Positions 1-64,000 of a stretch of 64,000 bases of DNA are shown here, one piece after another; position 1 is the stretch's first letter, and every line of letters begins with the position of its first letter. Source of the stretch: Janthinobacterium sp. Marseille (GTDB taxonomy: Bacteria; Pseudomonadota; Gammaproteobacteria; Burkholderiales; Burkholderiaceae_D); the NCBI RefSeq assembly GCF_000013625.1, contig NC_009659.1, positions 2,108,001 to 2,172,000 of the forward strand, read 5' to 3'. Both the position numbers and the translations under genes were made by a program. The notes below the pieces were generated by a model that was not told the DNA's origin, did not search any database, and saw only the letters and a list, made by a program, of their open reading frames with translations.

Positions 1-20
1 GCTTCAATGAATTGTCTATT

Positions 21-50
21 AATGTTCGCTTCTGGCCGATAGCTAACATC
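21..50. repeat. Left hairpin repeat flanking the methyltransferase gene
   Basis: The arms TGTTCGCT (23-30) and AGCTAACA (41-48) pair except at one position. The sequence AATGTTCGCTTCTGGCCGA matches, in inverted orientation, the repeat at 757-787 (shared pattern AATGyyCGCTTnnGGyCGA). The two copies bracket one gene. Nature unknown; seen by eye only. Confidence 0.5.
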
Positions 51-82
51 TCCAGACATGCACGAGCTAATGCTTCGCTTAC

Positions 83-691
83 TCAGCTGCGACGTTGAAC
101 AATGACCACTAAATGTTTTTGGGGAAGTTGGTCAAATTCGAGATGCCTAAGCACGCAACCGGCATCTTCAATAACTTTCAGGAAGCCATTTATTCCAAGG
201 GTACTGTAATAGACTTCGGGTCCCATTGAGGAATCAACATGAAAGCCTTCGGTATCGAGACCACCGGCACTGAAAATGAAAACGCCGTCTTCTTTCAGCG
301 CCGTCATGAGCTTCAGCATTAATGGGCGCTGTTTTTCAAGGTCGACATGCCAGATGCTGTCCCAAGCCGATATAAACCGATAGGAACGCGGCGGCTCCCA
401 TTTACACACGTCATCATGATGTAGCACTACCGCTGGGTCAGCCTCGCCGGCTAATTCGACCATCCTTTGCGAGATATCGATGCCTTCAATTTTCAATCCT
501 TGAGCGCGAAGCAGCCGGTTGAATCGGGTATTGCATCCGCATCCAACATTCAACGCCCATCCATCGACCCCGGGTTCAAGAAAATTTATGGCCCGCTTGT
601 GCGACTCAATACCGTTATGCGGATTGAAGCTCCCGTCGAGCCAGCTATCCGCGATTTCGTCGTAGGCCAGTGCTATATCAACGTGTGTCAT
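83..691 (-). CDS. Class I SAM-dependent methyltransferase
   Basis: The 202-residue protein has the layout of a small class I (Rossmann-like) methyltransferase. Motif I is LNVGCGCN at about residues 47-54, an acidic/IDIS segment follows (GLKIEGIDIS), and a YRFISAWDSIWHVD stretch sits where motif IV is expected. It should use S-adenosylmethionine in the cytoplasm, but the substrate cannot be told from sequence. Motif I lacks the usual leading D/E-x-G, having N-V-G instead, which is mildly unusual. The gene stands alone, divergent from the diguanylate cyclase gene, and is bracketed by inverted hairpin repeats at 21-50 and 757-787, so it may have arrived as a one-gene unit. Family assignment is good; function is open. 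Confidence 0.8.
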   Translation of the reverse strand: MTHVDIALAYDEIADSWLDGSFNPHNGIESHKRAINFLEPGVDGWALNVGCGCNTRFNRLLRAQGLKIEGIDISQRMVELAGEADPAVVLHHDDVCKWEPPRSYRFISAWDSIWHVDLEKQRPLMLKLMTALKEDGVFIFSAGGLDTEGFHVDSSMGPEVYYSTLGINGFLKVIEDAGCVLRHLEFDQLPQKHLVVIVQRRS

Positions 692-756
692 TTTTAGTCA
701 CGTATTTTCTATATTTAATAAACCAATTCTCGCATGTCGCCAATCAGCCGATGGGG

Positions 757-787
757 GCGTCCGGTTTCGACCCTAAGCGGGCATTCA
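757..787. repeat. Right hairpin repeat flanking the methyltransferase gene
   Basis: GTCCGGTT (759-766) and AAGCGGGC (775-782) form an 8-bp stem with one mismatch and one G-T pair. Its reverse complement aligns with the copy at 21-50. The rest of the 692-961 gap shows AT-rich sequence that may hold divergent promoters, but nothing else definite. Confidence 0.5.
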
Positions 788-961
788 AAATAATTTAAGT
801 GGCTGCTTCAGATTGCAAATTTATCACCCCCTCTTTAATATACCCACACTCCATCATCATGACCCTGCTTTTGACCGCTTGCAGATACTCCAGCTGTCAC
901 ACACGATGACATGCTTCCCGACTAATTATGAAGGCTGTTCAAGGCGCTGCGTTTCAGGCGC

Positions 962-2152
962 TTGTTTTTGAAAGTACAGTTAGTGCAAAAAATCGACGTA
1001 TTTTCCCTGTTTATCGCGATGACGCTCAACTTGTCCATCATGGCAGTGGCGCTGCCTTATTTCATGGGGCGGGTAAATCGTGCAGCGCGGTACGCGCAAA
1101 CCGGGATCGTGCTGCAAACCGCGGGCTGGATTTGCCTGTTTTCGTCGAGTGCCGTCGAACGGGGTGGATGGGCCGACCATCTGCTGTCGACTCTCGCGAT
1201 GGGCTGCGTTTCGAGTGGCATGGTGTTCAACGCCATGGCTTTTCAGATATGGTGCGGCCGCATGGTAGCAGTGCGCGCACCGATCACCATTGCCGTATTG
1301 ATGACCACCGGCTACAGCATCGGTTTTTCCGATTATCCGTTCCGGGTGGGCTGGGCCAACGGCTTGTTGGCCTTGCAGATCGCCACAGTGGTGGCTGACC
1401 TTTGTCGCCCACCCAAGGTCGCAGTCGGACGCTGGCGCTGGCTGTTGATTATTTGCCTTACCATTCAAATGATAGTGCTTGCCTGCCGGGCCGTGCTTGG
1501 TGCGTTCTACACCGCCGAGTTCCCGAATTTCTTTGGCCCTTACCTAGTCAACCGAGTATTTGCATTGTCTTCGAATTCAATGATGGTGCTGTCAGTAGTG
1601 GCCATCCTCCTGGCGCACCGCGACGAGGCGGCACGCGAACTGGAACGGCTGGCTACGCTGGACGGCCTGACCGGTGCCTTGAATCGTCGCGCCTGGCTGC
1701 TACAGTCCGGCATCGAACTCGCCGGCAGTGTGCGTTACCGGCAGCCTATAGGCCTGTTATTACTTGATCTCGACTATTTCAAGCAAATCAACGACACCCA
1801 CGGCCATGCCGTTGGTGACCGCGCACTGCAGCTTTTCGTGACCGGATTGCGCACCGTCAGCCGCACCGGCGACCTATTCTGCCGTTATGGCGGTGAAGAA
1901 TTCTGTGTCCTGCTCAAATGTGCCGACCTTGCCTCGGTGACCGCGTACGATCAACGCATGCGCCAGTGGCTGGCGCAACATTCACCCCAGGAGTTGGGAT
2001 TCAAGCTTTCTTATAGTGCCGGCATTACCATGCGCGAACACGACGGCGACACCATAGATACCATGCTACAGCGCGCCGACGTCGCCCTGTACGAAGCCAA
2101 GTCGCAAGGACGTGGCTGCACTCTTGCCAGCCCGGTACGGCTCAGCGCCTGA
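962..2152 (+). CDS. Membrane-bound diguanylate cyclase (GGDEF)
   Basis: Predicted to make cyclic di-GMP from two GTP. The N-terminal half (about residues 1-215) is hydrophobic, with six or seven likely membrane spans. The C-terminal GGDEF domain contains RYGGEEF near residue 310, and five residues upstream an RTGD that fits the RxxD inhibitory I-site, so product feedback is likely. The DLDYFKQINDTHGHAVGD segment is typical of active cyclases. No EAL domain is present. The start is uncertain: a TTG at 962, a GTG at 983 or an ATG at 1019 are all possible, and the first gives the fullest first membrane span. The membrane sensor region is not one I can name, so the input signal is unknown. It is monocistronic. 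Confidence 0.85.
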   Translation: MFLKVQLVQKIDVFSLFIAMTLNLSIMAVALPYFMGRVNRAARYAQTGIVLQTAGWICLFSSSAVERGGWADHLLSTLAMGCVSSGMVFNAMAFQIWCGRMVAVRAPITIAVLMTTGYSIGFSDYPFRVGWANGLLALQIATVVADLCRPPKVAVGRWRWLLIICLTIQMIVLACRAVLGAFYTAEFPNFFGPYLVNRVFALSSNSMMVLSVVAILLAHRDEAARELERLATLDGLTGALNRRAWLLQSGIELAGSVRYRQPIGLLLLDLDYFKQINDTHGHAVGDRALQLFVTGLRTVSRTGDLFCRYGGEEFCVLLKCADLASVTAYDQRMRQWLAQHSPQELGFKLSYSAGITMREHDGDTIDTMLQRADVALYEAKSQGRGCTLASPVRLSA

Positions 2153-2288
2153 GTCATCCACGCGCATTCGCAGATCCGCCGACATCGTCAAAAGACTCCT
2201 CATCGGATGTTCTTATTTCGATCTCGGAGTTCAGATGTTCGGGATTTCGTTCTGCCCGGGCGCGGACATTGAGAAGCCGCCGCTGACG

Positions 2289-2744
2289 TTAAGCGAATGC
2301 TTCCGCCAAAAACGTCTCCAGCTCCCGCTCTTCAAGAAGCTCAATCGACAAGTTCCCAAAACGTTTAGGCAACCAGAGGATACGAGCGCCGCTTGGGGAA
2401 TTCAGATTGTCGCGCGCGAGGGCTTTGCCATTTTCATCTTCCGGCTGGACTCCCATTGCCAGCAACTCGTCGTAGGCGGCCTCGATATCCGGGGTCGAGT
2501 AGCAATGCCGGTAAATCGTGCCTTCACCGTTGGTGTCCATCAGTGCCTTGAGGTTGCCGCTTAAAGGCTGGACAAGCATGAAGCGTTCGGCATCCCATTT
2601 AATGACCGCATAACGGACATGCAAGTCATCGCGCTGCCACACCAGTGTCTTTGAAACCCGCGCATTAAAAAGCCGGGCGTAATAATCACATGCCTCCTCC
2701 AGGTTCGCGACCAGGATATCTACATGGCTGAACTTCATTTTCAT
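2289..2744 (-). CDS. VOC (glyoxalase/dioxygenase-fold) protein
   Basis: A 151-residue single VOC module starting MKMKFSHVDILVANLEEA, the usual opening beta strand of glyoxalase/bleomycin-resistance/ring-cleavage dioxygenase proteins. An open frame continues upstream to 3056, but that part lies over the marR gene in another frame. The ATG at 2744 gives the natural N terminus. It follows the MarR gene on the same strand with an 82-bp gap, so the two are probably co-transcribed. Substrate is unknown. MarR-plus-VOC pairs in other bacteria often deal with quinones or other electrophiles, and the azoreductase across the promoter region fits that, but this is inference. Confidence 0.8.
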   Translation of the reverse strand: MKMKFSHVDILVANLEEACDYYARLFNARVSKTLVWQRDDLHVRYAVIKWDAERFMLVQPLSGNLKALMDTNGEGTIYRHCYSTPDIEAAYDELLAMGVQPEDENGKALARDNLNSPSGARILWLPKRFGNLSIELLEERELETFLAEAFA

Positions 2745-2826
2745 ATGTTTACTTTTCTGGCAGCGGCAATATGTTTGAGTGGGTGCTACACGATGATCGA
2801 CAAGCCCTATCCTGCTTCGCCTGCTC

Positions 2827-3270
2827 CTATTCAGAACCACGCGCCGCAAGCGCCGCCTGGTCCAGTGCATTTGCAAGGGTGCGCTGCTCATCACTCTTGA
2901 ACTGGGAAAGGAATAGTTCAGAAACCGTGGCTTCGTAAATTTTCCACATTTTTTTCCGCAGCGCTTTTCCCTCGGCAGTAATAGTTGCGAAGGCCGCCCT
3001 GCCGTCTTCTTCCGAACGCGCGCGTGTGACCAGCTTTTCCTGTTCCAGACGATCAATCAGGCGCGTCAGGTTATAGCGCTCAATCGCCAATGCCTCTGCC
3101 AATTCGTGCATGCGCCGCGTGCCGTTCTTCCCGCTCTCCAGTCCCCAGAGTACGTCATACCACGCATAGGTCGGCAAGCCCGCAGCCGCCAGGCGACGCT
3201 CGATTTCCTTGATGAGCACGCGATGGGTGCGCACAAAAGAGAACCACAGATCCGGTTCGTTGTTGTTCAT
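2827..3270 (-). CDS. MarR-family transcriptional regulator
   Basis: A 147-residue winged-helix regulator. The recognition region is at about residues 50-75 (MHELAEALAIERYNLTRLID) and the wing carries the family hallmark D-G-R (EEDGRAAFATIT). MarR proteins bind as dimers to short palindromes and release DNA on ligand binding or cysteine oxidation; no cysteine is present in this protein, which argues for ligand sensing. It is divergent from the E1/azoreductase operon. Two closely similar palindromes (3300-3313 and 3349-3362) in the shared promoter region are likely its operators, giving autoregulation and control of the opposite operon. Confidence 0.88.
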   Translation of the reverse strand: MNNNEPDLWFSFVRTHRVLIKEIERRLAAAGLPTYAWYDVLWGLESGKNGTRRMHELAEALAIERYNLTRLIDRLEQEKLVTRARSEEDGRAAFATITAEGKALRKKMWKIYEATVSELFLSQFKSDEQRTLANALDQAALAARGSE

Positions 3271-3299
3271 TCGAATCTCCGTTGAATGTTTTTATATCG

Positions 3300-3313
3300 A
3301 TTGCATTTGCAAT
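3300..3313. promoter_or_regulatory. Putative MarR operator, marR-proximal copy
   Basis: ATTGCA-TT-TGCAAT is a perfect inverted repeat with a 2-nt spacer, 30 bp upstream of the marR start codon. It is nearly identical to the second copy at 3349-3362, with centres 49 bp apart. Assignment to this MarR rests on position and symmetry. Confidence 0.65.
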
Positions 3314-3348
3314 TCAAATGATACCACTGTAGGATTGCCATCCATACG

Positions 3349-3362
3349 ATTGCAATTGCAAC
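3349..3362. promoter_or_regulatory. Putative MarR operator, E1-proximal copy
   Basis: The core TTGCAATTGCAA (3350-3361) is a perfect 12-bp palindrome matching the half sites of the copy at 3300-3313. It lies about 80 bp upstream of the E1 start, where it could block that promoter. Confidence 0.65.
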
Positions 3363-3442
3363 GATTTTTCACCCCCCCGGGAACGCTGATTCTCGTCGCT
3401 GCGCGCGGTCCCGGTACGCCTGAAACATTTTCGGAGATCCTC

Positions 3443-6115
3443 ATGAATCAACCGTTTGCAGAAGTCGACATTGACCCGCAAGAAACACAGGAGTGGCTTG
3501 AATCGCTGGATGCTGTTATCGATGTGGAAGGCCGCCCGCGTGCCCACTACCTGCTTGATAAGCTGGCCGATCTCGACCTGGCGCGCCACGGCGATTTGCA
3601 TGGTCGCGTAACGACGCCCTACGTCAATACCATTAGCAGGCAACGGCAACCGGCCTATCCCGGCGATGCCGGCATCGAGCGCCGCCTGAACGCCTATATA
3701 CGCTGGAATGCGATGGTCATGGTGCTGCGCGCCGGCAAACATTCAAATGTAGGTGGGCATATTGCAACCTATCAATCCGCCGCAGTGATGTATGACGTCG
3801 GCTTCGATCACTTCTTCCGTGGCCGCACAGATACCTTTGATGGCGATATGGTGTACATCCAGGGGCACTCTGCTCCGGGCATTTATGGTCGTGCTTTCAT
3901 TGAAGGACGCATAGATGAGGCGCGCATGGATAATTTCCGCCGCGAGTCGGATCGTGTCGGCTTATCGTCATATCCGCATCCGCGCCTGATGCCGGACTTC
4001 TGGCAATTCCCTACGGTGTCGATGGGACTGGGACCGCTCACGGCGGCTTACCAGGCGCGCTATATGCGCTATCTCGAATATCGCGGATTAAAGCAGCCGC
4101 AAGGACGCAAGGTCTGGGCTTTCCTTGGCGACGGCGAAATGGATCAGCCGGAATCACTGGCAGCGATTTCGCTCGGCGGCCGCGAACGCCTGGACAATTT
4201 GATCTTTGTGGTCAATTGCAATCTGCAGCGCCTGGACGGCCCGGTGCGCGGCAACAGCAAAGTGATCCAGGAGCTGGAAGCGACTTTCCGCGCCGCCGGC
4301 TGGAATGTGATCAAAGTCATCTGGGGCAGCGACTGGGACCGCTTGCTGGAAAAAGATGTCACAGGCCTGCTGCGCCGACGCATGATGGAATGCGTGGATG
4401 GCGATTTTCAAACATTCAAATCGCAAAACGGCGCATATGTACGGCAGCACTTCTTCGGTAAGTATCCGGAGTTGCTGGCGATGGTCACCGATATGTCAGA
4501 CGACGAGATATGGAAGCTGACGCGCGGCGGGCATGATCCGGAAAAAGTTTATGCCGCCTATGACCAGGCCGTCCGCACCAGCGGCCAGCCGACCGTCATC
4601 CTGGCAAAGACGGTAAAAGGCTTCGGCATGGGTGAAGCCGGAGAAGGCCAGAACATCAATCATCAACTGAAAAAAATGAGCGCCGATGCCGTGCGCACTT
4701 TCCGCGACCGCTTCGCCCTCCCCGTCAGTGATGAGCAACTGGAAGAAATGCCCTACCTGCGGCCGGCACCGGACAGCGAGGAAGCGCGTTACCTCGTGGC
4801 CAGGAGGAAGGCACTTGGTGGTCATATCCCGGCACGCTTCAGCGAAGTCGAGCCTTTGGCAGTGCCACCGCTATCGGCCTTCGCCAGCCAATTGCAAAGC
4901 AGCGGGGAACGCGGCGTGTCGACCACCATGTCCTTCGTGCGTATCCTGACCGCCCTGTTGAAAGACGAAAATCTCGGCAAGCTGGTAATCCCCATCGTAC
5001 CGGATGAATCGCGCACCTTCGGCATGGAGGGATTGTTCCGCCAGATCGGCATCCACTCCTATCTCGGCCAGCTCTATACACCGCAAGACGCCGGGCAGCT
5101 GAGTTACTACAAGGAAGCCAAGGATGGACAAATCCTGCAGGAAGGCATCAATGAATCCGGTGCGATTTCATCCTGGATCGCAGCCGGCACTGCTTACGCC
5201 AACCACGGTCTGGCGACGATTCCGTTTTATATTTTTTACTCGATGTTCGGCTTGCAAAGGGTTGGTGACCTCGCCTGGGCTGCCGCCGATGCACGTACCC
5301 GCGGATTCTTGCTGGGTGCGACTGCCGGACGCACCACACTGATGGGCGAAGGATTGCAGCATGATGACGGGCATAGCCACGTCCTGTCTTCCGTCATCCC
5401 AAGCTGCATTTCCTATGATCCAACCTTCTCTTACGAACTGGCCGTCATCATCCACGATGGCTTGCGGAGGATGTATGTCGAGCAGGAAGATATCTACTAT
5501 TACATCACCCTGCTGAATGAAAGCTATCAACATCCTGCCATGCCGGACGGCGCTGAAGCAGGCATCCTCAAAGGTTTATATCTGTTGCGTGAACACGCCG
5601 CTCAGCAAGACGGTGCCCCTCAGGTACAACTGATGGGTAGCGGTTCCATCCTGCGTGAAGTAATCGCTGCGGCAGAACTGCTGGAACAGGATTTCGGTAT
5701 AGCCAGCGACATCTGGAGTGCGACGAGCCTGACCGAAGTACGCCGTGATGGCCTGGCTGCTGAACGCTGGAATATGCTGCACCCGGATGAAGAAATGCGC
5801 ATTCCCTATGTACAGGAATGCCTGATGGGTCGCCGCGGTCCTGTCGTCATCGCCACCGATTACATGAAGATCGTCGGTGACCAGATCCGGCCGTTTATCA
5901 ACGACCGCAGGTTCATTGCATTGGGCACTGATGGATTCGGACGTTCGGATACTCGGGAATCCTTGCGCAGCTTCTTTGAAGTAGACAGGCATTTCATCGT
6001 CCTGGCAGCGCTGAAGGTGCTGGCCGACGATGGAAGTATTCCGCGCAGCAAGCTGGGCGAGGCGATACAACGTTACGGTATCGATATCAATAAAGTTGAT
6101 CCTGCTGCAGTGTAA
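3443..6115 (+). CDS. aceE: Homodimeric pyruvate dehydrogenase E1-type protein, stand-alone
   Basis: An 890-residue thiamine-diphosphate-dependent 2-oxoacid dehydrogenase E1 of the homodimeric (AceE) type. The ThDP motif runs from GDGEMDQPE near residue 230 to NCNLQRLDGPVRGN, and the length is that of the family. The ATG at 3443 is preceded by GGAG and starts MNQPFAEVDIDPQETQEW, a normal AceE N terminus; the open frame upstream of it crosses the operator region. No E2 (aceF) or E3 (lpd) gene is adjacent, unlike the usual pdh operon. It is followed 25 bp later by an azoreductase gene and sits under a putative MarR operator. It could be a second, conditionally used PDH E1 or act on another 2-oxoacid such as 2-oxobutyrate; sequence alone does not decide. 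Confidence 0.9.
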   Translation: MNQPFAEVDIDPQETQEWLESLDAVIDVEGRPRAHYLLDKLADLDLARHGDLHGRVTTPYVNTISRQRQPAYPGDAGIERRLNAYIRWNAMVMVLRAGKHSNVGGHIATYQSAAVMYDVGFDHFFRGRTDTFDGDMVYIQGHSAPGIYGRAFIEGRIDEARMDNFRRESDRVGLSSYPHPRLMPDFWQFPTVSMGLGPLTAAYQARYMRYLEYRGLKQPQGRKVWAFLGDGEMDQPESLAAISLGGRERLDNLIFVVNCNLQRLDGPVRGNSKVIQELEATFRAAGWNVIKVIWGSDWDRLLEKDVTGLLRRRMMECVDGDFQTFKSQNGAYVRQHFFGKYPELLAMVTDMSDDEIWKLTRGGHDPEKVYAAYDQAVRTSGQPTVILAKTVKGFGMGEAGEGQNINHQLKKMSADAVRTFRDRFALPVSDEQLEEMPYLRPAPDSEEARYLVARRKALGGHIPARFSEVEPLAVPPLSAFASQLQSSGERGVSTTMSFVRILTALLKDENLGKLVIPIVPDESRTFGMEGLFRQIGIHSYLGQLYTPQDAGQLSYYKEAKDGQILQEGINESGAISSWIAAGTAYANHGLATIPFYIFYSMFGLQRVGDLAWAAADARTRGFLLGATAGRTTLMGEGLQHDDGHSHVLSSVIPSCISYDPTFSYELAVIIHDGLRRMYVEQEDIYYYITLLNESYQHPAMPDGAEAGILKGLYLLREHAAQQDGAPQVQLMGSGSILREVIAAAELLEQDFGIASDIWSATSLTEVRRDGLAAERWNMLHPDEEMRIPYVQECLMGRRGPVVIATDYMKIVGDQIRPFINDRRFIALGTDGFGRSDTRESLRSFFEVDRHFIVLAALKVLADDGSIPRSKLGEAIQRYGIDINKVDPAAV

Positions 6116-6140
6116 AAACCTTTTTCCTTCAGACCCTTGT

Positions 6141-6758
6141 ATGCGCCTGTTGAATATTGTTTGTTCGCCGCGTGGTGGAAAGTCAGTTTCCATCGCTATT
6201 GCCAATACCTTCCTCGATGCATACGGCCAGAGATGTCCCGCGCTGGAAGTCGATACCCTGAATGTATGGGAAGAAGATTTCCCCGACTTCAACAATCAGG
6301 CCATCGGCGCCAAATACAAGCGCGTGTCAAAGGAAGCCTTGAACAATGCCGAACAGGCGGCGTGGAAAAGCATAGAGACGCTGGTACAGCGCTTCCAGCG
6401 GGCTGAGCGGATTGTGCTTGGTGTTCCGATGTGGAATTTCTCTTACCCGTACAAGCTGAAGCAACTGATTGACCTCGTCAGCCAGCGCAATATGCTGTTC
6501 AGCTTCGATGGCAGGCAATACGGCCCGCTGCTGGAAATTCCGCGCGCGCTGGTGATACATGTACGGGGGCAAAGCCGGGGCTTGGATATCGACAGTCCGG
6601 GTTTCGAACACCAGGCTGATTACATTGATTTCTGGTTGAAGTTTATCGGCGTGGCAAATGTCCTGAGCATTCAGCTGGAACATACCTGGGATGGACGTGC
6701 GCCAGAAACCATAGAGGCAGGGAAAGCGCAGGCCATCGCGCTGGCTGCCGATTTTTGA
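6141..6758 (+). CDS. azoR: FMN-dependent NADH:quinone/azo reductase
   Basis: A 205-residue flavodoxin-fold NADH-azoreductase. It has the N-terminal phosphate-binding strand-loop (LNIVCSPRGGKSVSIAIANTF), the FMN-contact segment GVPMWNFSYPYKLKQLID and the RGQSRG loop of AzoR proteins. AzoR reduces quinones and azo dyes in two-electron steps with NADH, and in several bacteria it is induced by MarR-type electrophile sensors. The ATG at 6141 is chosen because it starts directly at the first beta strand; the longer open frame overlaps the E1 gene. The 25-bp gap to the E1 gene suggests one transcript controlled by the MarR sites. It ends 2 bp before the stop of the convergent 542-aa gene. Confidence 0.88.
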   Translation: MRLLNIVCSPRGGKSVSIAIANTFLDAYGQRCPALEVDTLNVWEEDFPDFNNQAIGAKYKRVSKEALNNAEQAAWKSIETLVQRFQRAERIVLGVPMWNFSYPYKLKQLIDLVSQRNMLFSFDGRQYGPLLEIPRALVIHVRGQSRGLDIDSPGFEHQADYIDFWLKFIGVANVLSIQLEHTWDGRAPETIEAGKAQAIALAADF

Positions 6759-6760
6759 AA

Positions 6761-8389
6761 CTATTCCTGGTCGGTCTGGGGAGATACCGGCTGCTGGATA
6801 TTCGAAATACTCCAACCCTTGTCCTGCAAATCAGCAGGATCAGTTTGCAGCAGGATCTGGCCGTGCACTTCTTCCAGTTTCTGCTGCCAGTTATAAAGCG
6901 CTGACGGAGTATTTTTCTTTAAATCTTCCATCAAGGGCTTCAGCGATTCCAGGATATCCCGCTTCTGCGATGCCTCAAATGGCGTCGTGGTATCTGCGGT
7001 CAACTCACCCATTTCATACTTCGATGTACGGGTGGATTGCTTCGCCGACTGCATGGAAAAAGCTTCACTCAGTACGCCTTTGGTGTACGCGAGTCCAATT
7101 GAGCTTTCTGCCGAGTCTTCGATCTGCTTGTAGTAATAATTTTGCGACTTGTTATCGGTCGTCAGTATCAGCGGCACATCCGGGATCAGTGACATGTGAT
7201 AACTGGCCGTCAAATGTGATCGCTGTTGTTGCGCAATGGTGCGATTGAACTGGTTTGGCCCGCCAACCTGTGTGGCTTGCGATACATCGTAGGCGAAGGT
7301 ATCGGTTTCACTCAGGTTCTTTGGATTGGATGACTCCGGCACCTGTTTGATTGATGCCTTGAAATCGGCCAGCCCGGTCAGCATTGCGTGATCGACGTCA
7401 GCCAGGCTTATCTTTGCCTGCTGCGTCGGTGCGACGTAGTCGCTGTTCATCTGGGTAAAGGCATCCTTGAACATGGCCGCCAGTTCTTTGTCGGCATTGC
7501 CGCGCGACGCAGCCTTGTCAAACTGTTTCAAATAACTGTCGATGGCCGCAGTGCGCTGCCCGGCGTTGCCCCAGATGGAAGAGTCACGCATGTCGACGCT
7601 GACATTCAGCGTGCCGACCGGGCCATCCAGGTTCACACTCCGCGTCGTGCTGTCTGCATGGAAGTCCAGTGTCTGCGGTGTTTTCCCATCCAGCGCGATG
7701 CTGGAATGAAAATCCACCGAAGACAATACTTTCGAATCAAATTGCGTCAGGCCGGCGAGATTGAGAACCGGCGGCTTCGCACTGATGCCATCGATTGCAT
7801 CCTGGAATCCGGTGGCCAGGTTTCCCAGTGCAATGCGTTCCGCATCGCTGAGGTCGCCGCTGCTTTGCATCTGGACTTGCAGGCGGTCATCCTGGCTGCC
7901 CAATACAATCTCAACATCGATACCGCTTTTTGTCTGGATACGCAGTTTTTGTTCCGCCCACGGGGACGGGGCCTTTGATGTACCCGGTGCGGCTACTTCT
8001 GCCGTTTCGTCAGGAGCCTGGCTGACCGATTGCGTCAACCCATTCGCACCATTCTTCAACATATCAAGCAATGCGCTTCCTATGCCCTTGAAGCGATTAC
8101 CGATAGATTGCGAAAAGAAGTTTCCTGCCATCAGTCCGGATACAGCATCGTTCGGGCGGACCTTCCAGACCAGTGGAGCCGCTGCGGTGGACTCGATACG
8201 TGGAATTGAATAGGTTGGCTCCGGCGCGGAATTCTGCTTGCTTGCGCCCAGCGTAACAATCGTCGACTGCGATGGCGTCGCTGCGGATTGCGCTTGCACC
8301 TGGCCCGACATTACGCGGGACGAACCGGCGGAAGCCGACGGCACATTGGAAGGTGACATCGCGGACTGCAATGCGGATATGGACGTCAT
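6761..8389 (-). CDS. Uncharacterised 542-aa protein
   Basis: I do not recognise a family. The first 60 or so residues are rich in Ser, Ala, Gln and Pro and look disordered, with no classical signal peptide. Next is a short moderately hydrophobic segment (about residues 80-115, SGLMAGNFFSQSIGNRFKGIG), then a mixed alpha/beta part with charged and polar residues, and a Gln/Pro/Asp-rich tail. There are no cysteines and no obvious membrane span. The composition (S/A/Q-rich N terminus, soluble body) resembles secreted or flagellum-associated proteins, but nothing specific supports that. It is single, convergent with azoR. The 8390-8611 gap upstream contains the loose inverted repeat CCTATTCA/TGAATAG, possibly part of its control region. 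Confidence 0.7.
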   Translation of the reverse strand: MTSISALQSAMSPSNVPSASAGSSRVMSGQVQAQSAATPSQSTIVTLGASKQNSAPEPTYSIPRIESTAAAPLVWKVRPNDAVSGLMAGNFFSQSIGNRFKGIGSALLDMLKNGANGLTQSVSQAPDETAEVAAPGTSKAPSPWAEQKLRIQTKSGIDVEIVLGSQDDRLQVQMQSSGDLSDAERIALGNLATGFQDAIDGISAKPPVLNLAGLTQFDSKVLSSVDFHSSIALDGKTPQTLDFHADSTTRSVNLDGPVGTLNVSVDMRDSSIWGNAGQRTAAIDSYLKQFDKAASRGNADKELAAMFKDAFTQMNSDYVAPTQQAKISLADVDHAMLTGLADFKASIKQVPESSNPKNLSETDTFAYDVSQATQVGGPNQFNRTIAQQQRSHLTASYHMSLIPDVPLILTTDNKSQNYYYKQIEDSAESSIGLAYTKGVLSEAFSMQSAKQSTRTSKYEMGELTADTTTPFEASQKRDILESLKPLMEDLKKNTPSALYNWQQKLEEVHGQILLQTDPADLQDKGWSISNIQQPVSPQTDQE

Positions 8390-8611
8390 GGAGCTAAACC
8401 CTGGGCTTTTGTCATTTTCTAATCAGATCAACATGCGTACGGCCTTACATGATCATGCCGGCCTATTCAAAATAGTTGCCTATACATTGAATAGAGGATG
8501 TCTTGTATAACGGCCGGTCTGGAATAAACTTGAATTCCAATTACCCTGGACGCTGTATCTGATTAATTGTGTCCCAAGCCCATCACTGCGTGACACATGG
8601 CGGGAACTGCC

Positions 8612-9061
8612 TTAGCGGCGATGTATCTTCATGATCTTTTGATGCTCGCGCATCCAGTCACGGTCTTTTTCGGTATTGCGCTTGTCGTATTCCTTCTTGC
8701 CCTTGGCCAGCGCAATATCGCATTTCACCCGCCCGCGTACCCAATGCAGGTTGAGCGGCACCATGGTGAAGCCGGACTGGTCGACCTTGCTCAGCAGTTT
8801 CTTGATTTCCGCTGCGTGCAGCAGCAGCTTACGCGTACGTACTGCTTCCGGATGTGAAAACGATGAAGCGCTGTTCAGTGCACTGACGTGTGCACCGAAC
8901 AGGAAGATTTCATTGCCACGGGCAATGACATAGGCTTCCTTCAACTGCACGCGGCCGGCGCGGATGGCTTTGACTTCCCAGCCCTGCAACATGACGCCTG
9001 CTTCGTAACGATCTTCTATGAAGTAATCGTGAAATGCTTTTCTGTTATCTACTATGCTCAT
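8612..9061 (-). CDS. smpB: SsrA-binding protein SmpB
   Basis: A 149-residue SmpB, the tmRNA partner that carries SsrA RNA to stalled ribosomes for trans-translation. Diagnostic segments are [20 protein letters not shown] near the N terminus, [19 protein letters not shown], and the basic C-terminal tail ending KIMKIHRR that enters the mRNA channel. The start at 9061 (MSIVDNRK) is used; a longer open frame upstream to 9259 lacks family similarity and crosses the promoter region. No tmRNA gene is seen in the window. The gene is transcribed alone, divergent from the TauE/SafE permease gene at 9211. Confidence 0.97.
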
Positions 9062-9210
9062 AACGATCTCTTTGATGTAGCGAGAGTGTAACCCCGTGCA
9101 CCGCCTTCTGCAGCGTACGCGGTCCAAACCAAAATCCCTGACTTGCATTACTATAGCGGACACATTCGACAAGAAACGCAGAGCGTTCACGAATGCCAAC
9201 CCTATAAAAC

Positions 9211-9936
9211 ATGAGCTCCTACATTTTCGTCCTGATGGTTGGATTGCTGGCCGGCGCAATTAGCGGCGTGATCGGCACCGGCTCATCCATCATGCTGTTG
9301 CCGGTATTGGTATATACCTTCGGGCCGAAACAGGCGGTTCCCATCATGGCGGTGGCGGCTGTCATGGCCAACCTGTCCCGCGTTATGGCCTGGTGGAAAC
9401 TGGTCGACTGGCGCGCCTTTGCCGCTTACTCGATTACCGGTGTCCCGGCAGCGGCGATAGGCGCACGCACTTTGCTGGCACTGCCTTCCCACCTGATTGA
9501 AATCTGCCTCGGTATTTTCTTCATCCTCATGATCCCGGCGCGACGCTGGCTGGTTGCACGCAATTACACGATCAAACTCTGGCAGCTCTCCATCATAGGC
9601 GCCCTGATCGGCTTCCTCACCGGCCTGGTGCTGTCCACCGGTCCGCTCAGCGTGCCTGCATTTACCGCCTATGGTTTGGTCAAAGGTGCATTCCTGTCGA
9701 CCGAAGCAGCCAGTTCGCTGATGCTCTATGTGACCAAGGTCATCACCTTCCGCGAATTCGGCGCCATGCCGCTGGACATCTTCATCAAGGGCTTGCTGGT
9801 CGGTGCATCATTGATGGCAGGGACTTTTATCGGCAAAGCCGTGGTGCTGAAACTGAGCAACCAGGCTTTCCAGCACTTGCTCGACGCCCTGCTGTTTTGT
9901 TCCGGCGTCTCGCTGCTGTGGGCGGCATTCAGCTAA
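9211..9936 (+). CDS. TauE/SafE-family permease
   Basis: A 241-residue integral membrane protein with about seven or eight hydrophobic spans, beginning at once with a span that ends in the family-type glycine-rich motif [20 protein letters not shown]. The family (TSUP) moves sulfite, sulfoacetate, taurine-derived or other organic anions; the substrate here cannot be assigned because no sulfur or organic-acid genes are next to it. Its 3' end overlaps the convergent NUDIX gene by 8 bp. A second, separate family member lies at 31662. Confidence 0.85.
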
Positions 9937-10396
9937 GGGACATGCCTTGTGCACGTAGCGCCATCTGCGCCACTGCCAATACATCCTGGCTCAGCTCCAG
10001 CGCACCATCCTGCAATGCCTGCAGACGGAACCAGCCCGCGTCTGCGGCATCATCCGCCGCCACCGGCTCACCGGACTGCCATTCACACAGGACCGCGAGC
10101 AGGACAAAATGCTGCAATAACTCGCCCGCCTCATCCTTGCCATAAGCATTGAGTGCCGTCAGCACATGCCGGGCTTGTGCACGCACGCCGGTTTCTTCGT
10201 ACAACTCACGTACCGCCGCTGCTTCCATTGTTTCACCGAAATCCATTTTTCCGCCGGGGAAACCCCACAGGCCGACATCGGGCGGATTCTTGCGGCTGAC
10301 CAGCAAGACTTCATCACCACGCAGCAGCACGGCAATCACAGCCGCAACCGGAATTTTTCTATTGCTGCTGGTATCGACTGGTGCCTGCATGATCAA
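9929..10396 (-). CDS. NUDIX hydrolase
   Basis: A 155-residue NUDIX pyrophosphohydrolase. The complete Nudix box (GX5EX7REUXEEXGU) is present from GGKMDFGET to RELYEETGV, about residues 48-71, with all metal-binding glutamates. Flanking features (AAVIAVLLRGDEVLLVSRKNPPD and WGFPGG) resemble small house-cleaning or dGTP/nucleotide-sugar type members rather than RppH. Substrate unknown. The start may be 10396 or the second ATG at 10390. It overlaps the end of the permease gene tail-to-tail. Confidence 0.88.
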   Translation of the reverse strand: MIMQAPVDTSSNRKIPVAAVIAVLLRGDEVLLVSRKNPPDVGLWGFPGGKMDFGETMEAAAVRELYEETGVRAQARHVLTALNAYGKDEAGELLQHFVLLAVLCEWQSGEPVAADDAADAGWFRLQALQDGALELSQDVLAVAQMALRAQGMSLS

Positions 10397-10486
10397 ACCT
10401 GGATGGAAACGCTAAGGATGAAACCGTCATTGTAACGACTATCAGCCGTGCCATAATCAGCACTCCCTTCCCGGCGATTGATACCC

Positions 10487-11281
10487 ATGCTCGAGCCTTA
10501 CCTGAAACGCTGGCAACTCACACCTGACGGCACCGCCATCATGACGCCCGGCAGCCAACTGCTGCCGGTACGCATGGCCGGTATGCCGGCGATGCTGAAA
10601 GTCTCGGCGGAGGAAGAAGAAAAAAACGGCGCTCTCTTGCTGGCCTGGTGGGACGGCGATGCCGCCGCCCGCGTGCTGGCCTGTGAAGGCGATGCGCTGT
10701 TAATGGAAAGAGCCGAAGGCCAAAGCACATTGCTGGAGATGGCCTTACACGGCCGGGATGATGAAGCCAGCCGCATCATGTGCAAAGTCACGGCGCAATT
10801 GCATGCGCCACGTAACAAGGCTTTGCCGCCACTGGTGCCGCTGACGCAATGGTTCCAGGCACTGGAACCGGCGGCCGCGAAATATGGCGGCATCTTCACT
10901 TACAGTGCCGCCGTGGCCCGCGACTTGCTGGCCAAGCCGCAGAATACCGTCGTACTGCATGGCGACATCCATCATGGCAACATCCTCGATTTTGGCGCGC
11001 GCGGCTGGCTCGCGATCGATCCGAAAGGCCTTGCAGGTGAGCGCGGCTTCGACTATGCCAATATCTTTTGCAATCCCGAACTCGCCAATGCCATCGTGCC
11101 CGCACGTTTCCTGCGCCAACTGGAGATCGTGGTCGCAAACTCCGGGCTGGAACGCACACGCCTGCTGCAATGGATACTGGCCTACGCCGGTTTATCGGCT
11201 GCGTGGTTCTTCGAAGACGGCATGGAAGCGCCCACCGCGCTCGCGGTCGCCGAGCTGGCCATCAGCGAATTGAATAGATGA
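10487..11281 (+). CDS. APH(6)/hydroxyurea-type phosphotransferase
   Basis: A 264-residue protein of the aminoglycoside-6-phosphotransferase/hydroxyurea-resistance kinase family. The catalytic loop VVLHGDIHHGNILDF (near residues 160-175, HGDxxxxN) and the metal-binding WLAIDPKGLAGERGFD segment are intact, as are a nucleotide-binding-lobe LLKVS-like strand and the ALLMERAEG hinge. Members include StrB-type streptomycin kinases, but chromosomal copies are common and their natural substrates are usually unknown. Resistance should therefore not be assumed. ATG at 10487 is preferred to an in-frame TTG at 10478. No resistance-island or transposon features are nearby. Confidence 0.82.
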   Translation: MLEPYLKRWQLTPDGTAIMTPGSQLLPVRMAGMPAMLKVSAEEEEKNGALLLAWWDGDAAARVLACEGDALLMERAEGQSTLLEMALHGRDDEASRIMCKVTAQLHAPRNKALPPLVPLTQWFQALEPAAAKYGGIFTYSAAVARDLLAKPQNTVVLHGDIHHGNILDFGARGWLAIDPKGLAGERGFDYANIFCNPELANAIVPARFLRQLEIVVANSGLERTRLLQWILAYAGLSAAWFFEDGMEAPTALAVAELAISELNR

Positions 11282-11539
11282 GACCTTGTAAACACTTGGT
11301 AAAACTGCACCGGGTTGACGGAATATTCTAAATGGCTATACTCACCCTATCCCCAACTTGCATACACAGCTTGTAATGACCTCCCCAACCTTCCTGTCGA
11401 AACGCATCGGTTCTGCGCCGAACAAGGAAGAGTTGCGCGTGCGCACTTTACTCGCAGGTCGTACTTCGACCACCGTGCATGCAGTCGCAAAGATGTACTC
11501 GCAGTCATCTTTTGTAAGAGACCTCGCCTGCCTCCCTTA

Positions 11540-11596
11540 GGCTCGGTGAGTGTCCACAGGAACGAAGCTTCGTTCCACCCACATCACTCCCGAGCC
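11540..11596. repeat. Large interrupted hairpin in the 11282-11707 gap
   Basis: A nested inverted repeat. The outer arms are GGCTCGG (11540-11546) and CCGAGCC (11590-11596), then come GAGTG/CACTC, and at the centre is the perfect 18-bp palindrome GGAACGAAGCTTCGTTCC (11559-11576). It lies in a 426-bp region without a convincing gene, about 110 bp upstream of the Rnk-like gene. It could be a structured leader, a non-autonomous repeat unit or a cruciform; there is no adjacent T-run as a terminator would have. Confidence 0.6.
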
Positions 11597-11707
11597 TCCC
11601 ACTCGTAAATTCCACACTGTGTTGATGCTGTTTGCGTCTGCACCGTATTGCCATTTTTCTTGTCATTATTTGGTCGGCCTCAAGGTCGGCCCGGAGCTAT
11701 TACCAAA

Positions 11708-12127
11708 ATGAAAAACGAACGTTACCTGACCCAAAACGATGCCGCCACGCTGAGCCGCATTGCCGAACACTTGCTGCGCATGGGTGAAGTTGAAATCAAC
11801 GCCGGTGAACAATTGATAGACATCATTTCGACTTCCATCATCCTGCCAGTTGATGTACAGCGCAAAGGCTATGTCACCCTCTATTCGACTGTCTCATACA
11901 GCCCGGTCGATACTGAAGAAGTGCGCAAGCTGACCATCGTTTGTCCGCAGGATGCGAACCCGCAACTGGCTCTGATTTCGGCGCTGACGCCTATCGGCCT
12001 GGCTTTGATCGGACGCAAGGCTTTGACGACGGTCGAAGTTGCACTGCCATCGAAGCGCGTTGAAAAGCTGAAGATCCTGGATGTCACACCTTTGGACTCG
12101 ACCATGGGCGAGCTCGCACTGTCATGA
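11708..12127 (+). CDS. rnk: Rnk-like nucleoside diphosphate kinase regulator (GreA/GreB C-terminal fold)
   Basis: A 139-residue protein of the Rnk family: a short helical N-terminal part (residues 1-50) followed by the FKBP-like GreA/GreB C-terminal domain, visible as PVDVQRKGYVTLYSTVSYSP, LTIVCPQDAN and the SALTPIGLALIGRK segment. Rnk binds RNA polymerase near the secondary channel and was first described as affecting nucleoside diphosphate kinase. It lacks the long coiled-coil tip of GreA. ATG 11708 fits the family N terminus; a TTG 60 nt upstream is less likely. Its stop codon overlaps the ATG of a 38-aa membrane peptide (ATGA). Confidence 0.8.
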   Translation: MKNERYLTQNDAATLSRIAEHLLRMGEVEINAGEQLIDIISTSIILPVDVQRKGYVTLYSTVSYSPVDTEEVRKLTIVCPQDANPQLALISALTPIGLALIGRKALTTVEVALPSKRVEKLKILDVTPLDSTMGELALS

Positions 12128-12240
12128 AACGCGTAACAGCCATACAGCTGGTAGAGCGAGGCAAACGGCTAAAAAAATGGTTTGCCGCGTGTATCGCCTT
12201 CAGCATGGCAGTCGTCGTGGTCGCCATGACGATCGATTAA
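12124..12240 (+). CDS. 38-aa single-span membrane peptide, coupled to the Rnk-like gene
   Basis: The reading frame starts with the ATG of an ATGA overlap with the Rnk-like stop codon and encodes 38 residues, running from MKRVTAIQLVERGKRLKKW to AMTID. The first half is strongly basic (K/R at 2, 3, 12, 14, 15, 17, 18). The second half is a hydrophobic stretch (FAACIAFSMAVVVVAM) long enough for one membrane span, giving a basic-in orientation by the positive-inside rule. The stop-start overlap predicts translational coupling. No family is recognised. It is too short for routine gene finders and should be checked by conservation. Confidence 0.5.
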   Translation: MKRVTAIQLVERGKRLKKWFAACIAFSMAVVVVAMTID

Positions 12241-12291
12241 ATTCGCAGGAGTATTGATGGCAAGGGCAGCGTATTACGCAAATTGTATGAA

Positions 12292-12322
12292 GAGGCGGCT
12301 GTATCAACGCATACAGCCCCTC
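12292..12322 (-). terminator. Possible terminator hairpin after the response-regulator gene
   Basis: GAGGCGGCTGTAT and ATACAGCCCCTC form a 12-bp stem with one bulged base and a 6-nt loop, located 60-90 bp past the stop of the minus-strand response regulator. The downstream T-run on that strand is weak (TTCATACAATTT), so termination is plausible rather than certain. Confidence 0.4.
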
Positions 12323-12385
12323 TGCCCGCCTGTGCCCGGCGCAATGCCGCAAGCGTATTACTGCGGTATGGACCCTGTTATAGGT

Positions 12386-13327
12386 TTAGTGCGGCCACTT
12401 CGGTAGGCGCGCATCCACGCTTTCCTGCGCACTCGCCATTGCAGCAGCGGCCGAGCGCGTTTCCACCCCGAGTTTTTCAAAGATATGTTCGAGATGCTTG
12501 CTCACGGTACGTGGGCTCATCTTCAGGATTTCACCGATGTCGCGATTGGTTTTGCCTTTCGCCAGCCATGACAGGACTTCGGTTTCGCGCGGTGTCAGTG
12601 CGGCACTGGCGAGACGTCCGGTCGGCAGCGCATGGTTGCCGCTCAACTCGATCAGCAACATGATTTCATCCATGCCGGCCGCACCCATATTACGTACCAG
12701 CAGGCTGGCACCGGCAGGCTCGGTAACCGATGCCACCAGTTCCATGCCACTACTGCCTTTCCACCATGATTGCGGCACCGTCAACGCTTCCGGATCGATA
12801 CCGAATTGCGTCAGCAACTGGCGCGCGCAAGGCGAACACCATGAAATAGCACCTTCCTCATTGAGCATGATCACACCCAGGCCGGAGACATCAATCGCAT
12901 CGAGTGCGAAGCGCGCCATGCGTGCATTGCCCAAATGCGTATGCAGGCGTGCCAGCACTTCCGGCGCGCGTACCGGCTTGACGACATAATCGACGCCGCC
13001 GCATGCAAAACCTTCCAGCACATGCGAAGTGTCGGACAGGCCGGTCATGAAAATCACCGGGATATGTTTGGTCGAGAGATCCGCCTTGATGCGACGACAG
13101 GCATCAAAGCCGGAGATGCCCGGCATCACCGCATCCATCAGGATGACATCCGGCGTCACCAGGCTCAGGCGGCGCAAGGCGGTATCGCCGTCACATGCCA
13201 CCAGCACGGTATAACCGGCACCCTCCAGTGTTTCGCACAGGACGCCGAGGCTGCTCGGGGCATCGTCCACCAGCAATACAACCGGACGGTCATCAGGATT
13301 ATCAATCAGGTGATGCGACACGTTCAT
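12386..13327 (-). CDS. Response regulator with LuxR-type HTH, partner of the NCS1-kinase fusion
   Basis: A 313-residue two-part regulator. The N-terminal receiver domain has the acidic pair in VVLLVDDAP and the phospho-acceptor Asp65 in VILMDAVMPG. A middle segment (about 135-235) has a PAS-like look (GLGVIMLNEEGAISWCSPCARQLL). The C-terminal LuxR HTH is TPRETEVLSWLAKGKTNRDI and onward, about 243-300. The gene begins 26 bp inside the end of the upstream sensor kinase gene, so the two are translated from one mRNA and form a cognate pair. The likely targets are the divergent fmdA-fmdB and amiS genes. The PAS-like middle domain is an extra between receiver and HTH and could take a second input. 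Confidence 0.9.
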   Translation of the reverse strand: MNVSHHLIDNPDDRPVVLLVDDAPSSLGVLCETLEGAGYTVLVACDGDTALRRLSLVTPDVILMDAVMPGISGFDACRRIKADLSTKHIPVIFMTGLSDTSHVLEGFACGGVDYVVKPVRAPEVLARLHTHLGNARMARFALDAIDVSGLGVIMLNEEGAISWCSPCARQLLTQFGIDPEALTVPQSWWKGSSGMELVASVTEPAGASLLVRNMGAAGMDEIMLLIELSGNHALPTGRLASAALTPRETEVLSWLAKGKTNRDIGEILKMSPRTVSKHLEHIFEKLGVETRSAAAAMASAQESVDARLPKWPH

Positions 13328-16300
13328 TCTCCATTAATGCGTTCTCCAATGCGCCCAACTCAAAACGGTCCAGCAATGATCTTACTACGTTGCAGGATGC
13401 GACGACTGTTGCATCGGCCGCTGCCAGCCGGTCCACTGCGCGGCGCAGTCCGCTCACATGTCCCATGCGGGTCAGTTGCAACAATTGCTCAATGGAAGGT
13501 TGCCGGAACTCCAAACGTTCCGGCAAGGCTTCCGTCACCGGCACCGGTGGCGGTGTGCTGGCATAGATCCATTCCAGCCCCAACTGCCTTTGCAGGGCCA
13601 GCATTAATTCCGATTCCAGCACCGGCTTGCCGACAAAATCCTGGCAACCGGCTGCCTTCAATTTCACGGGATCGTTTTCAAACAAATCCGCCGATACGAA
13701 AATAATCGGAATACCGCTGGACGCGCGTACGCGGCGCGCCGTTTCCCAACCATCCATGCCATCCATGCCGATATCCAGCAAGATCGCGTCTGGCACAAAG
13801 TCTTGCAATAGATCGATGCATTCATGGCCACTGGCTGCTTCACGCACATTGAAGCCCAATGGAATCAGCATGCCGCTCAACATATGCCTTTGCACCGGCT
13901 GGTCATCCACCACCAGCAAGGTGCGCGCGACACCGGTATGGCCGATCACATCGCGTTGCGGCAGGGCTTCGAAGGCATTGATTTCCATCAGTGGCAAACG
14001 CACGACGAAGGTACTGCCCTGCCCCTGGGTACTGATCAGGTTCAGGCTACCGTTCATCATCAGTATCAGCTTCTCGGTAATTGCCAGTCCCAGGCCCGCA
14101 CCCGGCTCGCCACGCAAACGTCCGGCGGCACCGCGCTCGAATGGCTGGAAGATACGCTGTCGGTCCTGCACGGCAATCCCGATGCCGGTATCGATCACAT
14201 CAAAGCGCATGGAAACACCGGTGCATTCGACATGCAGGGTGACGGAACCGGTATCGGTAAAGCGCAGCGCGTTCGTCAACAGGTTAATCAATATCTGGCG
14301 CAGGCGTTTACCATCCGCCAGTACGTAATGCGGCAAATCGCCGCCATGCGTATATTGCAGGCGCAAACCTTTCGCCTCGGCTTGCGGCCTGACCATACTG
14401 AGCAAATCATCAATGAAGGCAGCGAACAGGATAGGCGCCGGTTCCAGCCGCATGCGATCCGCTTCGATACGTGCCAGATCCAGCAATTCATCGACCAGTC
14501 CCAGCAAATGTTCGCCGCTGCGCTGTATGGTCTGGATCGCGGTGCGCGGCGCGGCGTCGAGCTGTTCGTTCTTCAGCAGGATTTGCGAATAGCCGAGGAT
14601 GCTATTGAGCGGTGAGCGCAACTCATGCGAGATACCGGCGACATAACGTGTCTTCGCCTGGTTCGCCGATTCGGCCGCTTCCTTTGCACTCTGCAATGCC
14701 GCATCGGTGCGTTGATGCGCGTCTATCTCCTGCGTCAGCAATTCGTTTTGCCGGTTCAAATCATCCTGCGCCAGATGTCGCCCTTCGCTGCCCAGCACCA
14801 CCCACCAGCTGGACACTGCAACAATGATCAATAGCACGGCAGAAATCTTGAGGAAGATGCTGTCCAGCAGCAAGCGATCACCGGCTGAAGTCAGCGTGGA
14901 AATTTCCTGCGCATAGACCAGGCCGAGTGCGGCAGCCCCGACCGCACACAAGGACAGCACCACCACCATATAGTTACCGACGCGCCGGTTGACCAGGTGC
15001 GACAAGGCATTCGGCAACAAGGCTGACAATAATTGCTGCGCCTGTTCCGCGGTCCGTGATTCCTTCTTGCACAAATCATGGCAACGCGATTCCAGCGTGC
15101 AGCATAGTGAACAGATAGGCGCACCATAGGCCGGGCAATGTGCCATATCTTCCGATTCAAAACTATTGTCACAGACGCCGCATTTCACCGCCTGTCCCGG
15201 TAAGCCGACCGCAGTCGGTTTGCGTGCGAGATAGTAGCGGCCGCGCGTCAGCCATGCGAGCAAAGGCGAAACAAGGAAGGCCATACCCAGCGTAATGAAT
15301 GGCGAGAAAGCGGCGACCTTATGGCCCCATACACCCGAGAACGCGGCGATACCTATGCTGGCCGAGAGCAACATGGTGCCGAGGCCAACCGGATTGATAT
15401 CGTATAAATGCGCGCGCTTGAATTCGATACCTTTCGGACTCCAGCCCAAAGGCTTGTTGATCACCAGGTCAGCGACCAATGCGCCGACCCAGGCCACCGC
15501 CACATTGCTGTACAGGCCCAGCACATTTTCCAGTGCGGCGAACACACCCAGGTTCATCAACAACAAAGCCAGCAGGCAATTGAAGACCAGCCACACCACG
15601 CGTCCCGGATGACTGTGCGTCAGGCGTGCGAAAAAGTTCGACCATGCAAGTGAACCGGCATAGGCATTCGTCAAATTAATCTTGACCTGCGACACGACCA
15701 CGAACAGCAGCGTGATTGCCAATATCCAGACCGGATCGCTGAACAGATAAGAGAAGCCGAGCAAATACATGCGCGTCGGCTCCATCGCATTCCCTGCCGG
15801 CACGCCGGACTGGAACACCAGGTAAGCAAGGAAGGCACCGCCCAGCATCTTCAAGCCGCCGGGGATAATCCAGCCCGCACCCGCGACGATGATAGCGGTC
15901 CACCAGCGCCGCTTATTCTCTGCCGTGCGTTCCGGCAGGAAGCGCAAGAAATCGACCTGCTCGCCAATCTGCGCCACCAATGAAAACGCCACGGTGGCGG
16001 CAACGCCAAACATCACGGGGTCCAAGCTATTGCTTTTGGAAATGGCACCGACGAATTGCGCGAACTCGGTATACGCCTCCGGCTTTTTCCAAAAGATCGC
16101 GATATACGGTGCGACCAGCAAGATCAACCACAATGGCTGCGTCCACATCTGCAAACGGGAAATCAGCGTAATCCCGCGCGCCACCAGCGGCACGATGAAC
16201 AAGGCACAAATCACATACCAGATCCACAGCGGCCACTGTATCCACATCTGCAATGCCACCGCCAGGATGGCGGCCTCCAGTGCGAAAAAGATGATGGTGA

Positions 16301-16670
16301 AGCTCGCATAAATCAGCGAGCTGATGGTCGAGCCCATATAGCCAAAGCCGGCACCGCGCGTCAGCAAATCCATATCGATGCCATAACGCGCCGCGTAATA
16401 ACTGATAGGCAGGCCGGTGAGGAAAGTGATCAGCATCACCGTCAGGATGGCGGTGACTGCATTCGCGAAACCGTAGTTAAGCGCAATCGCGCCACCGATC
16501 GCTTCGAGCGCGAGGAAGGAAGCCGCACCGAAGGCGGCATTGCCCAACTGCCACTCCGACCATTTACGGAAATGCCGCGGTGTATAGCGCAACGCATAAT
16601 CTTCAATCGATTCGTTGGCGACCCAGCGGTTGTACTCGCGGCGAATGCGAAATATTTTTTGTTGGGCCAT
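13302..16670 (-). CDS. NCS1-family transporter fused to a hybrid sensor histidine kinase
   Basis: A 1122-residue fusion. Residues about 30-470 form a full NCS1 (nucleobase-cation-symport-1) permease body with around 12 spans. Residues about 498-535 carry a Cys-rich cluster (CGVC, HC, CSLCC, CHDLC spacing) like a zinc ribbon. Two more spans follow (about 563-627). The kinase core has the H-box with HELRSP near 682, an N-box near 793, DTGIGI and GAGLGL. The C-terminal receiver has its Asp near 965 (LLDIGMDG), followed by about 80 further residues. Start MAQQKIFRIRREYNRW (16670) is preferred to a longer frame. Such a protein should sense, and perhaps carry, a small amide, urea or nucleobase-like compound and relay phosphate to its own receiver and then the co-encoded regulator. 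Its divergent neighbours are formamidase genes, so a short amide is the best guess. Confidence 0.92.
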   Translation of the reverse strand: MAQQKIFRIRREYNRWVANESIEDYALRYTPRHFRKWSEWQLGNAAFGAASFLALEAIGGAIALNYGFANAVTAILTVMLITFLTGLPISYYAARYGIDMDLLTRGAGFGYMGSTISSLIYASFTIIFFALEAAILAVALQMWIQWPLWIWYVICALFIVPLVARGITLISRLQMWTQPLWLILLVAPYIAIFWKKPEAYTEFAQFVGAISKSNSLDPVMFGVAATVAFSLVAQIGEQVDFLRFLPERTAENKRRWWTAIIVAGAGWIIPGGLKMLGGAFLAYLVFQSGVPAGNAMEPTRMYLLGFSYLFSDPVWILAITLLFVVVSQVKINLTNAYAGSLAWSNFFARLTHSHPGRVVWLVFNCLLALLLMNLGVFAALENVLGLYSNVAVAWVGALVADLVINKPLGWSPKGIEFKRAHLYDINPVGLGTMLLSASIGIAAFSGVWGHKVAAFSPFITLGMAFLVSPLLAWLTRGRYYLARKPTAVGLPGQAVKCGVCDNSFESEDMAHCPAYGAPICSLCCTLESRCHDLCKKESRTAEQAQQLLSALLPNALSHLVNRRVGNYMVVVLSLCAVGAAALGLVYAQEISTLTSAGDRLLLDSIFLKISAVLLIIVAVSSWWVVLGSEGRHLAQDDLNRQNELLTQEIDAHQRTDAALQSAKEAAESANQAKTRYVAGISHELRSPLNSILGYSQILLKNEQLDAAPRTAIQTIQRSGEHLLGLVDELLDLARIEADRMRLEPAPILFAAFIDDLLSMVRPQAEAKGLRLQYTHGGDLPHYVLADGKRLRQILINLLTNALRFTDTGSVTLHVECTGVSMRFDVIDTGIGIAVQDRQRIFQPFERGAAGRLRGEPGAGLGLAITEKLILMMNGSLNLISTQGQGSTFVVRLPLMEINAFEALPQRDVIGHTGVARTLLVVDDQPVQRHMLSGMLIPLGFNVREAASGHECIDLLQDFVPDAILLDIGMDGMDGWETARRVRASSGIPIIFVSADLFENDPVKLKAAGCQDFVGKPVLESELMLALQRQLGLEWIYASTPPPVPVTEALPERLEFRQPSIEQLLQLTRMGHVSGLRRAVDRLAAADATVVASCNVVRSLLDRFELGALENALMENERVASPD

Positions 16671-16901
16671 CAGTCGGATGAAGAATTGGATAGGTGGCAA
16701 ATGTTGCGCTGCAATGCCAACCGGTTTTCAAATCTCGTCAGGTTCATATGCGCTTATGTAATTTTTATATCGCAAACACCTTCAACGATAGTCTCCTGCA
16801 AATTCTGCCTGCTTTTTCAAATTACAGGAATTGAAAATATTTCACAAGGCAAGTTTCCATCCACCAAGAAGCATGAACAGTTTTGCATGTACGCCGTTTG
16901 A

Positions 16902-16917
16902 CGTATTGGGAGATACG
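16902..16917. promoter_or_regulatory. Candidate regulator site upstream of fmdA
   Basis: CGTAT-N6-ATACG is an inverted repeat 127 bp upstream of the fmdA start in the 373-bp divergent region. It is a candidate site for the LuxR-type response regulator. The same half sites occur near amiS (18706-18730) but in the opposite arrangement and with wider spacing, so the match is weak. No clear -10/-35 could be assigned for either divergent gene. Confidence 0.3.
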
Positions 16918-17043
16918 CAATGTCCATACATTATTTGGTTCGGAATGCTCGGATCGCAGTCTCCAGGTGCGCGCGCGCTGGATAGTCACATCGGGGAAAT
17001 CCGGGTTCCATCCATACAAACATAACTTTGAGAGGTAGACATC

Positions 17044-18276
17044 ATGGCTGAAACCCTGATTAAAGTAGATCTGGATCAATCCCCCTACGATAACGAGAAT
17101 GTCCATAACCGCTGGCATTCCGACATCCCGATGGCGACCTGGGTGAACCCGGGCGACGACTTCATCCTCGAAACCTATGACTGGACCGGCGGCTACATCA
17201 AGAACAATGATAGTGCCGATGACGTACGTGACGTCGATCTCACCACCGTCCACTTCCTGACCGGACCGGTCGGTGTCCATACTGCAGAACCCGGCGATTT
17301 GCTGGTGGTTGAATTGCTGGACATCGGTGCCAAGCAGGAATCGATGTGGGGCTTCAACGGCTTCTTTTCGAAGAAAAACGGTGGCGGCTTCCTGACCGAC
17401 CACTTCCCTGAAGCGCAAAAATCGATCTGGGACATCAAAGGCATGTTCACCTCGTCACGCCACGTACCAGGCGTGAACTATGCAGGCCTGATCCATCCCG
17501 GCCTGATTGGCTGCCTGCCGGATCCTAAATTGCTGGCTGAATGGAACAGACGCGAAACCGGCCTGATCGCGACCGAACCTGATCGCGTCCCACCACTGGC
17601 GAATGCACCATTCGCACCAACCGCACACATGGGCAAGATGAAAGGCGCAGCACGCGACAAGGCGGCAGCCGAAGGCGCACGTACCGTGCCACCACGTGAA
17701 CACGGCGGTAACTGCGACATCAAGGATTTGTCGCGCGGCTCGAAAATTTTCTTCCCTGTGTATGTCAAAGGCGCAGGTTTGTCAGTCGGCGATTTGCACT
17801 TCAGCCAGGGCGATGGCGAAATCACCTTCTGCGGCGCGATTGAAATGGCGGGCTGGGTGCACATGAAGGTAACGGTGATCAAAGGCGGCATGGCTACCTA
17901 CGGCATCAAGAATCCGATTTTCAAACCGAGCCCTATCACCCCGCATTACAACGACTACCTGATCTTCGAAGGTATCTCGGTGGATGAGCACGGCAAACAG
18001 CATTACCTCGACGTCAACGTCGCGTATCGCCAGGCTTGCCTGAACGCCATTGAGTACCTGAAGAAATTTGGCTACACCGGCGCACAGGCGTATTCGATCC
18101 TGGGTACGGCACCGGTGCAAGGTCACATCAGCGGCGTGGTCGATATCCCGAACTCCTGCGCCACCTTGTGGTTGCCGACGCAGATCTTCGACTTTGATAT
18201 CAACCCGAGTTCTGCCGGCCCTGTGGTGCAGAAATTCAAAAGCATGGGTATGCCTCTGTCGCGCGATCTCAAGTAA
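17044..18276 (+). CDS. fmdA: Formamidase/acetamidase
   Basis: A 410-residue FmdA/AmdA-family amidase, which hydrolyses formamide (and possibly acetamide) to the acid and ammonia in the cytoplasm. The family pattern is clear throughout: MAETLIKVDLDQSPYDNENVHNRWH start, HTAEPGDLLVVELLDIG, VPGVNYAGLIHPGLIGCLPD, HGGNCDIKDLSRGSKIFFPV, LHFSQGDGEITFCGAIEMAG and PNSCATLWLPTQIFDFDI. Length matches Methylophilus-type formamidase. AGAGG precedes the ATG. It lies head-to-head with the NCS1-kinase gene, and fmdB follows after 12 bp. It supplies nitrogen from amides, so induction by substrate through the adjacent sensor is expected. Confidence 0.95.
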   Translation: MAETLIKVDLDQSPYDNENVHNRWHSDIPMATWVNPGDDFILETYDWTGGYIKNNDSADDVRDVDLTTVHFLTGPVGVHTAEPGDLLVVELLDIGAKQESMWGFNGFFSKKNGGGFLTDHFPEAQKSIWDIKGMFTSSRHVPGVNYAGLIHPGLIGCLPDPKLLAEWNRRETGLIATEPDRVPPLANAPFAPTAHMGKMKGAARDKAAAEGARTVPPREHGGNCDIKDLSRGSKIFFPVYVKGAGLSVGDLHFSQGDGEITFCGAIEMAGWVHMKVTVIKGGMATYGIKNPIFKPSPITPHYNDYLIFEGISVDEHGKQHYLDVNVAYRQACLNAIEYLKKFGYTGAQAYSILGTAPVQGHISGVVDIPNSCATLWLPTQIFDFDINPSSAGPVVQKFKSMGMPLSRDLK

Positions 18277-18288
18277 TAGGAGAAAGTC

Positions 18289-18633
18289 ATGCCAACCTAC
18301 GATTATGTCTGCAAGGACTGCGGTTTTTTCGAGGCGGTGCGCACTATCGCAGCGCGCAACGATCCCATCGATTGCCCGCACTGCGCGGCGACGGCTGACC
18401 GTACCTGGGCATCCGCACCGAGCCTGGCGCTGATGCCGGAAGCACGTCGACATGCGATGAGCACCAATGAAAAATCATCGCATGAACCGATGAGCTCCAA
18501 GAACTACGCATCCAAAGCGCATCCTTCCGGATGCAGTTGCTGCTCTTCCGGCAAGAAGAGCAAATCAACCCTGGTCGCCCCGAACGGAAATAAAACCTTC
18601 GTCGGCAAGCGACCGTGGATGATCAGCCACTGA
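18289..18633 (+). CDS. fmdB: FmdB-family zinc-ribbon protein
   Basis: A 114-residue protein with the FmdB zinc ribbon at the N terminus: MPTYDYVCKDCGFFEAV and DCPHC provide two CxxC knuckles. The rest is polar and low complexity, with a second cysteine group (SGCSCCSSGKK) near residue 82. FmdB proteins sit beside formamidase and amidase genes and have been proposed to regulate them, but the biochemical role is not settled. It is 12 bp behind fmdA with its own ribosome site (AGGAGAAAG), so the two form one operon. The protein is longer than minimal FmdB (about 60-110 aa). Confidence 0.9.
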   Translation: MPTYDYVCKDCGFFEAVRTIAARNDPIDCPHCAATADRTWASAPSLALMPEARRHAMSTNEKSSHEPMSSKNYASKAHPSGCSCCSSGKKSKSTLVAPNGNKTFVGKRPWMISH

Positions 18634-18650
18634 AATCATACCTGGCATGA

Positions 18651-18682
18651 GCGAAACGCCGGCGGGCCCGCAAGGGTTTCGC
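18651..18682. other. GC-rich hairpin between fmdB and amiS
   Basis: GCGAAACGCC and GGGTTTCGC form a roughly 9-bp stem with one bulge. The enclosed loop contains the 10-bp palindrome GCGGGCCCGC. It is 18 bp past the fmdB stop. No T-run follows, so it may be a processing or attenuation structure setting lower amiS expression, or a weak terminator. Confidence 0.4.
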
Positions 18683-18799
18683 CGGCGCAATCCCGCTGCT
18701 CCCGCATACGGCTATCGATATGAAGCGTATATGAGTTGCCTATTATCTTTTTGAACGTCAAATAATTAAAATCGCTGCCTCGTTCAGCAAGGAGATGTC

Positions 18800-19315
18800 A
18801 TGCTATTAGGTTTTTCACTACTCTATGTGGGCGCAGTTCTATGCCTCAACGGCCTGTGGCTGCTCGGTCGCATCGGCGACAAGGAGATATGGGTCATCAA
18901 CGTTTTTTCAGGCACCGTCACCTTCCTGATTTCAATGCAACTGGCTTTCGGTGCGAATGCAGATGCGGGTTCCATCAAAGCTGCCGCCCTCACCCTGTTA
19001 TTTTCCTTCACTTACTTTTGGGTTGCTTTCAATCGCTATAACGGCGCCGATGGTCGCGGCCTCGGCTGGTTCAGCCTGTTCGTCGCCATTACCGCCATTC
19101 CGGTTGCAATTGAAACCCTGCAAACCGCTACCAGCACCTGGGGTGTCTGGTTCGGCCTGAACTGGGCGGCGTGGGCGGTATTGTGGTTTATGTTTTTCCT
19201 CCTACTGTCGGCAGAAAAACAAATCGCCAAGATCACCGGCGTGGTCGCGCTGCTCTGCGGCGTGTTCACCGGCTGGGTGCCAGGCTTCCTCCTGCTTAAC
19301 GGCGCATTACAGTAA
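18800..19315 (+). CDS. amiS: AmiS/UreI-family amide/urea channel
   Basis: A 171-residue, six-span membrane protein of the AmiS/UreI family. The first span MLLGFSLLYVGAVLCLNGLWLLG, the KEIWVINVFSGTV segment and the FSFTYFWVAFNRYNGADGRGLGWFSLFV stretch fit the family. Members pass urea or short amides across the inner membrane. A good ribosome site (AAGGAGATG) precedes the ATG. It lies 166 bp after fmdB on the same strand and so completes an amide-uptake-and-hydrolysis locus. A strong inverted repeat (19324-19352) ends the unit. Confidence 0.9.
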   Translation: MLLGFSLLYVGAVLCLNGLWLLGRIGDKEIWVINVFSGTVTFLISMQLAFGANADAGSIKAAALTLLFSFTYFWVAFNRYNGADGRGLGWFSLFVAITAIPVAIETLQTATSTWGVWFGLNWAAWAVLWFMFFLLLSAEKQIAKITGVVALLCGVFTGWVPGFLLLNGALQ

Positions 19316-19323
19316 GTCAACAG

Positions 19324-19352
19324 CTGCTTGCGTGCATCACACACGCAAGCAG
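19324..19352 (+). terminator. Hairpin terminator after amiS
   Basis: CTGCTTGCGTG (19324-19334) pairs perfectly over 11 bp with CACGCAAGCAG (19342-19352), with a 7-nt loop. It is followed by GGCTTTCCATTCTCC, which has only a weak T-tract. Position 9 bp past the amiS stop supports termination. Confidence 0.6.
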
Positions 19353-19394
19353 GCTTTCCATTCTCCTCCTCATCCCGCGCATCCGCAAAGATAA

Positions 19395-19452
19395 TTCAAC
19401 CAAATGGTTGACATTTAATTTCACCCTGCTATATTCAACCACATGGTTGAAT
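19395..19452 (+). promoter_or_regulatory. arsR promoter with two operators; predicted leaderless start
   Basis: TTGACA (19408-19413), a 16-bp spacer and TATATT (19430-19435) make a near-consensus sigma-70 promoter. Two inverted repeats share TCAACCA/TGGTTGA arms: one at 19396-19411 overlaps the -35, and the other at 19433-19452 (9-bp arms, ATTCAACCA/TGGTTGAAT) covers the end of the -10 and the ATG at 19443. Transcription should start about 7 nt after the -10, at the ATG. No ribosome-binding site is present upstream. Confidence 0.75.
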
Positions 19453-19781
19453 TAAATTCTGAAAAACTCGATGCCGTTTTCAATGCACTCAGCGATCCGA
19501 CCCGACGTCGGATGCTGCGCCTGCTGGCTGATGGCGAACGCACGATAGGCGAACTGGCAGCGCCTTTCGATATGTCCTTTGCCGGTGCTTCCAAGCACGT
19601 CAAGGCACTGGAACATGCAGGCCTGATCAGTCGCAGTGTGCAGGGCCGTACGCATTTGTGCTCACTGGAAGCCGCACCGCTGGCCGCTGCCGAAGACTGG
19701 CTGCGCTTTTATCAAGGCTTCTGGACTGAGCGTCTGGAAGCACTGGAACGCGAACTATTGGCGAAGAAAAGGAGAAAGTGA
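19443..19781 (+). CDS. ArsR-family transcriptional regulator
   Basis: A 112-residue winged-helix ArsR-type repressor of the kind paired with SRPBCC/AHSA1 proteins. It has the KLDAVFNALSDPTRRRMLRLLADGERTIGELAAPF core and a recognition helix in SFAGASKHVKALEHAGLI. The ELCVCDL-type metal-binding cysteines of metal-sensing ArsR proteins are absent, so it is unlikely to be a metal sensor. It overlaps the following SRPBCC gene by 1 bp (TGATG). Its own promoter predicts a leaderless mRNA with an operator on the start codon, so autorepression is likely. Confidence 0.9.
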   Translation: MVELNSEKLDAVFNALSDPTRRRMLRLLADGERTIGELAAPFDMSFAGASKHVKALEHAGLISRSVQGRTHLCSLEAAPLAAAEDWLRFYQGFWTERLEALERELLAKKRRK

Positions 19782-20329
19782 TGGCGAAAATAATAGATGA
19801 GTATGGCGTAGCGACAGACCAGGCAACCGTGCATATGGAAAAACTGCTGCCGGCAAGCGTGGACGTGGTGTGGGAATACCTGACCGAGTCGGATAAACGC
19901 GCAACCTGGCTGGCTTCCGGCGTAATGGGATTATATGTTGGCGGACCAGCCGAGCTGTGCTTCAACTTCAAGAACCTGACGACGGAAGCCACACCGGAAC
20001 GCTTCCTGCCCTATGAATCCAATCATCGGCAGCAGGGACATGTCACGCTGTGCGAGCCGCCCCACTTGTTAAGCTTTACCTGGAATGAGCGTGACGGTCG
20101 TTCGTCCGAAGTTCGCTTCGAACTGCGTGCGCAAGGCGACCTAACCTTATTGATCCTGACCCATAGCCGTTTGCCGAACCGCAATGAAATGGTCAGTGTC
20201 GCGAGCGGCTGGCATACGCATCTGGGCATACTGGAAGACCGCCTGAACCGGCAACAGCCGCGCCAGTTCTGGGCCACCCACGCGCGCCTGGAAGCCGAGT
20301 ATCAACAACGCATTCCCGCCGCGTCCTGA
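19781..20329 (+). CDS. SRPBCC (AHSA1/START-like) domain protein
   Basis: A 182-residue single-domain SRPBCC protein of the AHSA1 (activator of Hsp90 ATPase-like) group: VHMEKLLPASVDVVWEYLTESDKRATWLASG at the start, the WNERDG strand region, LTLLILTHSRLP and a C-terminal helix SGWHTHLGILEDRLN. These proteins bind hydrophobic ligands in a helix-grip pocket; the ligand here is unknown. It begins at the ATG overlapping the arsR stop codon, with GGAGA upstream, so it is co-translated with arsR and presumably repressed by it. This ArsR-SRPBCC pairing is common in proteobacteria. Confidence 0.85.
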   Translation: MAKIIDEYGVATDQATVHMEKLLPASVDVVWEYLTESDKRATWLASGVMGLYVGGPAELCFNFKNLTTEATPERFLPYESNHRQQGHVTLCEPPHLLSFTWNERDGRSSEVRFELRAQGDLTLLILTHSRLPNRNEMVSVASGWHTHLGILEDRLNRQQPRQFWATHARLEAEYQQRIPAAS

Positions 20330-20342
20330 CAGCGACGCATGA

Positions 20343-21023
20343 TTACTGGATCGCGATGCCGGCTTCGACCAGGAGGCCGACCACTCCGGTCCAGAAAATC
20401 TCCACACCGATACACAGCAGGATAAAGGCCGACAGGCGCAGCATCACCATGGTGCCGAGCCGGCCCAGCATCTTGACCATCTTGTTGGCCGAGTTATAGC
20501 AAAGCCAGATGACGAATGCCGTCATCGCCGCACCTACCGCAGCACTGCCGAGTGAAATGACCTGGTCCAGCAAACGTGCCGGCGTACTCGCGCCCAGCGT
20601 AATCGATGCAGCAATCGCACCCGGGCCTACCGTCAGCGGAAAGCTGATCGGGTAAAAGCTGCGTACCTTGAACTCTTCATCCGACCATGCTTCCATCGGC
20701 GCGGTCGCGACCTGCGTACGTATCGCATCCTGGCCGTTATCGTTGAGCAATCGCCAGGCCGTGAAGGCAACCAGCAAACCACCACTGATACGCACGATAG
20801 GAATCGAGATGCCGAAAAACATCAGCACATGCGAACCGATGAACATTGCGCCGAGGAGGAGGAAGAAACAATTCAGCGCTACCTGGCGCGCCAGTTTCTT
20901 TTCCACGTCGCGGCTGACATTGCCCAGCAGGCTGGCAAACACCGGTGCGTTACCGAATGGATTAATGATGGGCAACATGGTGATAGGCACCAGGATTGCG
21001 GCTTTGAAGAAAAGGATCAGCAT
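20343..21023 (-). CDS. marC: MarC-family integral membrane protein
   Basis: A 226-residue six-span membrane protein of the MarC/UPF0056 family. The first span MLILFFKAAILVPITMLPIINPFGNAPVF has the typical NPFGNxP signature, and FPLTVGPGAIAASITLG is the second repeat signature. The family was once called multiple-antibiotic-resistance, but no resistance or transport function has been shown convincingly. It lies 21 bp downstream of the DedA-rhodanese gene in the same direction and is probably co-transcribed. Confidence 0.9.
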   Translation of the reverse strand: MLILFFKAAILVPITMLPIINPFGNAPVFASLLGNVSRDVEKKLARQVALNCFFLLLGAMFIGSHVLMFFGISIPIVRISGGLLVAFTAWRLLNDNGQDAIRTQVATAPMEAWSDEEFKVRSFYPISFPLTVGPGAIAASITLGASTPARLLDQVISLGSAAVGAAMTAFVIWLCYNSANKMVKMLGRLGTMVMLRLSAFILLCIGVEIFWTGVVGLLVEAGIAIQ

Positions 21024-21044
21024 GAATGGAGTCCTATCCTGAAA

Positions 21045-21974
21045 TCAGACAAATTCATCGATGGAATGCCCGGCTGCAACCCATGCGTCTATGCCACCGG
21101 TCAAGGGACGTACCCGACGGTAACCGCGCGCCATCAATTTCTTCGCGATGCGTGCAGCGGAAGCTTCATTCGGGCAAGCGCAATACACAATCACTTCGGA
21201 GTCCAGTTCGGTATTCACCACCAGCGCGCTGATGTCATCATCCGATAACACCATCGCACCAGGTATTTTGCCGCTTTGCTGTGCCAGGCCGGAACGCACA
21301 TCGATAATAGTTGGCGGCGTACCGTTTTTCAGCAATTGATCAAGTTCATCGACCGTGATGCGCGCCATCCGTAAATCTTTCAGGAAACTATGCCGCTGCC
21401 ACCATTTTTTTGCAAGGTAGACGGCAAACGCCAGGGCCACCAGCAGGATGCCCCATTTGCCAAGGCTGGCCAGGATATCCAGCAAGTCGGCGACGGCCGA
21501 GCTGAATAACGAACCGAGGAAGATGGCCGAACCAGCCCACAGCGCCGCACCCAAAGCATCGAAAATAATGAATTTGGCAGGCCGCGTACCGATCGCACCA
21601 GCCAGCGCACTTGCGACCGAGGCAAAGCCGGGAATGAATTTGGCGACCAGCAAGGAAGCCGGGCCATAGCGGATATACATGGCTTCGGTTTGCCGTACAC
21701 AGGAATCAGGCGACAGCGAGATCTTGCACAAACGCGCCATCACACGTCCGCCATAACGGCGCCCGGCCATATACCAGGCAAAGTCGGCAATCAGGGCCGC
21801 GACCACCGCCACCAGCAAGAGCATGGGCGCGGAATAATCGCCGCGGTCGAGCAAGGCACCGGTAATCACCAGCGTCGGGTAGGCCGGTATCGGTGCGCCC
21901 AGCTGTTCCAGCAAGACATTGCCGAAAACAAAGAGCAAACCATATTGTTCTATCAGATTCAGCAGGAAGCTCAT
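21045..21974 (-). CDS. DedA-family membrane protein fused to a rhodanese domain
   Basis: A 309-residue fusion. Residues 1-190 are a DedA/SNARE-associated membrane module: LLFVFGNVLLEQLGAPIPAYPTL, DFAWYMAGRRYG and the KFIPGFASVASALAGAIG signature. Residues about 205-309 are a rhodanese domain whose active-site loop contains the catalytic cysteine in YCACPNEAS. DedA proteins are needed for membrane homeostasis and lipid-carrier flipping; rhodanese domains transfer sulfur or sense redox. The rhodanese part should lie on the cytoplasmic side. Start MSFLLNLIEQYG (21974) is preferred to an in-frame codon 15 nt upstream. It shares an operon with marC. Confidence 0.9.
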   Translation of the reverse strand: MSFLLNLIEQYGLLFVFGNVLLEQLGAPIPAYPTLVITGALLDRGDYSAPMLLLVAVVAALIADFAWYMAGRRYGGRVMARLCKISLSPDSCVRQTEAMYIRYGPASLLVAKFIPGFASVASALAGAIGTRPAKFIIFDALGAALWAGSAIFLGSLFSSAVADLLDILASLGKWGILLVALAFAVYLAKKWWQRHSFLKDLRMARITVDELDQLLKNGTPPTIIDVRSGLAQQSGKIPGAMVLSDDDISALVVNTELDSEVIVYCACPNEASAARIAKKLMARGYRRVRPLTGGIDAWVAAGHSIDEFV

Positions 21975-22109
21975 GGCCTTGCAGTACAATTAATTCGGTT
22001 TATCGTCTGCGAAGCATAGCAGGCGGATGTCGTTTTCACGTAATTTTCGAAGCGGCAACATTCATCCTTGCCGCACAGGCCACACCTTGACCCTAACGAG
22101 GAGATCCTT

Positions 22110-22295
22110 ATGTCACAGCCCTGGAACACTGAAAGCAAGGATGAGGAAAAGCAAAGCGGCAAACTGAGTAGCGTAGAAGAGCTGCGCAAGGTCAAACATC
22201 CGGATCACGGCTTGTTATCGGACGATATCAAGAATGAAGAGAAGTTGAAGGGACTGGTGGATGAAGACCATCCCTTCCCGTCCAAAGGCAATTAA
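22110..22295 (+). CDS. Small hydrophilic hypothetical protein, 61 aa
   Basis: A 61-residue, highly charged protein (about 40% D/E/K/R) with no hydrophobic segment and no cysteine, beginning MSQPWNTESKDEEKQSGKLS. GAGGAG sits 7-12 nt before the ATG, a very good ribosome site. It looks intrinsically disordered and does not match a family I know. It is single, lying between the divergent DedA gene and the convergent psd gene. A real gene is likely from the ribosome site and codon pattern. Confidence 0.6.
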   Translation: MSQPWNTESKDEEKQSGKLSSVEELRKVKHPDHGLLSDDIKNEEKLKGLVDEDHPFPSKGN

Positions 22296-22299
22296 AGAC

Positions 22300-22340
22300 A
22301 AGCGCGTGCAGTAAGCAATCCTGGATTACTGTTGCACGCG
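22300..22340. terminator. Bidirectional hairpin between the 61-aa gene and psd
   Basis: CGCGTGCAGTAA and TTACTGTTGCACGCG pair with a 3-nt bulge across the psd stop codon region, shortly after the stop of the 61-aa gene. It is suitable to end both convergent transcripts, though T-runs are poor. Confidence 0.4.
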
Positions 22341-23177
22341 GTTTGCCATCACCTCGCCGAGTTGCACGGCACCGGCCGGCTGCCATTTCGGCGTAAAGGC
22401 CAGCATATCCTTGGGGAATAACATCACGACGGTGGAGCCGAGCAGGAAGCGGCCCATCTCTTCACCTTTTTTCAATTGCAGATACTGTTTGTCGTAATGC
22501 CATTCACGCACCGCATCCAGGCGCGGCGGATTGACGACGCCATGCCATACGGTTTGCATGCTGCCGACTATCGTCGCACCGACCAGCGTCAGTACAAACG
22601 GACCTGACTCGCCTTCGAATACGCACACTACCCGTTCATTGCGCGCAAACAAACCGGGTACGCCGCGTGCCGTAGTCGGATTCACCGAAAACAAACTGCC
22701 CGGCACATAAATCATGCGCAGCAGGCGGCCGTCACACGGCATATGGATACGATGGTAATCACGCGGGCTCAGGTAGAGCGTGGCAAAGCTGCCATTCTCG
22801 AATTGGGCGGCCAGCTCGGCATTGCCGCCGACCAGCGCGGTGGTTGAATAATTGTGGCCTTTGGCCTGGAAGATCTGGTCTTGCTCGATCTTGCCGAACT
22901 GGCTGATCGCACCATCGACCGGACAAATGAAATCCGCATCTGCCAATGGTCGCGCACCGGGTCGCAAGGCACGTGTAAAGAATTCGTTAAAGCTGGCGTA
23001 GCTGGCGATATTCGGATTCGCCGCTTCCGTCATATTCACATTGTATTTACCGACGAACCAGCGTATCAGTGCAGTCGTCACGCGTCCGGCCTTGGCACCC
23101 GCAACCAGACCGGCAAACGCGGTAAGGGCCTTTTTCGGCAGAAGATATTGCGGCAGTACAGGCAAGCGGTTGGGCAC
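22326..23177 (-). CDS. psd: Phosphatidylserine decarboxylase proenzyme
   Basis: A 283-residue membrane-associated decarboxylase that turns phosphatidylserine into phosphatidylethanolamine. The LGST motif near residue 245 (FLLGSTVVMLFP) is the autocleavage site that makes the pyruvoyl cofactor, and the catalytic His/Asp segments FICPVDGAIS and SPRDYHRIHMPCDG are present. Length fits the Psd type I proenzyme. A 75-aa gene lies 54 bp upstream on the same strand. Confidence 0.97.
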   Translation of the reverse strand: MPNRLPVLPQYLLPKKALTAFAGLVAGAKAGRVTTALIRWFVGKYNVNMTEAANPNIASYASFNEFFTRALRPGARPLADADFICPVDGAISQFGKIEQDQIFQAKGHNYSTTALVGGNAELAAQFENGSFATLYLSPRDYHRIHMPCDGRLLRMIYVPGSLFSVNPTTARGVPGLFARNERVVCVFEGESGPFVLTLVGATIVGSMQTVWHGVVNPPRLDAVREWHYDKQYLQLKKGEEMGRFLLGSTVVMLFPKDMLAFTPKWQPAGAVQLGEVMANRVQQ

Positions 23178-23231
23178 GATAGATAGGATGAAGGATTAAA
23201 AGAGAAGCGTGATTGTAGCGTTTGTTACGCC

Positions 23232-23459
23232 TTATTTTTCTGCTGCGGTCTTCCTGACGGTAATCCGGTCTATAAAGAACTCACCATCGCGACAGCAACG
23301 GTGTGGTACACCTGCCAGCTCGAATCCGGGTGGGCCGTCTTCCAGCCAGACTTGTACCAGGGTATCGAACTCTTCTGGTTCCAGTCGCAGCATCTGCGCA
23401 GTGACAACAAACTGCGCGCCTTCCTTTTGCCTGCTGACAATATCGTCTATTGTGGCCAT
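23232..23459 (-). CDS. Hypothetical protein, 75 aa
   Basis: A 75-residue soluble protein, beginning MATIDDIVSRQKEGAQFVV, with two adjacent cysteines (HRCCRDG) and a C-terminal FFIDRITVRKT strand. No known domain is recognised. It lies 54 bp upstream of psd on the same strand and may be co-transcribed. The composition is that of a small folded protein rather than a spurious frame, but there is no functional clue. Confidence 0.55.
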   Translation of the reverse strand: MATIDDIVSRQKEGAQFVVTAQMLRLEPEEFDTLVQVWLEDGPPGFELAGVPHRCCRDGEFFIDRITVRKTAAEK

Positions 23460-23554
23460 GCGCCATCCCCATTACGAAACAAAAACTGCCGCCATCATAG
23501 CTTTTGTTGCGCTGCAATTCCATTTATTGCGCGTTTTTATTGTTCTTACACTGC

Positions 23555-25483
23555 TCAGCGGCTGTTCTGCTTGCGCACAGCGCGGGACGCAAATACCACC
23601 TGGCAGGGGTCGGATTTTGGATTCGCACCGTCCCAGATGGATGTCGCGACGATGCTGACGCCACTGGTCAGGATCGCAGCCCCGATGCGCGCAATCGTTC
23701 CCAGGGTGCCAGATTCATCCATATTCAATTGCGGCTTGACGATAGGACCGGCTATCTTGACGCCATCCGAAAAATTGGACAAGCCGAGGCTGACGCCTGA
23801 CCTTACTTTCACGCTACCGCGCAAATCCACGCTTTGTTGACGCAAGTTGACCTCACCGCTGGTCAGCAACTGGCTGACGTCGCTACGTGCACCGACGATG
23901 CCCGCCCCCTTCGCTACCCCTGATTGAAACGGCAAATGGCCACTGGCACAGGCCAGGTCAATACGCGTCGAATCCTTGCTGGAAAACAAACCGGTCAGCC
24001 AGAATTCCGCCTTGCCCGCACCCGGTGACAAGATCTGCGCACTGCCGATGCGGATATCGACCGGACCATTCAGCCCCGCCGCCAAATCGTTCATTGATGC
24101 ACCGCTGGCATGCACCCTGGCATCGACCTTCATCGGACCACCATTGATCACCACCTTTTTCCCGCTCGCCTTGAACCAGCCGCCCAGCGAAACTTCATTG
24201 AGTTGCAGGTTCAGTTGCACCGCCTGCTTTTTCCCTTCCAGTACGATATCGCCGCTGGCGCTACCGCCCAACAAGCTACCGGAGAAATGCTGCACGTTCA
24301 GCTTGTCATCGGTGAAGCTCATCGTCCCCTTCGCATTCGCGACTTCCACCCCGGAGCGCAACTTCAGTGTCGCAATCGTGGCGTCCAGCTTGCCATCCAC
24401 GCCATCCATTGCAAGCAGCAAAGGCCAGGCCAGTGGCTTGTCGCGAAACAGTTCACCTTCTTTTTTAGGCGACAATGGTGCTTGTCCGAGATCGAGGAAC
24501 GTTTGCACCATATCGATATAATCGGCTTGCAGGCGCGCATCAAAGTTCAGCCGGTCATTTTTCCGCGCCCACTTTCCATCGCCGCTCAGATTGAGTTTGC
24601 CGAGTTGCAGCTGCAAGTCCTTGAAGAGGGATTGATTATTCTTCGCCTGCAAGGTAACGCTGGCTTTGAGTGCTGCCGGTGAAGCACGGTCTATCTGCAG
24701 GAATCCATACAGCTCCTTCATCGAAGCGGCATCCACCACCAGCGCAAAATCATAATCCTGCAATACGCTATCCAGTGGCAACAAGCCCGTCACACTTGCC
24801 TGCGCTTCACCGGACTTGAGCGTCAGCGTACCCTGGCTGACGGCATGCGGCGTACCGAGTGCCGATAAATCATCCAGCTTGCCGTCGAATTGCAATGCGT
24901 ACTTATCGCGTAACACGCGTCCACTGACCGCCATATTGCGTAAACCGCTGTCGCCCCTGGCCTGCAGGCTTTCCACTTGCCAGCTTTTGATTTCGTTACC
25001 GGGGGTACGGTAATTGATAGTGCTGCCATCGGCGCGCAAGGCTTGCAAATCGAATTGGGAAGTACGCAGGCTCCGTGTCGCCGGCATTTCCCAGCTGCGG
25101 CGACCATCGTCAGCCTCTTCCAGGTTCAGTTGCAAACCCTTGACGAGCAAACCTTCCACGGCAACATTGCCGCGCAACAAAGGCAGCAGGGACAGCCGCG
25201 CGCGAATGTCATCGGCCTGCAGCAAATACTTGTCTTGTGCCCAGTCGGGATTGGAGATGCGGACATCACGCGCGCGCAAACGCGGATATGGCAGCAAGTC
25301 GAGCGACAAGCCACCGATGGTCAAATCACGGTTCCAGTTTTGCTTGAGGGTACTGCGCGCCAGTTCGGTCAGATGTGCGCTATCCGTCAACCTTTGCAGC
25401 GCAAAGCCGCCTAGCGCCAGTAGCAGCACGACAACTACCAGCACGGACAGTGATACCTTTTGCCACTTGCGCATGCTCTCCAT
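23555..25483 (-). CDS. AsmA-family protein
   Basis: A 642-residue AsmA-like protein: one N-terminal membrane anchor (VSLSVLVVVVLLLALGGFALQRL), then the AsmA N-terminal segment (LKQNWNRDLTIGGLSLDLLPYPRLRARDVRISNP) and a long periplasmic beta-rich groove region with a C-terminal AsmA_2-type part (GLNGPVDIRIGSAQILSPGAG). The family belongs to the bridge-like lipid-transfer proteins that span the envelope and affect outer-membrane composition. The start is either MESMRK (25483) or MRKWQK (25474). It is alone between the psd-linked gene and the nitronate monooxygenase. Confidence 0.9.
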   Translation of the reverse strand: MESMRKWQKVSLSVLVVVVLLLALGGFALQRLTDSAHLTELARSTLKQNWNRDLTIGGLSLDLLPYPRLRARDVRISNPDWAQDKYLLQADDIRARLSLLPLLRGNVAVEGLLVKGLQLNLEEADDGRRSWEMPATRSLRTSQFDLQALRADGSTINYRTPGNEIKSWQVESLQARGDSGLRNMAVSGRVLRDKYALQFDGKLDDLSALGTPHAVSQGTLTLKSGEAQASVTGLLPLDSVLQDYDFALVVDAASMKELYGFLQIDRASPAALKASVTLQAKNNQSLFKDLQLQLGKLNLSGDGKWARKNDRLNFDARLQADYIDMVQTFLDLGQAPLSPKKEGELFRDKPLAWPLLLAMDGVDGKLDATIATLKLRSGVEVANAKGTMSFTDDKLNVQHFSGSLLGGSASGDIVLEGKKQAVQLNLQLNEVSLGGWFKASGKKVVINGGPMKVDARVHASGASMNDLAAGLNGPVDIRIGSAQILSPGAGKAEFWLTGLFSSKDSTRIDLACASGHLPFQSGVAKGAGIVGARSDVSQLLTSGEVNLRQQSVDLRGSVKVRSGVSLGLSNFSDGVKIAGPIVKPQLNMDESGTLGTIARIGAAILTSGVSIVATSIWDGANPKSDPCQVVFASRAVRKQNSR

Positions 25484-25610
25484 CCTTATCCGGGACCAAC
25501 TTCAGCCTGCCGATTTTCGCGATTGACAGTGGTCGAGGATATAACAGATGCAGGGTCTGCGTCACCCCGATCTGCTGTAGGAGGAAACGGACAAGTGTCG
25601 GAGCAAACGT

Positions 25611-26783
25611 TTAAGCAGCGGTCGCCGGTGCCGGCATGACGCCGTTCAGGAGATAATCAATCAACTCGCGTACCGGGCGGATTTCGCTACCGAAAGGCAA
25701 TCTTTCCGAACCACGGAAAAACAAACCGCGTTTGACGTCTCCCTTCAATGCAAAGCCCAATTGGGTATCAATACAGAATTGCCCGGCCTTCGCGATGCCA
25801 TCGCGCAAACCGCATTGATGCAGGCAATCAAATCCGACCGTACATTCTTTCGGTCCGGCCTTGCCTTGCAGCTTGGCTTCCTTATCGAGGTAATTGCTTA
25901 ACCATTGCGTCTTCACCGCACGTGCCGGCAAACCGGCGCAACTCATGAAGGTAACGATGTCTTCCGGCTGCGCCTGTGTCAGCACTCTTTTGAAATTGAT
26001 ATGCGCATCACCTTCCGCACTGACGGCAAACGGCGTACCCAGTTGTACCGCACTGGCACCGAGTGCAAACAATTCACGCACTTGTTGCGGACTGTGAATG
26101 CCACCGGCGGTAATCAATGGAATATTTTCACTCTCGAGGCCGAGCTGCTTGAATAATTGCAGCGTTTCTTCCAGCACGACCGAGAATGCAAAGTGCGGAT
26201 CATTGACGCTATCCAGGCCTGCCGCACCAAGGTGGCCGGCCGCATATTGCGGATTCTCGATCACGATGGCATCCGGCAGGCGTTTGCGCCGCATCCATTT
26301 CTTCAGGATCAGGGAAATGCCGCGTGCATCAGACAAAATAGGTATCAATGCCACATCAGGAAATTCGCTGGTCAGTTCCGGCAAATCCATCGGCAGTCCT
26401 GCACCGACCACAATTGCATCCGCCCCGCTCTCGCACGATTGCCGCACATATGCCGCATACTCGGCGACGGCACGCATGACATTCACCGCGACCATACCCC
26501 TGCCTTCGGCAATGACTTGCGCCGCGCGAATTTCGCGATCCAGTGCAATCAGGTTTGCTTCATTGATCAATGCCTTGTCACGCGTTTTTTCCGTGCGCTC
26601 CATCAGGTCCGGATGATGACGACGCAAGTCGACACTGGAAATCGTACCGACCGCACCCAGCCGGGCGACGTTGCCGGCCAGCCCATGTGCCGAGATACCG
26701 ACGCCCATGCCACCCTGCACGATGGGCAGCAGCAATTTATTCTTCAGTTTCAATTTGGGAAATGCGGTATCCAACACTGTCAT
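25611..26783 (-). CDS. Nitronate monooxygenase (2-nitropropane dioxygenase family)
   Basis: A 390-residue FMN-dependent TIM-barrel protein of the NMO/2-nitropropane dioxygenase family. It has LLLPIVQGGMGVGISAHGLA at the flavin site, IENPQYAAGHLG, the phosphate-binding PLITAGGIHSPQQVRELFALGASAVQLGT, and a cysteine-containing C-terminal part (CTVGFDCLHQCGLRDG). It oxidises alkyl nitronates such as propionate-3-nitronate, or may act as an NADH:quinone reductase as some relatives do. The Cys-bearing tail is found in the longer subgroup. Monocistronic. Confidence 0.87.
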   Translation of the reverse strand: MTVLDTAFPKLKLKNKLLLPIVQGGMGVGISAHGLAGNVARLGAVGTISSVDLRRHHPDLMERTEKTRDKALINEANLIALDREIRAAQVIAEGRGMVAVNVMRAVAEYAAYVRQSCESGADAIVVGAGLPMDLPELTSEFPDVALIPILSDARGISLILKKWMRRKRLPDAIVIENPQYAAGHLGAAGLDSVNDPHFAFSVVLEETLQLFKQLGLESENIPLITAGGIHSPQQVRELFALGASAVQLGTPFAVSAEGDAHINFKRVLTQAQPEDIVTFMSCAGLPARAVKTQWLSNYLDKEAKLQGKAGPKECTVGFDCLHQCGLRDGIAKAGQFCIDTQLGFALKGDVKRGLFFRGSERLPFGSEIRPVRELIDYLLNGVMPAPATAA

Positions 26784-26940
26784 CCTTCAGTTGCCATAGT
26801 GATGACTGACTGTAGCAAAGCGAAATGAGAATGGATTGATGTGGATCAAAAATGCACCAGACTCATACAGGATGCGGGACTTGAAACATCAACCGGGCAT
26901 CGCCATCATTCTCCTTGTCAGATCGCTGTTGCGCCCATTA

Positions 26941-26957
26941 ACATGTGTAAAACATGT
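26941..26957 (+). promoter_or_regulatory. ACATGT direct repeat upstream of the VIT gene
   Basis: Two ACATGT palindromes (26941-26946 and 26952-26957) are exactly 11 bp apart, one helical turn, about 30 bp before the VIT start, beside a possible TATAAC -10. Possible regulator site; the factor is unknown. Confidence 0.3.
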
Positions 26958-26985
26958 ATAACAACTATCAACAGGGAGCCTGCTG

Positions 26986-27681
26986 ATGCCGGATCATCGT
27001 TCCGAAAAACACTTCAATGGTCGCATCGGCTGGTTACGTGCGGCAGTGCTCGGCGCGAACGACGGCATCATCTCCACCGCCTGCCTGCTGTTGGGTGTCG
27101 CATCTGCCGATATGGCACGCAGTGAATTGCTGCTGACCGGTATCGCCGCACTGGTTGCCGGTGCCATGTCGATGGCTGCCGGCGAATACGTATCGGTCAG
27201 TTCACAAGCCGATACCGAACAGGCCGAACTCGCTCGCGAACAACAGGAACTAATAGCGCAACCGGTTGCCGAACATCGTGAGTTGGCGTCCATCTATGTT
27301 GCGCGTGGCCTGAGTCCGGAACTGGCAAAGCAAGTGGCACAGCAATTGATGGCGCACGATGCCTTGAGTGCACATGCGCGCGATGAACTGGGTATCCATG
27401 AAGCATCAGCTGCACGTCCGGTCGAAGCGGCAATCACGTCGGCTGTCACCTTCTCGCTCGGTGCCGCCCTGCCCCTGCTTACCGCCTTGCTGGTGCCAAG
27501 TGCAATCCTGGTACCGGCTTTGGGCCTGACCTCGCTGCTATTCCTGGTCGGCCTCGGTACCCTGGCGGCCAAGGCCGGCGGCGCGCCCTTATTGCCGGCA
27601 GCCTTGCGCGTCGGCTTCTGGGGTGCACTGGCGATGATCATTACCTCACTCATAGGCAAATTATTCGGCACGATAGTGTAG
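26986..27681 (+). CDS. VIT1/CCC1-family metal transporter
   Basis: A 231-residue membrane protein of the VIT (vacuolar iron transporter)/CCC1 family. The first span contains WLRAAVLGANDGIISTACLLLGV, and the second AGAMSMAAGEYVSVSSQADTEQAEL carries the conserved GExVS segment with metal-site acidic residues. A charged cytoplasmic helix domain (residues 75-145) follows, then three C-terminal spans. Family members export Fe2+ or Mn2+ from the cytosol. A GGGAG ribosome site precedes the ATG. It lies 55 bp upstream of cbpA on the same strand. Confidence 0.9.
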   Translation: MPDHRSEKHFNGRIGWLRAAVLGANDGIISTACLLLGVASADMARSELLLTGIAALVAGAMSMAAGEYVSVSSQADTEQAELAREQQELIAQPVAEHRELASIYVARGLSPELAKQVAQQLMAHDALSAHARDELGIHEASAARPVEAAITSAVTFSLGAALPLLTALLVPSAILVPALGLTSLLFLVGLGTLAAKAGGAPLLPAALRVGFWGALAMIITSLIGKLFGTIV

Positions 27682-27736
27682 ATATTTTTACGATAGAGAC
27701 TGGGTTTTTCCCTGAACAAGTTGCGAGGTCGTAACC

Positions 27737-28681
27737 ATGAAATTCAAGGACTATTACGAAACGCTGGGTGTGAAGCGCGATGCGACACAGGATGAAATCA
27801 AAAATGCGTATCGCAAACTGGCACGCAAATTCCATCCGGATGTGAGCAAGGAAGCGGATGCGGAAGCACGCTTCAAGGAAATGGGTGAAGCGTACAAGGT
27901 CCTGAAGGATCCGGAGAAACGTGCATCCTATGACCAACTCGGTGCCAACTGGCAAAACGGGCAAGACTTCCAGCCGCCGCCAAATGGTGACGCCGGTTTC
28001 GAATTCAGCGGCCGTGGCAGCCATCCCGGTTTTGGCGAAAGCAGCGATTTCGGCGATTACTTCGAGCAGATGTTCGGCCATCAGACCGGCTGGGGTCGCA
28101 GCCGCGGACGTGCGATGCATGCGCAAGGTGAAGACCATCACGCCAAGGTACAGATCGACCTTGAAGATGCGTATAACGGTGCCGAGCGCAGCATCTCACT
28201 ACGCATGCCGGTAGTCGATGAAAGCGGCCATGTCATTACCAAAGATCGCACGCTTAGCGTCACCATCCCGAAAGGCATACGTGCCGGCCAGACCCTGCGC
28301 CTGGCTGGTCAAGGCGGCCCCGGCATAGGTGAAGGCAAGGCCGGTGACCTCTACCTGGAAATCACCTTCCGTCCGCATCCGCGCTATCGCGTCGATGGCC
28401 GCGACGTCTATCTCGATTTGCCATTGGCACCGTGGGAGGCGGCACTCGGTGCCAATGTCACGGTACCGACCCCGGCCGGTTCAGTGGAACTGACGATACC
28501 GGCCAATTCCAGCTCGGGCCGTAAATTGCGCCTGAAAGGCAAAGGCATACCCGGCAAGGAAGCGGGCGACCTGTATGTGGTACTCAGCATCGCCTTGCCG
28601 CCGGCTAATAGCGAAGAGGCCAAGGCCGCGTATCGCACGCTGCAGCAAGCCTTCGATTTCAATCCACGCGCAGCGCTGTAA
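27737..28681 (+). CDS. cbpA: Curved-DNA-binding J-domain co-chaperone CbpA
   Basis: A 314-residue DnaJ-class protein: J domain (residues 1-70) with the HPD motif in KFHPDVSKE, a G/F-rich linker with GDAGFEF/GFGESSDFG, and the two C-terminal substrate-binding domains, without the zinc finger of DnaJ. That arrangement defines CbpA, an Hsp40 that also binds curved DNA. cbpM follows after 12 bp and encodes its inhibitor, giving a standard cbpAM operon. Confidence 0.95.
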   Translation: MKFKDYYETLGVKRDATQDEIKNAYRKLARKFHPDVSKEADAEARFKEMGEAYKVLKDPEKRASYDQLGANWQNGQDFQPPPNGDAGFEFSGRGSHPGFGESSDFGDYFEQMFGHQTGWGRSRGRAMHAQGEDHHAKVQIDLEDAYNGAERSISLRMPVVDESGHVITKDRTLSVTIPKGIRAGQTLRLAGQGGPGIGEGKAGDLYLEITFRPHPRYRVDGRDVYLDLPLAPWEAALGANVTVPTPAGSVELTIPANSSSGRKLRLKGKGIPGKEAGDLYVVLSIALPPANSEEAKAAYRTLQQAFDFNPRAAL

Positions 28682-28693
28682 GGAGATCGCATC

Positions 28694-29011
28694 ATGAACC
28701 AGACGACAAGTGTTTACTGTGAAAGCCAGTTGCTCGACGATGATGTGACGCTGACCCTGATCGAGCTCTCGCAAGCCTGCAATGCGCCACAAGACCTGAT
28801 TACCGCCTGGGTCTTTGAAGGTGTACTGGAGCCGGCCGGCCAACAGCCGCAGGAATGGCGTTTCAGCGGCGCTTCAGTGCGACGGGCACGGGTGGCGCAA
28901 CACCTGGTGCAAGACCTCGAAGTCAATACACCAGGCGTGGCGCTGGCGCTGGACTTGCTCGAACGTATCGATGCGCTGGAAGCACAACTCAAGCGCAGAA
29001 GCCGCTACTAA
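28694..29011 (+). CDS. cbpM: Chaperone modulator CbpM
   Basis: A 105-residue MerR-like protein that binds the J domain of CbpA and inhibits its co-chaperone and DNA-binding activity. The VTLTLIELSQACNAPQDLITAWVFEGVLEP segment is the family HTH-like part, followed by a helical region ending in ERIDALEAQLKRRSRY. It is placed 12 bp after cbpA with AAGGAG upstream. Confidence 0.92.
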   Translation: MNQTTSVYCESQLLDDDVTLTLIELSQACNAPQDLITAWVFEGVLEPAGQQPQEWRFSGASVRRARVAQHLVQDLEVNTPGVALALDLLERIDALEAQLKRRSRY

Positions 29012-29056
29012 ACCGCCCTCTTTTCAGCTGTAAATCCCCTCATTCATTTTCTGTCC

Positions 29057-29093
29057 TTGACTTATGCCTGATATTGTAACTATTATAGTTACA
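29057..29093 (+). promoter_or_regulatory. rrf2 promoter and operator; predicted leaderless start
   Basis: TTGACT (29057-29062) and TATTAT (29081-29086) are spaced 18 bp. The perfect 19-bp palindrome TGTAACTATTATAGTTACA (29075-29093) covers the -10 and ends on the A of the start codon at 29093. Transcription would begin at or next to that ATG, and no ribosome site precedes it. Confidence 0.75.
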
Positions 29094-29539
29094 TGAAAAA
29101 GAACAGCAAATTATCCGCTTCCCTGCATGCACTCATGCATATGGCGCACCAGCAAGAGCCGCTCACCTCGGAAACGCTCGCTGTATGCATGCATACCAAT
29201 CCGGTGGTAGTCAGGCGCACCATGGCGGGCTTGCGCGACAACGGCTTAGTCACCTCCGGGCGCGGACATGGCGGCGGCTGGGCACTGGCAAGACCAGTGG
29301 CAGAGATTACTTTGCGCGATGTCTATACCGCCCTGAACGAACCGGTGCCGCTGCAACTGGAAGAAGACGCTCCGGTATGCCAGCTCGAGCACGCAGTCAG
29401 CACTGCCCTCAACCATGCTTACGCCGAAGCGGAATCCTTGTTTGCCCGGAGCCTGGCGAATATCACGCTGGCTGATTTGTTTACCGGTATCAAATTGCCT
29501 GCGCATCCTGCTGGCAATCATGGAAAGGAACACAAATGA
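29093..29539 (+). CDS. Rrf2-family transcriptional regulator
   Basis: A 148-residue Rrf2-type winged-helix regulator (KKNSKLSASLHALMHMAH, then TNPVVVRRTMAGLRDNGLVTSGRGHGGGWALARP). Only two cysteines are present (in VCMH and VCQLE), not the three of Fe-S-binding IscR/NsrR members, so a thiol or ligand sensor is more likely than a cluster sensor. It overlaps the next gene by 4 bp (ATGA), and its own operator covers its start, so it probably controls itself and the flavoprotein gene. Confidence 0.9.
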   Translation: MKKNSKLSASLHALMHMAHQQEPLTSETLAVCMHTNPVVVRRTMAGLRDNGLVTSGRGHGGGWALARPVAEITLRDVYTALNEPVPLQLEEDAPVCQLEHAVSTALNHAYAEAESLFARSLANITLADLFTGIKLPAHPAGNHGKEHK

Positions 29540-30450
29540 AAATTTACGATGCCATCATCATAGGCGGCAGCTTTGCCGGTTTATCGGCGGCCATGCAATT
29601 GGCGCGTGCGCGTCGTCCCATCCTCATCATTGACGGTGGCCGGCCACGCAATCGCTTTGCCGCACATTCACATGGCGTGTTTACACATGATGGCGCGCCG
29701 GGTAGCGAATTGCTGGAACAGGCGCGCGCGCAACTGGCGCAATATCCGAGCGTCAGCTTTGCCGGCGATTACGCAGTGCAGGCAAAAGATGATGACGGCA
29801 GTTTCAGCATCCTCACCGAAAGCGGCAAGACCTATGCAGGTCGCCGACTCTTGCTCGCCACCGGACTCAGTGACCGCCTGCCGGAACTGGCAGGCCTGCA
29901 GGAACGTTGGGGCAAGACGGTCCTGCACTGCCCTTACTGCCACGGCTATGAAATCAACCAGGGAAAGATAGGTGTGCTGGCCAGTGTGCCGATGTCGGTC
30001 CACCAGGCTTCCATCGTCGCCGACTGGGGCGATGTCACGCTGTTCACCAACGGTAAAGTGGAGCTGGATGAAGAAGCGCTGACCTTGCTGCGAAAACGCA
30101 AGGTGAAGATAGAAGCAACACCTGTCATCAGCATTGAGGGTGCATCGCCGGCACTGGATGGTTTGCGCCTGGCGGATGGACGTCGCATCCCGCTGGATGC
30201 ACTCTTCGTTGCAGTACAGGCGGAACAAAGCAGTCCTTTGGCGGCGCAACTCGGCTGCGCCTTCGATGAAACGCCGATGGGTTTAATCGTGCGCACCAAT
30301 AATGTAAAACTGACGACGGTGACGGGCGTATACGCCGCCGGTGATGCGGCACGGGTGCCGCACAATATTACGCTGGCGATGGCAGACGGCGTGATGGCGG
30401 CGATGGGTGTACATCAGTCGCTGATCGCGGCTGAAGTCGCCCATGCATAA
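29536..30450 (+). CDS. Thioredoxin-reductase-like NAD(P)/FAD oxidoreductase
   Basis: A 304-residue flavoprotein of the thioredoxin-reductase type. It has an FAD-binding GGSFAGLSAAMQLARA at the start, the second FAD motif TTVTGVYAAGDAA near the C terminus, and a CPYC disulfide near residue 131 (LHCPYCHGYE). The usual NAD(P)H-site GxGxxG in the middle is replaced by GVLASVPMSVHQAS, so the NAD(P)H pocket may be altered or absent, as in ferredoxin-dependent or DDOR-like relatives. It is translationally coupled to rrf2. Substrate unknown. Confidence 0.85.
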   Translation: MKIYDAIIIGGSFAGLSAAMQLARARRPILIIDGGRPRNRFAAHSHGVFTHDGAPGSELLEQARAQLAQYPSVSFAGDYAVQAKDDDGSFSILTESGKTYAGRRLLLATGLSDRLPELAGLQERWGKTVLHCPYCHGYEINQGKIGVLASVPMSVHQASIVADWGDVTLFTNGKVELDEEALTLLRKRKVKIEATPVISIEGASPALDGLRLADGRRIPLDALFVAVQAEQSSPLAAQLGCAFDETPMGLIVRTNNVKLTTVTGVYAAGDAARVPHNITLAMADGVMAAMGVHQSLIAAEVAHA

Positions 30451-30453
30451 CAA

Positions 30454-31434
30454 CTAGTCGGCTTCGCGCAATAAACGCATGCCGACCAGCGTATAGCGCG
30501 TGTCCTGCGAATTCCAGTTGCGGTAGGACGAGCGCGCATAGAAAGACCAGGTATGCCATGAGCCACCGCGCCGCACGCGCACCGTTCCGTCAGCCGGACC
30601 TTGCGGATCGTCCACCGGTGATCTGGCGTAGTAGCGTTCATCATGCCAATCCGCCGTCCATTCCCAGGCATTGCCGTGGATATCGTACAGGCCGAAAGCA
30701 TTCGGGGCAAAGCTGCCGACCGGCGCGGTAAACGCAAAGCCGTCCGGTCCATCCAGTGCAAACTTTTTCCACTGCTGCCAGTTCTTCGCGGCATCGGCAT
30801 CGAATACATTTGCTGCATTCAGCAAGGATTGCGGATCGTCACCGCTGTAATAACGGGTGCGGGTACCGGCGCGTCCGGCATACTCCCATTCCGCTTCGGT
30901 CGGCAAACGATAGGTGCGCCCTTCCGTCCTGCTCAACCATTTGCACATGGCCACCGCATCATTCCAGGTGACATTCACCACCGGATGACTATCGTCTTGC
31001 GGAAAGCCGGGATTGCGCCATGAATATTTTGGATTGCGGCCTTCAAAGGCATCGCCGCGTGCGGATTTGGCCGGGTCATAGTCCGGGTTATAGCCATAGC
31101 CGCCGGTACCATCCGCTTCCGCTTCAGGCAGGTAGCCGGAAGCTTCAACAAAGCGGCGAAACTCACCCACCGTCACTTCATACTGGCCGAAATAAAAAGG
31201 ATGCGTGATACGTACCTTGTGCGCGGGCCCTTCATCGCTCAATTCAACAAAGCGCTTGTGATCGTATTGCGGATAGTGGCGCAGCATCGCCTCGCTTGAC
31301 TCATCGCTGCCCATCACAAATTCACCGGCCGGGATCAGTACAAATTTCATCCCCAATGAATTCTGGATATTGCTGTCCAGCGCCTGCGCGCAGGAAACCG
31401 CCACGGTAAGTCCAAGGAAAAGTATCGTCCGCAT
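30454..31434 (-). CDS. Exported formylglycine-generating-enzyme (SUMF1)-family protein
   Basis: A 326-residue protein with a short signal peptide (MRTILFLGLTVAVSCAQA) followed by a full FGE-sulfatase fold: IQNSLGMKFVLIPAGEFVMGSDESS, FYFGQYEVTVGEFRRFV, HPVVNVTWNDAVAMCKWLSR, YRLPTEAEWEYAGRAG, DIHGNAWEWTADWH and RVRRGGSW. True FGEs oxidise a sulfatase cysteine, but many family members act on other targets or only bind. The active cysteine pair of bacterial FGE is not evident (NSQDTRYTLVGMRL holds none), so enzyme activity is doubtful. Start ATG 31434 is preferred to an in-frame GTG at 31440. It ends 3 bp from the convergent flavoprotein gene. Confidence 0.85.
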   Translation of the reverse strand: MRTILFLGLTVAVSCAQALDSNIQNSLGMKFVLIPAGEFVMGSDESSEAMLRHYPQYDHKRFVELSDEGPAHKVRITHPFYFGQYEVTVGEFRRFVEASGYLPEAEADGTGGYGYNPDYDPAKSARGDAFEGRNPKYSWRNPGFPQDDSHPVVNVTWNDAVAMCKWLSRTEGRTYRLPTEAEWEYAGRAGTRTRYYSGDDPQSLLNAANVFDADAAKNWQQWKKFALDGPDGFAFTAPVGSFAPNAFGLYDIHGNAWEWTADWHDERYYARSPVDDPQGPADGTVRVRRGGSWHTWSFYARSSYRNWNSQDTRYTLVGMRLLREAD

Positions 31435-31661
31435 AAGCACTTAAGGGTAAGAAAAAATGCAAGGCCCCGATACTTCATAGACTGGGGATTATCGCTGCAT
31501 GCTGACACGAAAAAATCGCCAGCGCAATATCGCGGATATGATCGTTTTCACAGGCATCCAGGGCCGCATCAGGGGGCAGGCTCTGGCATAATGGCGTAGA
31601 TGATTTCACGCATAAATCCACAGATAAAAATCGCCATGAAGCGCATGAAAGCCGCTGCCGG

Positions 31662-32408
31662 ATGCTGAGCATGGCAAGTGCCGCGCTCATGCTGCCGACC
31701 ATCCTGCTGACCGGTGCGCTGATAGGCGCGTGCGGCATTGGTGGTGTACTGCTGGTTCCTATCCTCACGCATTTGGGCGGCATTCCCTTGCCGCAGGCGA
31801 TTGCCGCCGCCTCCCTCAGTTTCGCCCTGCCCGCACTCGTCGCACTGGGTCCGATGCGACGTCAACCCGAATTGCTGCAACGCTGCCTGCCTTTGCTGGG
31901 CGGTGCCTTGCTGGGTGCCGCCGGCGGTGCACTGACCGTGCATTTACTGTCGGCCGGCAGCCTGATGTTTGGTGTGATGTTGCTGGTCCTGTTTGCAGGC
32001 TGGCGCGGTTTGCGTCCACTCGATATTGCCGCGCAGCCGGCCGCTTTCCTCAGCGTCCTGAGCCTGTTTATATTGGGTGCCTTAATCGGTTTCGGTTCTG
32101 CGCTGACCGGTACCGGTGGCCCGGTCCTGATCCTGCCGCTGCTGATGTTGATGCGCCAGCCCTTGTCCTTCTCGGTGGTCGCAGCCCAGGCCATACAATT
32201 CCCGATCGCGCTGGCCAGCAGCACCGTACATGCACTGGAAGGACGCCTGGATATCAAGCTCGCGCTGATCTGCGGTGTGCTGATGCTGCTCGGCTCCTTC
32301 GCCGGACAGCGTGCCGCCGCAGCGCTGAATGTGGCACAGCTGCAGCGTATGGTTGCGCTGCTTTTGCTGGCGGTGGGACTCTGGTTTGGCTGGCTCTTGC
32401 TGAATTGA
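31662..32408 (+). CDS. TauE/SafE-family permease (second copy)
   Basis: A 248-residue membrane protein with seven or eight spans, beginning LPTILLTGALIGACGIGGVLLVPILTHLG, a TSUP-type glycine-rich entry motif. The second repeat is LGALIGFGSALTGTGGPVLILPLLM. Substrate unknown; the adjacent GNAT gene gives no hint. Start is either ATG 31662 or ATG 31671. The 227-bp region upstream (31435-31661) shows no gene and only a loose promoter-like sequence. Confidence 0.85.
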   Translation: MLSMASAALMLPTILLTGALIGACGIGGVLLVPILTHLGGIPLPQAIAAASLSFALPALVALGPMRRQPELLQRCLPLLGGALLGAAGGALTVHLLSAGSLMFGVMLLVLFAGWRGLRPLDIAAQPAAFLSVLSLFILGALIGFGSALTGTGGPVLILPLLMLMRQPLSFSVVAAQAIQFPIALASSTVHALEGRLDIKLALICGVLMLLGSFAGQRAAAALNVAQLQRMVALLLLAVGLWFGWLLLN

Positions 32409-32439
32409 TTTATTGCAGCCGGCTCCTTGTTGATGAAAC

Positions 32440-33033
32440 TTAGCGCGCCATCTTTTGCTGCAGCATGGCCTTCACCTCATCCCACTCGGAATCGATGATG
32501 CTGAAGCGCACCGAGTTGCGCTTGCGACCATCCGGCATGATGCGTTCGTTCCTGACGATGCCTTCCTGTTTGGCGCCTATGCGCAAAATCGCCGCACGCG
32601 ATTTTTCATTCAATTCATCGGTCGTGAATTGCACGCGTATGGCCTGCAGCGTTTCAAAGGCATAGCTCAGCAACAAGAGCTTCGCTTCCGTATTGATGCC
32701 GGAACGCTGGGTCGAACTGCCGAGCCAGGTATGGCCGATTTCCATTTTTCGGTTCGCCAGGTCTATCTTCCAGAAACGGGTACTGCCCACGATCTGGCCG
32801 GTATCGCGCCGCACGATGACGAAAGGCATGACCGTTTCGTTTGCACGTCCTTCCAGCGCCGTCGCAATGTATTGCCCCACCGTATCCGGCCCCGGGATCA
32901 CGGTGACCTTCATATTCCACAACTCACCATCGGTCGCGGCTTGTACCAATTGCGCGGCATGTTCTTTTTGCAAAGGGCGGAGTTCTACGGTTGTGCCAAC
33001 CAGGGTCGGTTGCTGCGGGAGTGTTTGTTTCAT
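32440..33033 (-). CDS. GNAT-family N-acetyltransferase
   Basis: A 197-residue RimJ/RimL-like acetyltransferase: VELRPLQKEHAAQLVQAA at the start, IVGSTRFWKIDLANRKMEIGHTWLGSSTQRSGINTEAKLLLLSYAF carrying the acetyl-CoA motif A, and the LQAIRVQFTTDELNEKSRAAILRIGAKQEG motif B. This subgroup acetylates alpha-amino groups or small amines. Function not determinable further. Confidence 0.88.
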   Translation of the reverse strand: MKQTLPQQPTLVGTTVELRPLQKEHAAQLVQAATDGELWNMKVTVIPGPDTVGQYIATALEGRANETVMPFVIVRRDTGQIVGSTRFWKIDLANRKMEIGHTWLGSSTQRSGINTEAKLLLLSYAFETLQAIRVQFTTDELNEKSRAAILRIGAKQEGIVRNERIMPDGRKRNSVRFSIIDSEWDEVKAMLQQKMAR

Positions 33034-33183
33034 TGCTGTTCTACTGGTATTGCGGGACCCTCATCATAAAACGGGCAAGAAAGCCGGTGCAAAAATATTG
33101 CTAAGTGGAATCCACACATTCACGTCGATAGCATTTCAGCAAGGCCCTCAAATAAATTCGCACGCTTTCCGGCAAAGCTTTTA

Positions 33184-33203
33184 TACTGTACATACATACA
33201 GTA
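33184..33203 (+). promoter_or_regulatory. LexA (SOS) box of the imuA-imuB-dnaE2 operon
   Basis: TACTGTACATACATACAGTA matches the proteobacterial SOS box (CTGT-N8-ACAG) with a perfect inverted core and flanking TA on both sides. It overlaps a possible TATACT -10 and lies 57 bp before imuA. A second palindrome, ATTTACA-CC-TGTAAAT, follows at 33205-33220. Confidence 0.9.
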
Positions 33204-33260
33204 TATTTACACCTGTAAATCAATTGAAGCTTTAACCAAAAGCAATACCTGGAGGCCCTT

Positions 33261-34043
33261 ATGGCTGCCGCCCTATCCTTCGCTTTTCCTGTTGCCGCAC
33301 CCGAAATTCCGCCCGTCCTGCCGGATGCCGTCTGGCGCGCCGACCAGATGGGTTCCTATCATGCCAGCCCGGTTCCATCCGGCTACCAGGCACTGGACCG
33401 GGAACTGCCCAAGGGTGGTTGGCCGCCATCGGTATTGATTGAATTATTAATGGCACAGCCCGGCATAGGCGAACTGCGTTTGCTCGCACCTACGCTGGCC
33501 CGCCTCACGCAAGCCGGTAAAACCGTAATCCTGCTGGCACCACCACATATTCCATACGCTGCGGCACTCTCGGATTTAGGCATCCGCCTGCCGCAACTCA
33601 TCCTGATTGAAGTTGATAAGGCGGCAGATCGTATCTGGGCAATAGAACAGACTTTGAAAAGCGCCGGCTTTGGCGCATTGCTGTGCTGGCTGCCGCAAGC
33701 ACGTACTGATCATTTGCGCCGCCTGCAATTGGCGGCGGCAGGTACGGAAGGCCTGAGCTTCATCTTTCGTCTACTGAGCGCACAGGAAATATCCTCACCC
33801 GCGCCGCTGCGCATCGCCTGTCAACCGGCCGCGCGCGGATGTATTTCAGTCGAACTCATCAAACGGCGCGGACCGGTGCATGCCGCACCACTCATCCTGC
33901 CACTCACGATTCCTGAAACCCTGGCCCGCCCTTTGGCCAGCCGTGCATCAAGCAACACCCTTTCCGATACTCCTTCCTATGCTGTGGATCGCTCTTCACT
34001 TGCCGCAACTGCCGCTAGACGCCGCGCTACGCTGCCGGCTTAG
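33261..34043 (+). CDS. imuA: Translesion-synthesis accessory protein ImuA
   Basis: A 260-residue RecA/SulA-related protein of the ImuA (ImuA') class. It contains the N-terminal LPDAVWRADQMGS and FxLLxxLP-like WPPSVLIELL region, a core resembling the RecA fold (ELRLLAPTLARLTQAGKTVILLAPPHIPYA), and a loosely conserved tail. With ImuB and DnaE2 it forms the SOS-induced mutasome that copies past damage with errors. It is the first gene after a near-consensus LexA box and overlaps imuB by 65 bp. Confidence 0.93.
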   Translation: MAAALSFAFPVAAPEIPPVLPDAVWRADQMGSYHASPVPSGYQALDRELPKGGWPPSVLIELLMAQPGIGELRLLAPTLARLTQAGKTVILLAPPHIPYAAALSDLGIRLPQLILIEVDKAADRIWAIEQTLKSAGFGALLCWLPQARTDHLRRLQLAAAGTEGLSFIFRLLSAQEISSPAPLRIACQPAARGCISVELIKRRGPVHAAPLILPLTIPETLARPLASRASSNTLSDTPSYAVDRSSLAATAARRRATLPA

Positions 34044-35493
34044 GCATATCTCCTGCGAACCGGATCCATTTGCCGATGCTCCCATCGTCATTTGTGAACG
34101 GCAAGTCGCAGGCTGGTGCAATCAATTGGCGGAAGACGCAGGGATACGTGCGGGCATGTCGGAAGCCAGTGCCCGTGCGCTGGCGGCCGGACTGCAAACA
34201 CTGCAGCGCGATACCGGACAGGAAACCAAAGCATTGCAGGAAGCCGCACTCTGGTGTTTGCATTTCACGCCGCATGTGGTGTTGAAACCGGACGGCCTGC
34301 TGCTCGAAGTCGGGGCCAGCCTGCGCCTGTTCGGCGGACATCAGCGCATCGCGACGCAATTGCTCGGCGGTTTGCTGGAGCTGGGCCTGCAGGCGCGCCT
34401 GGCGAGTGCCGCCACTGCCGGTGCTGCGTGGTTACGCGCGCAATCGGACGGGATCAGCAAAGTGTTTGCACATGATGGCGACATCAATGAGGCACTCGAT
34501 CCCTTGCCACTGCATGTACTCGATAGTGCGCAAGCGCATCTGGATACCCTGGATGGCATCGGCTGTCGTCGTCTGGGTGAATTACGCCAACTGCCACGCG
34601 CGGGAGTGGCGCGTCGTTTCGGCCAGGCCTTGCTGAGTGAACTGGATCGCGCCTATGGCACGGAAGCGGAAGCGCACCTGTGGTTTGAAGCACCGGTAAT
34701 ATTCGATGTCAAACTCGAACTCCCGGCACGCGTGGAAAATACCGAAGCACTGCTGTTTGCCGCACGCCGCCTCTTGCTGCAACTGACGGGCTGGCTGAGT
34801 GCACGCCACGCGGCAGTGGCCGGCATCACGCTTTGCCTGCATCATGAATCGAGCCGGCAGCGCGATCACCGTCGTACGAATGTCAACATCATGCTCGGCA
34901 TGCCCAGTCGCGACATCGACCATCTGGCCTTATTGCTGCGTGAACGACTGGCACAACTTGAACTGATTGCACCCGTTATCGAAATCAGCCTGAAGGCAGA
35001 GCAAATCACCGCACAAGCCGCGCCAAATACGGAACTGTTCCCGACGCCGAGCTCGGATGCGGAAAATACCGGACGCCTGGTCGAGCGTCTGCAAAGCCGC
35101 CTCGGGCATGAAGCGGTACGCCAGCTTTCGGTCTTTGCCGACCACCGTCCGGAAAAAAGTGTGATGAGCAGCGTGCTCAACACGCGCCCAAACGCACGGC
35201 GCAATGCAGCGGATGAAGCTGCCGCCACCCATCCGCCATGCCTGCGTCCGACCTGGTTGCTGCCACAACCGCTGGCCTTGAACACCCACCAGCACAAACC
35301 TTTTTACCAAAGCCCCCTAACCTTGCTGACCGGGCCGGAACGAATCGAGTCCGGCTGGTGGGATGATGCGCTGGCAACACGCGATTACTTCATTGCGCAA
35401 AACGAACAGCATTTACTGCTGTGGATTTTTCGCTTGCGCACGACGAGCACCGTATCAGGCTCCGGCTGGTTCCTGCATGGCTTGTTCGCCTGA
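33979..35493 (+). CDS. imuB: Y-family polymerase-like protein ImuB
   Basis: A 504-residue Y-family-like protein starting MLWIALHLPQLPLDAALRC (33979). The region that in active Y polymerases carries the acidic catalytic residues reads DGLLLEVGASLRLFGG here, and the usual DxD/SIDE residues are missing, so it is probably non-catalytic like other ImuBs and serves as a hub between beta clamp, ImuA and DnaE2. RQLSVF in the C-terminal third is a possible clamp-binding motif. It overlaps imuA by 65 bp in another frame and precedes dnaE2 by 18 bp. Confidence 0.93.
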   Translation: MLWIALHLPQLPLDAALRCRLRHISCEPDPFADAPIVICERQVAGWCNQLAEDAGIRAGMSEASARALAAGLQTLQRDTGQETKALQEAALWCLHFTPHVVLKPDGLLLEVGASLRLFGGHQRIATQLLGGLLELGLQARLASAATAGAAWLRAQSDGISKVFAHDGDINEALDPLPLHVLDSAQAHLDTLDGIGCRRLGELRQLPRAGVARRFGQALLSELDRAYGTEAEAHLWFEAPVIFDVKLELPARVENTEALLFAARRLLLQLTGWLSARHAAVAGITLCLHHESSRQRDHRRTNVNIMLGMPSRDIDHLALLLRERLAQLELIAPVIEISLKAEQITAQAAPNTELFPTPSSDAENTGRLVERLQSRLGHEAVRQLSVFADHRPEKSVMSSVLNTRPNARRNAADEAAATHPPCLRPTWLLPQPLALNTHQHKPFYQSPLTLLTGPERIESGWWDDALATRDYFIAQNEQHLLLWIFRLRTTSTVSGSGWFLHGLFA

Positions 35494-35511
35494 GATGGCG
35501 CAGGAACTATC

Positions 35512-38500
35512 ATGCTGCCCGGCCTGCCCTCCTATGCGGAACTCCATTGCCGCTCCAACTTCAGCTTCCTGCATGGTGCATCGCATCCGGAAGAATTGGT
35601 GGAACGCGCCTGCGACCTCGGCTACAGCAGCCTTGCCATTACCGATGAATGTTCGCTGGCCGGTGTGGTACGGGCGCATGTAGAAGCAAAAAAGCGCCAG
35701 CTGCACCTCATCATAGGCAGTGAAATCAAACTCGCTTGTGGCAGTAAACTACTCTTCCTCGCATGCAATCGAAATGGCTACGGCAATTTATCCGAACTGA
35801 TCACACTGGCACGACGCCGAGCTGCCAAAGGCAGTTACACCCTGTATCGCAGCGACCTCGATGCGCATGCAGCTATTGCACACCTGCGGCATTTACCGGA
35901 TTGCCTCACCATCCTGCTGCCGCAACGTGGCTGCAGCGCTGTAGAGTTGGCCGGGCAAGCGGCATGGCTGCAACAAAACTTTGCCGGTCGCGCCTGGATT
36001 GCCGTTGAACTCTTGCACTGGTCCGGTGATGAACACTGGCTTGCGCAATTAAAAGAGATAGCTGCGCAACAGGCATTGCCGCTGGTCGCGATGGGTGATG
36101 TGCTCATGCATGTACGCTCGCGCAAACCCTTGCAAGACACGCTGACCGCGGTACGCCTTGGCAAATCCATTGCCGAATGCGGACTGGATTTGCAACCGAA
36201 TGCCGAACAGCATTTACGTTCACGTTTACGCCTGTCGCAAATCTATCCGGCCGCATTGCTGAAAGAAAGCCTGGAGATCGCCGCGCTCTGTACTTTCTCG
36301 CTAGAAGAATTGCGTTATCAATACCCGGAAGAAATCGTGCCGGCCGGTGAAACCATGTCCGCCTATTTACGCCGCCTGGTGTATGAAGGTGCTACGCAAA
36401 GGCGCTACAAGAATGGCATTCCGGAAGAATTCCATGTCCGCATCGAGCATGAACTCAGCCTGATACAGGAACTGCATTACGAACCTTACTTCCTGACGGT
36501 ATATGACATCGTCAAATTCGCCCGTAGCGAGGGCATCCTGTGCCAGGGTCGTGGCTCCGCCGCCAACTCCATCGTCTGTTATTGCCTCGGCATTACCGAA
36601 GTAGATCCGGCGCGCAGCAGTGTCTTGTTCGAACGCTTCATTTCGCGTGAGCGCAATGAACCGCCGGATATCGATGTGGACTTCGAACACCAGCGGCGTG
36701 AAGAAGTCATGCAATACATCTATCAAAAATATGGCCGGCACCGGGCCGCACTGACGGCTGCACTGATTACCTATAGACCGCGCTCGGCGATGAAGGATGT
36801 CGGCAAGGCGCTTGGCCTGGACTTTGAACAAATCAATCGCCTGTCGCAATCGCATAAATGGTGGGATGGCAAACAAATCGGTGCGGATCGTTTGCAGGAA
36901 AACGGATTCGACCCGGAATCCCCTATCGTGCAAAAGTTGGTCGAACTGACGCAAACCCTGATCGGTTTTCCGCGTCATCTATCGCAACACACAGGTGGTT
37001 TTGTCATTTCGCAAGACAGCCTGGCGCGCCTGGTACCGATAGAAAACGCCTCGATGAAAGATCGTAGTGTCATTGAATGGGACAAGGATGACCTAGATGC
37101 GCTCGGCTTGCTGAAAGTCGATGTGTTGGCGCTCGGCATGCTGTCGGCAATACGGCGTGCGCTGGAAATGATCAGCCTGCGGCGCGGCCACGACTTTGAG
37201 CTGCAAGATATCCATGATGACGATGCCGCCACCTATGAAATGATTTGTGCCGCCGATACGATAGGCGTGTTCCAGATTGAATCGCGCGCACAAATGTCGA
37301 TGTTGCCGCGCCTGCGTCCAAAGTGTTATTACGACCTGGTGATACAGGTCGCCATCGTCAGGCCGGGCCCTATCCAGGGTGGCATGGTGCATCCTTACCT
37401 GAAGAACCGGCGCATGAATAAGGACGACATTATTTATCCCGGTGATGAAATCGAAGAAGCACTCTCCCGCACTTGTGGCGTTCCTATTTTCCAGGAACAG
37501 GTCATGCAAATCGCGGTACTTGCAGCGGGTTACACAGCAGGTGAAGCCGATGATTTACGCCGTTCGATGGCGGCGTGGAAACGTAAAGGCAATCTGGAAA
37601 AGCACGAAATAAAGCTCAAAACCGGTCTCATCAATAATGGCTACGATCCCGGTTTCGCCGATCGCCTGTTCGAACAAATCAAGGGCTTCGGCGAATACGG
37701 TTTTCCCGAATCGCATGCCGCCAGCTTTGCCCTGCTGGTCTATGTCTCGGCCTGGATCAAACGGCATGAACCGGCCGCCTTCCTCGCCGCCCTGCTGAAT
37801 TCGCAACCGATGGGATTCTATTCCGCCTCGCAACTGGTACAGGATGCCAAGCGCCACGGTGTGCCGGTGCGTCCGGTCGACATCATGCTCAGCGAAACGG
37901 AATCGACGATGGAGGACATGCACGCCCAATACCCGGCCGTACGGCTGGGCCTGCATATGGTGAAAGGTTTATCGACGGACGCCGCCGAACGGATAATTGA
38001 CGCCCGTTTGCGTCGTCCCTTTGCCAGTACCGATGACCTGGCACGACGTGCGGTGCTGGACCAGCATGAACTCGGCGCACTGGCGCGGGCCAATGCCCTG
38101 CTCGCCCTCACCGGACATCGCCGCCAGGCCAAATGGGAAGTCGCCGCCATGTTGCCGCCACCGGCTTTATTGCGCGATGCACCGATTATCGAAGCACCCG
38201 TGATCCTGCCACCGGCCAGCGAAGGCCAGGAAATCATCGCCGACTATGCGAGTACCGGCCTGACCCTGCAACGCCATCCGCTCGCCCTGCTGCGACCGCG
38301 CCTGAAGCAAATGAATTTATCCACCGCATTGGAAATGAAAGGCTTTGCCGACCGCAAACTCGCCCGCACGACCGGCATCGTCACCATGCGGCAACGACCA
38401 CCGACCGCCAAGGGCACCATGTTCGTCACGCTGGAAGATGAAACCGGCATCACCAATGTCATTATCTGGCCGGACCTCATCGACAAGCAGCGCAAGGAAA

Positions 38501-38637
38501 TCCTGAATGCCCAATTGATGACTGTCTACGGCATTTGGCAATCCAAGGACGACGTACGCCATCTGGTCGCGAAACGCATTGTTGATCATTCCCACTTCCT
38601 CGGCGAGCTATCCATCTCGAGCCGGGATTTCCAGTAA
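35512..38637 (+). CDS. dnaE2: Error-prone DNA polymerase III alpha subunit DnaE2
   Basis: A 1041-residue C-family polymerase. The PHP domain is at residues 3-70 (YAELHCRSNFSFLHGASHPEELVERACDLG), the catalytic palm holds PPDIDVDFEHQRREEV near residue 384, and the C-terminal part has the helix-hairpin/OB-fold seen in DnaE2. At 1041 aa it is shorter than replicative DnaE1 (about 1160). It is the SOS-inducible lesion-bypass polymerase that works with ImuA and ImuB, all behind one LexA box, and its expression raises mutation after DNA damage. Confidence 0.95.
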   Translation: MLPGLPSYAELHCRSNFSFLHGASHPEELVERACDLGYSSLAITDECSLAGVVRAHVEAKKRQLHLIIGSEIKLACGSKLLFLACNRNGYGNLSELITLARRRAAKGSYTLYRSDLDAHAAIAHLRHLPDCLTILLPQRGCSAVELAGQAAWLQQNFAGRAWIAVELLHWSGDEHWLAQLKEIAAQQALPLVAMGDVLMHVRSRKPLQDTLTAVRLGKSIAECGLDLQPNAEQHLRSRLRLSQIYPAALLKESLEIAALCTFSLEELRYQYPEEIVPAGETMSAYLRRLVYEGATQRRYKNGIPEEFHVRIEHELSLIQELHYEPYFLTVYDIVKFARSEGILCQGRGSAANSIVCYCLGITEVDPARSSVLFERFISRERNEPPDIDVDFEHQRREEVMQYIYQKYGRHRAALTAALITYRPRSAMKDVGKALGLDFEQINRLSQSHKWWDGKQIGADRLQENGFDPESPIVQKLVELTQTLIGFPRHLSQHTGGFVISQDSLARLVPIENASMKDRSVIEWDKDDLDALGLLKVDVLALGMLSAIRRALEMISLRRGHDFELQDIHDDDAATYEMICAADTIGVFQIESRAQMSMLPRLRPKCYYDLVIQVAIVRPGPIQGGMVHPYLKNRRMNKDDIIYPGDEIEEALSRTCGVPIFQEQVMQIAVLAAGYTAGEADDLRRSMAAWKRKGNLEKHEIKLKTGLINNGYDPGFADRLFEQIKGFGEYGFPESHAASFALLVYVSAWIKRHEPAAFLAALLNSQPMGFYSASQLVQDAKRHGVPVRPVDIMLSETESTMEDMHAQYPAVRLGLHMVKGLSTDAAERIIDARLRRPFASTDDLARRAVLDQHELGALARANALLALTGHRRQAKWEVAAMLPPPALLRDAPIIEAPVILPPASEGQEIIADYASTGLTLQRHPLALLRPRLKQMNLSTALEMKGFADRKLARTTGIVTMRQRPPTAKGTMFVTLEDETGITNVIIWPDLIDKQRKEILNAQLMTVYGIWQSKDDVRHLVAKRIVDHSHFLGELSISSRDFQ

Positions 38638-38655
38638 GCGTACGTCTCAATATCG

Positions 38656-39423
38656 TCAGCGAAAGAAACGACTCGGGGAAATATCGAAGTGCTTCTTGAA
38701 CATCGCGGCAAACGCACTCTGGCTGCTATAACCGTGCTCCAGTGCCACATCAATCACCTTGTCGCCACGCGCCAGGCGTTCCAGCGCCAGCAACAACCTC
38801 GCCTGCTGCCGCCAATGCCCGTAACGCATACCGGTTTCACGCAGGAAGAGACGATGGAAAGTGCGTGTGGAAATACCCAGTATCGCGGCTTGCTCGGCCA
38901 CGCTGTTTTGCTCATCCGGATACGCCATCGTTTGCTGGCAAATCTCGCGCAGGCGGCTGTCGGCCGGCAATGGCAGGTACAGCGGCAAGACCGGCACCGA
39001 ACGCAATTCCAATACCAGTAAATGCAAAAGATGCCAGTCGCGTGAACCGACTTGCAGCTCAGGTGTAATGCTGATCGCCGACACGATCAGTTCGCGCAAC
39101 AAGAGCGGGATATCCAGCACGCAACTCTGCTGCGGCAGGTTCGGCAAGAAAGTCGGGTTGACGAACACGGTGCGCATCTTGACGTCGCCGCGCATGCTGA
39201 CCTGATGATCTACATCCGGCTGCAACCAGACCCCACGCGTAGGTGGCACCACCCAACGTCCGTCTTGCGTTTCAACTGTCAACACGCCTTCCAGCGCATA
39301 CAGCAATTGTGCATACGCATGCCGGTGCGGCGGAATGACGTGGCCGTGTGGATAATCAATTGCCAGCGCGGCGGCAGGCGCATCGGAACCGACCAGGTCC
39401 TGATAGGGAGTGGCATCAGCCAT
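38656..39423 (-). CDS. AraC-family transcriptional regulator
   Basis: A 255-residue regulator with an N-terminal cupin-type sensing domain (HVIPPHRHAYAQLLYALEGVLTV) and a C-terminal double HTH (NSVAEQAAILGISTRTFHRLF and VIDVALEHGYSSQSAFAAMFKKHF). It is divergent from the EamA transporter gene at 39526 and may control it, an arrangement common for exporter genes. The ligand is unknown. It ends 18 bp from dnaE2. Confidence 0.9.
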   Translation of the reverse strand: MADATPYQDLVGSDAPAAALAIDYPHGHVIPPHRHAYAQLLYALEGVLTVETQDGRWVVPPTRGVWLQPDVDHQVSMRGDVKMRTVFVNPTFLPNLPQQSCVLDIPLLLRELIVSAISITPELQVGSRDWHLLHLLVLELRSVPVLPLYLPLPADSRLREICQQTMAYPDEQNSVAEQAAILGISTRTFHRLFLRETGMRYGHWRQQARLLLALERLARGDKVIDVALEHGYSSQSAFAAMFKKHFDISPSRFFR

Positions 39424-39525
39424 ATTGTCACTTTTGCGATAAGTTGAGTCATATTAGCACGCGAACGACTTCACAGATCCGGGCAAGATGCACTTCCATC
39501 TTCGTGAATTTATTGAGAGTGCCTT

Positions 39526-40455
39526 ATGTCTGCCAAGCCGCGTGCGCGCATACTTTATCCCTACCTTTACCCCTTCCTTGCCATCGTGCTGTGGGCCGGG
39601 AATGTCATTGTTTCCAAACTGGCCGCATCGGCGATCTCGCCGACCGCCATCACTTTTTACCGCCTGGTGCTGGTACTGCTGCTGATGAGTCCCGTCATGC
39701 TGGGGCCGCTGTGGCGCAACCGCGCGATGATACGCCGCCACTTCTGGAAGCTTGCCCTCTCCGGCCTGCTGGCGATGGCCTTGTTCCAGAGCCTGTCTTA
39801 CCGCGCGGCGGAAAGCACGACCGCAACCAATATGGCCATCGTGACTGCACTGATTCCATTACTGACTGCCATCCTCAGCGTGATGGTGCTGGGTGAAGCG
39901 ATCACCTTGGGCATGCTGGCCGGTGGCATCCTTTCCTTCGGTGGCATCCTCTACCTGCTTGGACAAGGTGATATGGCTGCGGCCCTGGCAAACGGTGTGC
40001 ATATTGGCGACTTGCTGATGCTGCTGGCGGCCGCTTCGTATGCACTGTATGGCGTACTGTTGAAATACTGGAAGATGCCTGTGCCGGCATGGCAGGCGAT
40101 TTATATACAAGCTTTTGCCGCGCTGATTTTCATGTTGCCGATGTTTGTGATGTTGCCACCGGGTGCTGCAAGTCTCGATGCACGTACGCTGCCGCTGATC
40201 GCCTATGCCGGGATCGGTTCATCGATCATCCTGTCCTTCCTGTGGATAGAAGGCGTCAAGCAATTGGGGCCGAACCGCTGCAGCATCTTCATCAATCTGC
40301 TGCCGGTATTGACGGCATTGTTTGCGGTGATCTGGCTGCATGATGCGATGCATGCTTACCATGTGATAGGCGGAGGCGTGACGCTGCTCGGTGTCTTGCT
40401 GACGCAAACCGTGCAAAAGCCTTTGCTGAGGAAGAAGATGCAAGCCGAAGCATGA
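39526..40455 (+). CDS. EamA/DMT-superfamily transporter
   Basis: A 309-residue, ten-span drug/metabolite transporter with two EamA repeats (ILYPYLYPFLAIVLWAGNVIVSKLAA and GVHIGDLLMLLAAASYALYGVLLKYW). Members export amino acids or small metabolites; substrate unknown. The AraC gene diverges from its 5' end. A strong bidirectional terminator follows at 40460-40489. Confidence 0.9.
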   Translation: MSAKPRARILYPYLYPFLAIVLWAGNVIVSKLAASAISPTAITFYRLVLVLLLMSPVMLGPLWRNRAMIRRHFWKLALSGLLAMALFQSLSYRAAESTTATNMAIVTALIPLLTAILSVMVLGEAITLGMLAGGILSFGGILYLLGQGDMAAALANGVHIGDLLMLLAAASYALYGVLLKYWKMPVPAWQAIYIQAFAALIFMLPMFVMLPPGAASLDARTLPLIAYAGIGSSIILSFLWIEGVKQLGPNRCSIFINLLPVLTALFAVIWLHDAMHAYHVIGGGVTLLGVLLTQTVQKPLLRKKMQAEA

Positions 40456-40459
40456 TTGA

Positions 40460-40489
40460 AAAACAGGCGGCACAATTGCCGCCTGTTTT
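40460..40489. terminator. Bidirectional rho-independent terminator between the EamA gene and the anti-sigma gene
   Basis: AAAACAGGCGGCA (40460-40472) pairs perfectly with TGCCGCCTGTTTT (40477-40489), a 13-bp stem with a CAAT loop, with T-rich ends on both strands. It separates the convergent EamA and anti-sigma transcripts. Confidence 0.92.
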
Positions 40490-40491
40490 GC

Positions 40492-41190
40492 TCAAATCAT
40501 TTTGACCGCACGTCCGATGTAGAGGATAGGTCCGGTCGGACGACCTATAGGTGAACCGGCTTCAGGTTCCAGCGTAATTTCAAACAACTGGTTCGCTTCC
40601 ATTGGCGGCAAATGATCCAGCGTATAAGTCGCACCTTTGCCGGGACTGACCAAACCCAAGGATACCGGTCCCGTCCAGCCGTCACCCTTGGTCCAGAATT
40701 GCAGGGACTTGTTGGCCGGCACTTCTTCCTTGCCCAAAGGTTGCAACTGGATCTGTTGGTCCAGCTTGGCCTGTACGATCCAGCCCGGTGTCTGCCCTTT
40801 AGGATCAACCAGCACCACCATGAACTTGGTTTCCGTCGCGACCGGACGCGTCATCATCAACACGCCGAGCAGGACTGCCGCCGCCATGCTGCCGGCGCTG
40901 AGGACGCGCCATAAGCGCACATCATTCCATAATCTCTGCCAGCCGCTTTCCAGTGCCCGCGTTGCAGGCCGGATGCTGGCGGCGATACGCGGCCACAGCT
41001 GTGGCGGCAATTCCTGTGGTTCGGGGATGGCGGTGAGCGGCATCAGGCGCTGTTCCCATTCATCGACGGCAGCGCGCAGCATCGGCTCCAGAGGCATCCG
41101 GCGCTCGACTTCCCGGCGTTGCGCAGCATCCAGAGTGCCGAGTACGTATTCACCGGCGAGATGCTGCAATTCCTCATCCGACTCATTCAT
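40492..41190 (-). CDS. Anti-sigma factor (RskA-type, C-terminal periplasmic domain)
   Basis: A 232-residue one-span protein. The N-terminal cytoplasmic part (MNESDEELQHLAGEYVLGTLDAAQRREVERRM) is the sigma-binding zinc-less ASD type, followed by one span (SAGSMAAAVLLGVLMM) and a periplasmic anti-sigma-K/RskA-like domain. It should hold the ECF sigma factor encoded just upstream and release it on an envelope signal. ATG 41190 overlaps the sigma stop codon (ATGA). The periplasmic domain is of the type seen beside DUF3455 genes. Confidence 0.88.
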   Translation of the reverse strand: MNESDEELQHLAGEYVLGTLDAAQRREVERRMPLEPMLRAAVDEWEQRLMPLTAIPEPQELPPQLWPRIAASIRPATRALESGWQRLWNDVRLWRVLSAGSMAAAVLLGVLMMTRPVATETKFMVVLVDPKGQTPGWIVQAKLDQQIQLQPLGKEEVPANKSLQFWTKGDGWTGPVSLGLVSPGKGATYTLDHLPPMEANQLFEITLEPEAGSPIGRPTGPILYIGRAVKMI

Positions 41191-41837
41191 CCCATACACT
41201 CCCGTAATGCCAGCAAACCTCTTTTAATCCACGCCTTGACCGAACCAACCGGCGACTTCATCCGCTCTGCAATTTCCCTGTGACTGCAACCATCGACATA
41301 GGCATACAAGAGGGAATTGCGCTTGGCATGATCCAGGTGGGAAAGGCAATCATCCAGCTTGCCAAGGTTGACATGTGTTTCAAACGGATCCTGCGCCTCG
41401 ATGCCTTGCTGCGCATCCAGTGCTTCTACCGTGTCTTCATCCGTATACACTTCCTGTTGGCGATCACGTACCAGGTTCAAGGCCTGATGCCGCACCACGC
41501 TGTGAATCCAGCCACGCCCGCTCCCACGTGCCGCATCGAAACTGCCGGCCTTGCGCCAGATATTGACGAAGGCATCATGCAACACATCCTCTGCCAGTGC
41601 ACGCTGTCGCACAATGCGTAGCGCGACACCCAGCAGACGCTTGCCGTCTTGCTGGTATATCTGCTGTAGCGCCGCTCGCTCGCCACGGGCACAAGCCCGC
41701 AACGCAGCGTCATAGTCAAAGGTTTCTTCGTTCAAGGATAAACGTACCGGTAAGTAATCGGCTGCAAACAGTCTTGTCAGCCGATTATAGCTGCAGCAAC
41801 TTTGCCCGCTGACAAATGTAGCAGGCAAAGCTTGCAT
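41187..41837 (-). CDS. ECF sigma factor, DUF3455-linked
   Basis: A 216-residue sigma-70 family ECF factor: region 2 (ERAALQQIYQQDGKRLLGVALRIVRQRALAEDVLHDAFVNIWRKAG) and region 4 (AKRNSLLYAYVDGCSHREIAERMKSPVGSVKAWIKRGL). The first 34 residues (MQALPATFVSGQSCCSYNRL and on) do not resemble a sigma factor; the start at 41837 is supported by TAATG overlap with the DUF3455 stop, but an internal start is possible. The order DUF3455, sigma, anti-sigma with stop-start overlaps indicates tight coupling of all three. Confidence 0.88.
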   Translation of the reverse strand: MQALPATFVSGQSCCSYNRLTRLFAADYLPVRLSLNEETFDYDAALRACARGERAALQQIYQQDGKRLLGVALRIVRQRALAEDVLHDAFVNIWRKAGSFDAARGSGRGWIHSVVRHQALNLVRDRQQEVYTDEDTVEALDAQQGIEAQDPFETHVNLGKLDDCLSHLDHAKRNSLLYAYVDGCSHREIAERMKSPVGSVKAWIKRGLLALRECMG

Positions 41838-42370
41838 TACATCGCTTTCCAGAAAATATAGTCAGCCTGGTACTTGACCACTTCCTTGGCACCCAGATTG
41901 CCTGCTGCGCAAGCCGAGGCTGGTGCAACACCGCCTTTGGTCGCTACGCGCTGGATGAAAGTCACACCGCTCATCGCGCCATTACCCATGGCCGGATTTG
42001 CTTTCACCAATTGCAGCGGGATGTTGCCGCTACCGCCGGGTGCAACCGCCAGTTGGGTGGCGGTGATCTTCGAGCCATCATTGCTTTCCCAGGTTGCCGG
42101 TGGGCCGAAATACTTGCCGATCGCCTTGCCGCTACGGTCAGCCAATACTGCATCAGGGCCAACGAATACCCATTCGTGCTGGTCCATCGTGTCTTTTTTC
42201 ACTTTGCATTCATAGGTGATGTCACCGGCACCTACGGTTTCCAGCGCGACCTTGTTACCGGCCGGAACGTGCACTGCCGCCGGCAATGCATCTTGCGAAA
42301 AAGGTGCAGCCCATGCACTGGAGATTGCAGCAAAGCCGGCCAGGATGACAACGGTATGGAGCTTATTCAT
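41837..42370 (-). CDS. DUF3455-family exported protein
   Basis: A 177-residue protein with a signal peptide (MNKLHTVVILAGFAAISSAWA, cleavage after AWA) and a DUF3455 domain marked by ITYECKVKKDTMDQHEWVFVGPDAVLAD, YFGPPATWESNDGSKI and DYIFWKAM. Function of the domain is unknown. It is the first gene of an operon with an ECF sigma factor and its anti-sigma partner, so it is either the envelope sensor's partner or a regulon member. Only TATAAA-like sequence was seen upstream; no ECF promoter could be assigned. Confidence 0.85.
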   Translation of the reverse strand: MNKLHTVVILAGFAAISSAWAAPFSQDALPAAVHVPAGNKVALETVGAGDITYECKVKKDTMDQHEWVFVGPDAVLADRSGKAIGKYFGPPATWESNDGSKITATQLAVAPGGSGNIPLQLVKANPAMGNGAMSGVTFIQRVATKGGVAPASACAAGNLGAKEVVKYQADYIFWKAM

Positions 42371-42502
42371 GATGGTTTCCTTTTATAGTGGATAAGTGTG
42401 ACCAACAGGATTGATCGCTACTGCGAATATCCGGTTGATGCAGGTACTACCCACGGGAAACCGTTTTGGAGGCAGGTACTGAAAAATATTTTTAAATATA
42501 TT

Positions 42503-43357
42503 TCAGTCAGCCAGTCTTTCGATAAGCAGATCAAGCAAAGAGCGCAGACGCGCCAGCTGCCGCAAGTCCTTGTGGTAGCCCAGCCAGGTATCGCGCCCCG
42601 GCGGTGCCTCACCCAGATCGACCAAATCAAGGCCGGGAAATTTATCCCCCAGCAGACGGGGCAATACGGCCAGCCCAGCTCCATGTGCGCACATTTGCGC
42701 TTGCACATCACGGTTATTACTGCGCAAAGCAATTTGCGCATGCGGCAACAAGCGTTTGAGCCAGACCGCATCCGGCGCACCATCGAATGCAGTATCCATC
42801 GTCACCAACATGCTGCCGGCACCGTCGCCCGCCTGTGGCCGCGCCATACCCTTGGCTGCATACAGGCCATAAGGCATATGCAGTAATTTGCGCGCGGCGA
42901 CATCCGCCTCATCAAAAGGCTGGATGCGAAAAGCGAGGTCGGCCTCACGCCGCGCCAGGCTAAAGACACGCGCATCAGTAAGCAGTTCGATCGTCACACG
43001 CGGATGCATACGGGTGAAATCAGCCAGCACCGGCGCCAACACATGTGTACCGAACCAGTCGGACGAAGTAATCCGCAGCAGCCCTTCCAATTGTTGGTCC
43101 TGCCCCGCCAGCTGACGCTGGAAAGCTTCGGCCTCATCCGCCATCCGTTCCGCATGGATCAACACTGCGGCACCTTCGTCAGTCAGGATGAATCCGCTGC
43201 TGCCACGTTGGAAAAGCTTATGCCCGACCGCCTCTTCCAAAGCCCGCAAGCGCCGTCCCATCGTCGGCTGTGTCTGCCCCAGCTTGCGCGCCGCCGCACC
43301 CAGCGTTCCTTCCCGCGCAATCGCCAGGAAGACGCGCAAATCGCTCCATTCCATCAT
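42503..43357 (-). CDS. LysR-family transcriptional regulator
   Basis: A 284-residue LTTR: N-terminal wHTH (MMEWSDLRVFLAIAREGTLGAAARKLGQTQPTMGRRLRAL) followed by a periplasmic-binding-protein-like effector domain, beginning at about residue 90 (GLLRITSSDWFG). It is divergent from the quinone-oxidoreductase-like gene at 43542 and very probably regulates it; the 184-bp region between them contains the ATGCAT palindrome and AT-rich sequence but no confident T-N11-A site. Ligand unknown. Confidence 0.9.
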   Translation of the reverse strand: MMEWSDLRVFLAIAREGTLGAAARKLGQTQPTMGRRLRALEEAVGHKLFQRGSSGFILTDEGAAVLIHAERMADEAEAFQRQLAGQDQQLEGLLRITSSDWFGTHVLAPVLADFTRMHPRVTIELLTDARVFSLARREADLAFRIQPFDEADVAARKLLHMPYGLYAAKGMARPQAGDGAGSMLVTMDTAFDGAPDAVWLKRLLPHAQIALRSNNRDVQAQMCAHGAGLAVLPRLLGDKFPGLDLVDLGEAPPGRDTWLGYHKDLRQLARLRSLLDLLIERLAD

Positions 43358-43541
43358 TTTTATGACTCCTTACTGTTTTTCACGCCCAAACAATTATGCA
43401 TGATTAGTATTCAATATCTTTAGTTTTCATACAAATATAAACCATCTATCTTGTCATGGACGCAGGCGAAAAAGATGACTTGTTAACACAAGAAAACAAA
43501 CTCTTTCCTGCCACTTAATGAAAACCCATGAGGAATCAACC

Positions 43542-44540
43542 ATGAGCAACTCCATGCAAGCACTTGTTTTAAACGCCTACAACAGCCCCCTCACCCTGGG
43601 CAGTATTAGCCGCCCCAGCCCCGCTAAAGGCCAGGTGCTGGTGCGCATCCACGCCAGCGGCGTTAATCCACTCGATACCAAGATCGTCAGCGGCAAGGCC
43701 GGACATGCGCAGGCACAACTGCCTGCAGTGCTGGGCATAGACCTGGCCGGTATAGTGGAAGAAGTCGGTGCCAATGTAAGTACATTCAAAGTCGGCGATG
43801 AAGTGTATGGAATGACCGGTGGCATAGGCGGCGTGCAAGGTTCGCTGGCGGAATATGCGGCAGTGGATGCCGACCTGCTGGCAATCAAGCCGCGCAACAT
43901 CTCGATGCGCGAAGCCGCGGCCTTGCCGCTTATCTTCATTACCGCATGGGAGGGCCTGGTTGATCGCGCAAAAATCACCGGCGGAAAAAAAGTCCTGGTC
44001 CATGGTGGTGCCGGAGGGGTCGGCCACATCGCGATACAAATCGCCAAGGCTTTTGATGCGCAAGTATTCGCGACCGGTAGTGCAAGCCAAAAAGAAATCA
44101 TCGAAAGCTTTGGCGCGACGGCAATCGACTACACGTCCACCACCGTCGCGGAATACCTCAATCAATATACCAACGGCGCGGGCTTCGACATCATCTACGA
44201 CACCGTCGGTGGTGCAACACTGGATGCCTCCTTCCAGGCCGCGCGACTATACGAAGGACATGTGCTGAGTTGCCTCGGCTGGGGTACGCATGCGCTGGCA
44301 CCACTATCGTTTCGTGCTGCGACTTATTCCGGGGTCTTTACGCTGTTGCCATTGCTGAGCGGACATGGCCGTGCACATCACGGCGCCATCATGCATGAAG
44401 CAACGAAGTTAATAGAAGCCGGCAAGATCAAAGTTCTGCTTGATCCGCACCTTTATACGCTGGAGACGGTGGGCGCGGCACACGATGCGATCATCAATCG
44501 CACGGCGCGGGGCAAAGTGGTGATTGATATTGTCCGTTGA
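43542..44540 (+). CDS. Zinc-independent quinone oxidoreductase-type MDR protein
   Basis: A 332-residue medium-chain dehydrogenase/reductase of the quinone-oxidoreductase/zeta-crystallin group. The GroES-like domain (QVLVRIHASGVNPLDTKIVSG) lacks zinc ligands, and the Rossmann NADPH site is KVLVHGGAGGVGHIAIQIAKAF. The ATG at 43542 follows AGGAATC and gives MSNSMQALVLNAYN; an in-frame ATG at 43518 is less likely. Likely NADPH-dependent reduction of quinones or enones, controlled by the divergent LysR gene. Confidence 0.88.
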   Translation: MSNSMQALVLNAYNSPLTLGSISRPSPAKGQVLVRIHASGVNPLDTKIVSGKAGHAQAQLPAVLGIDLAGIVEEVGANVSTFKVGDEVYGMTGGIGGVQGSLAEYAAVDADLLAIKPRNISMREAAALPLIFITAWEGLVDRAKITGGKKVLVHGGAGGVGHIAIQIAKAFDAQVFATGSASQKEIIESFGATAIDYTSTTVAEYLNQYTNGAGFDIIYDTVGGATLDASFQAARLYEGHVLSCLGWGTHALAPLSFRAATYSGVFTLLPLLSGHGRAHHGAIMHEATKLIEAGKIKVLLDPHLYTLETVGAAHDAIINRTARGKVVIDIVR

Positions 44541-44548
44541 TATTGCCA

Positions 44549-45172
44549 TCAATATGCAGCACTCATCACCGCATGTGCGGGCATGGATTTATTGCGTCTG
44601 TGTTGCGGCAAGCCGCGACGCGGACTGCTGACTCCGCCCACGGCAAGTTGCCCGGTTTGATTGGCACAGTGGTCAAGCGCCTGGCGCAGCATCGTATCAA
44701 CGCTGCGTAACGATATACCGTGGCGAAGCGCGACTTCCTGCCGTGTCAAATCATTCAGGCGCAAACAAAGCAGGATGTCGTGATGATGTCGCGGCAAAGC
44801 ATTTAAGGCGCGCTCCACCGCCTGCAGCTCGGAACGTACTTCTGCGATCTGGTCCGGCCTGAGCGCATCGTCTGCGACATACTCCATTGCATTCTCCAGG
44901 CCCACCACATACTGCCATGGCCGGCTGCTGCGCAAATTATCGATTGCCAGATTACAGGCCACCCGATACACATAGGCTTCCAGATTTTTTATATCTTCCG
45001 TCACCTGCATTTCACCGAGACGCAACCAGGCATCATGCAGGCAATCGCTGGCCTGGTCCGGGCAAGCAAGGTGGCGCGTCAGGCGTTTATGCAGATGGCT
45101 ATAGTTTGCCAACAAATAATCCTGCAACTTTTGCGCAGGAAAGGAACTGATTGCAACCGAGCTGGATGACAT
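44549..45172 (-). CDS. FecI-type ECF sigma factor downstream of the exoprotein gene
   Basis: A 207-residue sigma factor of the FecI group: region 2 (CPDQASDCLHDAWLRLGE and LEAYVYRVACNLAIDNLRSSRP) and region 4 (ALPRHHHDILLCLRLNDLTRQEVALRHGISLRSVDTMLRQAL). The C-terminal 35 residues are an extra polar tail. It has no FecR gene next to it. It lies 168 bp after the giant exoprotein gene on the same strand. A second FecI-type gene lies upstream of that gene (58957), so the block contains two sigma factors for one FecR. Confidence 0.88.
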   Translation of the reverse strand: MSSSSVAISSFPAQKLQDYLLANYSHLHKRLTRHLACPDQASDCLHDAWLRLGEMQVTEDIKNLEAYVYRVACNLAIDNLRSSRPWQYVVGLENAMEYVADDALRPDQIAEVRSELQAVERALNALPRHHHDILLCLRLNDLTRQEVALRHGISLRSVDTMLRQALDHCANQTGQLAVGGVSSPRRGLPQHRRNKSMPAHAVMSAAY

Positions 45173-45295
45173 TTTGATGGGCTCTCGTGTAATCGGGCGA
45201 CGAACAACGATCGTCGACTGGCAATTTAAAGATCCTGGACGTAAAGGTAATCAACGCAACAGGATCGGATCATTTTCCGGGGATAGGCATACCCG

Positions 45296-45325
45296 CCCCG
45301 CTTCTCCCTGTCGGGAAAAACGGGG
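45296..45325 (-). terminator. Hairpin between the exoprotein gene and the downstream FecI gene
   Basis: CCCCG...CCC pairs with GGG...CGGGG (about 13 bp with two mismatches, 4-nt loop), just after the exoprotein stop at 45341. There is no good T-run, so read-through into the FecI gene remains possible. Confidence 0.4.
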
Positions 45326-45340
45326 GGATATCACGCATGC

Positions 45341-48300
45341 TTATTTGCCCTGGGACAAATTACGACGTTCGTTTTCCGTGAGTTGCGTTACCTGCTCCGA
45401 CGTCAGCTTCCCATGTCCTACCATCTGGAACATGCTGTCCGGGTTGTAATGTGCCTGCTCTGCCGGTGTGCGCTTATTGGCGGGTGCAGGTGATGCACCG
45501 CCTTCGACAGGATCATTGCCGAAGCCGAGGACACGCACCGTAAAGATAGAAGGCAAATTCTTGCGCGCTTCATTACGATCCCGTTGCAGCACATCCTGTG
45601 CCGCTGCTGCAGCCGAGCTGGCCGCCGCACTGGCATTGGTCAGTGCACCAACGTTGACGGATGCAATCATCGGAAGCCCGGTCGACTTGCCCTGCACCTG
45701 GATATTCGCTGCATTCACAATCTGCAAGGCGGCCAGATTGACGTTGCCTGAGACCCGGATACCCGCCTCGCCTGCATCGATGGTGCCTAGTGGTGCAATC
45801 AGGTCGATGTCACCCGCCGCAACTTCGGGTAATGGATTCAAGGTCGCGATACCCGCACCGGAACTAGGCACCTGTGGTGACTGCGTCACATTGCCCCATT
45901 GATCGTAGACGCGCTTCGGCGGCGTGTAGAGCACTGTGGTTTTCGCACCGCGACCGGCATTGATGTCTCCTTCTGCCGACCAGGCGAAGATGTTGCCACC
46001 AAAAGTGGTCATGATGCGTGACAGGCCGAGCAACACACTACCTTCCGAATACAACTGGATATTGCCGGTACCTTGCGTGACCAGGCCGGCGGATGCAGGT
46101 GGAACCTGTCCTTCGACACCGATCACGAGTTTGCCAGCAGGTGCAAACATCTGGATATCACCACCGAAGTTGGTACGGACGCCAGAGCCACCGAACATGA
46201 TGATGTCGCCGCTACGGCTGATCGCGTTGCCATCCTTGTCCGTCTCGGGGAATAGCGTGGCAATCGTCTCACGACCGCGCAGATAAGAAGCGAAGCGGCT
46301 GCTGTCCGGCGCATTATATTCACGGCCGCTTTCGCGGATTTCCGCATAATAAATATCACGCAGGAAGATACGTTGCTGTTCCGCTGCCAATCCGTCGAAA
46401 GTGGCCAAAGCTTCTTCATCCGTGCCGACAAAACCATAGCGCTTGCCCAGCCAGTCCGACAGTTCACGGCTATAAATCTTGACCGCCATGCCCGGTTGGT
46501 CGGCCAAGGGCCTGTTCGGGTCGGCCAGTTTGGCCGGGTCAAGATAGCGGGCGCGCATCGCGGCCCAATCCACGCCGTTGCCCATACCGCTCATCATCGT
46601 GATGGATGCACCGGAACGTTTGTCGCCCGGGACGATGGCACCAAGCGAGGTGACACTGGCACGGTCATCCAGCAGGATGTTGCGCCCGGCGCTGATTTCC
46701 AGTGTGCCTGGACCTGCGACGGTGAATGAGCTGTAACGAATATCACGCCCGGCAGAAACGATAGAGACATCGGTATCCGAGGTGTGAACAAAGAGGTTGC
46801 TCTTCGCCCGCCCACCGCCACTACTTGCCGTAGAAACTGCAGCTGACTCATCAAGATTGTGACCGCTGTTGATGATGTCGCGCCCGGCCTTCATCCAGAC
46901 CGCGCCACCCGCGCTATAAAGGGTCTGTCCCTGGAGCCAGCCTCCCGTCTGTAATTCGCCGGTCATCAGGCCGACAATATCGCCCTCCAGTGCATAGAAG
47001 CGCGCGGGGGCCAGCGTATATCCACCCGAAGCGGTATTCGCACCAAAGGCAAACAAATTGTACTCATCTGTAAACGCCCCCGGATCGAGGGTCGCCTGTG
47101 TCACGGGCTTGAACGGCGTCGTGAGGACGGCAGGATCGGCGCTGGAGCGCGACACGACTCCGCCATAGATTGATTCGCCCGCCAGCCATTCCAACTGCCC
47201 GTTCGGTGATGGCGCGAGGAGTAGCGCCTGGGCCGCGTAGAGGCTGCCCGAAGGTGCGACTGCGCGCAGGATGGACGGATAGGAAATATCGGATGCATTT
47301 GCTGCGGGGCGCAGCATCTTTGCATTGCCCGGCGTGAGATCGCCACCAGCGGCGAACAGGTCGATCGCAGTCCGATCGCTCCACAGGCTGAACCAGGCCG
47401 GTGCCGGTTTACCCAGGTCCTGATCGCTGATCTCGCGCCTGGTGCCGTCGATGACGCCGCCGACCACCAGGTCGCCGCGCGTGGCCAGCGTAAAGACGGC
47501 ATCGCCCGGCAACAGGAGAGGCCCGCCTATGCTGTCGGCCGCCGTCGCGGTGAACGGATCATAGGGGCGCTCTTCCCTCGGATTCTGGACGTTTGCAAAA
47601 GGTCCGAATTTCAAACGGATATTGCCGATGCTGGCCGCGTTCAGCGCGACACTCCCACGCAAATTGGCGATTACGCCATCCAGTCGCGGCTCCGGCATCA
47701 GGACACCGCCCGAGCCACCAATATCGATGGCAGTCCCCGGGAAACTCGGGTTGAGACGACCGCCGATACGCACGTCCAGATCGCCGCCACCGGTCAGCGC
47801 CAGATCGCCTTGCGCATTGACGCGGCCGGTCGATGCGACTGCCAGCACCAGTCCCTGGCTGCGGGACACTGCGGCAATTCTGTCGACCACCCCGGCATCG
47901 CCGCCAACCTCGACCCTCAGGTCGCCGCCGCCCAGCGTCCCATAGCCGGTGAATCCGACCAGATAGGGGATCCTGCTATATTCGAAGTACGGATAGTCGT
48001 CGTTCGCCACATAGGTACCAAAGTTGATCCACCATGCCGCACCGGCGTCGCTGCCCGGCGCATGACCCTGCCGCCATAGCCAGTTGCCGGAATCGGCGTT
48101 GGGTGGCCTGGTTCCGCTTGGCAAAGACATCAGGTCGCCTGTGAGATCACCGCCTGCACGCAACAGCAGGTTGCCACCGCCCGTCGGATACCAGGCATGT
48201 GAGAGACGCCCGTCACCGCTCACCAGGCTTTCATAATCCACACCTTCCTTGCCAAGCACCTTGTCGTCGCGACGCGCTCCCCGTGCCTGGTCGAACGCCG

Positions 48301-51300
48301 CAGTGACACCCTGCGACTGCGTACCTGCGGTATAAACGCCATACAGCGAGCGCTGCGCCAGATTGCCGCCTGCAATCAGGTCGAGATCGGCAGCGCCGGT
48401 ACGAACCACGCTGAAGTTCGGATTGAGCGGAATATATTCGATGAGATCACCGACAATCACCTGATCCGGGGTGCCCGGAGTCCCCGGGCCACCAAGCGCA
48501 ACGCACAAGCCCACGCCCTCGCAAAAAAATTCATAGCCGAGAGGCAAAGGATCGCCAGGTCGCAACGGGCCGCTTAAACCCCATCCCGCCCAGTCGACAT
48601 CGAGGCCCCACATTGCGATTCCTTCCGCTGTAATACTTTGCGTGTGGAAGACGCAGAAACTCGGGGCGTCAGCACAAAGCCCGTTCGGTCCCCAATCGTC
48701 CGAAATCCGGGTTCCCGCCTGTTCGCCAAAAAGAGCCGCCCCTTCTTCCGACCAGTACCATACACCGCCCGGCTGCGCCGGCGTCCCCGGAATGATGGTG
48801 ATCTCATGTCGGTCGAACACTGAATAATGCGTGTCGGCCAAAGTGAGATTGCCGCTCACGTCGCGTGGTCGCAAAAGACGACTGTCGGCAGCAGCCAAAT
48901 CCGCGCCGGCCACAAAGCGCATCGACCAGCTTTGCGATCCCGCCGGCAACATGCTCGCCACCGCCCAATTGGCTCCCTGGCGGCCATTTGCATCGGCTGG
49001 ACGCAAAGGTACCGAGATTGCGCCATCAGGCAGTTTGAGATCGGCGCGTGCCGGGATCACCCCACCAAGCGGCAACGCCAGGTTGCCATTGAGCCGGGGT
49101 GCTTCGCCGAAGGGTCCCGCAGGCAGGGGCACGCCTTTGGGCCAGACCATTGCACGCAGCGACAGGCTGGCAGACGCAATAAAACCCGCGCCCAAACGGG
49201 TGCCCGAGGTCAGCGTCACTGCCGCGGTCAGGCGCGTACCTGCTGCATGCAGCAGGGTGCCATCTTCCGCGCGGATATCGCCCGCGAGGATGGTATTCGC
49301 CGGCAAGGTCACCGAGCCATTCAATACCGCATCAACCGGCAACCTGGTGCCTGCGGCCACAGTCATTTCCTTGACCGGGAAATCATAGTTGAGTGTTCGT
49401 CCACCCGGGTAGCTGGTGCCATCGGCAAGCGTCACGCCACTACGCGGTACGATTACATCATCAACGAACGGCGACACTCCCGGGCGCAGTATCCAGCCAT
49501 CGTCGTCTGGTGTATCAGGTGGTGGCGCAAAACCGTCGTTGATGCTGCCGTAAATATCGAGGTTGCCGCCGGCCCGGATGGTCAGCGCGCCAACCTCGCC
49601 CGAGCCGTACACACCGGTGCGCTGGAAATTCGGATTCACGCCTTCGTAGCGATGTCCGGAGAGGTCGAGGTCGCCCTGCACGATGATATCGCCGTCGGGT
49701 GTCGCACTGACGATCTCGACGCCGGGTCGCAGATGGAAAGCGTCGCGGTATGTCGCATTGTTCAGACCGGCGAGCTTGCCATCCATCAGCGTGGCATTAC
49801 CGAGGGCCGCAGCGATGAAATTGACGCTGTCAGCATGTTTCTCGTTCAGATAGTCCTGATTGACTATCTGATAGGGGCGACCGCTCGCCGCCGGATCCGT
49901 GCCATAGGCGGCATCGTCATAACGCTGCATCGCATTGACTGCAATCGAACGGGCACCATCAATGTGAATGACACCACTGGCATCGATCGCAATATCACCG
50001 GCGGTCGCACCACCGAGACGAGGCGCATTCAATACCAGCGTACCGCGCGGGGCACCATCATATTGCCCCGGCGCTGATCCAGCCGCAGCTGCCGTACCGT
50101 GCCGCAAGTCGATGCGTGCACCCGACGCCAAAGTGAGGAGTCCATTACCCGAAGTCAATTCAACAATCGCGCGGTTGGGGCTATCAATGATCTTGCCGTA
50201 GCTGTCGACGCGCAGTCGTTCGCCATGTGCATCGAGCACCGCACTGCCGGCAATCGTCAAGCCGTCACGGGCTGCCAGGCGGATAGCGCCGACCTCGGCA
50301 CCGCTGGCGTCGATAGTGCCGGTAACAGTAAGGTGTCCGCCATCCAGCGAAACATTGACCTCGCCCGCACGCACACCATCAGCGATGACAAGGTCACCCT
50401 GCTTGAGCTGGAAGCCACGGCCACCAAACATGCCGCCGGCATTCAAACGTTCGTTCAAACCGGCGAACTGCTGGCTGAGTGTGCCACTCTCTCCGAGGTG
50501 CTGCGCGCGCAAGTCTATGAAACCGCTGCGATAAGGAACGATCGTTCCGCCCGCATCATATTCGCCACTGGCAGTACCGAGAATCGTCCCCTGCAAATCC
50601 ACCAGGCCGGCATCGTTTGCCAGTGCAGATACAGTCAGTCGACCCGCATGATTGAATTTGGCCGACAGGTCGATGACCGAACCAGCCTCCTGGCGAATGT
50701 CGCCGTTGCGGCTTTCAATAATGACTTCGCCACCCCAGCTATATTTCTTGATATCGTCAAACTTCACTTCGCGTCCGGCAAGGTCGAGACGGGCAGCGTC
50801 TGCAAGCAGGATGTCATCGGTAGCGGTGATAGTAAGACGACCGCTCGGCAAGGTGATCGCCGTGGCGATCGACACCGTCTTCGCATTAAGTGCAAGTTCG
50901 GCACCGAGGCCGTCAGCACCGATCACCTCTGCTGCCGTCGCACCTGTCGGCGCCGTCACGCGAATCGCGCCGCCTGCAGTAATGCTGTTGATCGAACCGG
51001 CTTCACCGGTCAACAGCGGTGTGACGATATTGAGATCACCGCCGCTATAGCTGTAGCCCGTGCCAGCTACATAGGCACCCTGGCTCTGATAAACGGCGAG
51101 GCTTCCCTTATGATTGGCAGTAATGCGCTCGCTGGCCTTAAGGTTGACGTTCGCAAAACCGAGCGCCAGGCGCTCAGCAGCATCCGCACCCTTGACCTGA
51201 ACCTTGGGTCCATAGCCGAAAGTGATGCGCTCCGCATCGATAGTAAGCGCACCGCTGCCGGTTCCGGCACCTCCCTCGATAATCGCCCCCGGCCCGCCGG

Positions 51301-54300
51301 TAGTAACGCTCCAGACCAGGTTTTCAGTACGGATGGTCGCGACGTCCGCGGCATCACCGGCACCATAAATGGCAGGTGTACCGAATACCAGGTTGGCGAT
51401 ACGGGATTTACCCTCAGCATCATAAGTATCGAGCGTGACAGTACCAAAGAAATTAACTGCTTCAGTGGCATTCAGGATCAGGCTTTCGAGTGCCGGCGCG
51501 CCAGTCGAAGTATCGCCCTGCAATAGTCGGTCAAGCACCGTCTGATTAAGCGTGAGGCCCGAGGGTAGCAGGCCTGCTGTACTGGCTGCAGCCAGCGCGG
51601 CAGATGTACCGACATTGACGGCACCGACGCCAAGCGAGAAATTGCGCGTGCCAAAAAGCACATTGTCACCAAGTTCAAAACGATTGGTCGTGGCAAATGC
51701 AATCGTGCCTTCAGAGTAAAGCGTAGTCTTCGCATCACAGTTACCACTCGCACCACAGGCACCAATCAGGATCGCACCTTGCGAAATGGCCGAAGACGGC
51801 AGCACATCCAGCCAGCCATTCGACACAACCAGCATCGCACCACCATCACGGCTTTGCAAGCGCTGTGGCGTATAGATAAATCCATCTCGTGAATCAAAGG
51901 GCGTTGCACCCATGCCCAATGTGCTGATGCCGGCTCCGGCTTCGATCGTGATCGCGCCAGGGCCGGTTTCGCGTTCCCAGCCGGTGATGAGCAAGACTTC
52001 TGCTGCTCGCAGTATGGCTCCCTCACGCAGCGTAATGTCGAATGACTTGCTGGAGGATTCGAACTGCACATAATTACCCTGCTGACCATAGGTGACGCTT
52101 GGCCTTGCACCGATGGTCAAGCGACGCGCAGATAATGCATTGAGGTCGTCGGCATAGATTGAAACACCGGTGAACCCGGCAGTGGCCGTCGCGCCACTTG
52201 CCAGGATTTCGATCTCGCTGCCGGTATTTTCACCTAGCAGACTGACCGAACCTGCATAACCACCTTTGCCTGCACTGAAATCCACCACACCATCGAAGTG
52301 GAAAGCATCCGCCCCCGCACCGGGTACGATGTTGAGAAACAGATTCTGTCCATCGAGCGGCATCATCGCTCGTGGTAAGCCGCGACGTGCCGCATCGGCC
52401 AATGCATAGTTGCCGTAACTGGTTTCGTTGTAGCGTGAATAGCTACGGGTCACCTTGCCGGGGGTCAGGATCACCTGCCGCGCCAGGCTGTCACGGATGG
52501 AAGTATTGGCGAAACCAAGGCGGCCTGCGGCCAGATAGGAACCGTCCTGCAATGCAGTCGTACCTGTTGCGCCACGCGGATCGGCGGTCGCGGCGATCTC
52601 AACCCGGAACGCACCGGGCAGCAAGGCATAGCGCGAAGGCATCAGCGTATAAGTGCCGGCGGGAAGTCCGGGTACGCTGCCGTCAAGGGTAATCTGTTGC
52701 CCTACCCGTGGATCGCCCGCGCCGGCGTCCGGACCGATCGGCGCATAGCCGGAAGTATGGCTGGGCACGATTGCATAGACGGCATTACCCGATTTACTCA
52801 CTGTATTACCGGGATTCGCGTCGATGAGCGCATGGAGCAATATGTCGATCGATCCGCCACGTCCGCTGACAAAGCCCGCACCAGTCAGGTCGCCGCCACC
52901 CGACAAATCAATGGTCGCGCCCTCCATCACATCAACTTTGACGCCGGTCAGCGAAACCCCACGGGCCGCAGAAACAGCACCTTCCAGCTCGCTCTTTTTA
53001 CCGGCGAAATACCAATCGATACCGTCGACCGTACCGCCATATGGCATGAGCAGTCCCCTCGAACTGGTCGAGGTGATACTGCCGGGCAGGAGATTAATCG
53101 TGTCGGCACCGGATTCATTACCGAGGTTAATCGAGCCGAGCGGTGCGCGGATGACGCCACCCTGATTGATCGTATGCGCACCCAAAGTCAGGCTGCCGAA
53201 CGCCGAAAAAGGCTGGGCTGCAGGCGCTTGGCCGATACCGCGGATGGTAAGGCTGTATGCGGGATCGTAAAAAGCGTCGCCGCCAAGTCCCCTCAGCCAG
53301 CCGGCCCGGACGATGGCATTTGCGCCGGTCGCAGGATAAATTTGTTGCGCGGCAAGAACGAGATCGCCGCGGGTCTGGAGGATGGTCGGAGCCGGACTGC
53401 CGCTGTACAGGAAGCGAATATCACCGCTGCTCTGCAACTCGACGTTTGCGAAACCACGCCGGTCAAACGAGACTCCCGGTTTGCTGCTGCTGATGCCGAA
53501 CTGGAGGGAACGCTGAACATCCAGCAGCCCGGTCGTCACATTGAACTGCGCCGCGCTCTGGCGTGTCGATGAGGTCGATCCGGTGTCAGCGAAGCCGATA
53601 AGACGCACATAGGGTGCCGATATCGCAACACGGGCATCGTTCCTCGCACTGTCGGTCAACGCCAGCGAGGTCGCCTGCAGCTCAAGACTCTGCCCCATCG
53701 CCAGCGACACGTCGCCATCAAAGGAGATGACATCCGCGCTGAGCAATTTGAGATTATCGAATCCCCCCGCATTGATCTGGTCTGCACCAACGACAGCATG
53801 TCCATAGACCAGGTTATCGGCGGCCGACGCCGGCGTGGCGTCGGCCGCCAGGATGGATCCTGGCGCAAGCTGCGTCACGACCAGATCGCGCGGCTGATTG
53901 CCTGGATGCGTAATATCAGAGTAAAACGGGACTTTAAGGCTGATCGCCAGGCTACCGCCCGCCGCGCCGGCACCACCGGCTTTTGCCAGCCAGCTTCCGC
54001 CGAGATCGAAACCGTTTGAAGACTCAAAAGAAATCGCACCACCGTTACTTGCAACGTTGCCGGCCCCACGTCCGACCAAATCAAGCATTGCGGAAGTGCC
54101 TGAGGCATTCAGCAGCGCACCATCACGTACTACCACGAACATCGTAGCTGCATTGATGGAGATCGCACCTCCATTCAATACCTCGCCATAACGATGTCCC
54201 TGCATGTCCAGCGCTGTGTAAGCACGTCCCGCGACATCCAGCACGGCATTCTGTCCGATCCAGATCAGGGAACCATCGTCTTGAAACGAAGTGCCATTGA

Positions 54301-57300
54301 CCTTGATCGCCCCACCCCAGGCATTGAGGGTACCGTCGATCATCATCTGCCCCACGGCGGCGCCGGAGATGTTAATCGTCTGCCCCGGGTCGACAGACAG
54401 TATCGAACCTTTGCCGATAGTCAGCGAGGCTGCCTGACCATTATCGACCGCCGCCTGTCCGGCCGATAGCGACAGGCTGGCACCGGCGCGCCGGGTCAGG
54501 ATACCTCCTCGCGGATCTTCCTTATACAAAGGAGGCGTCCACAATTCCAGTACGCTGGATGGATCACTTCCCGTTACAGCGCTCAAGCCTTCTGCCGACC
54601 GGCGATAAACCGGCATGAGCACATCAATGATCTCATCCTCTGCAACCGTAAGCCCACGATGCCCGTTGATGCTATAGCTGGAGAACCCACTGCGAAACAG
54701 ATCGGCATCGATATGCAATGATGTCGATGACCCCGGAACGCCGGCTTCACCGCCGAGCACAATCTCCTGCCCCGCCTCAACGATCAAGGCGCCACCACCA
54801 TCCGTACCATACGCGCGTATGCTGCCATCCAGCGTCAGTTTGCCGTCCAGGGTCGTTCTGCCATTGGGTACATCGGCCAACAAGGAAACGCTGCCGCCAC
54901 GTCCTCCTTTGCTCTTGCCGGCAGGGAGAACCGCAGCACCTGACGAGACATCAATAAGGCTGTCTTTTTCCAGTACGACATCATTCGTCGATTGCAGTTT
55001 TACCGAACCGCCGTTCAGATAAGCCAGCTTGCCGTTATCCGCTTCATTCAATAGTGTATTCACCCACAGGCCGCGCGCATCCAGCGTCATGCCTTCGCGC
55101 AGGGTGATCGACGAACTACCGTTCTTTTGCAGCACTTCCGATGAACCACGACCGGTACCCGCAGTGAAGGTATTGTTCATCGCGATACTGCCGCTGCGCA
55201 CGGTGATATCCGCTTTGATGTCGATCACCGGCGCGACGAAGTCCAGCTTGCCGCCACTCGCCAGGGTCAACGCCTGCTCTACCGTGATCGTTTCCCTAGT
55301 GGCGATGTCCAACCCACCCAATTGCAGCGCATTGATGTAGGCACTGTCAAACCACACAGTACCGTTACGCGTAGGCGACAAGGCGGTATCCGCAGACATG
55401 CCTGCCGTAATGTCGTCCACGTCACCGAAGCGCACATCCGATTCAAACATGCCGGCACCATTATTAATGCCGTAGCGGCCAACTGCCAATTGACCGTTCA
55501 GTGCAACCGCAGTCTGCGCCTGGCGGTAACCGTCACTGATAGCATCACGGGTTTTAATTTGGCGCTCACCATTGAAGACCGTCGTAATCAACTCGCCTTC
55601 CATCACCGCAGTGGGTGCATTGATAATTAACTTGCCACCATCACGACCGACGGTATAACCATTCTCCAGGCGTTGGCGCGCCGCAATGATCGGGTTGTAG
55701 TAATACTTGGTGGCTTTCTCGCCCCAACGTTCGCTCTTTTCTTCATAGCCCTTGTAAATGCCGGTGTAACTGATACCGGCCGGAGCCAGGTCGGCCCGAT
55801 ACAATTTCCCATCGCTGCCCTTCAGCCAGGTCTGGCTGATCATGCCGGTTTGTACATTGAAGCTGCCGCCGGAGAGGTTGATTGCCGAGCCCTGCTGTGT
55901 AATGACTTCGTTGCCACCTAAAGTGAGCGTACCGCCTTGCGCTGCCCATTCACCTATGCTGTGCCCCTGGTTGCTGAGATAGCCACTGACTTCGAGCAAG
56001 CCGCCCGCCGCATACCAGCGATCACTGGCATAACCGCCGGTACCGGCCGGTACCAAGATCAGCTCACGCCTGTCGATCCAGACATTGTTATTGAACAGCG
56101 AACCCGCATCACGATTCCCTGGCGAGTCGCGTAATTCATTGCCCTGTACATTGACCAATACATTGTTGGATTCCATCGCGACGTTAACGCCGACCGCCCC
56201 CGAGACATCCAGATTGGATTTATCGGCAACGAAGGTCCTGTTCTTTGCACTGACAGCGATCTGGCCGCCGGTCGCCAGTGTCAGCGAATCACCAGCGAAA
56301 TGCACATCGCCGCCTGACACGATTTCAATGCGCGACTGATCGCGACGATCAGCGAGGACAGAGAGATTATCAAAGCTGCTATTGGCACCATTGATGCGCG
56401 ATGCATCCTGTATTGCCGATTCCTTGATCAAGGCATCGCGTTGGCTATCCAGTGCGGTGGTCTTGCCGTCATCTTCGATCAGGATGGCAGTCACGCTGTC
56501 TTTACCCAGCGTGACATTGCCTTGCGTATCGCTGGCCGAGTTCAGCAAGTGGATGGTACCGCGCGTATTCACAGTGGTGGTCGCAACGGCCACACCGTTC
56601 TGCTGTACATCCCGCCCGGTCAGCGTGATATCGCCTTCGCGCGCAATGATGAGGCCGGTGTTCGTGACCTTGCCGGCATCACTGCCAACATCGATTTTTG
56701 CCGCGACTTCATTACCACGCGTCGTTGAGAAGGTATTACCGTCAGTGCCTACGCCTTTGCGGATGAAGAAACTGTCGCCCGCTGCCAGTGTGGCCTGGCC
56801 TTTACGCGTAACGATTTCACCGGCGTTATTGACTTCCTTGCCCAGCAACAGGACGTAACCACCACCGGCGGTAACCGTAGCCGATGGATCATGCGTGGCG
56901 ATCTGTGCACCTGCTTCTACCAGCACATTACCGTTGGCTCCGGTGAAGCTGGCGGTGTTGAGGTTCGGGCTGTAGATGCCGGTATTGAATTGCGAGTCGA
57001 GGATGTGAGCTGCTGCGACGACGAGGTTACGTGTGTTGACCTGGCTGCTGCCGCTGAAGATGATGCCGTTGGCATTGACGATCATGACCGTGCCCGGCGC
57101 CTTGATCTGGCCCTGGATTACGCTCGGTGCCGTTGCATTATTGATGCGGTTCAGGACTGACCAGTCGGCTTGCTGGTCGAATTGCAGGATGGTGTTCTTG
57201 CCGATATTGAAGCTTTCCCAGTTCAGGATCGCTTTGTCGGCTGTCTGTTTGATATCGACGATGGTCTTGCCATTCGACGTCGTTTGCGTCGGGCCATTCG

Positions 57301-57733
57301 CATTGATCCAGCTGTTGACCAGGCTACCCACATCGAGGCCGCCGACACCCAGGCCATCCGGCACGCTACCGGTGGCGGCCAGTCTGGCCGCGCTTTGTTG
57401 CGCCTGTGCCAATGCAATTGCACGGGCGGCCGAATTCAGGTTGGCGAGTGAACGTTGTAATTGGGTATTGGCTTGCTGCTGTTGCAGCGCCGGAGAACTG
57501 GCCGACATCGCCGGCATACCGTTCGGTAATTTGCCGGTGGCAGCGGCGGCGGCTTGTACCACACCCTTTTGCGCATACCATGCGGCGCTGAACGCTTGCT
57601 GTGCATATGCGTCGCCTGTCACGCTGCCGGCAGCCAAAGCAATAGCAATAGCCTGTGCAAGAGGCGAAACGCGAAATTGATTTATCTTGCTTGCACCAGA
57701 CTGCTTATGATTGCCCTGCGTATGCATATTCAT
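45341..57733 (-). CDS. Giant filamentous-haemagglutinin-family exoprotein (TpsA type)
   Basis: A 4130-residue predicted two-partner-secretion exoprotein. It opens with an extended signal region (MNMHTQGNHKQSGASKINQF, then ASPLAQ-type hydrophobic stretch ending AYAQQ near residue 44). The haemagglutinin-activity/TPS domain is at about residues 175-285 (NGKTIVDIKQTADKAILNWE, ADWSVLNRI, NANGIIFSGSSQVN, NLVVAAAH). The rest is thousands of residues of beta-helix-like repeats rich in Gly, Asn, Thr and Ser, with a few cysteines only near residue 2000 and in a middle patch. The C-terminal part (about 3550-3900) has the DUF3739-like FHA-associated region (YSRELSDWLGKRYGFVGTDEEA). The usual TPS NPNG motif is changed to NANG. 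No TpsB transporter is in the window. Likely surface-exposed adhesin or uptake protein, probably controlled by the adjacent FecI/FecR pair. Confidence 0.9.
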   Translation of the reverse strand: MNMHTQGNHKQSGASKINQFRVSPLAQAIAIALAAGSVTGDAYAQQAFSAAWYAQKGVVQAAAAATGKLPNGMPAMSASSPALQQQQANTQLQRSLANLNSAARAIALAQAQQSAARLAATGSVPDGLGVGGLDVGSLVNSWINANGPTQTTSNGKTIVDIKQTADKAILNWESFNIGKNTILQFDQQADWSVLNRINNATAPSVIQGQIKAPGTVMIVNANGIIFSGSSQVNTRNLVVAAAHILDSQFNTGIYSPNLNTASFTGANGNVLVEAGAQIATHDPSATVTAGGGYVLLLGKEVNNAGEIVTRKGQATLAAGDSFFIRKGVGTDGNTFSTTRGNEVAAKIDVGSDAGKVTNTGLIIAREGDITLTGRDVQQNGVAVATTTVNTRGTIHLLNSASDTQGNVTLGKDSVTAILIEDDGKTTALDSQRDALIKESAIQDASRINGANSSFDNLSVLADRRDQSRIEIVSGGDVHFAGDSLTLATGGQIAVSAKNRTFVADKSNLDVSGAVGVNVAMESNNVLVNVQGNELRDSPGNRDAGSLFNNNVWIDRRELILVPAGTGGYASDRWYAAGGLLEVSGYLSNQGHSIGEWAAQGGTLTLGGNEVITQQGSAINLSGGSFNVQTGMISQTWLKGSDGKLYRADLAPAGISYTGIYKGYEEKSERWGEKATKYYYNPIIAARQRLENGYTVGRDGGKLIINAPTAVMEGELITTVFNGERQIKTRDAISDGYRQAQTAVALNGQLAVGRYGINNGAGMFESDVRFGDVDDITAGMSADTALSPTRNGTVWFDSAYINALQLGGLDIATRETITVEQALTLASGGKLDFVAPVIDIKADITVRSGSIAMNNTFTAGTGRGSSEVLQKNGSSSITLREGMTLDARGLWVNTLLNEADNGKLAYLNGGSVKLQSTNDVVLEKDSLIDVSSGAAVLPAGKSKGGRGGSVSLLADVPNGRTTLDGKLTLDGSIRAYGTDGGGALIVEAGQEIVLGGEAGVPGSSTSLHIDADLFRSGFSSYSINGHRGLTVAEDEIIDVLMPVYRRSAEGLSAVTGSDPSSVLELWTPPLYKEDPRGGILTRRAGASLSLSAGQAAVDNGQAASLTIGKGSILSVDPGQTINISGAAVGQMMIDGTLNAWGGAIKVNGTSFQDDGSLIWIGQNAVLDVAGRAYTALDMQGHRYGEVLNGGAISINAATMFVVVRDGALLNASGTSAMLDLVGRGAGNVASNGGAISFESSNGFDLGGSWLAKAGGAGAAGGSLAISLKVPFYSDITHPGNQPRDLVVTQLAPGSILAADATPASAADNLVYGHAVVGADQINAGGFDNLKLLSADVISFDGDVSLAMGQSLELQATSLALTDSARNDARVAISAPYVRLIGFADTGSTSSTRQSAAQFNVTTGLLDVQRSLQFGISSSKPGVSFDRRGFANVELQSSGDIRFLYSGSPAPTILQTRGDLVLAAQQIYPATGANAIVRAGWLRGLGGDAFYDPAYSLTIRGIGQAPAAQPFSAFGSLTLGAHTINQGGVIRAPLGSINLGNESGADTINLLPGSITSTSSRGLLMPYGGTVDGIDWYFAGKKSELEGAVSAARGVSLTGVKVDVMEGATIDLSGGGDLTGAGFVSGRGGSIDILLHALIDANPGNTVSKSGNAVYAIVPSHTSGYAPIGPDAGAGDPRVGQQITLDGSVPGLPAGTYTLMPSRYALLPGAFRVEIAATADPRGATGTTALQDGSYLAAGRLGFANTSIRDSLARQVILTPGKVTRSYSRYNETSYGNYALADAARRGLPRAMMPLDGQNLFLNIVPGAGADAFHFDGVVDFSAGKGGYAGSVSLLGENTGSEIEILASGATATAGFTGVSIYADDLNALSARRLTIGARPSVTYGQQGNYVQFESSSKSFDITLREGAILRAAEVLLITGWERETGPGAITIEAGAGISTLGMGATPFDSRDGFIYTPQRLQSRDGGAMLVVSNGWLDVLPSSAISQGAILIGACGASGNCDAKTTLYSEGTIAFATTNRFELGDNVLFGTRNFSLGVGAVNVGTSAALAAASTAGLLPSGLTLNQTVLDRLLQGDTSTGAPALESLILNATEAVNFFGTVTLDTYDAEGKSRIANLVFGTPAIYGAGDAADVATIRTENLVWSVTTGGPGAIIEGGAGTGSGALTIDAERITFGYGPKVQVKGADAAERLALGFANVNLKASERITANHKGSLAVYQSQGAYVAGTGYSYSGGDLNIVTPLLTGEAGSINSITAGGAIRVTAPTGATAAEVIGADGLGAELALNAKTVSIATAITLPSGRLTITATDDILLADAARLDLAGREVKFDDIKKYSWGGEVIIESRNGDIRQEAGSVIDLSAKFNHAGRLTVSALANDAGLVDLQGTILGTASGEYDAGGTIVPYRSGFIDLRAQHLGESGTLSQQFAGLNERLNAGGMFGGRGFQLKQGDLVIADGVRAGEVNVSLDGGHLTVTGTIDASGAEVGAIRLAARDGLTIAGSAVLDAHGERLRVDSYGKIIDSPNRAIVELTSGNGLLTLASGARIDLRHGTAAAAGSAPGQYDGAPRGTLVLNAPRLGGATAGDIAIDASGVIHIDGARSIAVNAMQRYDDAAYGTDPAASGRPYQIVNQDYLNEKHADSVNFIAAALGNATLMDGKLAGLNNATYRDAFHLRPGVEIVSATPDGDIIVQGDLDLSGHRYEGVNPNFQRTGVYGSGEVGALTIRAGGNLDIYGSINDGFAPPPDTPDDDGWILRPGVSPFVDDVIVPRSGVTLADGTSYPGGRTLNYDFPVKEMTVAAGTRLPVDAVLNGSVTLPANTILAGDIRAEDGTLLHAAGTRLTAAVTLTSGTRLGAGFIASASLSLRAMVWPKGVPLPAGPFGEAPRLNGNLALPLGGVIPARADLKLPDGAISVPLRPADANGRQGANWAVASMLPAGSQSWSMRFVAGADLAAADSRLLRPRDVSGNLTLADTHYSVFDRHEITIIPGTPAQPGGVWYWSEEGAALFGEQAGTRISDDWGPNGLCADAPSFCVFHTQSITAEGIAMWGLDVDWAGWGLSGPLRPGDPLPLGYEFFCEGVGLCVALGGPGTPGTPDQVIVGDLIEYIPLNPNFSVVRTGAADLDLIAGGNLAQRSLYGVYTAGTQSQGVTAAFDQARGARRDDKVLGKEGVDYESLVSGDGRLSHAWYPTGGGNLLLRAGGDLTGDLMSLPSGTRPPNADSGNWLWRQGHAPGSDAGAAWWINFGTYVANDDYPYFEYSRIPYLVGFTGYGTLGGGDLRVEVGGDAGVVDRIAAVSRSQGLVLAVASTGRVNAQGDLALTGGGDLDVRIGGRLNPSFPGTAIDIGGSGGVLMPEPRLDGVIANLRGSVALNAASIGNIRLKFGPFANVQNPREERPYDPFTATAADSIGGPLLLPGDAVFTLATRGDLVVGGVIDGTRREISDQDLGKPAPAWFSLWSDRTAIDLFAAGGDLTPGNAKMLRPAANASDISYPSILRAVAPSGSLYAAQALLLAPSPNGQLEWLAGESIYGGVVSRSSADPAVLTTPFKPVTQATLDPGAFTDEYNLFAFGANTASGGYTLAPARFYALEGDIVGLMTGELQTGGWLQGQTLYSAGGAVWMKAGRDIINSGHNLDESAAVSTASSGGGRAKSNLFVHTSDTDVSIVSAGRDIRYSSFTVAGPGTLEISAGRNILLDDRASVTSLGAIVPGDKRSGASITMMSGMGNGVDWAAMRARYLDPAKLADPNRPLADQPGMAVKIYSRELSDWLGKRYGFVGTDEEALATFDGLAAEQQRIFLRDIYYAEIRESGREYNAPDSSRFASYLRGRETIATLFPETDKDGNAISRSGDIIMFGGSGVRTNFGGDIQMFAPAGKLVIGVEGQVPPASAGLVTQGTGNIQLYSEGSVLLGLSRIMTTFGGNIFAWSAEGDINAGRGAKTTVLYTPPKRVYDQWGNVTQSPQVPSSGAGIATLNPLPEVAAGDIDLIAPLGTIDAGEAGIRVSGNVNLAALQIVNAANIQVQGKSTGLPMIASVNVGALTNASAAASSAAAAAQDVLQRDRNEARKNLPSIFTVRVLGFGNDPVEGGASPAPANKRTPAEQAHYNPDSMFQMVGHGKLTSEQVTQLTENERRNLSQGK

Positions 57734-57898
57734 CTAAACCCCAGTATCAATAGATAGGTATGAACAACGCTTTCATTTCTGAGTTAGCGCCTCTTACTGG
57801 ATAGACTGAACAGCAAAACAAAAACCGCGGAATTTTTTGAATGTATTTTTAAATAAATTTTTTATCGAAAAATCATCCTGCATCTATTCCGTTATGCA

Positions 57899-58891
57899 CT
57901 AACTTAAAACCAGGATCCCATTCGGCAGCGTATGTGCTTTCAAGTCATAAGACTGTTGAATTTGCAGCAATACGGTATCCAGCGACGCAATCGCAAAGCG
58001 ACCGCTGACAGCACGATTATTGAGATGACTGGCGAGCAAGACGACCTTGCCCGGGCGATAACGATTTATTTCGGCGACGACTTTGTCCAATGGCGTTTGC
58101 CAAAAAACCAAAGTTCCCTTGCGCCATGCGGACCAGTCCGCCAGGGCCACTGTCGCGGGCGGACTCAAGGTATCGGCGTCATACACCACTTGTTGCCGCG
58201 CATATACGCGCCGCTTCCCAAGCGGATGCTCAACCAGCACTTCGCCTTCTATACAGGTCACGCACACCTTGTTATCCAGGTTCCGTACTTCGAAACGCGA
58301 TGCCTGCGCAATACTGCGCCCTGCTCCTGCATTCACGCTAAAGGCCGGCGCTGAAGCGCTCAGGTCAATTGCCGTTTCACCTGAAACCAATTTGATACCG
58401 GCCGGCACTTCACCCTGTGCACTTTGTCGGTTCACACTGGTTTGCGTATTCAATTCGAGCTTGACGTCATTCGCCAGCGCAAGCATGCGCTGCTCACCGG
58501 TAGTCGTACGATAATCAGCCTGCCATTCATTGATTGCCGGCCATAATCCCAGCGGCGGATAAACAATCGCAGCACCGGCAGCAGCCGCGGCTCCGGTCGC
58601 AAAACCCAAAAATGCACGACGACCATGCTTGTTCCCGACCAGCCGTGTACCGTTCGCAGCACACACCGCTTCACGCTGCGCCACTTGCGCCAAAGCCGGG
58701 TCCAGCATCTGCCACAAACGCTTGGCCTCGGTAAATGTCGTCCAGTGCAAAGGACTTTTCTCACGCCAGCGCCGGAAGCCCTGGATATCCAATTGTGTCG
58801 CTTCGCCCGACGCAAGACGACGCAACCAGGCCTGCGCTTCGCGCTGGATCTGGTCTTGCTCCGTCATTCCGCTATGTGTGTCTGTATTCAT
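57899..58891 (-). CDS. FecR-type sigma regulator (surface-signalling anti-sigma)
   Basis: A 330-residue FecR-family protein. The cytoplasmic N-terminal DUF4880 part (about residues 10-60, AQAWLRRLASGEATQLDIQG) binds the sigma factor. A membrane span at about 90-115 begins with twin arginines, RRAFLGF, resembling a Tat signal. The FecR core follows (TTGEQRMLALANDVKLELNTQ, VSGETAIDLSASAPAFSVNAGA, VCVTCIEGEVLVEHP) and then a C-terminal periplasmic DUF4974 domain (FWQTPLDKVVAEINRYRPGKV) that in FecR proteins contacts the STN domain. Starts at 58891 and 58867 are both possible. It lies between its sigma gene and the exoprotein gene. Confidence 0.9.
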   Translation of the reverse strand: MNTDTHSGMTEQDQIQREAQAWLRRLASGEATQLDIQGFRRWREKSPLHWTTFTEAKRLWQMLDPALAQVAQREAVCAANGTRLVGNKHGRRAFLGFATGAAAAAGAAIVYPPLGLWPAINEWQADYRTTTGEQRMLALANDVKLELNTQTSVNRQSAQGEVPAGIKLVSGETAIDLSASAPAFSVNAGAGRSIAQASRFEVRNLDNKVCVTCIEGEVLVEHPLGKRRVYARQQVVYDADTLSPPATVALADWSAWRKGTLVFWQTPLDKVVAEINRYRPGKVVLLASHLNNRAVSGRFAIASLDTVLLQIQQSYDLKAHTLPNGILVLS

Positions 58892-58956
58892 TACTTTCTT
58901 GCGAGCGAAGATGTGCTTATCTAGGTAAGACAACTTGAAACGATAAAAACCACATT

Positions 58957-59472
58957 TTATTTTTCCACCCGGTCGATGCAGGCTGCGCAATAGTCATGCG
59001 CCTTCTTCAATTCCTGCTCGACCGTCCGTAGGGAAATCCCCAATTTTTTTGCTACTTCGCGCTGCGGCAAATGTTCCCAGCGCACCATGATCAATATCTG
59101 CCTGCGCCGGAGCGGCATGCGTTCGATCACCGCAATCAGCGCCGCCAGCTCGGACTTTGCTTCCAGCGTCTCGGCCGGCCCCGGCTGCGGATCGGGATGC
59201 TCTTCCATCACCGCTTCCAGCTCGCTCTCGGTTGCCAGGCGACTTAAACCCCGTTGCTGGTCATATGCAGCGTTGACCGCGATCCGTAGCAAATAAGCCA
59301 GCGGATCACGTACATTGCTGATCTCCTGCCCGCTTTCCAGGCGCAACCAGGTATCCTGCAAAGCGTCTCCCGCCAAGTCAGCGCTACCCAAGCGCCGCGT
59401 CAGGCGATATTTCAAATCGTCATAGCGTGACAGCAGGAAATTGCGCAGGATCAGGAGTGCCGTATCAGACAT
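58957..59472 (-). CDS. FecI-type ECF sigma factor
   Basis: A 171-residue compact FecI-like sigma factor: region 2 (YDDLKYRLTRRLGSADLAGDALQDTWLRLE and LAYLLRIAVNAAYDQQRG) and region 4 (MPLRRRQILIMVRWEHLPQREVAKKLGISLRTVEQELKKAHDY). It lies 65 bp upstream of the FecR gene and 9 bp behind the STN-TonB gene, in one direction, so it is probably cotranscribed with them. It should direct expression of the exoprotein gene when FecR is signalled. Confidence 0.9.
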   Translation of the reverse strand: MSDTALLILRNFLLSRYDDLKYRLTRRLGSADLAGDALQDTWLRLESGQEISNVRDPLAYLLRIAVNAAYDQQRGLSRLATESELEAVMEEHPDPQPGPAETLEAKSELAALIAVIERMPLRRRQILIMVRWEHLPQREVAKKLGISLRTVEQELKKAHDYCAACIDRVEK

Positions 59473-59481
59473 GGTCGGCCC

Positions 59482-60243
59482 TCAATGCGCAGCCGGGCAT
59501 TCCACACCAGGCGCAAGTGCACGCGGCAGGATAACCATGGTGAAAGGTTGCGCAATTTCTGGTGGCGGCATACGTTCGAGCCGTACAGCCTTGAGCGTAT
59601 CGATAATATTCACATCCCGCGCTTGCTCACCGGTCGATGCCAGTAACTCCGGATTCCATATCTGGCCGGAAGCATTAATGAAGAAGCGGACAGGGATCCG
59701 ATAATCGCCAGGCACTATGCGCTTGTTCCCACACAGCGCTTCCCGGATGCGCGCCTGGATCAGCCCGTCATATTGCCGGATTTTGCGTTGCAACTCCGCC
59801 GCGTCTTTTGCTTTGGCTGGTTCCGCAGATGGCGTATCTATCAAACGCAGCACGAAGGCATCGTCCTGGTTTGCGCTCTTGGTATGACGTGCAGTCAGCC
59901 CGGTATCGCTTAGCATGATCTGCAAGGCGACCAGTGGCGTATAAAGACCCTGCACTGCGGATGCCATACGATCAGCCACCAAAGCCGCATCAAAGAAAAC
60001 CGGCAATCCGGTTATCGCGCCATATCGGTCCAGCGCCAAGGCCAGTGGCTGCCGGGGAATCGAGAACTGGATGGTAGAGCGCGGCTCCTGTTCGGTGCCG
60101 GCGGGGGCTGGATCAGGCAACGACGACGAGCGCGGCGCGATTGAAGATTCCGCGCGTACGCCTCCCTGCGTTGTCAACATGCCAAAACAAAGCAGGCATG
60201 CAGACAGCGCAAGCACACTGACTGATGCCGGGTTGCCTGTCAT
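59482..60243 (-). CDS. STN-domain protein fused to a TonB C-terminal-like domain
   Basis: A 253-residue protein with a signal peptide, then an STN domain (about residues 57-135: FSIPRQPLALALDRYGAITGLPVFFDAALV and GLYTPLVALQIMLSDTGL) and a TonB-C-like domain at about 165-245 (LIQARIREALCGNK, YRIPVRFFINASGQIWNPELLASTGE, IDTLKAVRLERMPPP). In FecA-type systems the STN domain is the N-terminal part of the receptor and signals to FecR. Here it is a separate periplasmic protein fused to a TonB-C-like fold, with no receptor barrel. It is the first gene of the STN-sigma-FecR unit. Function is inferred from architecture. Confidence 0.85.
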   Translation of the reverse strand: MTGNPASVSVLALSACLLCFGMLTTQGGVRAESSIAPRSSSLPDPAPAGTEQEPRSTIQFSIPRQPLALALDRYGAITGLPVFFDAALVADRMASAVQGLYTPLVALQIMLSDTGLTARHTKSANQDDAFVLRLIDTPSAEPAKAKDAAELQRKIRQYDGLIQARIREALCGNKRIVPGDYRIPVRFFINASGQIWNPELLASTGEQARDVNIIDTLKAVRLERMPPPEIAQPFTMVILPRALAPGVECPAAH

Positions 60244-60361
60244 TATTCGAAGGTAATCTCTGGAACAAGAAGTCAGGACGGGCCACGCCGTCCAGTTGAA
60301 CCATCGGCAGACTACACAAGAATCGTGACAACTCTATGACAAAGGAGGAATGGGTGATGCA

Positions 60362-61891
60362 CTACTGCGGAAGATGTTTCGATTTAAACTTCTTCCACAA
60401 TTTCTTTACCTTCTGCTCATCTTCTGCAGCACGTGCAGCGAGGTAACCACGGATGAAGCCGGTAATGCCAGTCAGCCCGGACTGGTCCTTTTCGATTTCC
60501 AGCAACAAGTCATCGCCGACCGCGACATCGTTCAGGTTGCCCAATCTATCCTGCAACTCTGCCAATGCCGCGACATAGGCTTTAGTCTCTTTCGACGGAT
60601 ACAGCGATTGGAAGAATTCAGTGTCGTAACGCATTTTCTTGGCCGCAATGCGAACCCGATGACGTGTCTGTGCGTCGGCGTCTTTCAATTGATGCCCACG
60701 TTTTTTCAAACGCCGCTGGTCGTGCTCCAGCATGTCCCGCGAAAACATCTTCAGGCGTTTCTTCAGATCCTTGCCCTTCAGCGGTGGCAGGGATTCGCGC
60801 CATTCACTGCCCTGCAACCAGCGCGCAAATGACAATACCAGCCGGGTGTAGCGTACTGAATCAACTGCCTCTGCCGCGACTTGATGGAGTGCCGCCGCTT
60901 TGGTCAAGGCAGCTTGTTTGACATCGTCAAGATCACTGTCGCGAACCTCGAGCCTGATTGATTCCAATGTCTTCGTCGCCAGCACATCCCAGTCACGCGC
61001 TTCACTGATTGCATCTGACAACCAATCCAGTTCCTCGCGCAAAGCATCCGGGACGACGATGACTTCTTCAAAAAGTTTAAAAGCGGAACGCAATCTGCGC
61101 AGCCCTATGCGCATCTGGTGCAGGCTATCAATGTTATCCGCCCGGATGACACCTGCTACATTTGCCTGGATTTGCTGAAAACAGTTTTCGACGATGGTCT
61201 CAAAGGCCTGGTTGATCGTCATTTTCTTCGAGAGAAGCAGGCTCCCGGCCTTAACCGCCGCAGACTGCTCTTGCGTGCTGAGTGCATATCCTCGTTCAGC
61301 CTTGTTTTCATTCCCTATGCGTAAAGGCAGCTTCTTGAGCAACTCCAGGGCAAAGTCAAACAGATGCAAAGCCTTGCCCGATTTCAGTTCCAGTTCGATT
61401 TCGCAGATAGGCTCGCTGTAATTGAGCTTATTGATGCTTCCTTCATCCAGCACGCATTCGATTTCATCGCCGGACGGCAGTTGCAAGTGCCATATCGTCC
61501 TGTGCACCATCGTCGTAAAAATCGGATGCAGCCGCGCCGCTATCCTCGGCGACGCAATCAACTCATCCCATGCACCGTGTACGTCGATCAATTTTCTCAA
61601 CGCATACAGATCCGGCTCCGGCTTATGCACCTGCGATTCCCATTCATGCCGCTGATGCAAGCCGTTGGCGACGCTCCCACCGGCCTTCAATGTTTGCGTC
61701 CAGGCTTTACCGACTTGCCGTACCCGTAAACCCGCACCGCATTGTTTTAAATCGTGATCATCGGTATCGAAATAGATATCCAGCTGATTCTGTTCGACAG
61801 GAGTGCCCTGCGCGTATTTCCTGATCAAGACATGCTTCTTGAAAGACTGGATATCTTGCGGCCGTATCAATAATTTCAGTTCGACTTCCAT
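60362..61891 (-). CDS. CYTH-CHAD domain protein
   Basis: A 509-residue soluble protein with an N-terminal CYTH (triphosphate tunnel) domain, marked by the EVELKL (ExExK) motif at residues 2-7 and YFDTDDHDL, and a C-terminal CHAD helical domain (HQMRIGLRRLRSAFKLF, TRHRVRIAAKKMRYDTEFF). CYTH enzymes of this class hydrolyse inorganic triphosphate; CHAD domains bind polyphosphate through conserved His/Arg/Lys. A role in phosphate or polyphosphate handling is likely. It lies between the surface-signalling block and the TonB receptor but has no evident link to either. Confidence 0.92.
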   Translation of the reverse strand: MEVELKLLIRPQDIQSFKKHVLIRKYAQGTPVEQNQLDIYFDTDDHDLKQCGAGLRVRQVGKAWTQTLKAGGSVANGLHQRHEWESQVHKPEPDLYALRKLIDVHGAWDELIASPRIAARLHPIFTTMVHRTIWHLQLPSGDEIECVLDEGSINKLNYSEPICEIELELKSGKALHLFDFALELLKKLPLRIGNENKAERGYALSTQEQSAAVKAGSLLLSKKMTINQAFETIVENCFQQIQANVAGVIRADNIDSLHQMRIGLRRLRSAFKLFEEVIVVPDALREELDWLSDAISEARDWDVLATKTLESIRLEVRDSDLDDVKQAALTKAAALHQVAAEAVDSVRYTRLVLSFARWLQGSEWRESLPPLKGKDLKKRLKMFSRDMLEHDQRRLKKRGHQLKDADAQTRHRVRIAAKKMRYDTEFFQSLYPSKETKAYVAALAELQDRLGNLNDVAVGDDLLLEIEKDQSGLTGITGFIRGYLAARAAEDEQKVKKLWKKFKSKHLPQ

Positions 61892-62069
61892 CTCATCCCA
61901 CTTTCATTCGCTGTCTATTGATTATATTAAACGCGCCGATTTTTTCCGGCAGATGAATTTGGCAGGCATACAGTAGAAATAGTTCAAAACCATCAGCAAC
62001 TAAATAAATTATTCGGTCAATCCTGACATTGCGTCATCGAACTGTCATATTTGCCGTATCAAAAATAAA

Positions 62070-62097
62070 GGAGATATCCAAATGAATGGATATCTCC
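62070..62097 (-). terminator. Rho-independent terminator of the TonB-receptor gene
   Basis: GGAGATATCCA (62070-62080) and TGGATATCTCC (62087-62097) form a perfect 11-bp stem with a 6-nt loop. On the minus strand it is followed by TTTATTTTTGA. It lies 26 bp after the receptor stop codon. Confidence 0.88.
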
Positions 62098-62122
62098 CAG
62101 TAGTATTTCGAGCAATACGCGA

Positions 62123-64000
62123 TTAGAAATCAAATACTGTTTTCAGCATGACGATGCGAGGATCGCCAACCGGAACAGCATTGGCGCTCAAGACACCCGC
62201 GTAATAATCTTTGTCGAAAATGTTCTTGACGTTCAACATCACACGATAGCCTTTGCCCTGATAGCTGACACTCGCATCGGCCACCGTGTAGCCCGGGACC
62301 TGATAGCTAACAGAGGGACTGGTTTTGCTGCTTTCATGTCGCAAGCCGACACCATAAGCCCACGCCGATAAATTGCCGGCGAAGCGATAGTTCGCCCACA
62401 GGCTGCCGCTACGTTCCGGCACGTTTTGCACCCGCTTGCCGATATTTGCCAAAGTGGTGTCTTGCGTGATTTTTGCATCTACGACAGAGGCTGCCGCGCT
62501 GAGGGTCCAGCCATTGCGTAAATCCGCAACCAGTTCCGCTTCATAACCTTTACTGCTCTGTTCACCTACCTGGGTACTGAAGCCAGGATTATTCACATCT
62601 GTGGTCGTGACGTTCTTTCTGGTCAGGTCGTAGTAGGCCAAGGAAGCATTGAGACGTTTGTCATCGGATTGAAACTTCACGCCCAGTTCGGTTTGCTTTC
62701 CCTCTTCCGGTTTGAACTGGTTCTGGAATGCATCCGTTCCTGCAACCGGTAAAAATGAGGTCGCATAACTGACGTAAGGCGCGACATTCCGCGTTACCTG
62801 ATACATCAAACCGACACTGCCGGTAGTTGCATCACTATCTTCCGTCTTGCGATTGCCCGTTGCCAATTGCAATGTTTCGGTCGTCGCCCTGTCATGCCGC
62901 AAAGCCATATTCAGGGAAAGTTTATCGTTGAATTTAATCTGGTCCCGCACATACAGCGCCGTGTAGGAAAGATCCGTTTGCGTCCGCGTCGTTGTTGAAC
63001 ATGAACGATAAGCCTTGCCATATACCGGGTTATAAACATTCAAGGTATCAATCGCGCAACGCTGGCTGTATTCCTTCAGCTTATCCTGATTCAGGTCCAG
63101 CCCCACCATCACAGTATGCTGTGCGCCGCCAAAAGCAAAGCTACGTTCCACATTGGTATCCAGCGCCAGGGTTCGTTCTGACACATCCTGCAGCAACACA
63201 TTACGAACCACATTGCCGTTTGCCTGGAGCGGTCCATTCAGGTTGCCAAGCGCACCGGTCAAATCCATATCGAGAAAACGGAAGTTCTGCCGCAAGGTCC
63301 AGCCGGAATCAAAGCGATGCGTCAACGCATAGCCAAGCGTGCGTTGGGACGAATCATAAGGACCAAGATTGGGATCACTTGTAAACAAACTATTCCGTAC
63401 AGCGCGCCCCGGTGCAGCCAGAATCGATCCCAGCACAGGCAGGCCTTGCTGCCTTATATATTGACGCTCATTGATGGCGGCAAGAATCGTAAAGTCAGTC
63501 CGTGGCCCCAGATCAAGGGAAATCGATGGCGCGATATAGCGATTCTTGGACCAGACGTAATCGGTCGGATCATCCGCATCAGACGCCATGCCGTTGATGC
63601 GGAAAGCGGCTTTGCCATTTTCCGACTGCAGCGGACGACCAAAGTCGAAAGTCGCCTGGCGATAACCATAGCTGCCCACCGTAAAGCCTACCTGGTTAAA
63701 CGCATCGCTACGCGGGCGTTTGCTCACCATATTGACGATGCCGCCCGGCTGCATCTGCCCGAAATTAATCGAGGCCGGCCCTTTTACAATCTCGATGCTC
63801 TCGACGCCATACACTTCCTGCGCGATCCAGTTACTCTGGCCGAGCTTGAGCCCATCGACATATATAGACTCCGACGCACGTTGTCCGCGGATTGAAAAAT
63901 CATCCCAGCCACGGCGACCGAAGCCACCGGACGATACCCCCGCCGTGCTTTGTATCGCTTCGTTCAAGGAAGTTACCTGTCGCGAATCCAGGTATTCACG
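62123..64000 (-). CDS. TonB-dependent siderophore-receptor-like outer membrane protein, 5' end outside the window
   Basis: The 625 codons seen are the C-terminal part of a TonB-dependent receptor whose signal peptide, TonB box and first plug residues lie beyond the right edge. The plug carries SLNEAIQSTAGVSSGGFGRRGWDDFSIRGQ, YVDGLKLGQ and GVESIEIVKGPASINFGQMQPGGIVNMVSKRP, the pattern of the siderophore group. The barrel ends with KTVFDF, the terminal-Phe signature for outer-membrane insertion. It likely imports a ferric siderophore. Whether it carries an STN extension cannot be seen, so a link to the neighbouring FecI/FecR pair is open. Confidence 0.93.
   Translation of the reverse strand, partial: REYLDSRQVTSLNEAIQSTAGVSSGGFGRRGWDDFSIRGQRASESIYVDGLKLGQSNWIAQEVYGVESIEIVKGPASINFGQMQPGGIVNMVSKRPRSDAFNQVGFTVGSYGYRQATFDFGRPLQSENGKAAFRINGMASDADDPTDYVWSKNRYIAPSISLDLGPRTDFTILAAINERQYIRQQGLPVLGSILAAPGRAVRNSLFTSDPNLGPYDSSQRTLGYALTHRFDSGWTLRQNFRFLDMDLTGALGNLNGPLQANGNVVRNVLLQDVSERTLALDTNVERSFAFGGAQHTVMVGLDLNQDKLKEYSQRCAIDTLNVYNPVYGKAYRSCSTTTRTQTDLSYTALYVRDQIKFNDKLSLNMALRHDRATTETLQLATGNRKTEDSDATTGSVGLMYQVTRNVAPYVSYATSFLPVAGTDAFQNQFKPEEGKQTELGVKFQSDDKRLNASLAYYDLTRKNVTTTDVNNPGFSTQVGEQSSKGYEAELVADLRNGWTLSAAASVVDAKITQDTTLANIGKRVQNVPERSGSLWANYRFAGNLSAWAYGVGLRHESSKTSPSVSYQVPGYTVADASVSYQGKGYRVMLNVKNIFDKDYYAGVLSANAVPVGDPRIVMLKTVFDF

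Follow-up and report, generated by a model that had tools for sequence, protein, structure and literature searches.

Beside genes for formamide use, the window (the whole stretch of DNA that was analysed, 64,000 nucleotides from Janthinobacterium sp. Marseille) encodes a permease-like protein fused to a hybrid histidine kinase, which raises the question of what such a protein senses and which genes it controls. According to our proposal, it would be a histidine kinase of the transceptor type whose signal is urea or a short amide and which activates the catabolism of these compounds via its own regulator, a reading of the sequence data to which we assign a probability of roughly 0.7. Behind it stand the observed arrangement of domains, the protein family, the neighbouring genes, a palindrome with its placement, and a carrier site that, by alignment, is altered.

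Layout of the sensor and its neighbours

The original prediction had described an NCS1 transporter, a cysteine cluster and a hybrid histidine kinase in one chain, and had placed it among transporter-kinase fusions of the CbrA sort. The one-chain architecture is confirmed by the reading frame, by Pfam (HisKA, HATPase_c and receiver all lie within this chain) and by fold and profile comparison; a CbrA-like fusion with an NCS1-type body is supported as well (Table 1). The end of the kinase gene is overlapped by 26 bases by the gene of a NarL/LuxR-type response regulator, in which Pfam detects both a receiver and a GerE domain. Four sensor family members are missing the receiver of the kinase (two by Pfam, two by frame length; L155 and L164 are both tested relatives without it), and a LuxR-type partner was not found at these four.

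Table 1. Features of the sensor locus (positions refer to the window)
Feature	Position	Strand	Basis
Response regulator, receiver and LuxR/GerE DNA-binding domain	12386..13327	-	Pfam; Asp65 by motif
Sensor: NCS1-like permease, Cys cluster, hybrid histidine kinase, 1122 aa	13302..16670	-	ORF, translation, Pfam kinase and receiver
Hybrid-kinase receiver domain, residues ~919-1026	13593..13916	-	Pfam; Asp966 by motif
HisKA and HATPase_c, residues ~672-894	13989..14657	-	Pfam; phospho-acceptor His682 by motif
Two extra transmembrane spans ahead of kinase, residues ~563-625	14796..14984	-	helices of predicted model
Cysteine cluster, residues 497-534, C-x2-C-x11-C-x7-C-x2-CC-x5-C-x3-C	15069..15182	-	alignment
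NCS1-fold permease body, residues ~31-480	15231..16580	-	structure and profile comparison, family alignment
Predicted regulator-binding palindrome GTACGCCGTTTGACGTAT	16889..16906		matrix 22.7 bits; centre 146 bp before fmdA
fmdA, formamidase, divergent from kinase gene	17044..18276	+	NF045496 751.9 bits (cut-off 500); PF03069
FmdB-type zinc-ribbon protein (RPWMISH)	18289..18633	+	NF053663, TIGR02605
AmiS/UreI family amide/urea channel	18800..19315	+	PF02293 203.8 bits

The sensor family is sharply bounded, with members in 66 of 399 genomes of the order and 52 of 398 genomes of the phylum. Genes in the relatives' loci were predicted with a codon-score caller, the first caller having given overlapping spurious frames in GC-rich loci. 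In 52 of 61 dereplicated loci, the sensor start is followed at a distance of 3.2-3.7 kb by a relative of the LuxR-type regulator. Of 140 loci, 106 extend for 8 kb or more to both sides, and 102 of these contain FmdA, UrtA, UrtD, urease or AmiS; the other 34, cut short of 8 kb on one side, were left out of this main count, and 28 of them still hold a marker and six none (two of the latter, L074 and L076, have CbiM-like and HrpA-type genes as neighbours). Among the 45 full-flank loci that dereplication below 82% identity retained, 41 carry FmdA, UrtA, urease or AmiS, the four without a urea/amide marker being L071, which adjoins metal-efflux genes, L161, L162 and L179. Control windows of the same contigs contained such a marker in none of 20 cases. 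In sampled sensor loci, NCBIfam identifies UrtABCDE, AmiE and the urease subunits alpha and gamma. Plasmid copies of the sensor are, among the matches listed, mostly called 'ATP-binding protein' or lack a product name, and urtABCDE lies by an 'ATP-binding protein' in all four annotated plasmid regions examined out of 525 matching records (Rhizobium sp. T136, Klebsiella pneumoniae, Sinorhizobium meliloti pSymB and Paraburkholderia pBN4). Since most relatives examined adjoin uptake or breakdown genes, this suggests that the permease-headed sensor is a little-studied switch for urea and small-amide nitrogen use.

The permease body and its carrier site

In the predicted model the body has an NCS1 fold: CodB and Mhp1 head both structure comparisons with a clear margin over others, and SLC5-type folds are also listed, ranked below them. 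Remote NCS1 homology is likewise detected by profile (hhalign 99.2, E 1.8e-19, 405 columns). The Pfam family PF02133 gave no match in the window protein at E values up to 1, none at the sensor's place in the own-genome search and, among the matches listed (25 of 51 families), none for 62 sensor family members.

In a comparison with NCS1 carriers, of the kind advised in the original prediction, fold, FGxxG and D..R motifs are kept (profile alignment; D240 and R243 align with a carrier D in 20 of 21 and a carrier R in 21 of 21 cases), but the Trp pair and the Na+-site Ser/Thr are replaced. W117 and W220 of Mhp1, which we take to be the Trp pair sandwiching hydantoin, align with F128 and L231 of the sensor. 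Q121 corresponds to E132 (Glu in 62 of 62 sensors versus 2 of 21 NCS1 carriers) and S312 to K330 (Lys in 62 of 62 versus 0 of 21); the mapping of these four Mhp1 residues was identical in ten of ten alignment settings, and E132, K330 and N335 are invariant in all 62 sensor rows. With T313 aligned to I331, both Ser/Thr residues of the Mhp1-type Na+ site (S312, T313) are replaced, a loss that is not decisive because many of the 21 carriers are without them too.

The original prediction had noted that NCS1 proteins carry nucleobases, hydantoins and related amides. We rejected a nucleobase or hydantoin as the signal: the neighbours found are urea/amide genes (urt, urease, fmdA, amiE, amiS), whose common chemistry is urea and short amides, and Phe and Leu stand in place of W117 and W220 of Mhp1.

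The body is of full length, and the protein could be a working transporter with a regulatory tail, in which uptake and not mere binding drives the kinase; this differs from our proposal in the trigger only. In the accessible parts of the sources, CbrA is described to transport histidine as well as to signal (PMC7096432, PMC13022988), and a sodium-site Lys is mentioned for proton-coupled carriers of the LeuT fold (PMC13022988). However, the Mhp1-type sodium-site residues are absent, and a second carrier would not be needed because most members stand next to a gene for an AmiS channel or a distinct urea/amide ABC transporter, so that we regard a transporting sensor as possible but rather unlikely.

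A palindrome before urea and amide operons

Regions upstream of urea/amide operons have in common a palindrome of the type ATACGTCA-NN-TGACGTAT. In an unprimed dyad count over 36 gaps (35 dereplicated loci and the window), TACGT-N6-ACGTA occurred in 16, the best word in each of ten shuffles reaching at most two. The palindrome matrix scored at least 12 bits in 31 of the 36 gaps versus 0.08 expected from shuffles, and gave no 12-bit site in 398 kb of control; two of the five gaps below 12 bits (L068, L078, L141, L144, L154) lie before urease. Outside the sensor's own upstream region, the sensor loci hold 32 sites of at least 14 bits, many of them from related loci. By script, 18 of these lie within 400 bp before urtA or fmdA and two before urtC; by inspection, six precede amiE (L014, L050, L060, L061, L065, L176). 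A further site is that of L018, a locus that resembles L014 and holds amiE, and another stands before a porin-like gene ahead of urtABCDE (L168). The remaining four are those of L072, L176 near 42, L174 near 3800 and L153 near 14154. The palindrome precedes urtA, fmdA and amiE even with the kinase gene several genes off; on pSymB of S. meliloti, it stands before urtA with three genes between site and kinase. The conserved neighbourhood and the shared palindrome back the earlier idea that the sensor may control the neighbouring amidase genes.

In the 4.1 Mb own genome, the degenerate pattern has three exact places, one of which is the fmdA site; the other two, at 965799 and 1329561, reach 10.4 and 13.6 bits with the matrix. 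The matrix further gives 12.9 bits near 1246677 and 12.5 bits near 3468632, and a 20.4-bit site at 1031390 lies within a kinase reading frame. At up to one mismatch the pattern has 25 places versus 78 for the reversed control, and is therefore not specific by itself in this genome. We also considered that the regulon might extend to the genome's urt-urease cluster (L238), whose only two sites are weak (8.3 and 10.0 bits) and do not lie before urtA; this extension was dropped, and urea may therefore not be the signal in the window's strain. As to promoters of the divergent gap, a sigma-70-like one was not found at 16600-17100, and sigma-54 control was rejected, a consensus search of the 36 gaps having given no match.

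The placement of the sites bears on two further explanations. Instead of urea or amides, the sensor might register something that depends on nitrogen supply, such as pH, ammonia or the energisation of the membrane, and its position by amide genes would then reflect a general nitrogen role. Protonation of the sodium-site lysine could vary with pH, an argument made for K196 of CbrA in the accessible part of PMC13022988, and the fmd cluster of Methylophilus is repressed by high ammonia and induced by formamide and urea, as stated in the accessible part of PMC10781810. This explanation appears unlikely, however: strong sites in sensor loci are mostly those before urt, fmdA and amiE, and a general regulator should have sites at numerous other nitrogen genes, and the own genome has three exact places only. 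We consider it improbable, too, that another regulator binds the palindrome and the kinase pair is a mere neighbour without control over it. The exact pattern does occur in 12 of 332 genomes where the sensor was not found, but it is enriched in those with the sensor (26 of 66), where 28 of 32 sites lie within 12 kb of it; the corresponding p-value of 2.8e-14 overstates independence, because the palindrome was derived from the very loci first used for counting it, and many loci are close relatives. The reversed pattern as control showed no enrichment (9 of 66 genomes with the sensor versus 59 of 332 without, hand count). Moreover, none of the four full-flank sensor loci without amide genes has a site of at least 10 bits, and two heptamers TAC.....GTA at a spacing of 2 presumably fit a NarL/LuxR-type dimer.

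Cysteine cluster, proposed mechanism and related systems

In the predicted model, the linker forms a Cys-rich beta/helix unit and long helices. It has no Pfam match in the sensor; Prok-RING_1 matches the unit weakly in seven of 62 members (best E 0.02). Sequence matches in the PDB cover the first CxxC part only (E from 0.00014, resting on short C2H2-finger stretches), and Foldseek matches of the modelled unit are of PHD/RING/FYVE type, all at E 0.2 or worse; for the unit as a whole, none of the three comparisons (Pfam, PDB sequences, folds) gave a significant relative. The metal-binding appearance ascribed to this linker in the original prediction held up in part: eight cysteines invariant in 62 of 62 sensor rows and a treble-clef-like predicted shape make metal binding plausible, but the whole unit is without a significant structural or profile match. 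The suggested redox gate found no support: from its position between the NCS1 body and the two further spans, the cluster is expected in the cytoplasm and thus in a reducing place, which makes a structural zinc site the simpler assumption. That the cluster itself senses, by binding nickel or zinc or by being oxidised, and so gates the kinase is very improbable: its invariance and the position of some members by urease (a nickel enzyme), of one by a CbiM-like gene (L074) and of one by metal-efflux genes (L071) would fit, but an identical cluster is kept in urt- and fmdA-adjoining members away from urease, the predicted shape resembles structural zinc fingers (no match better than E 0.2), and a reducing environment is expected.

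For the proposed urea/amide transceptor, we envisage that the NCS1-fold body would bind urea or a short-chain amide (formamide, acetamide) and thereby change its conformation. The cysteine unit, probably a cytoplasmic structural zinc finger, and the two extra spans would relay this change to the kinase, which would phosphorylate the overlapping LuxR-type regulator. The phosphorylated regulator would bind the 18-bp palindrome of two inverted heptamers and activate the divergent amide/urea operon, here fmdA-fmdB-amiS.

Few transporter-kinase fusions are described in the literature found, namely SLC5/STAC kinases and one Amt kinase. CbrA of Pseudomonas, an SLC5-STAC histidine kinase and histidine transceptor, likewise has a LeuT-fold transporter body fused to a histidine kinase, with a linker domain after the transporter, and its K196 at the Na2 site (accessible part of PMC13022988) corresponds to K330 by alignment. 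CbrA appears to differ in its SLC5 body, four-helix STAC domain and PAS, whereas our sensor has an NCS1-type body, an eight-Cys unit, two extra spans, an in-chain receiver, a LuxR-type partner and urea/amide neighbours. CrbS/R (acetate) and RpuS/R (pyruvate), as far as the available texts go, are also fusions governing a set of genes for catabolism or uptake, but they belong to the SLC5 family with a STAC linker and have other ligands. In KsAmt5 of an anammox bacterium, a transporter fold fused to a kinase serves as nitrogen sensor, but with an Amt/Rh fold and ammonium as ligand (accessible parts of PMC5764959 and PMC8534201). The carriers CodB and Mhp1 share fold, FGxxG and D..R motifs with the sensor body, which differs from them in the missing PF02133 match, the replaced Mhp1 Trp pair and Na+-site Ser/Thr, and the fused kinase. 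AmiC/AmiR of Pseudomonas aeruginosa also senses short amides and controls an aliphatic amidase, but by means of a sensor that resembles a binding protein (AmiC) and an antiterminator (AmiR), with neither kinase nor membrane receptor. Among the matches listed, in a search with subscription papers mostly outside it, no paper dealt with a fusion of NCS1 transporter and kinase or with a histidine kinase for urea or amides. One reference list (accessible part of PMC8399564) cites a thesis whose title mentions NCS1 transporters next to sensor kinases.

With odds slightly better than even, the family may represent a widespread uncharacterised transceptor class, in which an NCS1-fold body serves as dedicated urea/short-amide receptor (aromatic clamp lost, sodium site changed to lysine), with an eight-cysteine zinc unit replacing STAC, a dedicated regulator, and one type of operator shared by the upstream regions of urt, fmdA and amiE across Proteobacteria and Klebsiella plasmids. 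If true, this would add a third transporter class used as receptor, and the lysine aligned with K196 of CbrA would indicate that carriers have turned into receptors by a similar route more than once. Moreover, the use of formamide, acetamide and urea in Variovorax, Sinorhizobium and other bacteria would gain a candidate regulator and operator.

Architecture of the sensor

The original prediction placed the fusion of an NCS1-like permease, a cysteine cluster and a hybrid histidine kinase correctly: its coordinates delimit a single open frame on the minus strand, with an ATG at 16670 and a stop codon ending at 13302, which encodes 1122 aa. Pfam detected the kinase (HisKA, HATPase_c) and the receiver, and gave no match in the first 640 residues. 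A receiver-GerE regulator gene comes next; about 110 residues between its two named parts lack a clear Pfam domain, with a weak PAS-like match (E 0.31). Transcribed divergently from the sensor gene are fmdA, which encodes formamidase, and genes for a zinc ribbon of the FmdB type and a channel of the AmiS/UreI family.

Coordinates of the sensor gene, regulator and operator in the window, and of receiver-less sensors in loci L155 and L164
Feature	Position	Strand	Remarks
Sensor gene	13302-16670	-	open frame, 1122 aa
Receiver-GerE regulator	12386-13327		overlaps end of sensor gene
Predicted operator	16889-16906		22.7 bits
Receiver-less sensor, L155	8254-10911		then separate REC-kinase
Receiver-less sensor, L164	8146-10983		then REC-EAL protein

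In Mhp1, hydantoin is contacted at W117, Q121, W220 and N318, and sodium at A38, I41, A309, S312 and T313. We transferred this numbering via an NCS1 protein, with the same mapping in 10/10 hhalign settings. By this sequence mapping, the hydantoin residues W117, Q121 and W220 correspond to F128, E132 and L231 of the sensor, N318, beyond a single-residue gap, to N335, and the sodium residues S312 and T313 to K330 and I331. K330, E132 and N335 are invariant in all 62 aligned members of the sensor family, whereas none of 21 NCS1 carriers has a lysine at position 312 and only two have a glutamate at 121. A preprint on the CbrA structure reports a lysine, K196, at the Na2 site (PMC13022988), to which K330, mapped to S312 by alignment, is comparable. 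Judged from the alignment, the mapped residues would suit the binding of a small polar ligand without sodium.

The eight cysteines of the cluster are likewise invariant (62/62 rows). Modelled alone, this unit is predicted to form four short strands and a helix (pLDDT 74, pTM 0.53); Foldseek matched the model to PHD, RING, FYVE and LIM fingers, the best no better than E 0.2, and Pfam returned weak Prok-RING_1 matches only. The unit is probably a structural zinc finger on the cytoplasmic side. CbrA carries STAC at this position.

Distribution and gene neighbourhood

A scan of genome contigs confirmed 169 relatives; the 80 best were retained. At E <=1e-20, the A1 profile matched in 66/399 genomes of the order and 52/398 of the phylum, two partly overlapping sets; among the matches listed, only two fragments (182 and 173 bits) fell below 572 bits. 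Of 72,556 records in the plasmid collection, 525 matched, and 342 of these are Klebsiella by name. The sensor is called 'ATP-binding protein' in all four annotated plasmid regions opened; other records listed call it 'response regulator' or 'integral membrane sensor hybrid histidine kinase', give it an ArcB-like name or leave it unannotated. The Klebsiella pneumoniae plasmid pZ0117KP0005-1 unites urtABCDE, formamidase and sensor; its annotation table, incomplete by its own description, shows no gene for a regulator immediately following the sensor.

Among 140 loci with the sensor, 106 have flanks of 8 kb or more on either side, and 102 of these contain FmdA, UrtA, UrtD, urease or AmiS by our tblastn thresholds. 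After dereplication below 82% identity, FmdA, UrtA, urease or AmiS were found in 41/45 loci. At the same thresholds, none of these markers appeared in 20 control windows taken from the same contigs, 150-200 kb away from the sensor. AmiE occurs in 33/140 sensor loci vs 0/20 control windows, and in 52/61 dereplicated loci the sensor is followed by a regulator relative. NCBIfam names in sampled loci include UrtA to UrtE (L013), UrtA, B and C (L077), UrtA (L067), urease alpha and gamma (L068) and the aliphatic amidase AmiE (four loci). Two observations count against an amide/urea association: four of the loci with full flanks lack any marker at the tblastn thresholds, and the sensors of L074 and L076 adjoin CbiM-like and HrpA-type genes. 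In one family member (L071:10001-13537), metal efflux genes of the CzcA and ZntA types lie directly upstream; neither a urea/amide marker nor the palindrome was found in this stretch, perhaps reflecting a change of signal.

A predicted operator

We searched 36 gaps that separate the sensor gene from the divergent operon: 35 from dereplicated loci and one from the window, itself close to L003. TACGT-N6-ACGTA ranked first among all 5-mer inverted repeats, with 16/36 gaps against at most 2 for the best word in ten shuffles, and a matrix seeded with it converged on ATACGTCAATTGACGTAT (18.5 bits). Sites of at least 12 bits occur in 31/36 gaps vs 0.08 in shuffled sequence, counts to be read with the caveat that related loci are not independent and that the palindrome was discovered in these same loci. 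Such sites are absent from 398 kb of control sequence. The distance from the site to the divergent gene is 87-174 bp in 29 of the 31 gaps, and 321 and 392 bp in the other two. NarL-type regulators recognize a 7-2-7 geometry, and the two TAC.....GTA heptamers with their spacing of 2 match it.

Sites outside the sensor's upstream region are a better test of the operator than the gaps. At 14 bits or more, the sensor loci hold 135 sites, 103 in the 900 bp that precede the sensor gene and 32 elsewhere. Of the latter, 18 are no more than 400 bp ahead of urtA or fmdA, two before urtC, six before amiE and one before a porin-like gene preceding urtABCDE. In all four annotated plasmid loci, urtA is preceded by a site of 22.6-26.6 bits at a distance of no more than about 220 bp; on S. 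meliloti pSymB, where three genes separate the urt operon from the kinase, the site remains with urtA. Locus L240 has an additional site elsewhere (12.5 bits). In the four loci that have full flanks but lack amide genes, no site reached 10 bits.

The exact pattern is present in 26/66 genomes with the sensor vs 12/332 without (Fisher 2.8e-14, kinship ignored), and 28 of 32 exact sites in the former are at most 12 kb from the sensor; the reversed-pattern control gave 9/66 and 59/332 by hand count. In the Marseille strain's own genome, a looser pattern with up to one mismatch showed no enrichment (25 places vs 78 for the reversed control). A second operator-like site in the window (3150-3167) scores 15.8 bits and precedes, by about 50 bp, the start of a long frame (3209-6115), whose translation resembles a pyruvate dehydrogenase E1; the site may be a chance match or a real target. 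Outside the window, this genome (G000:C1) has operator-like sites of 12.5-13.6 bits near 1329561, 1246677 and 3468632 (loci L226, L229 and L228).

Proposed signalling chain and its variants

According to our proposal, a ligand would bind the NCS1 body, which would act through the cysteine unit and the spans on the kinase; the kinase would address the regulator, and the regulator, via the palindrome, the amide/urea operon. The ends of this chain are supported by anatomy and comparative genomics, and its middle we infer. A word search of the main text on the Methylophilus fmd cluster (PMC10781810) found neither 'two-component' nor 'histidine kinase'. In the Marseille strain the signal may be amide rather than urea, since its urt-urease cluster has no good operator site before urtA.

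Short sensor frames of 885-945 aa occur in four members (L155, L159, L163 and L164), and no receiver was found in the two tested, L155 and L164. The next gene encodes a REC-kinase in L155 and L159 and a REC-EAL protein in L164. Since receiver-less sensors precede a separate REC-kinase in one locus and a REC-EAL protein in another, the same sensor head seems to be wired to different outputs.
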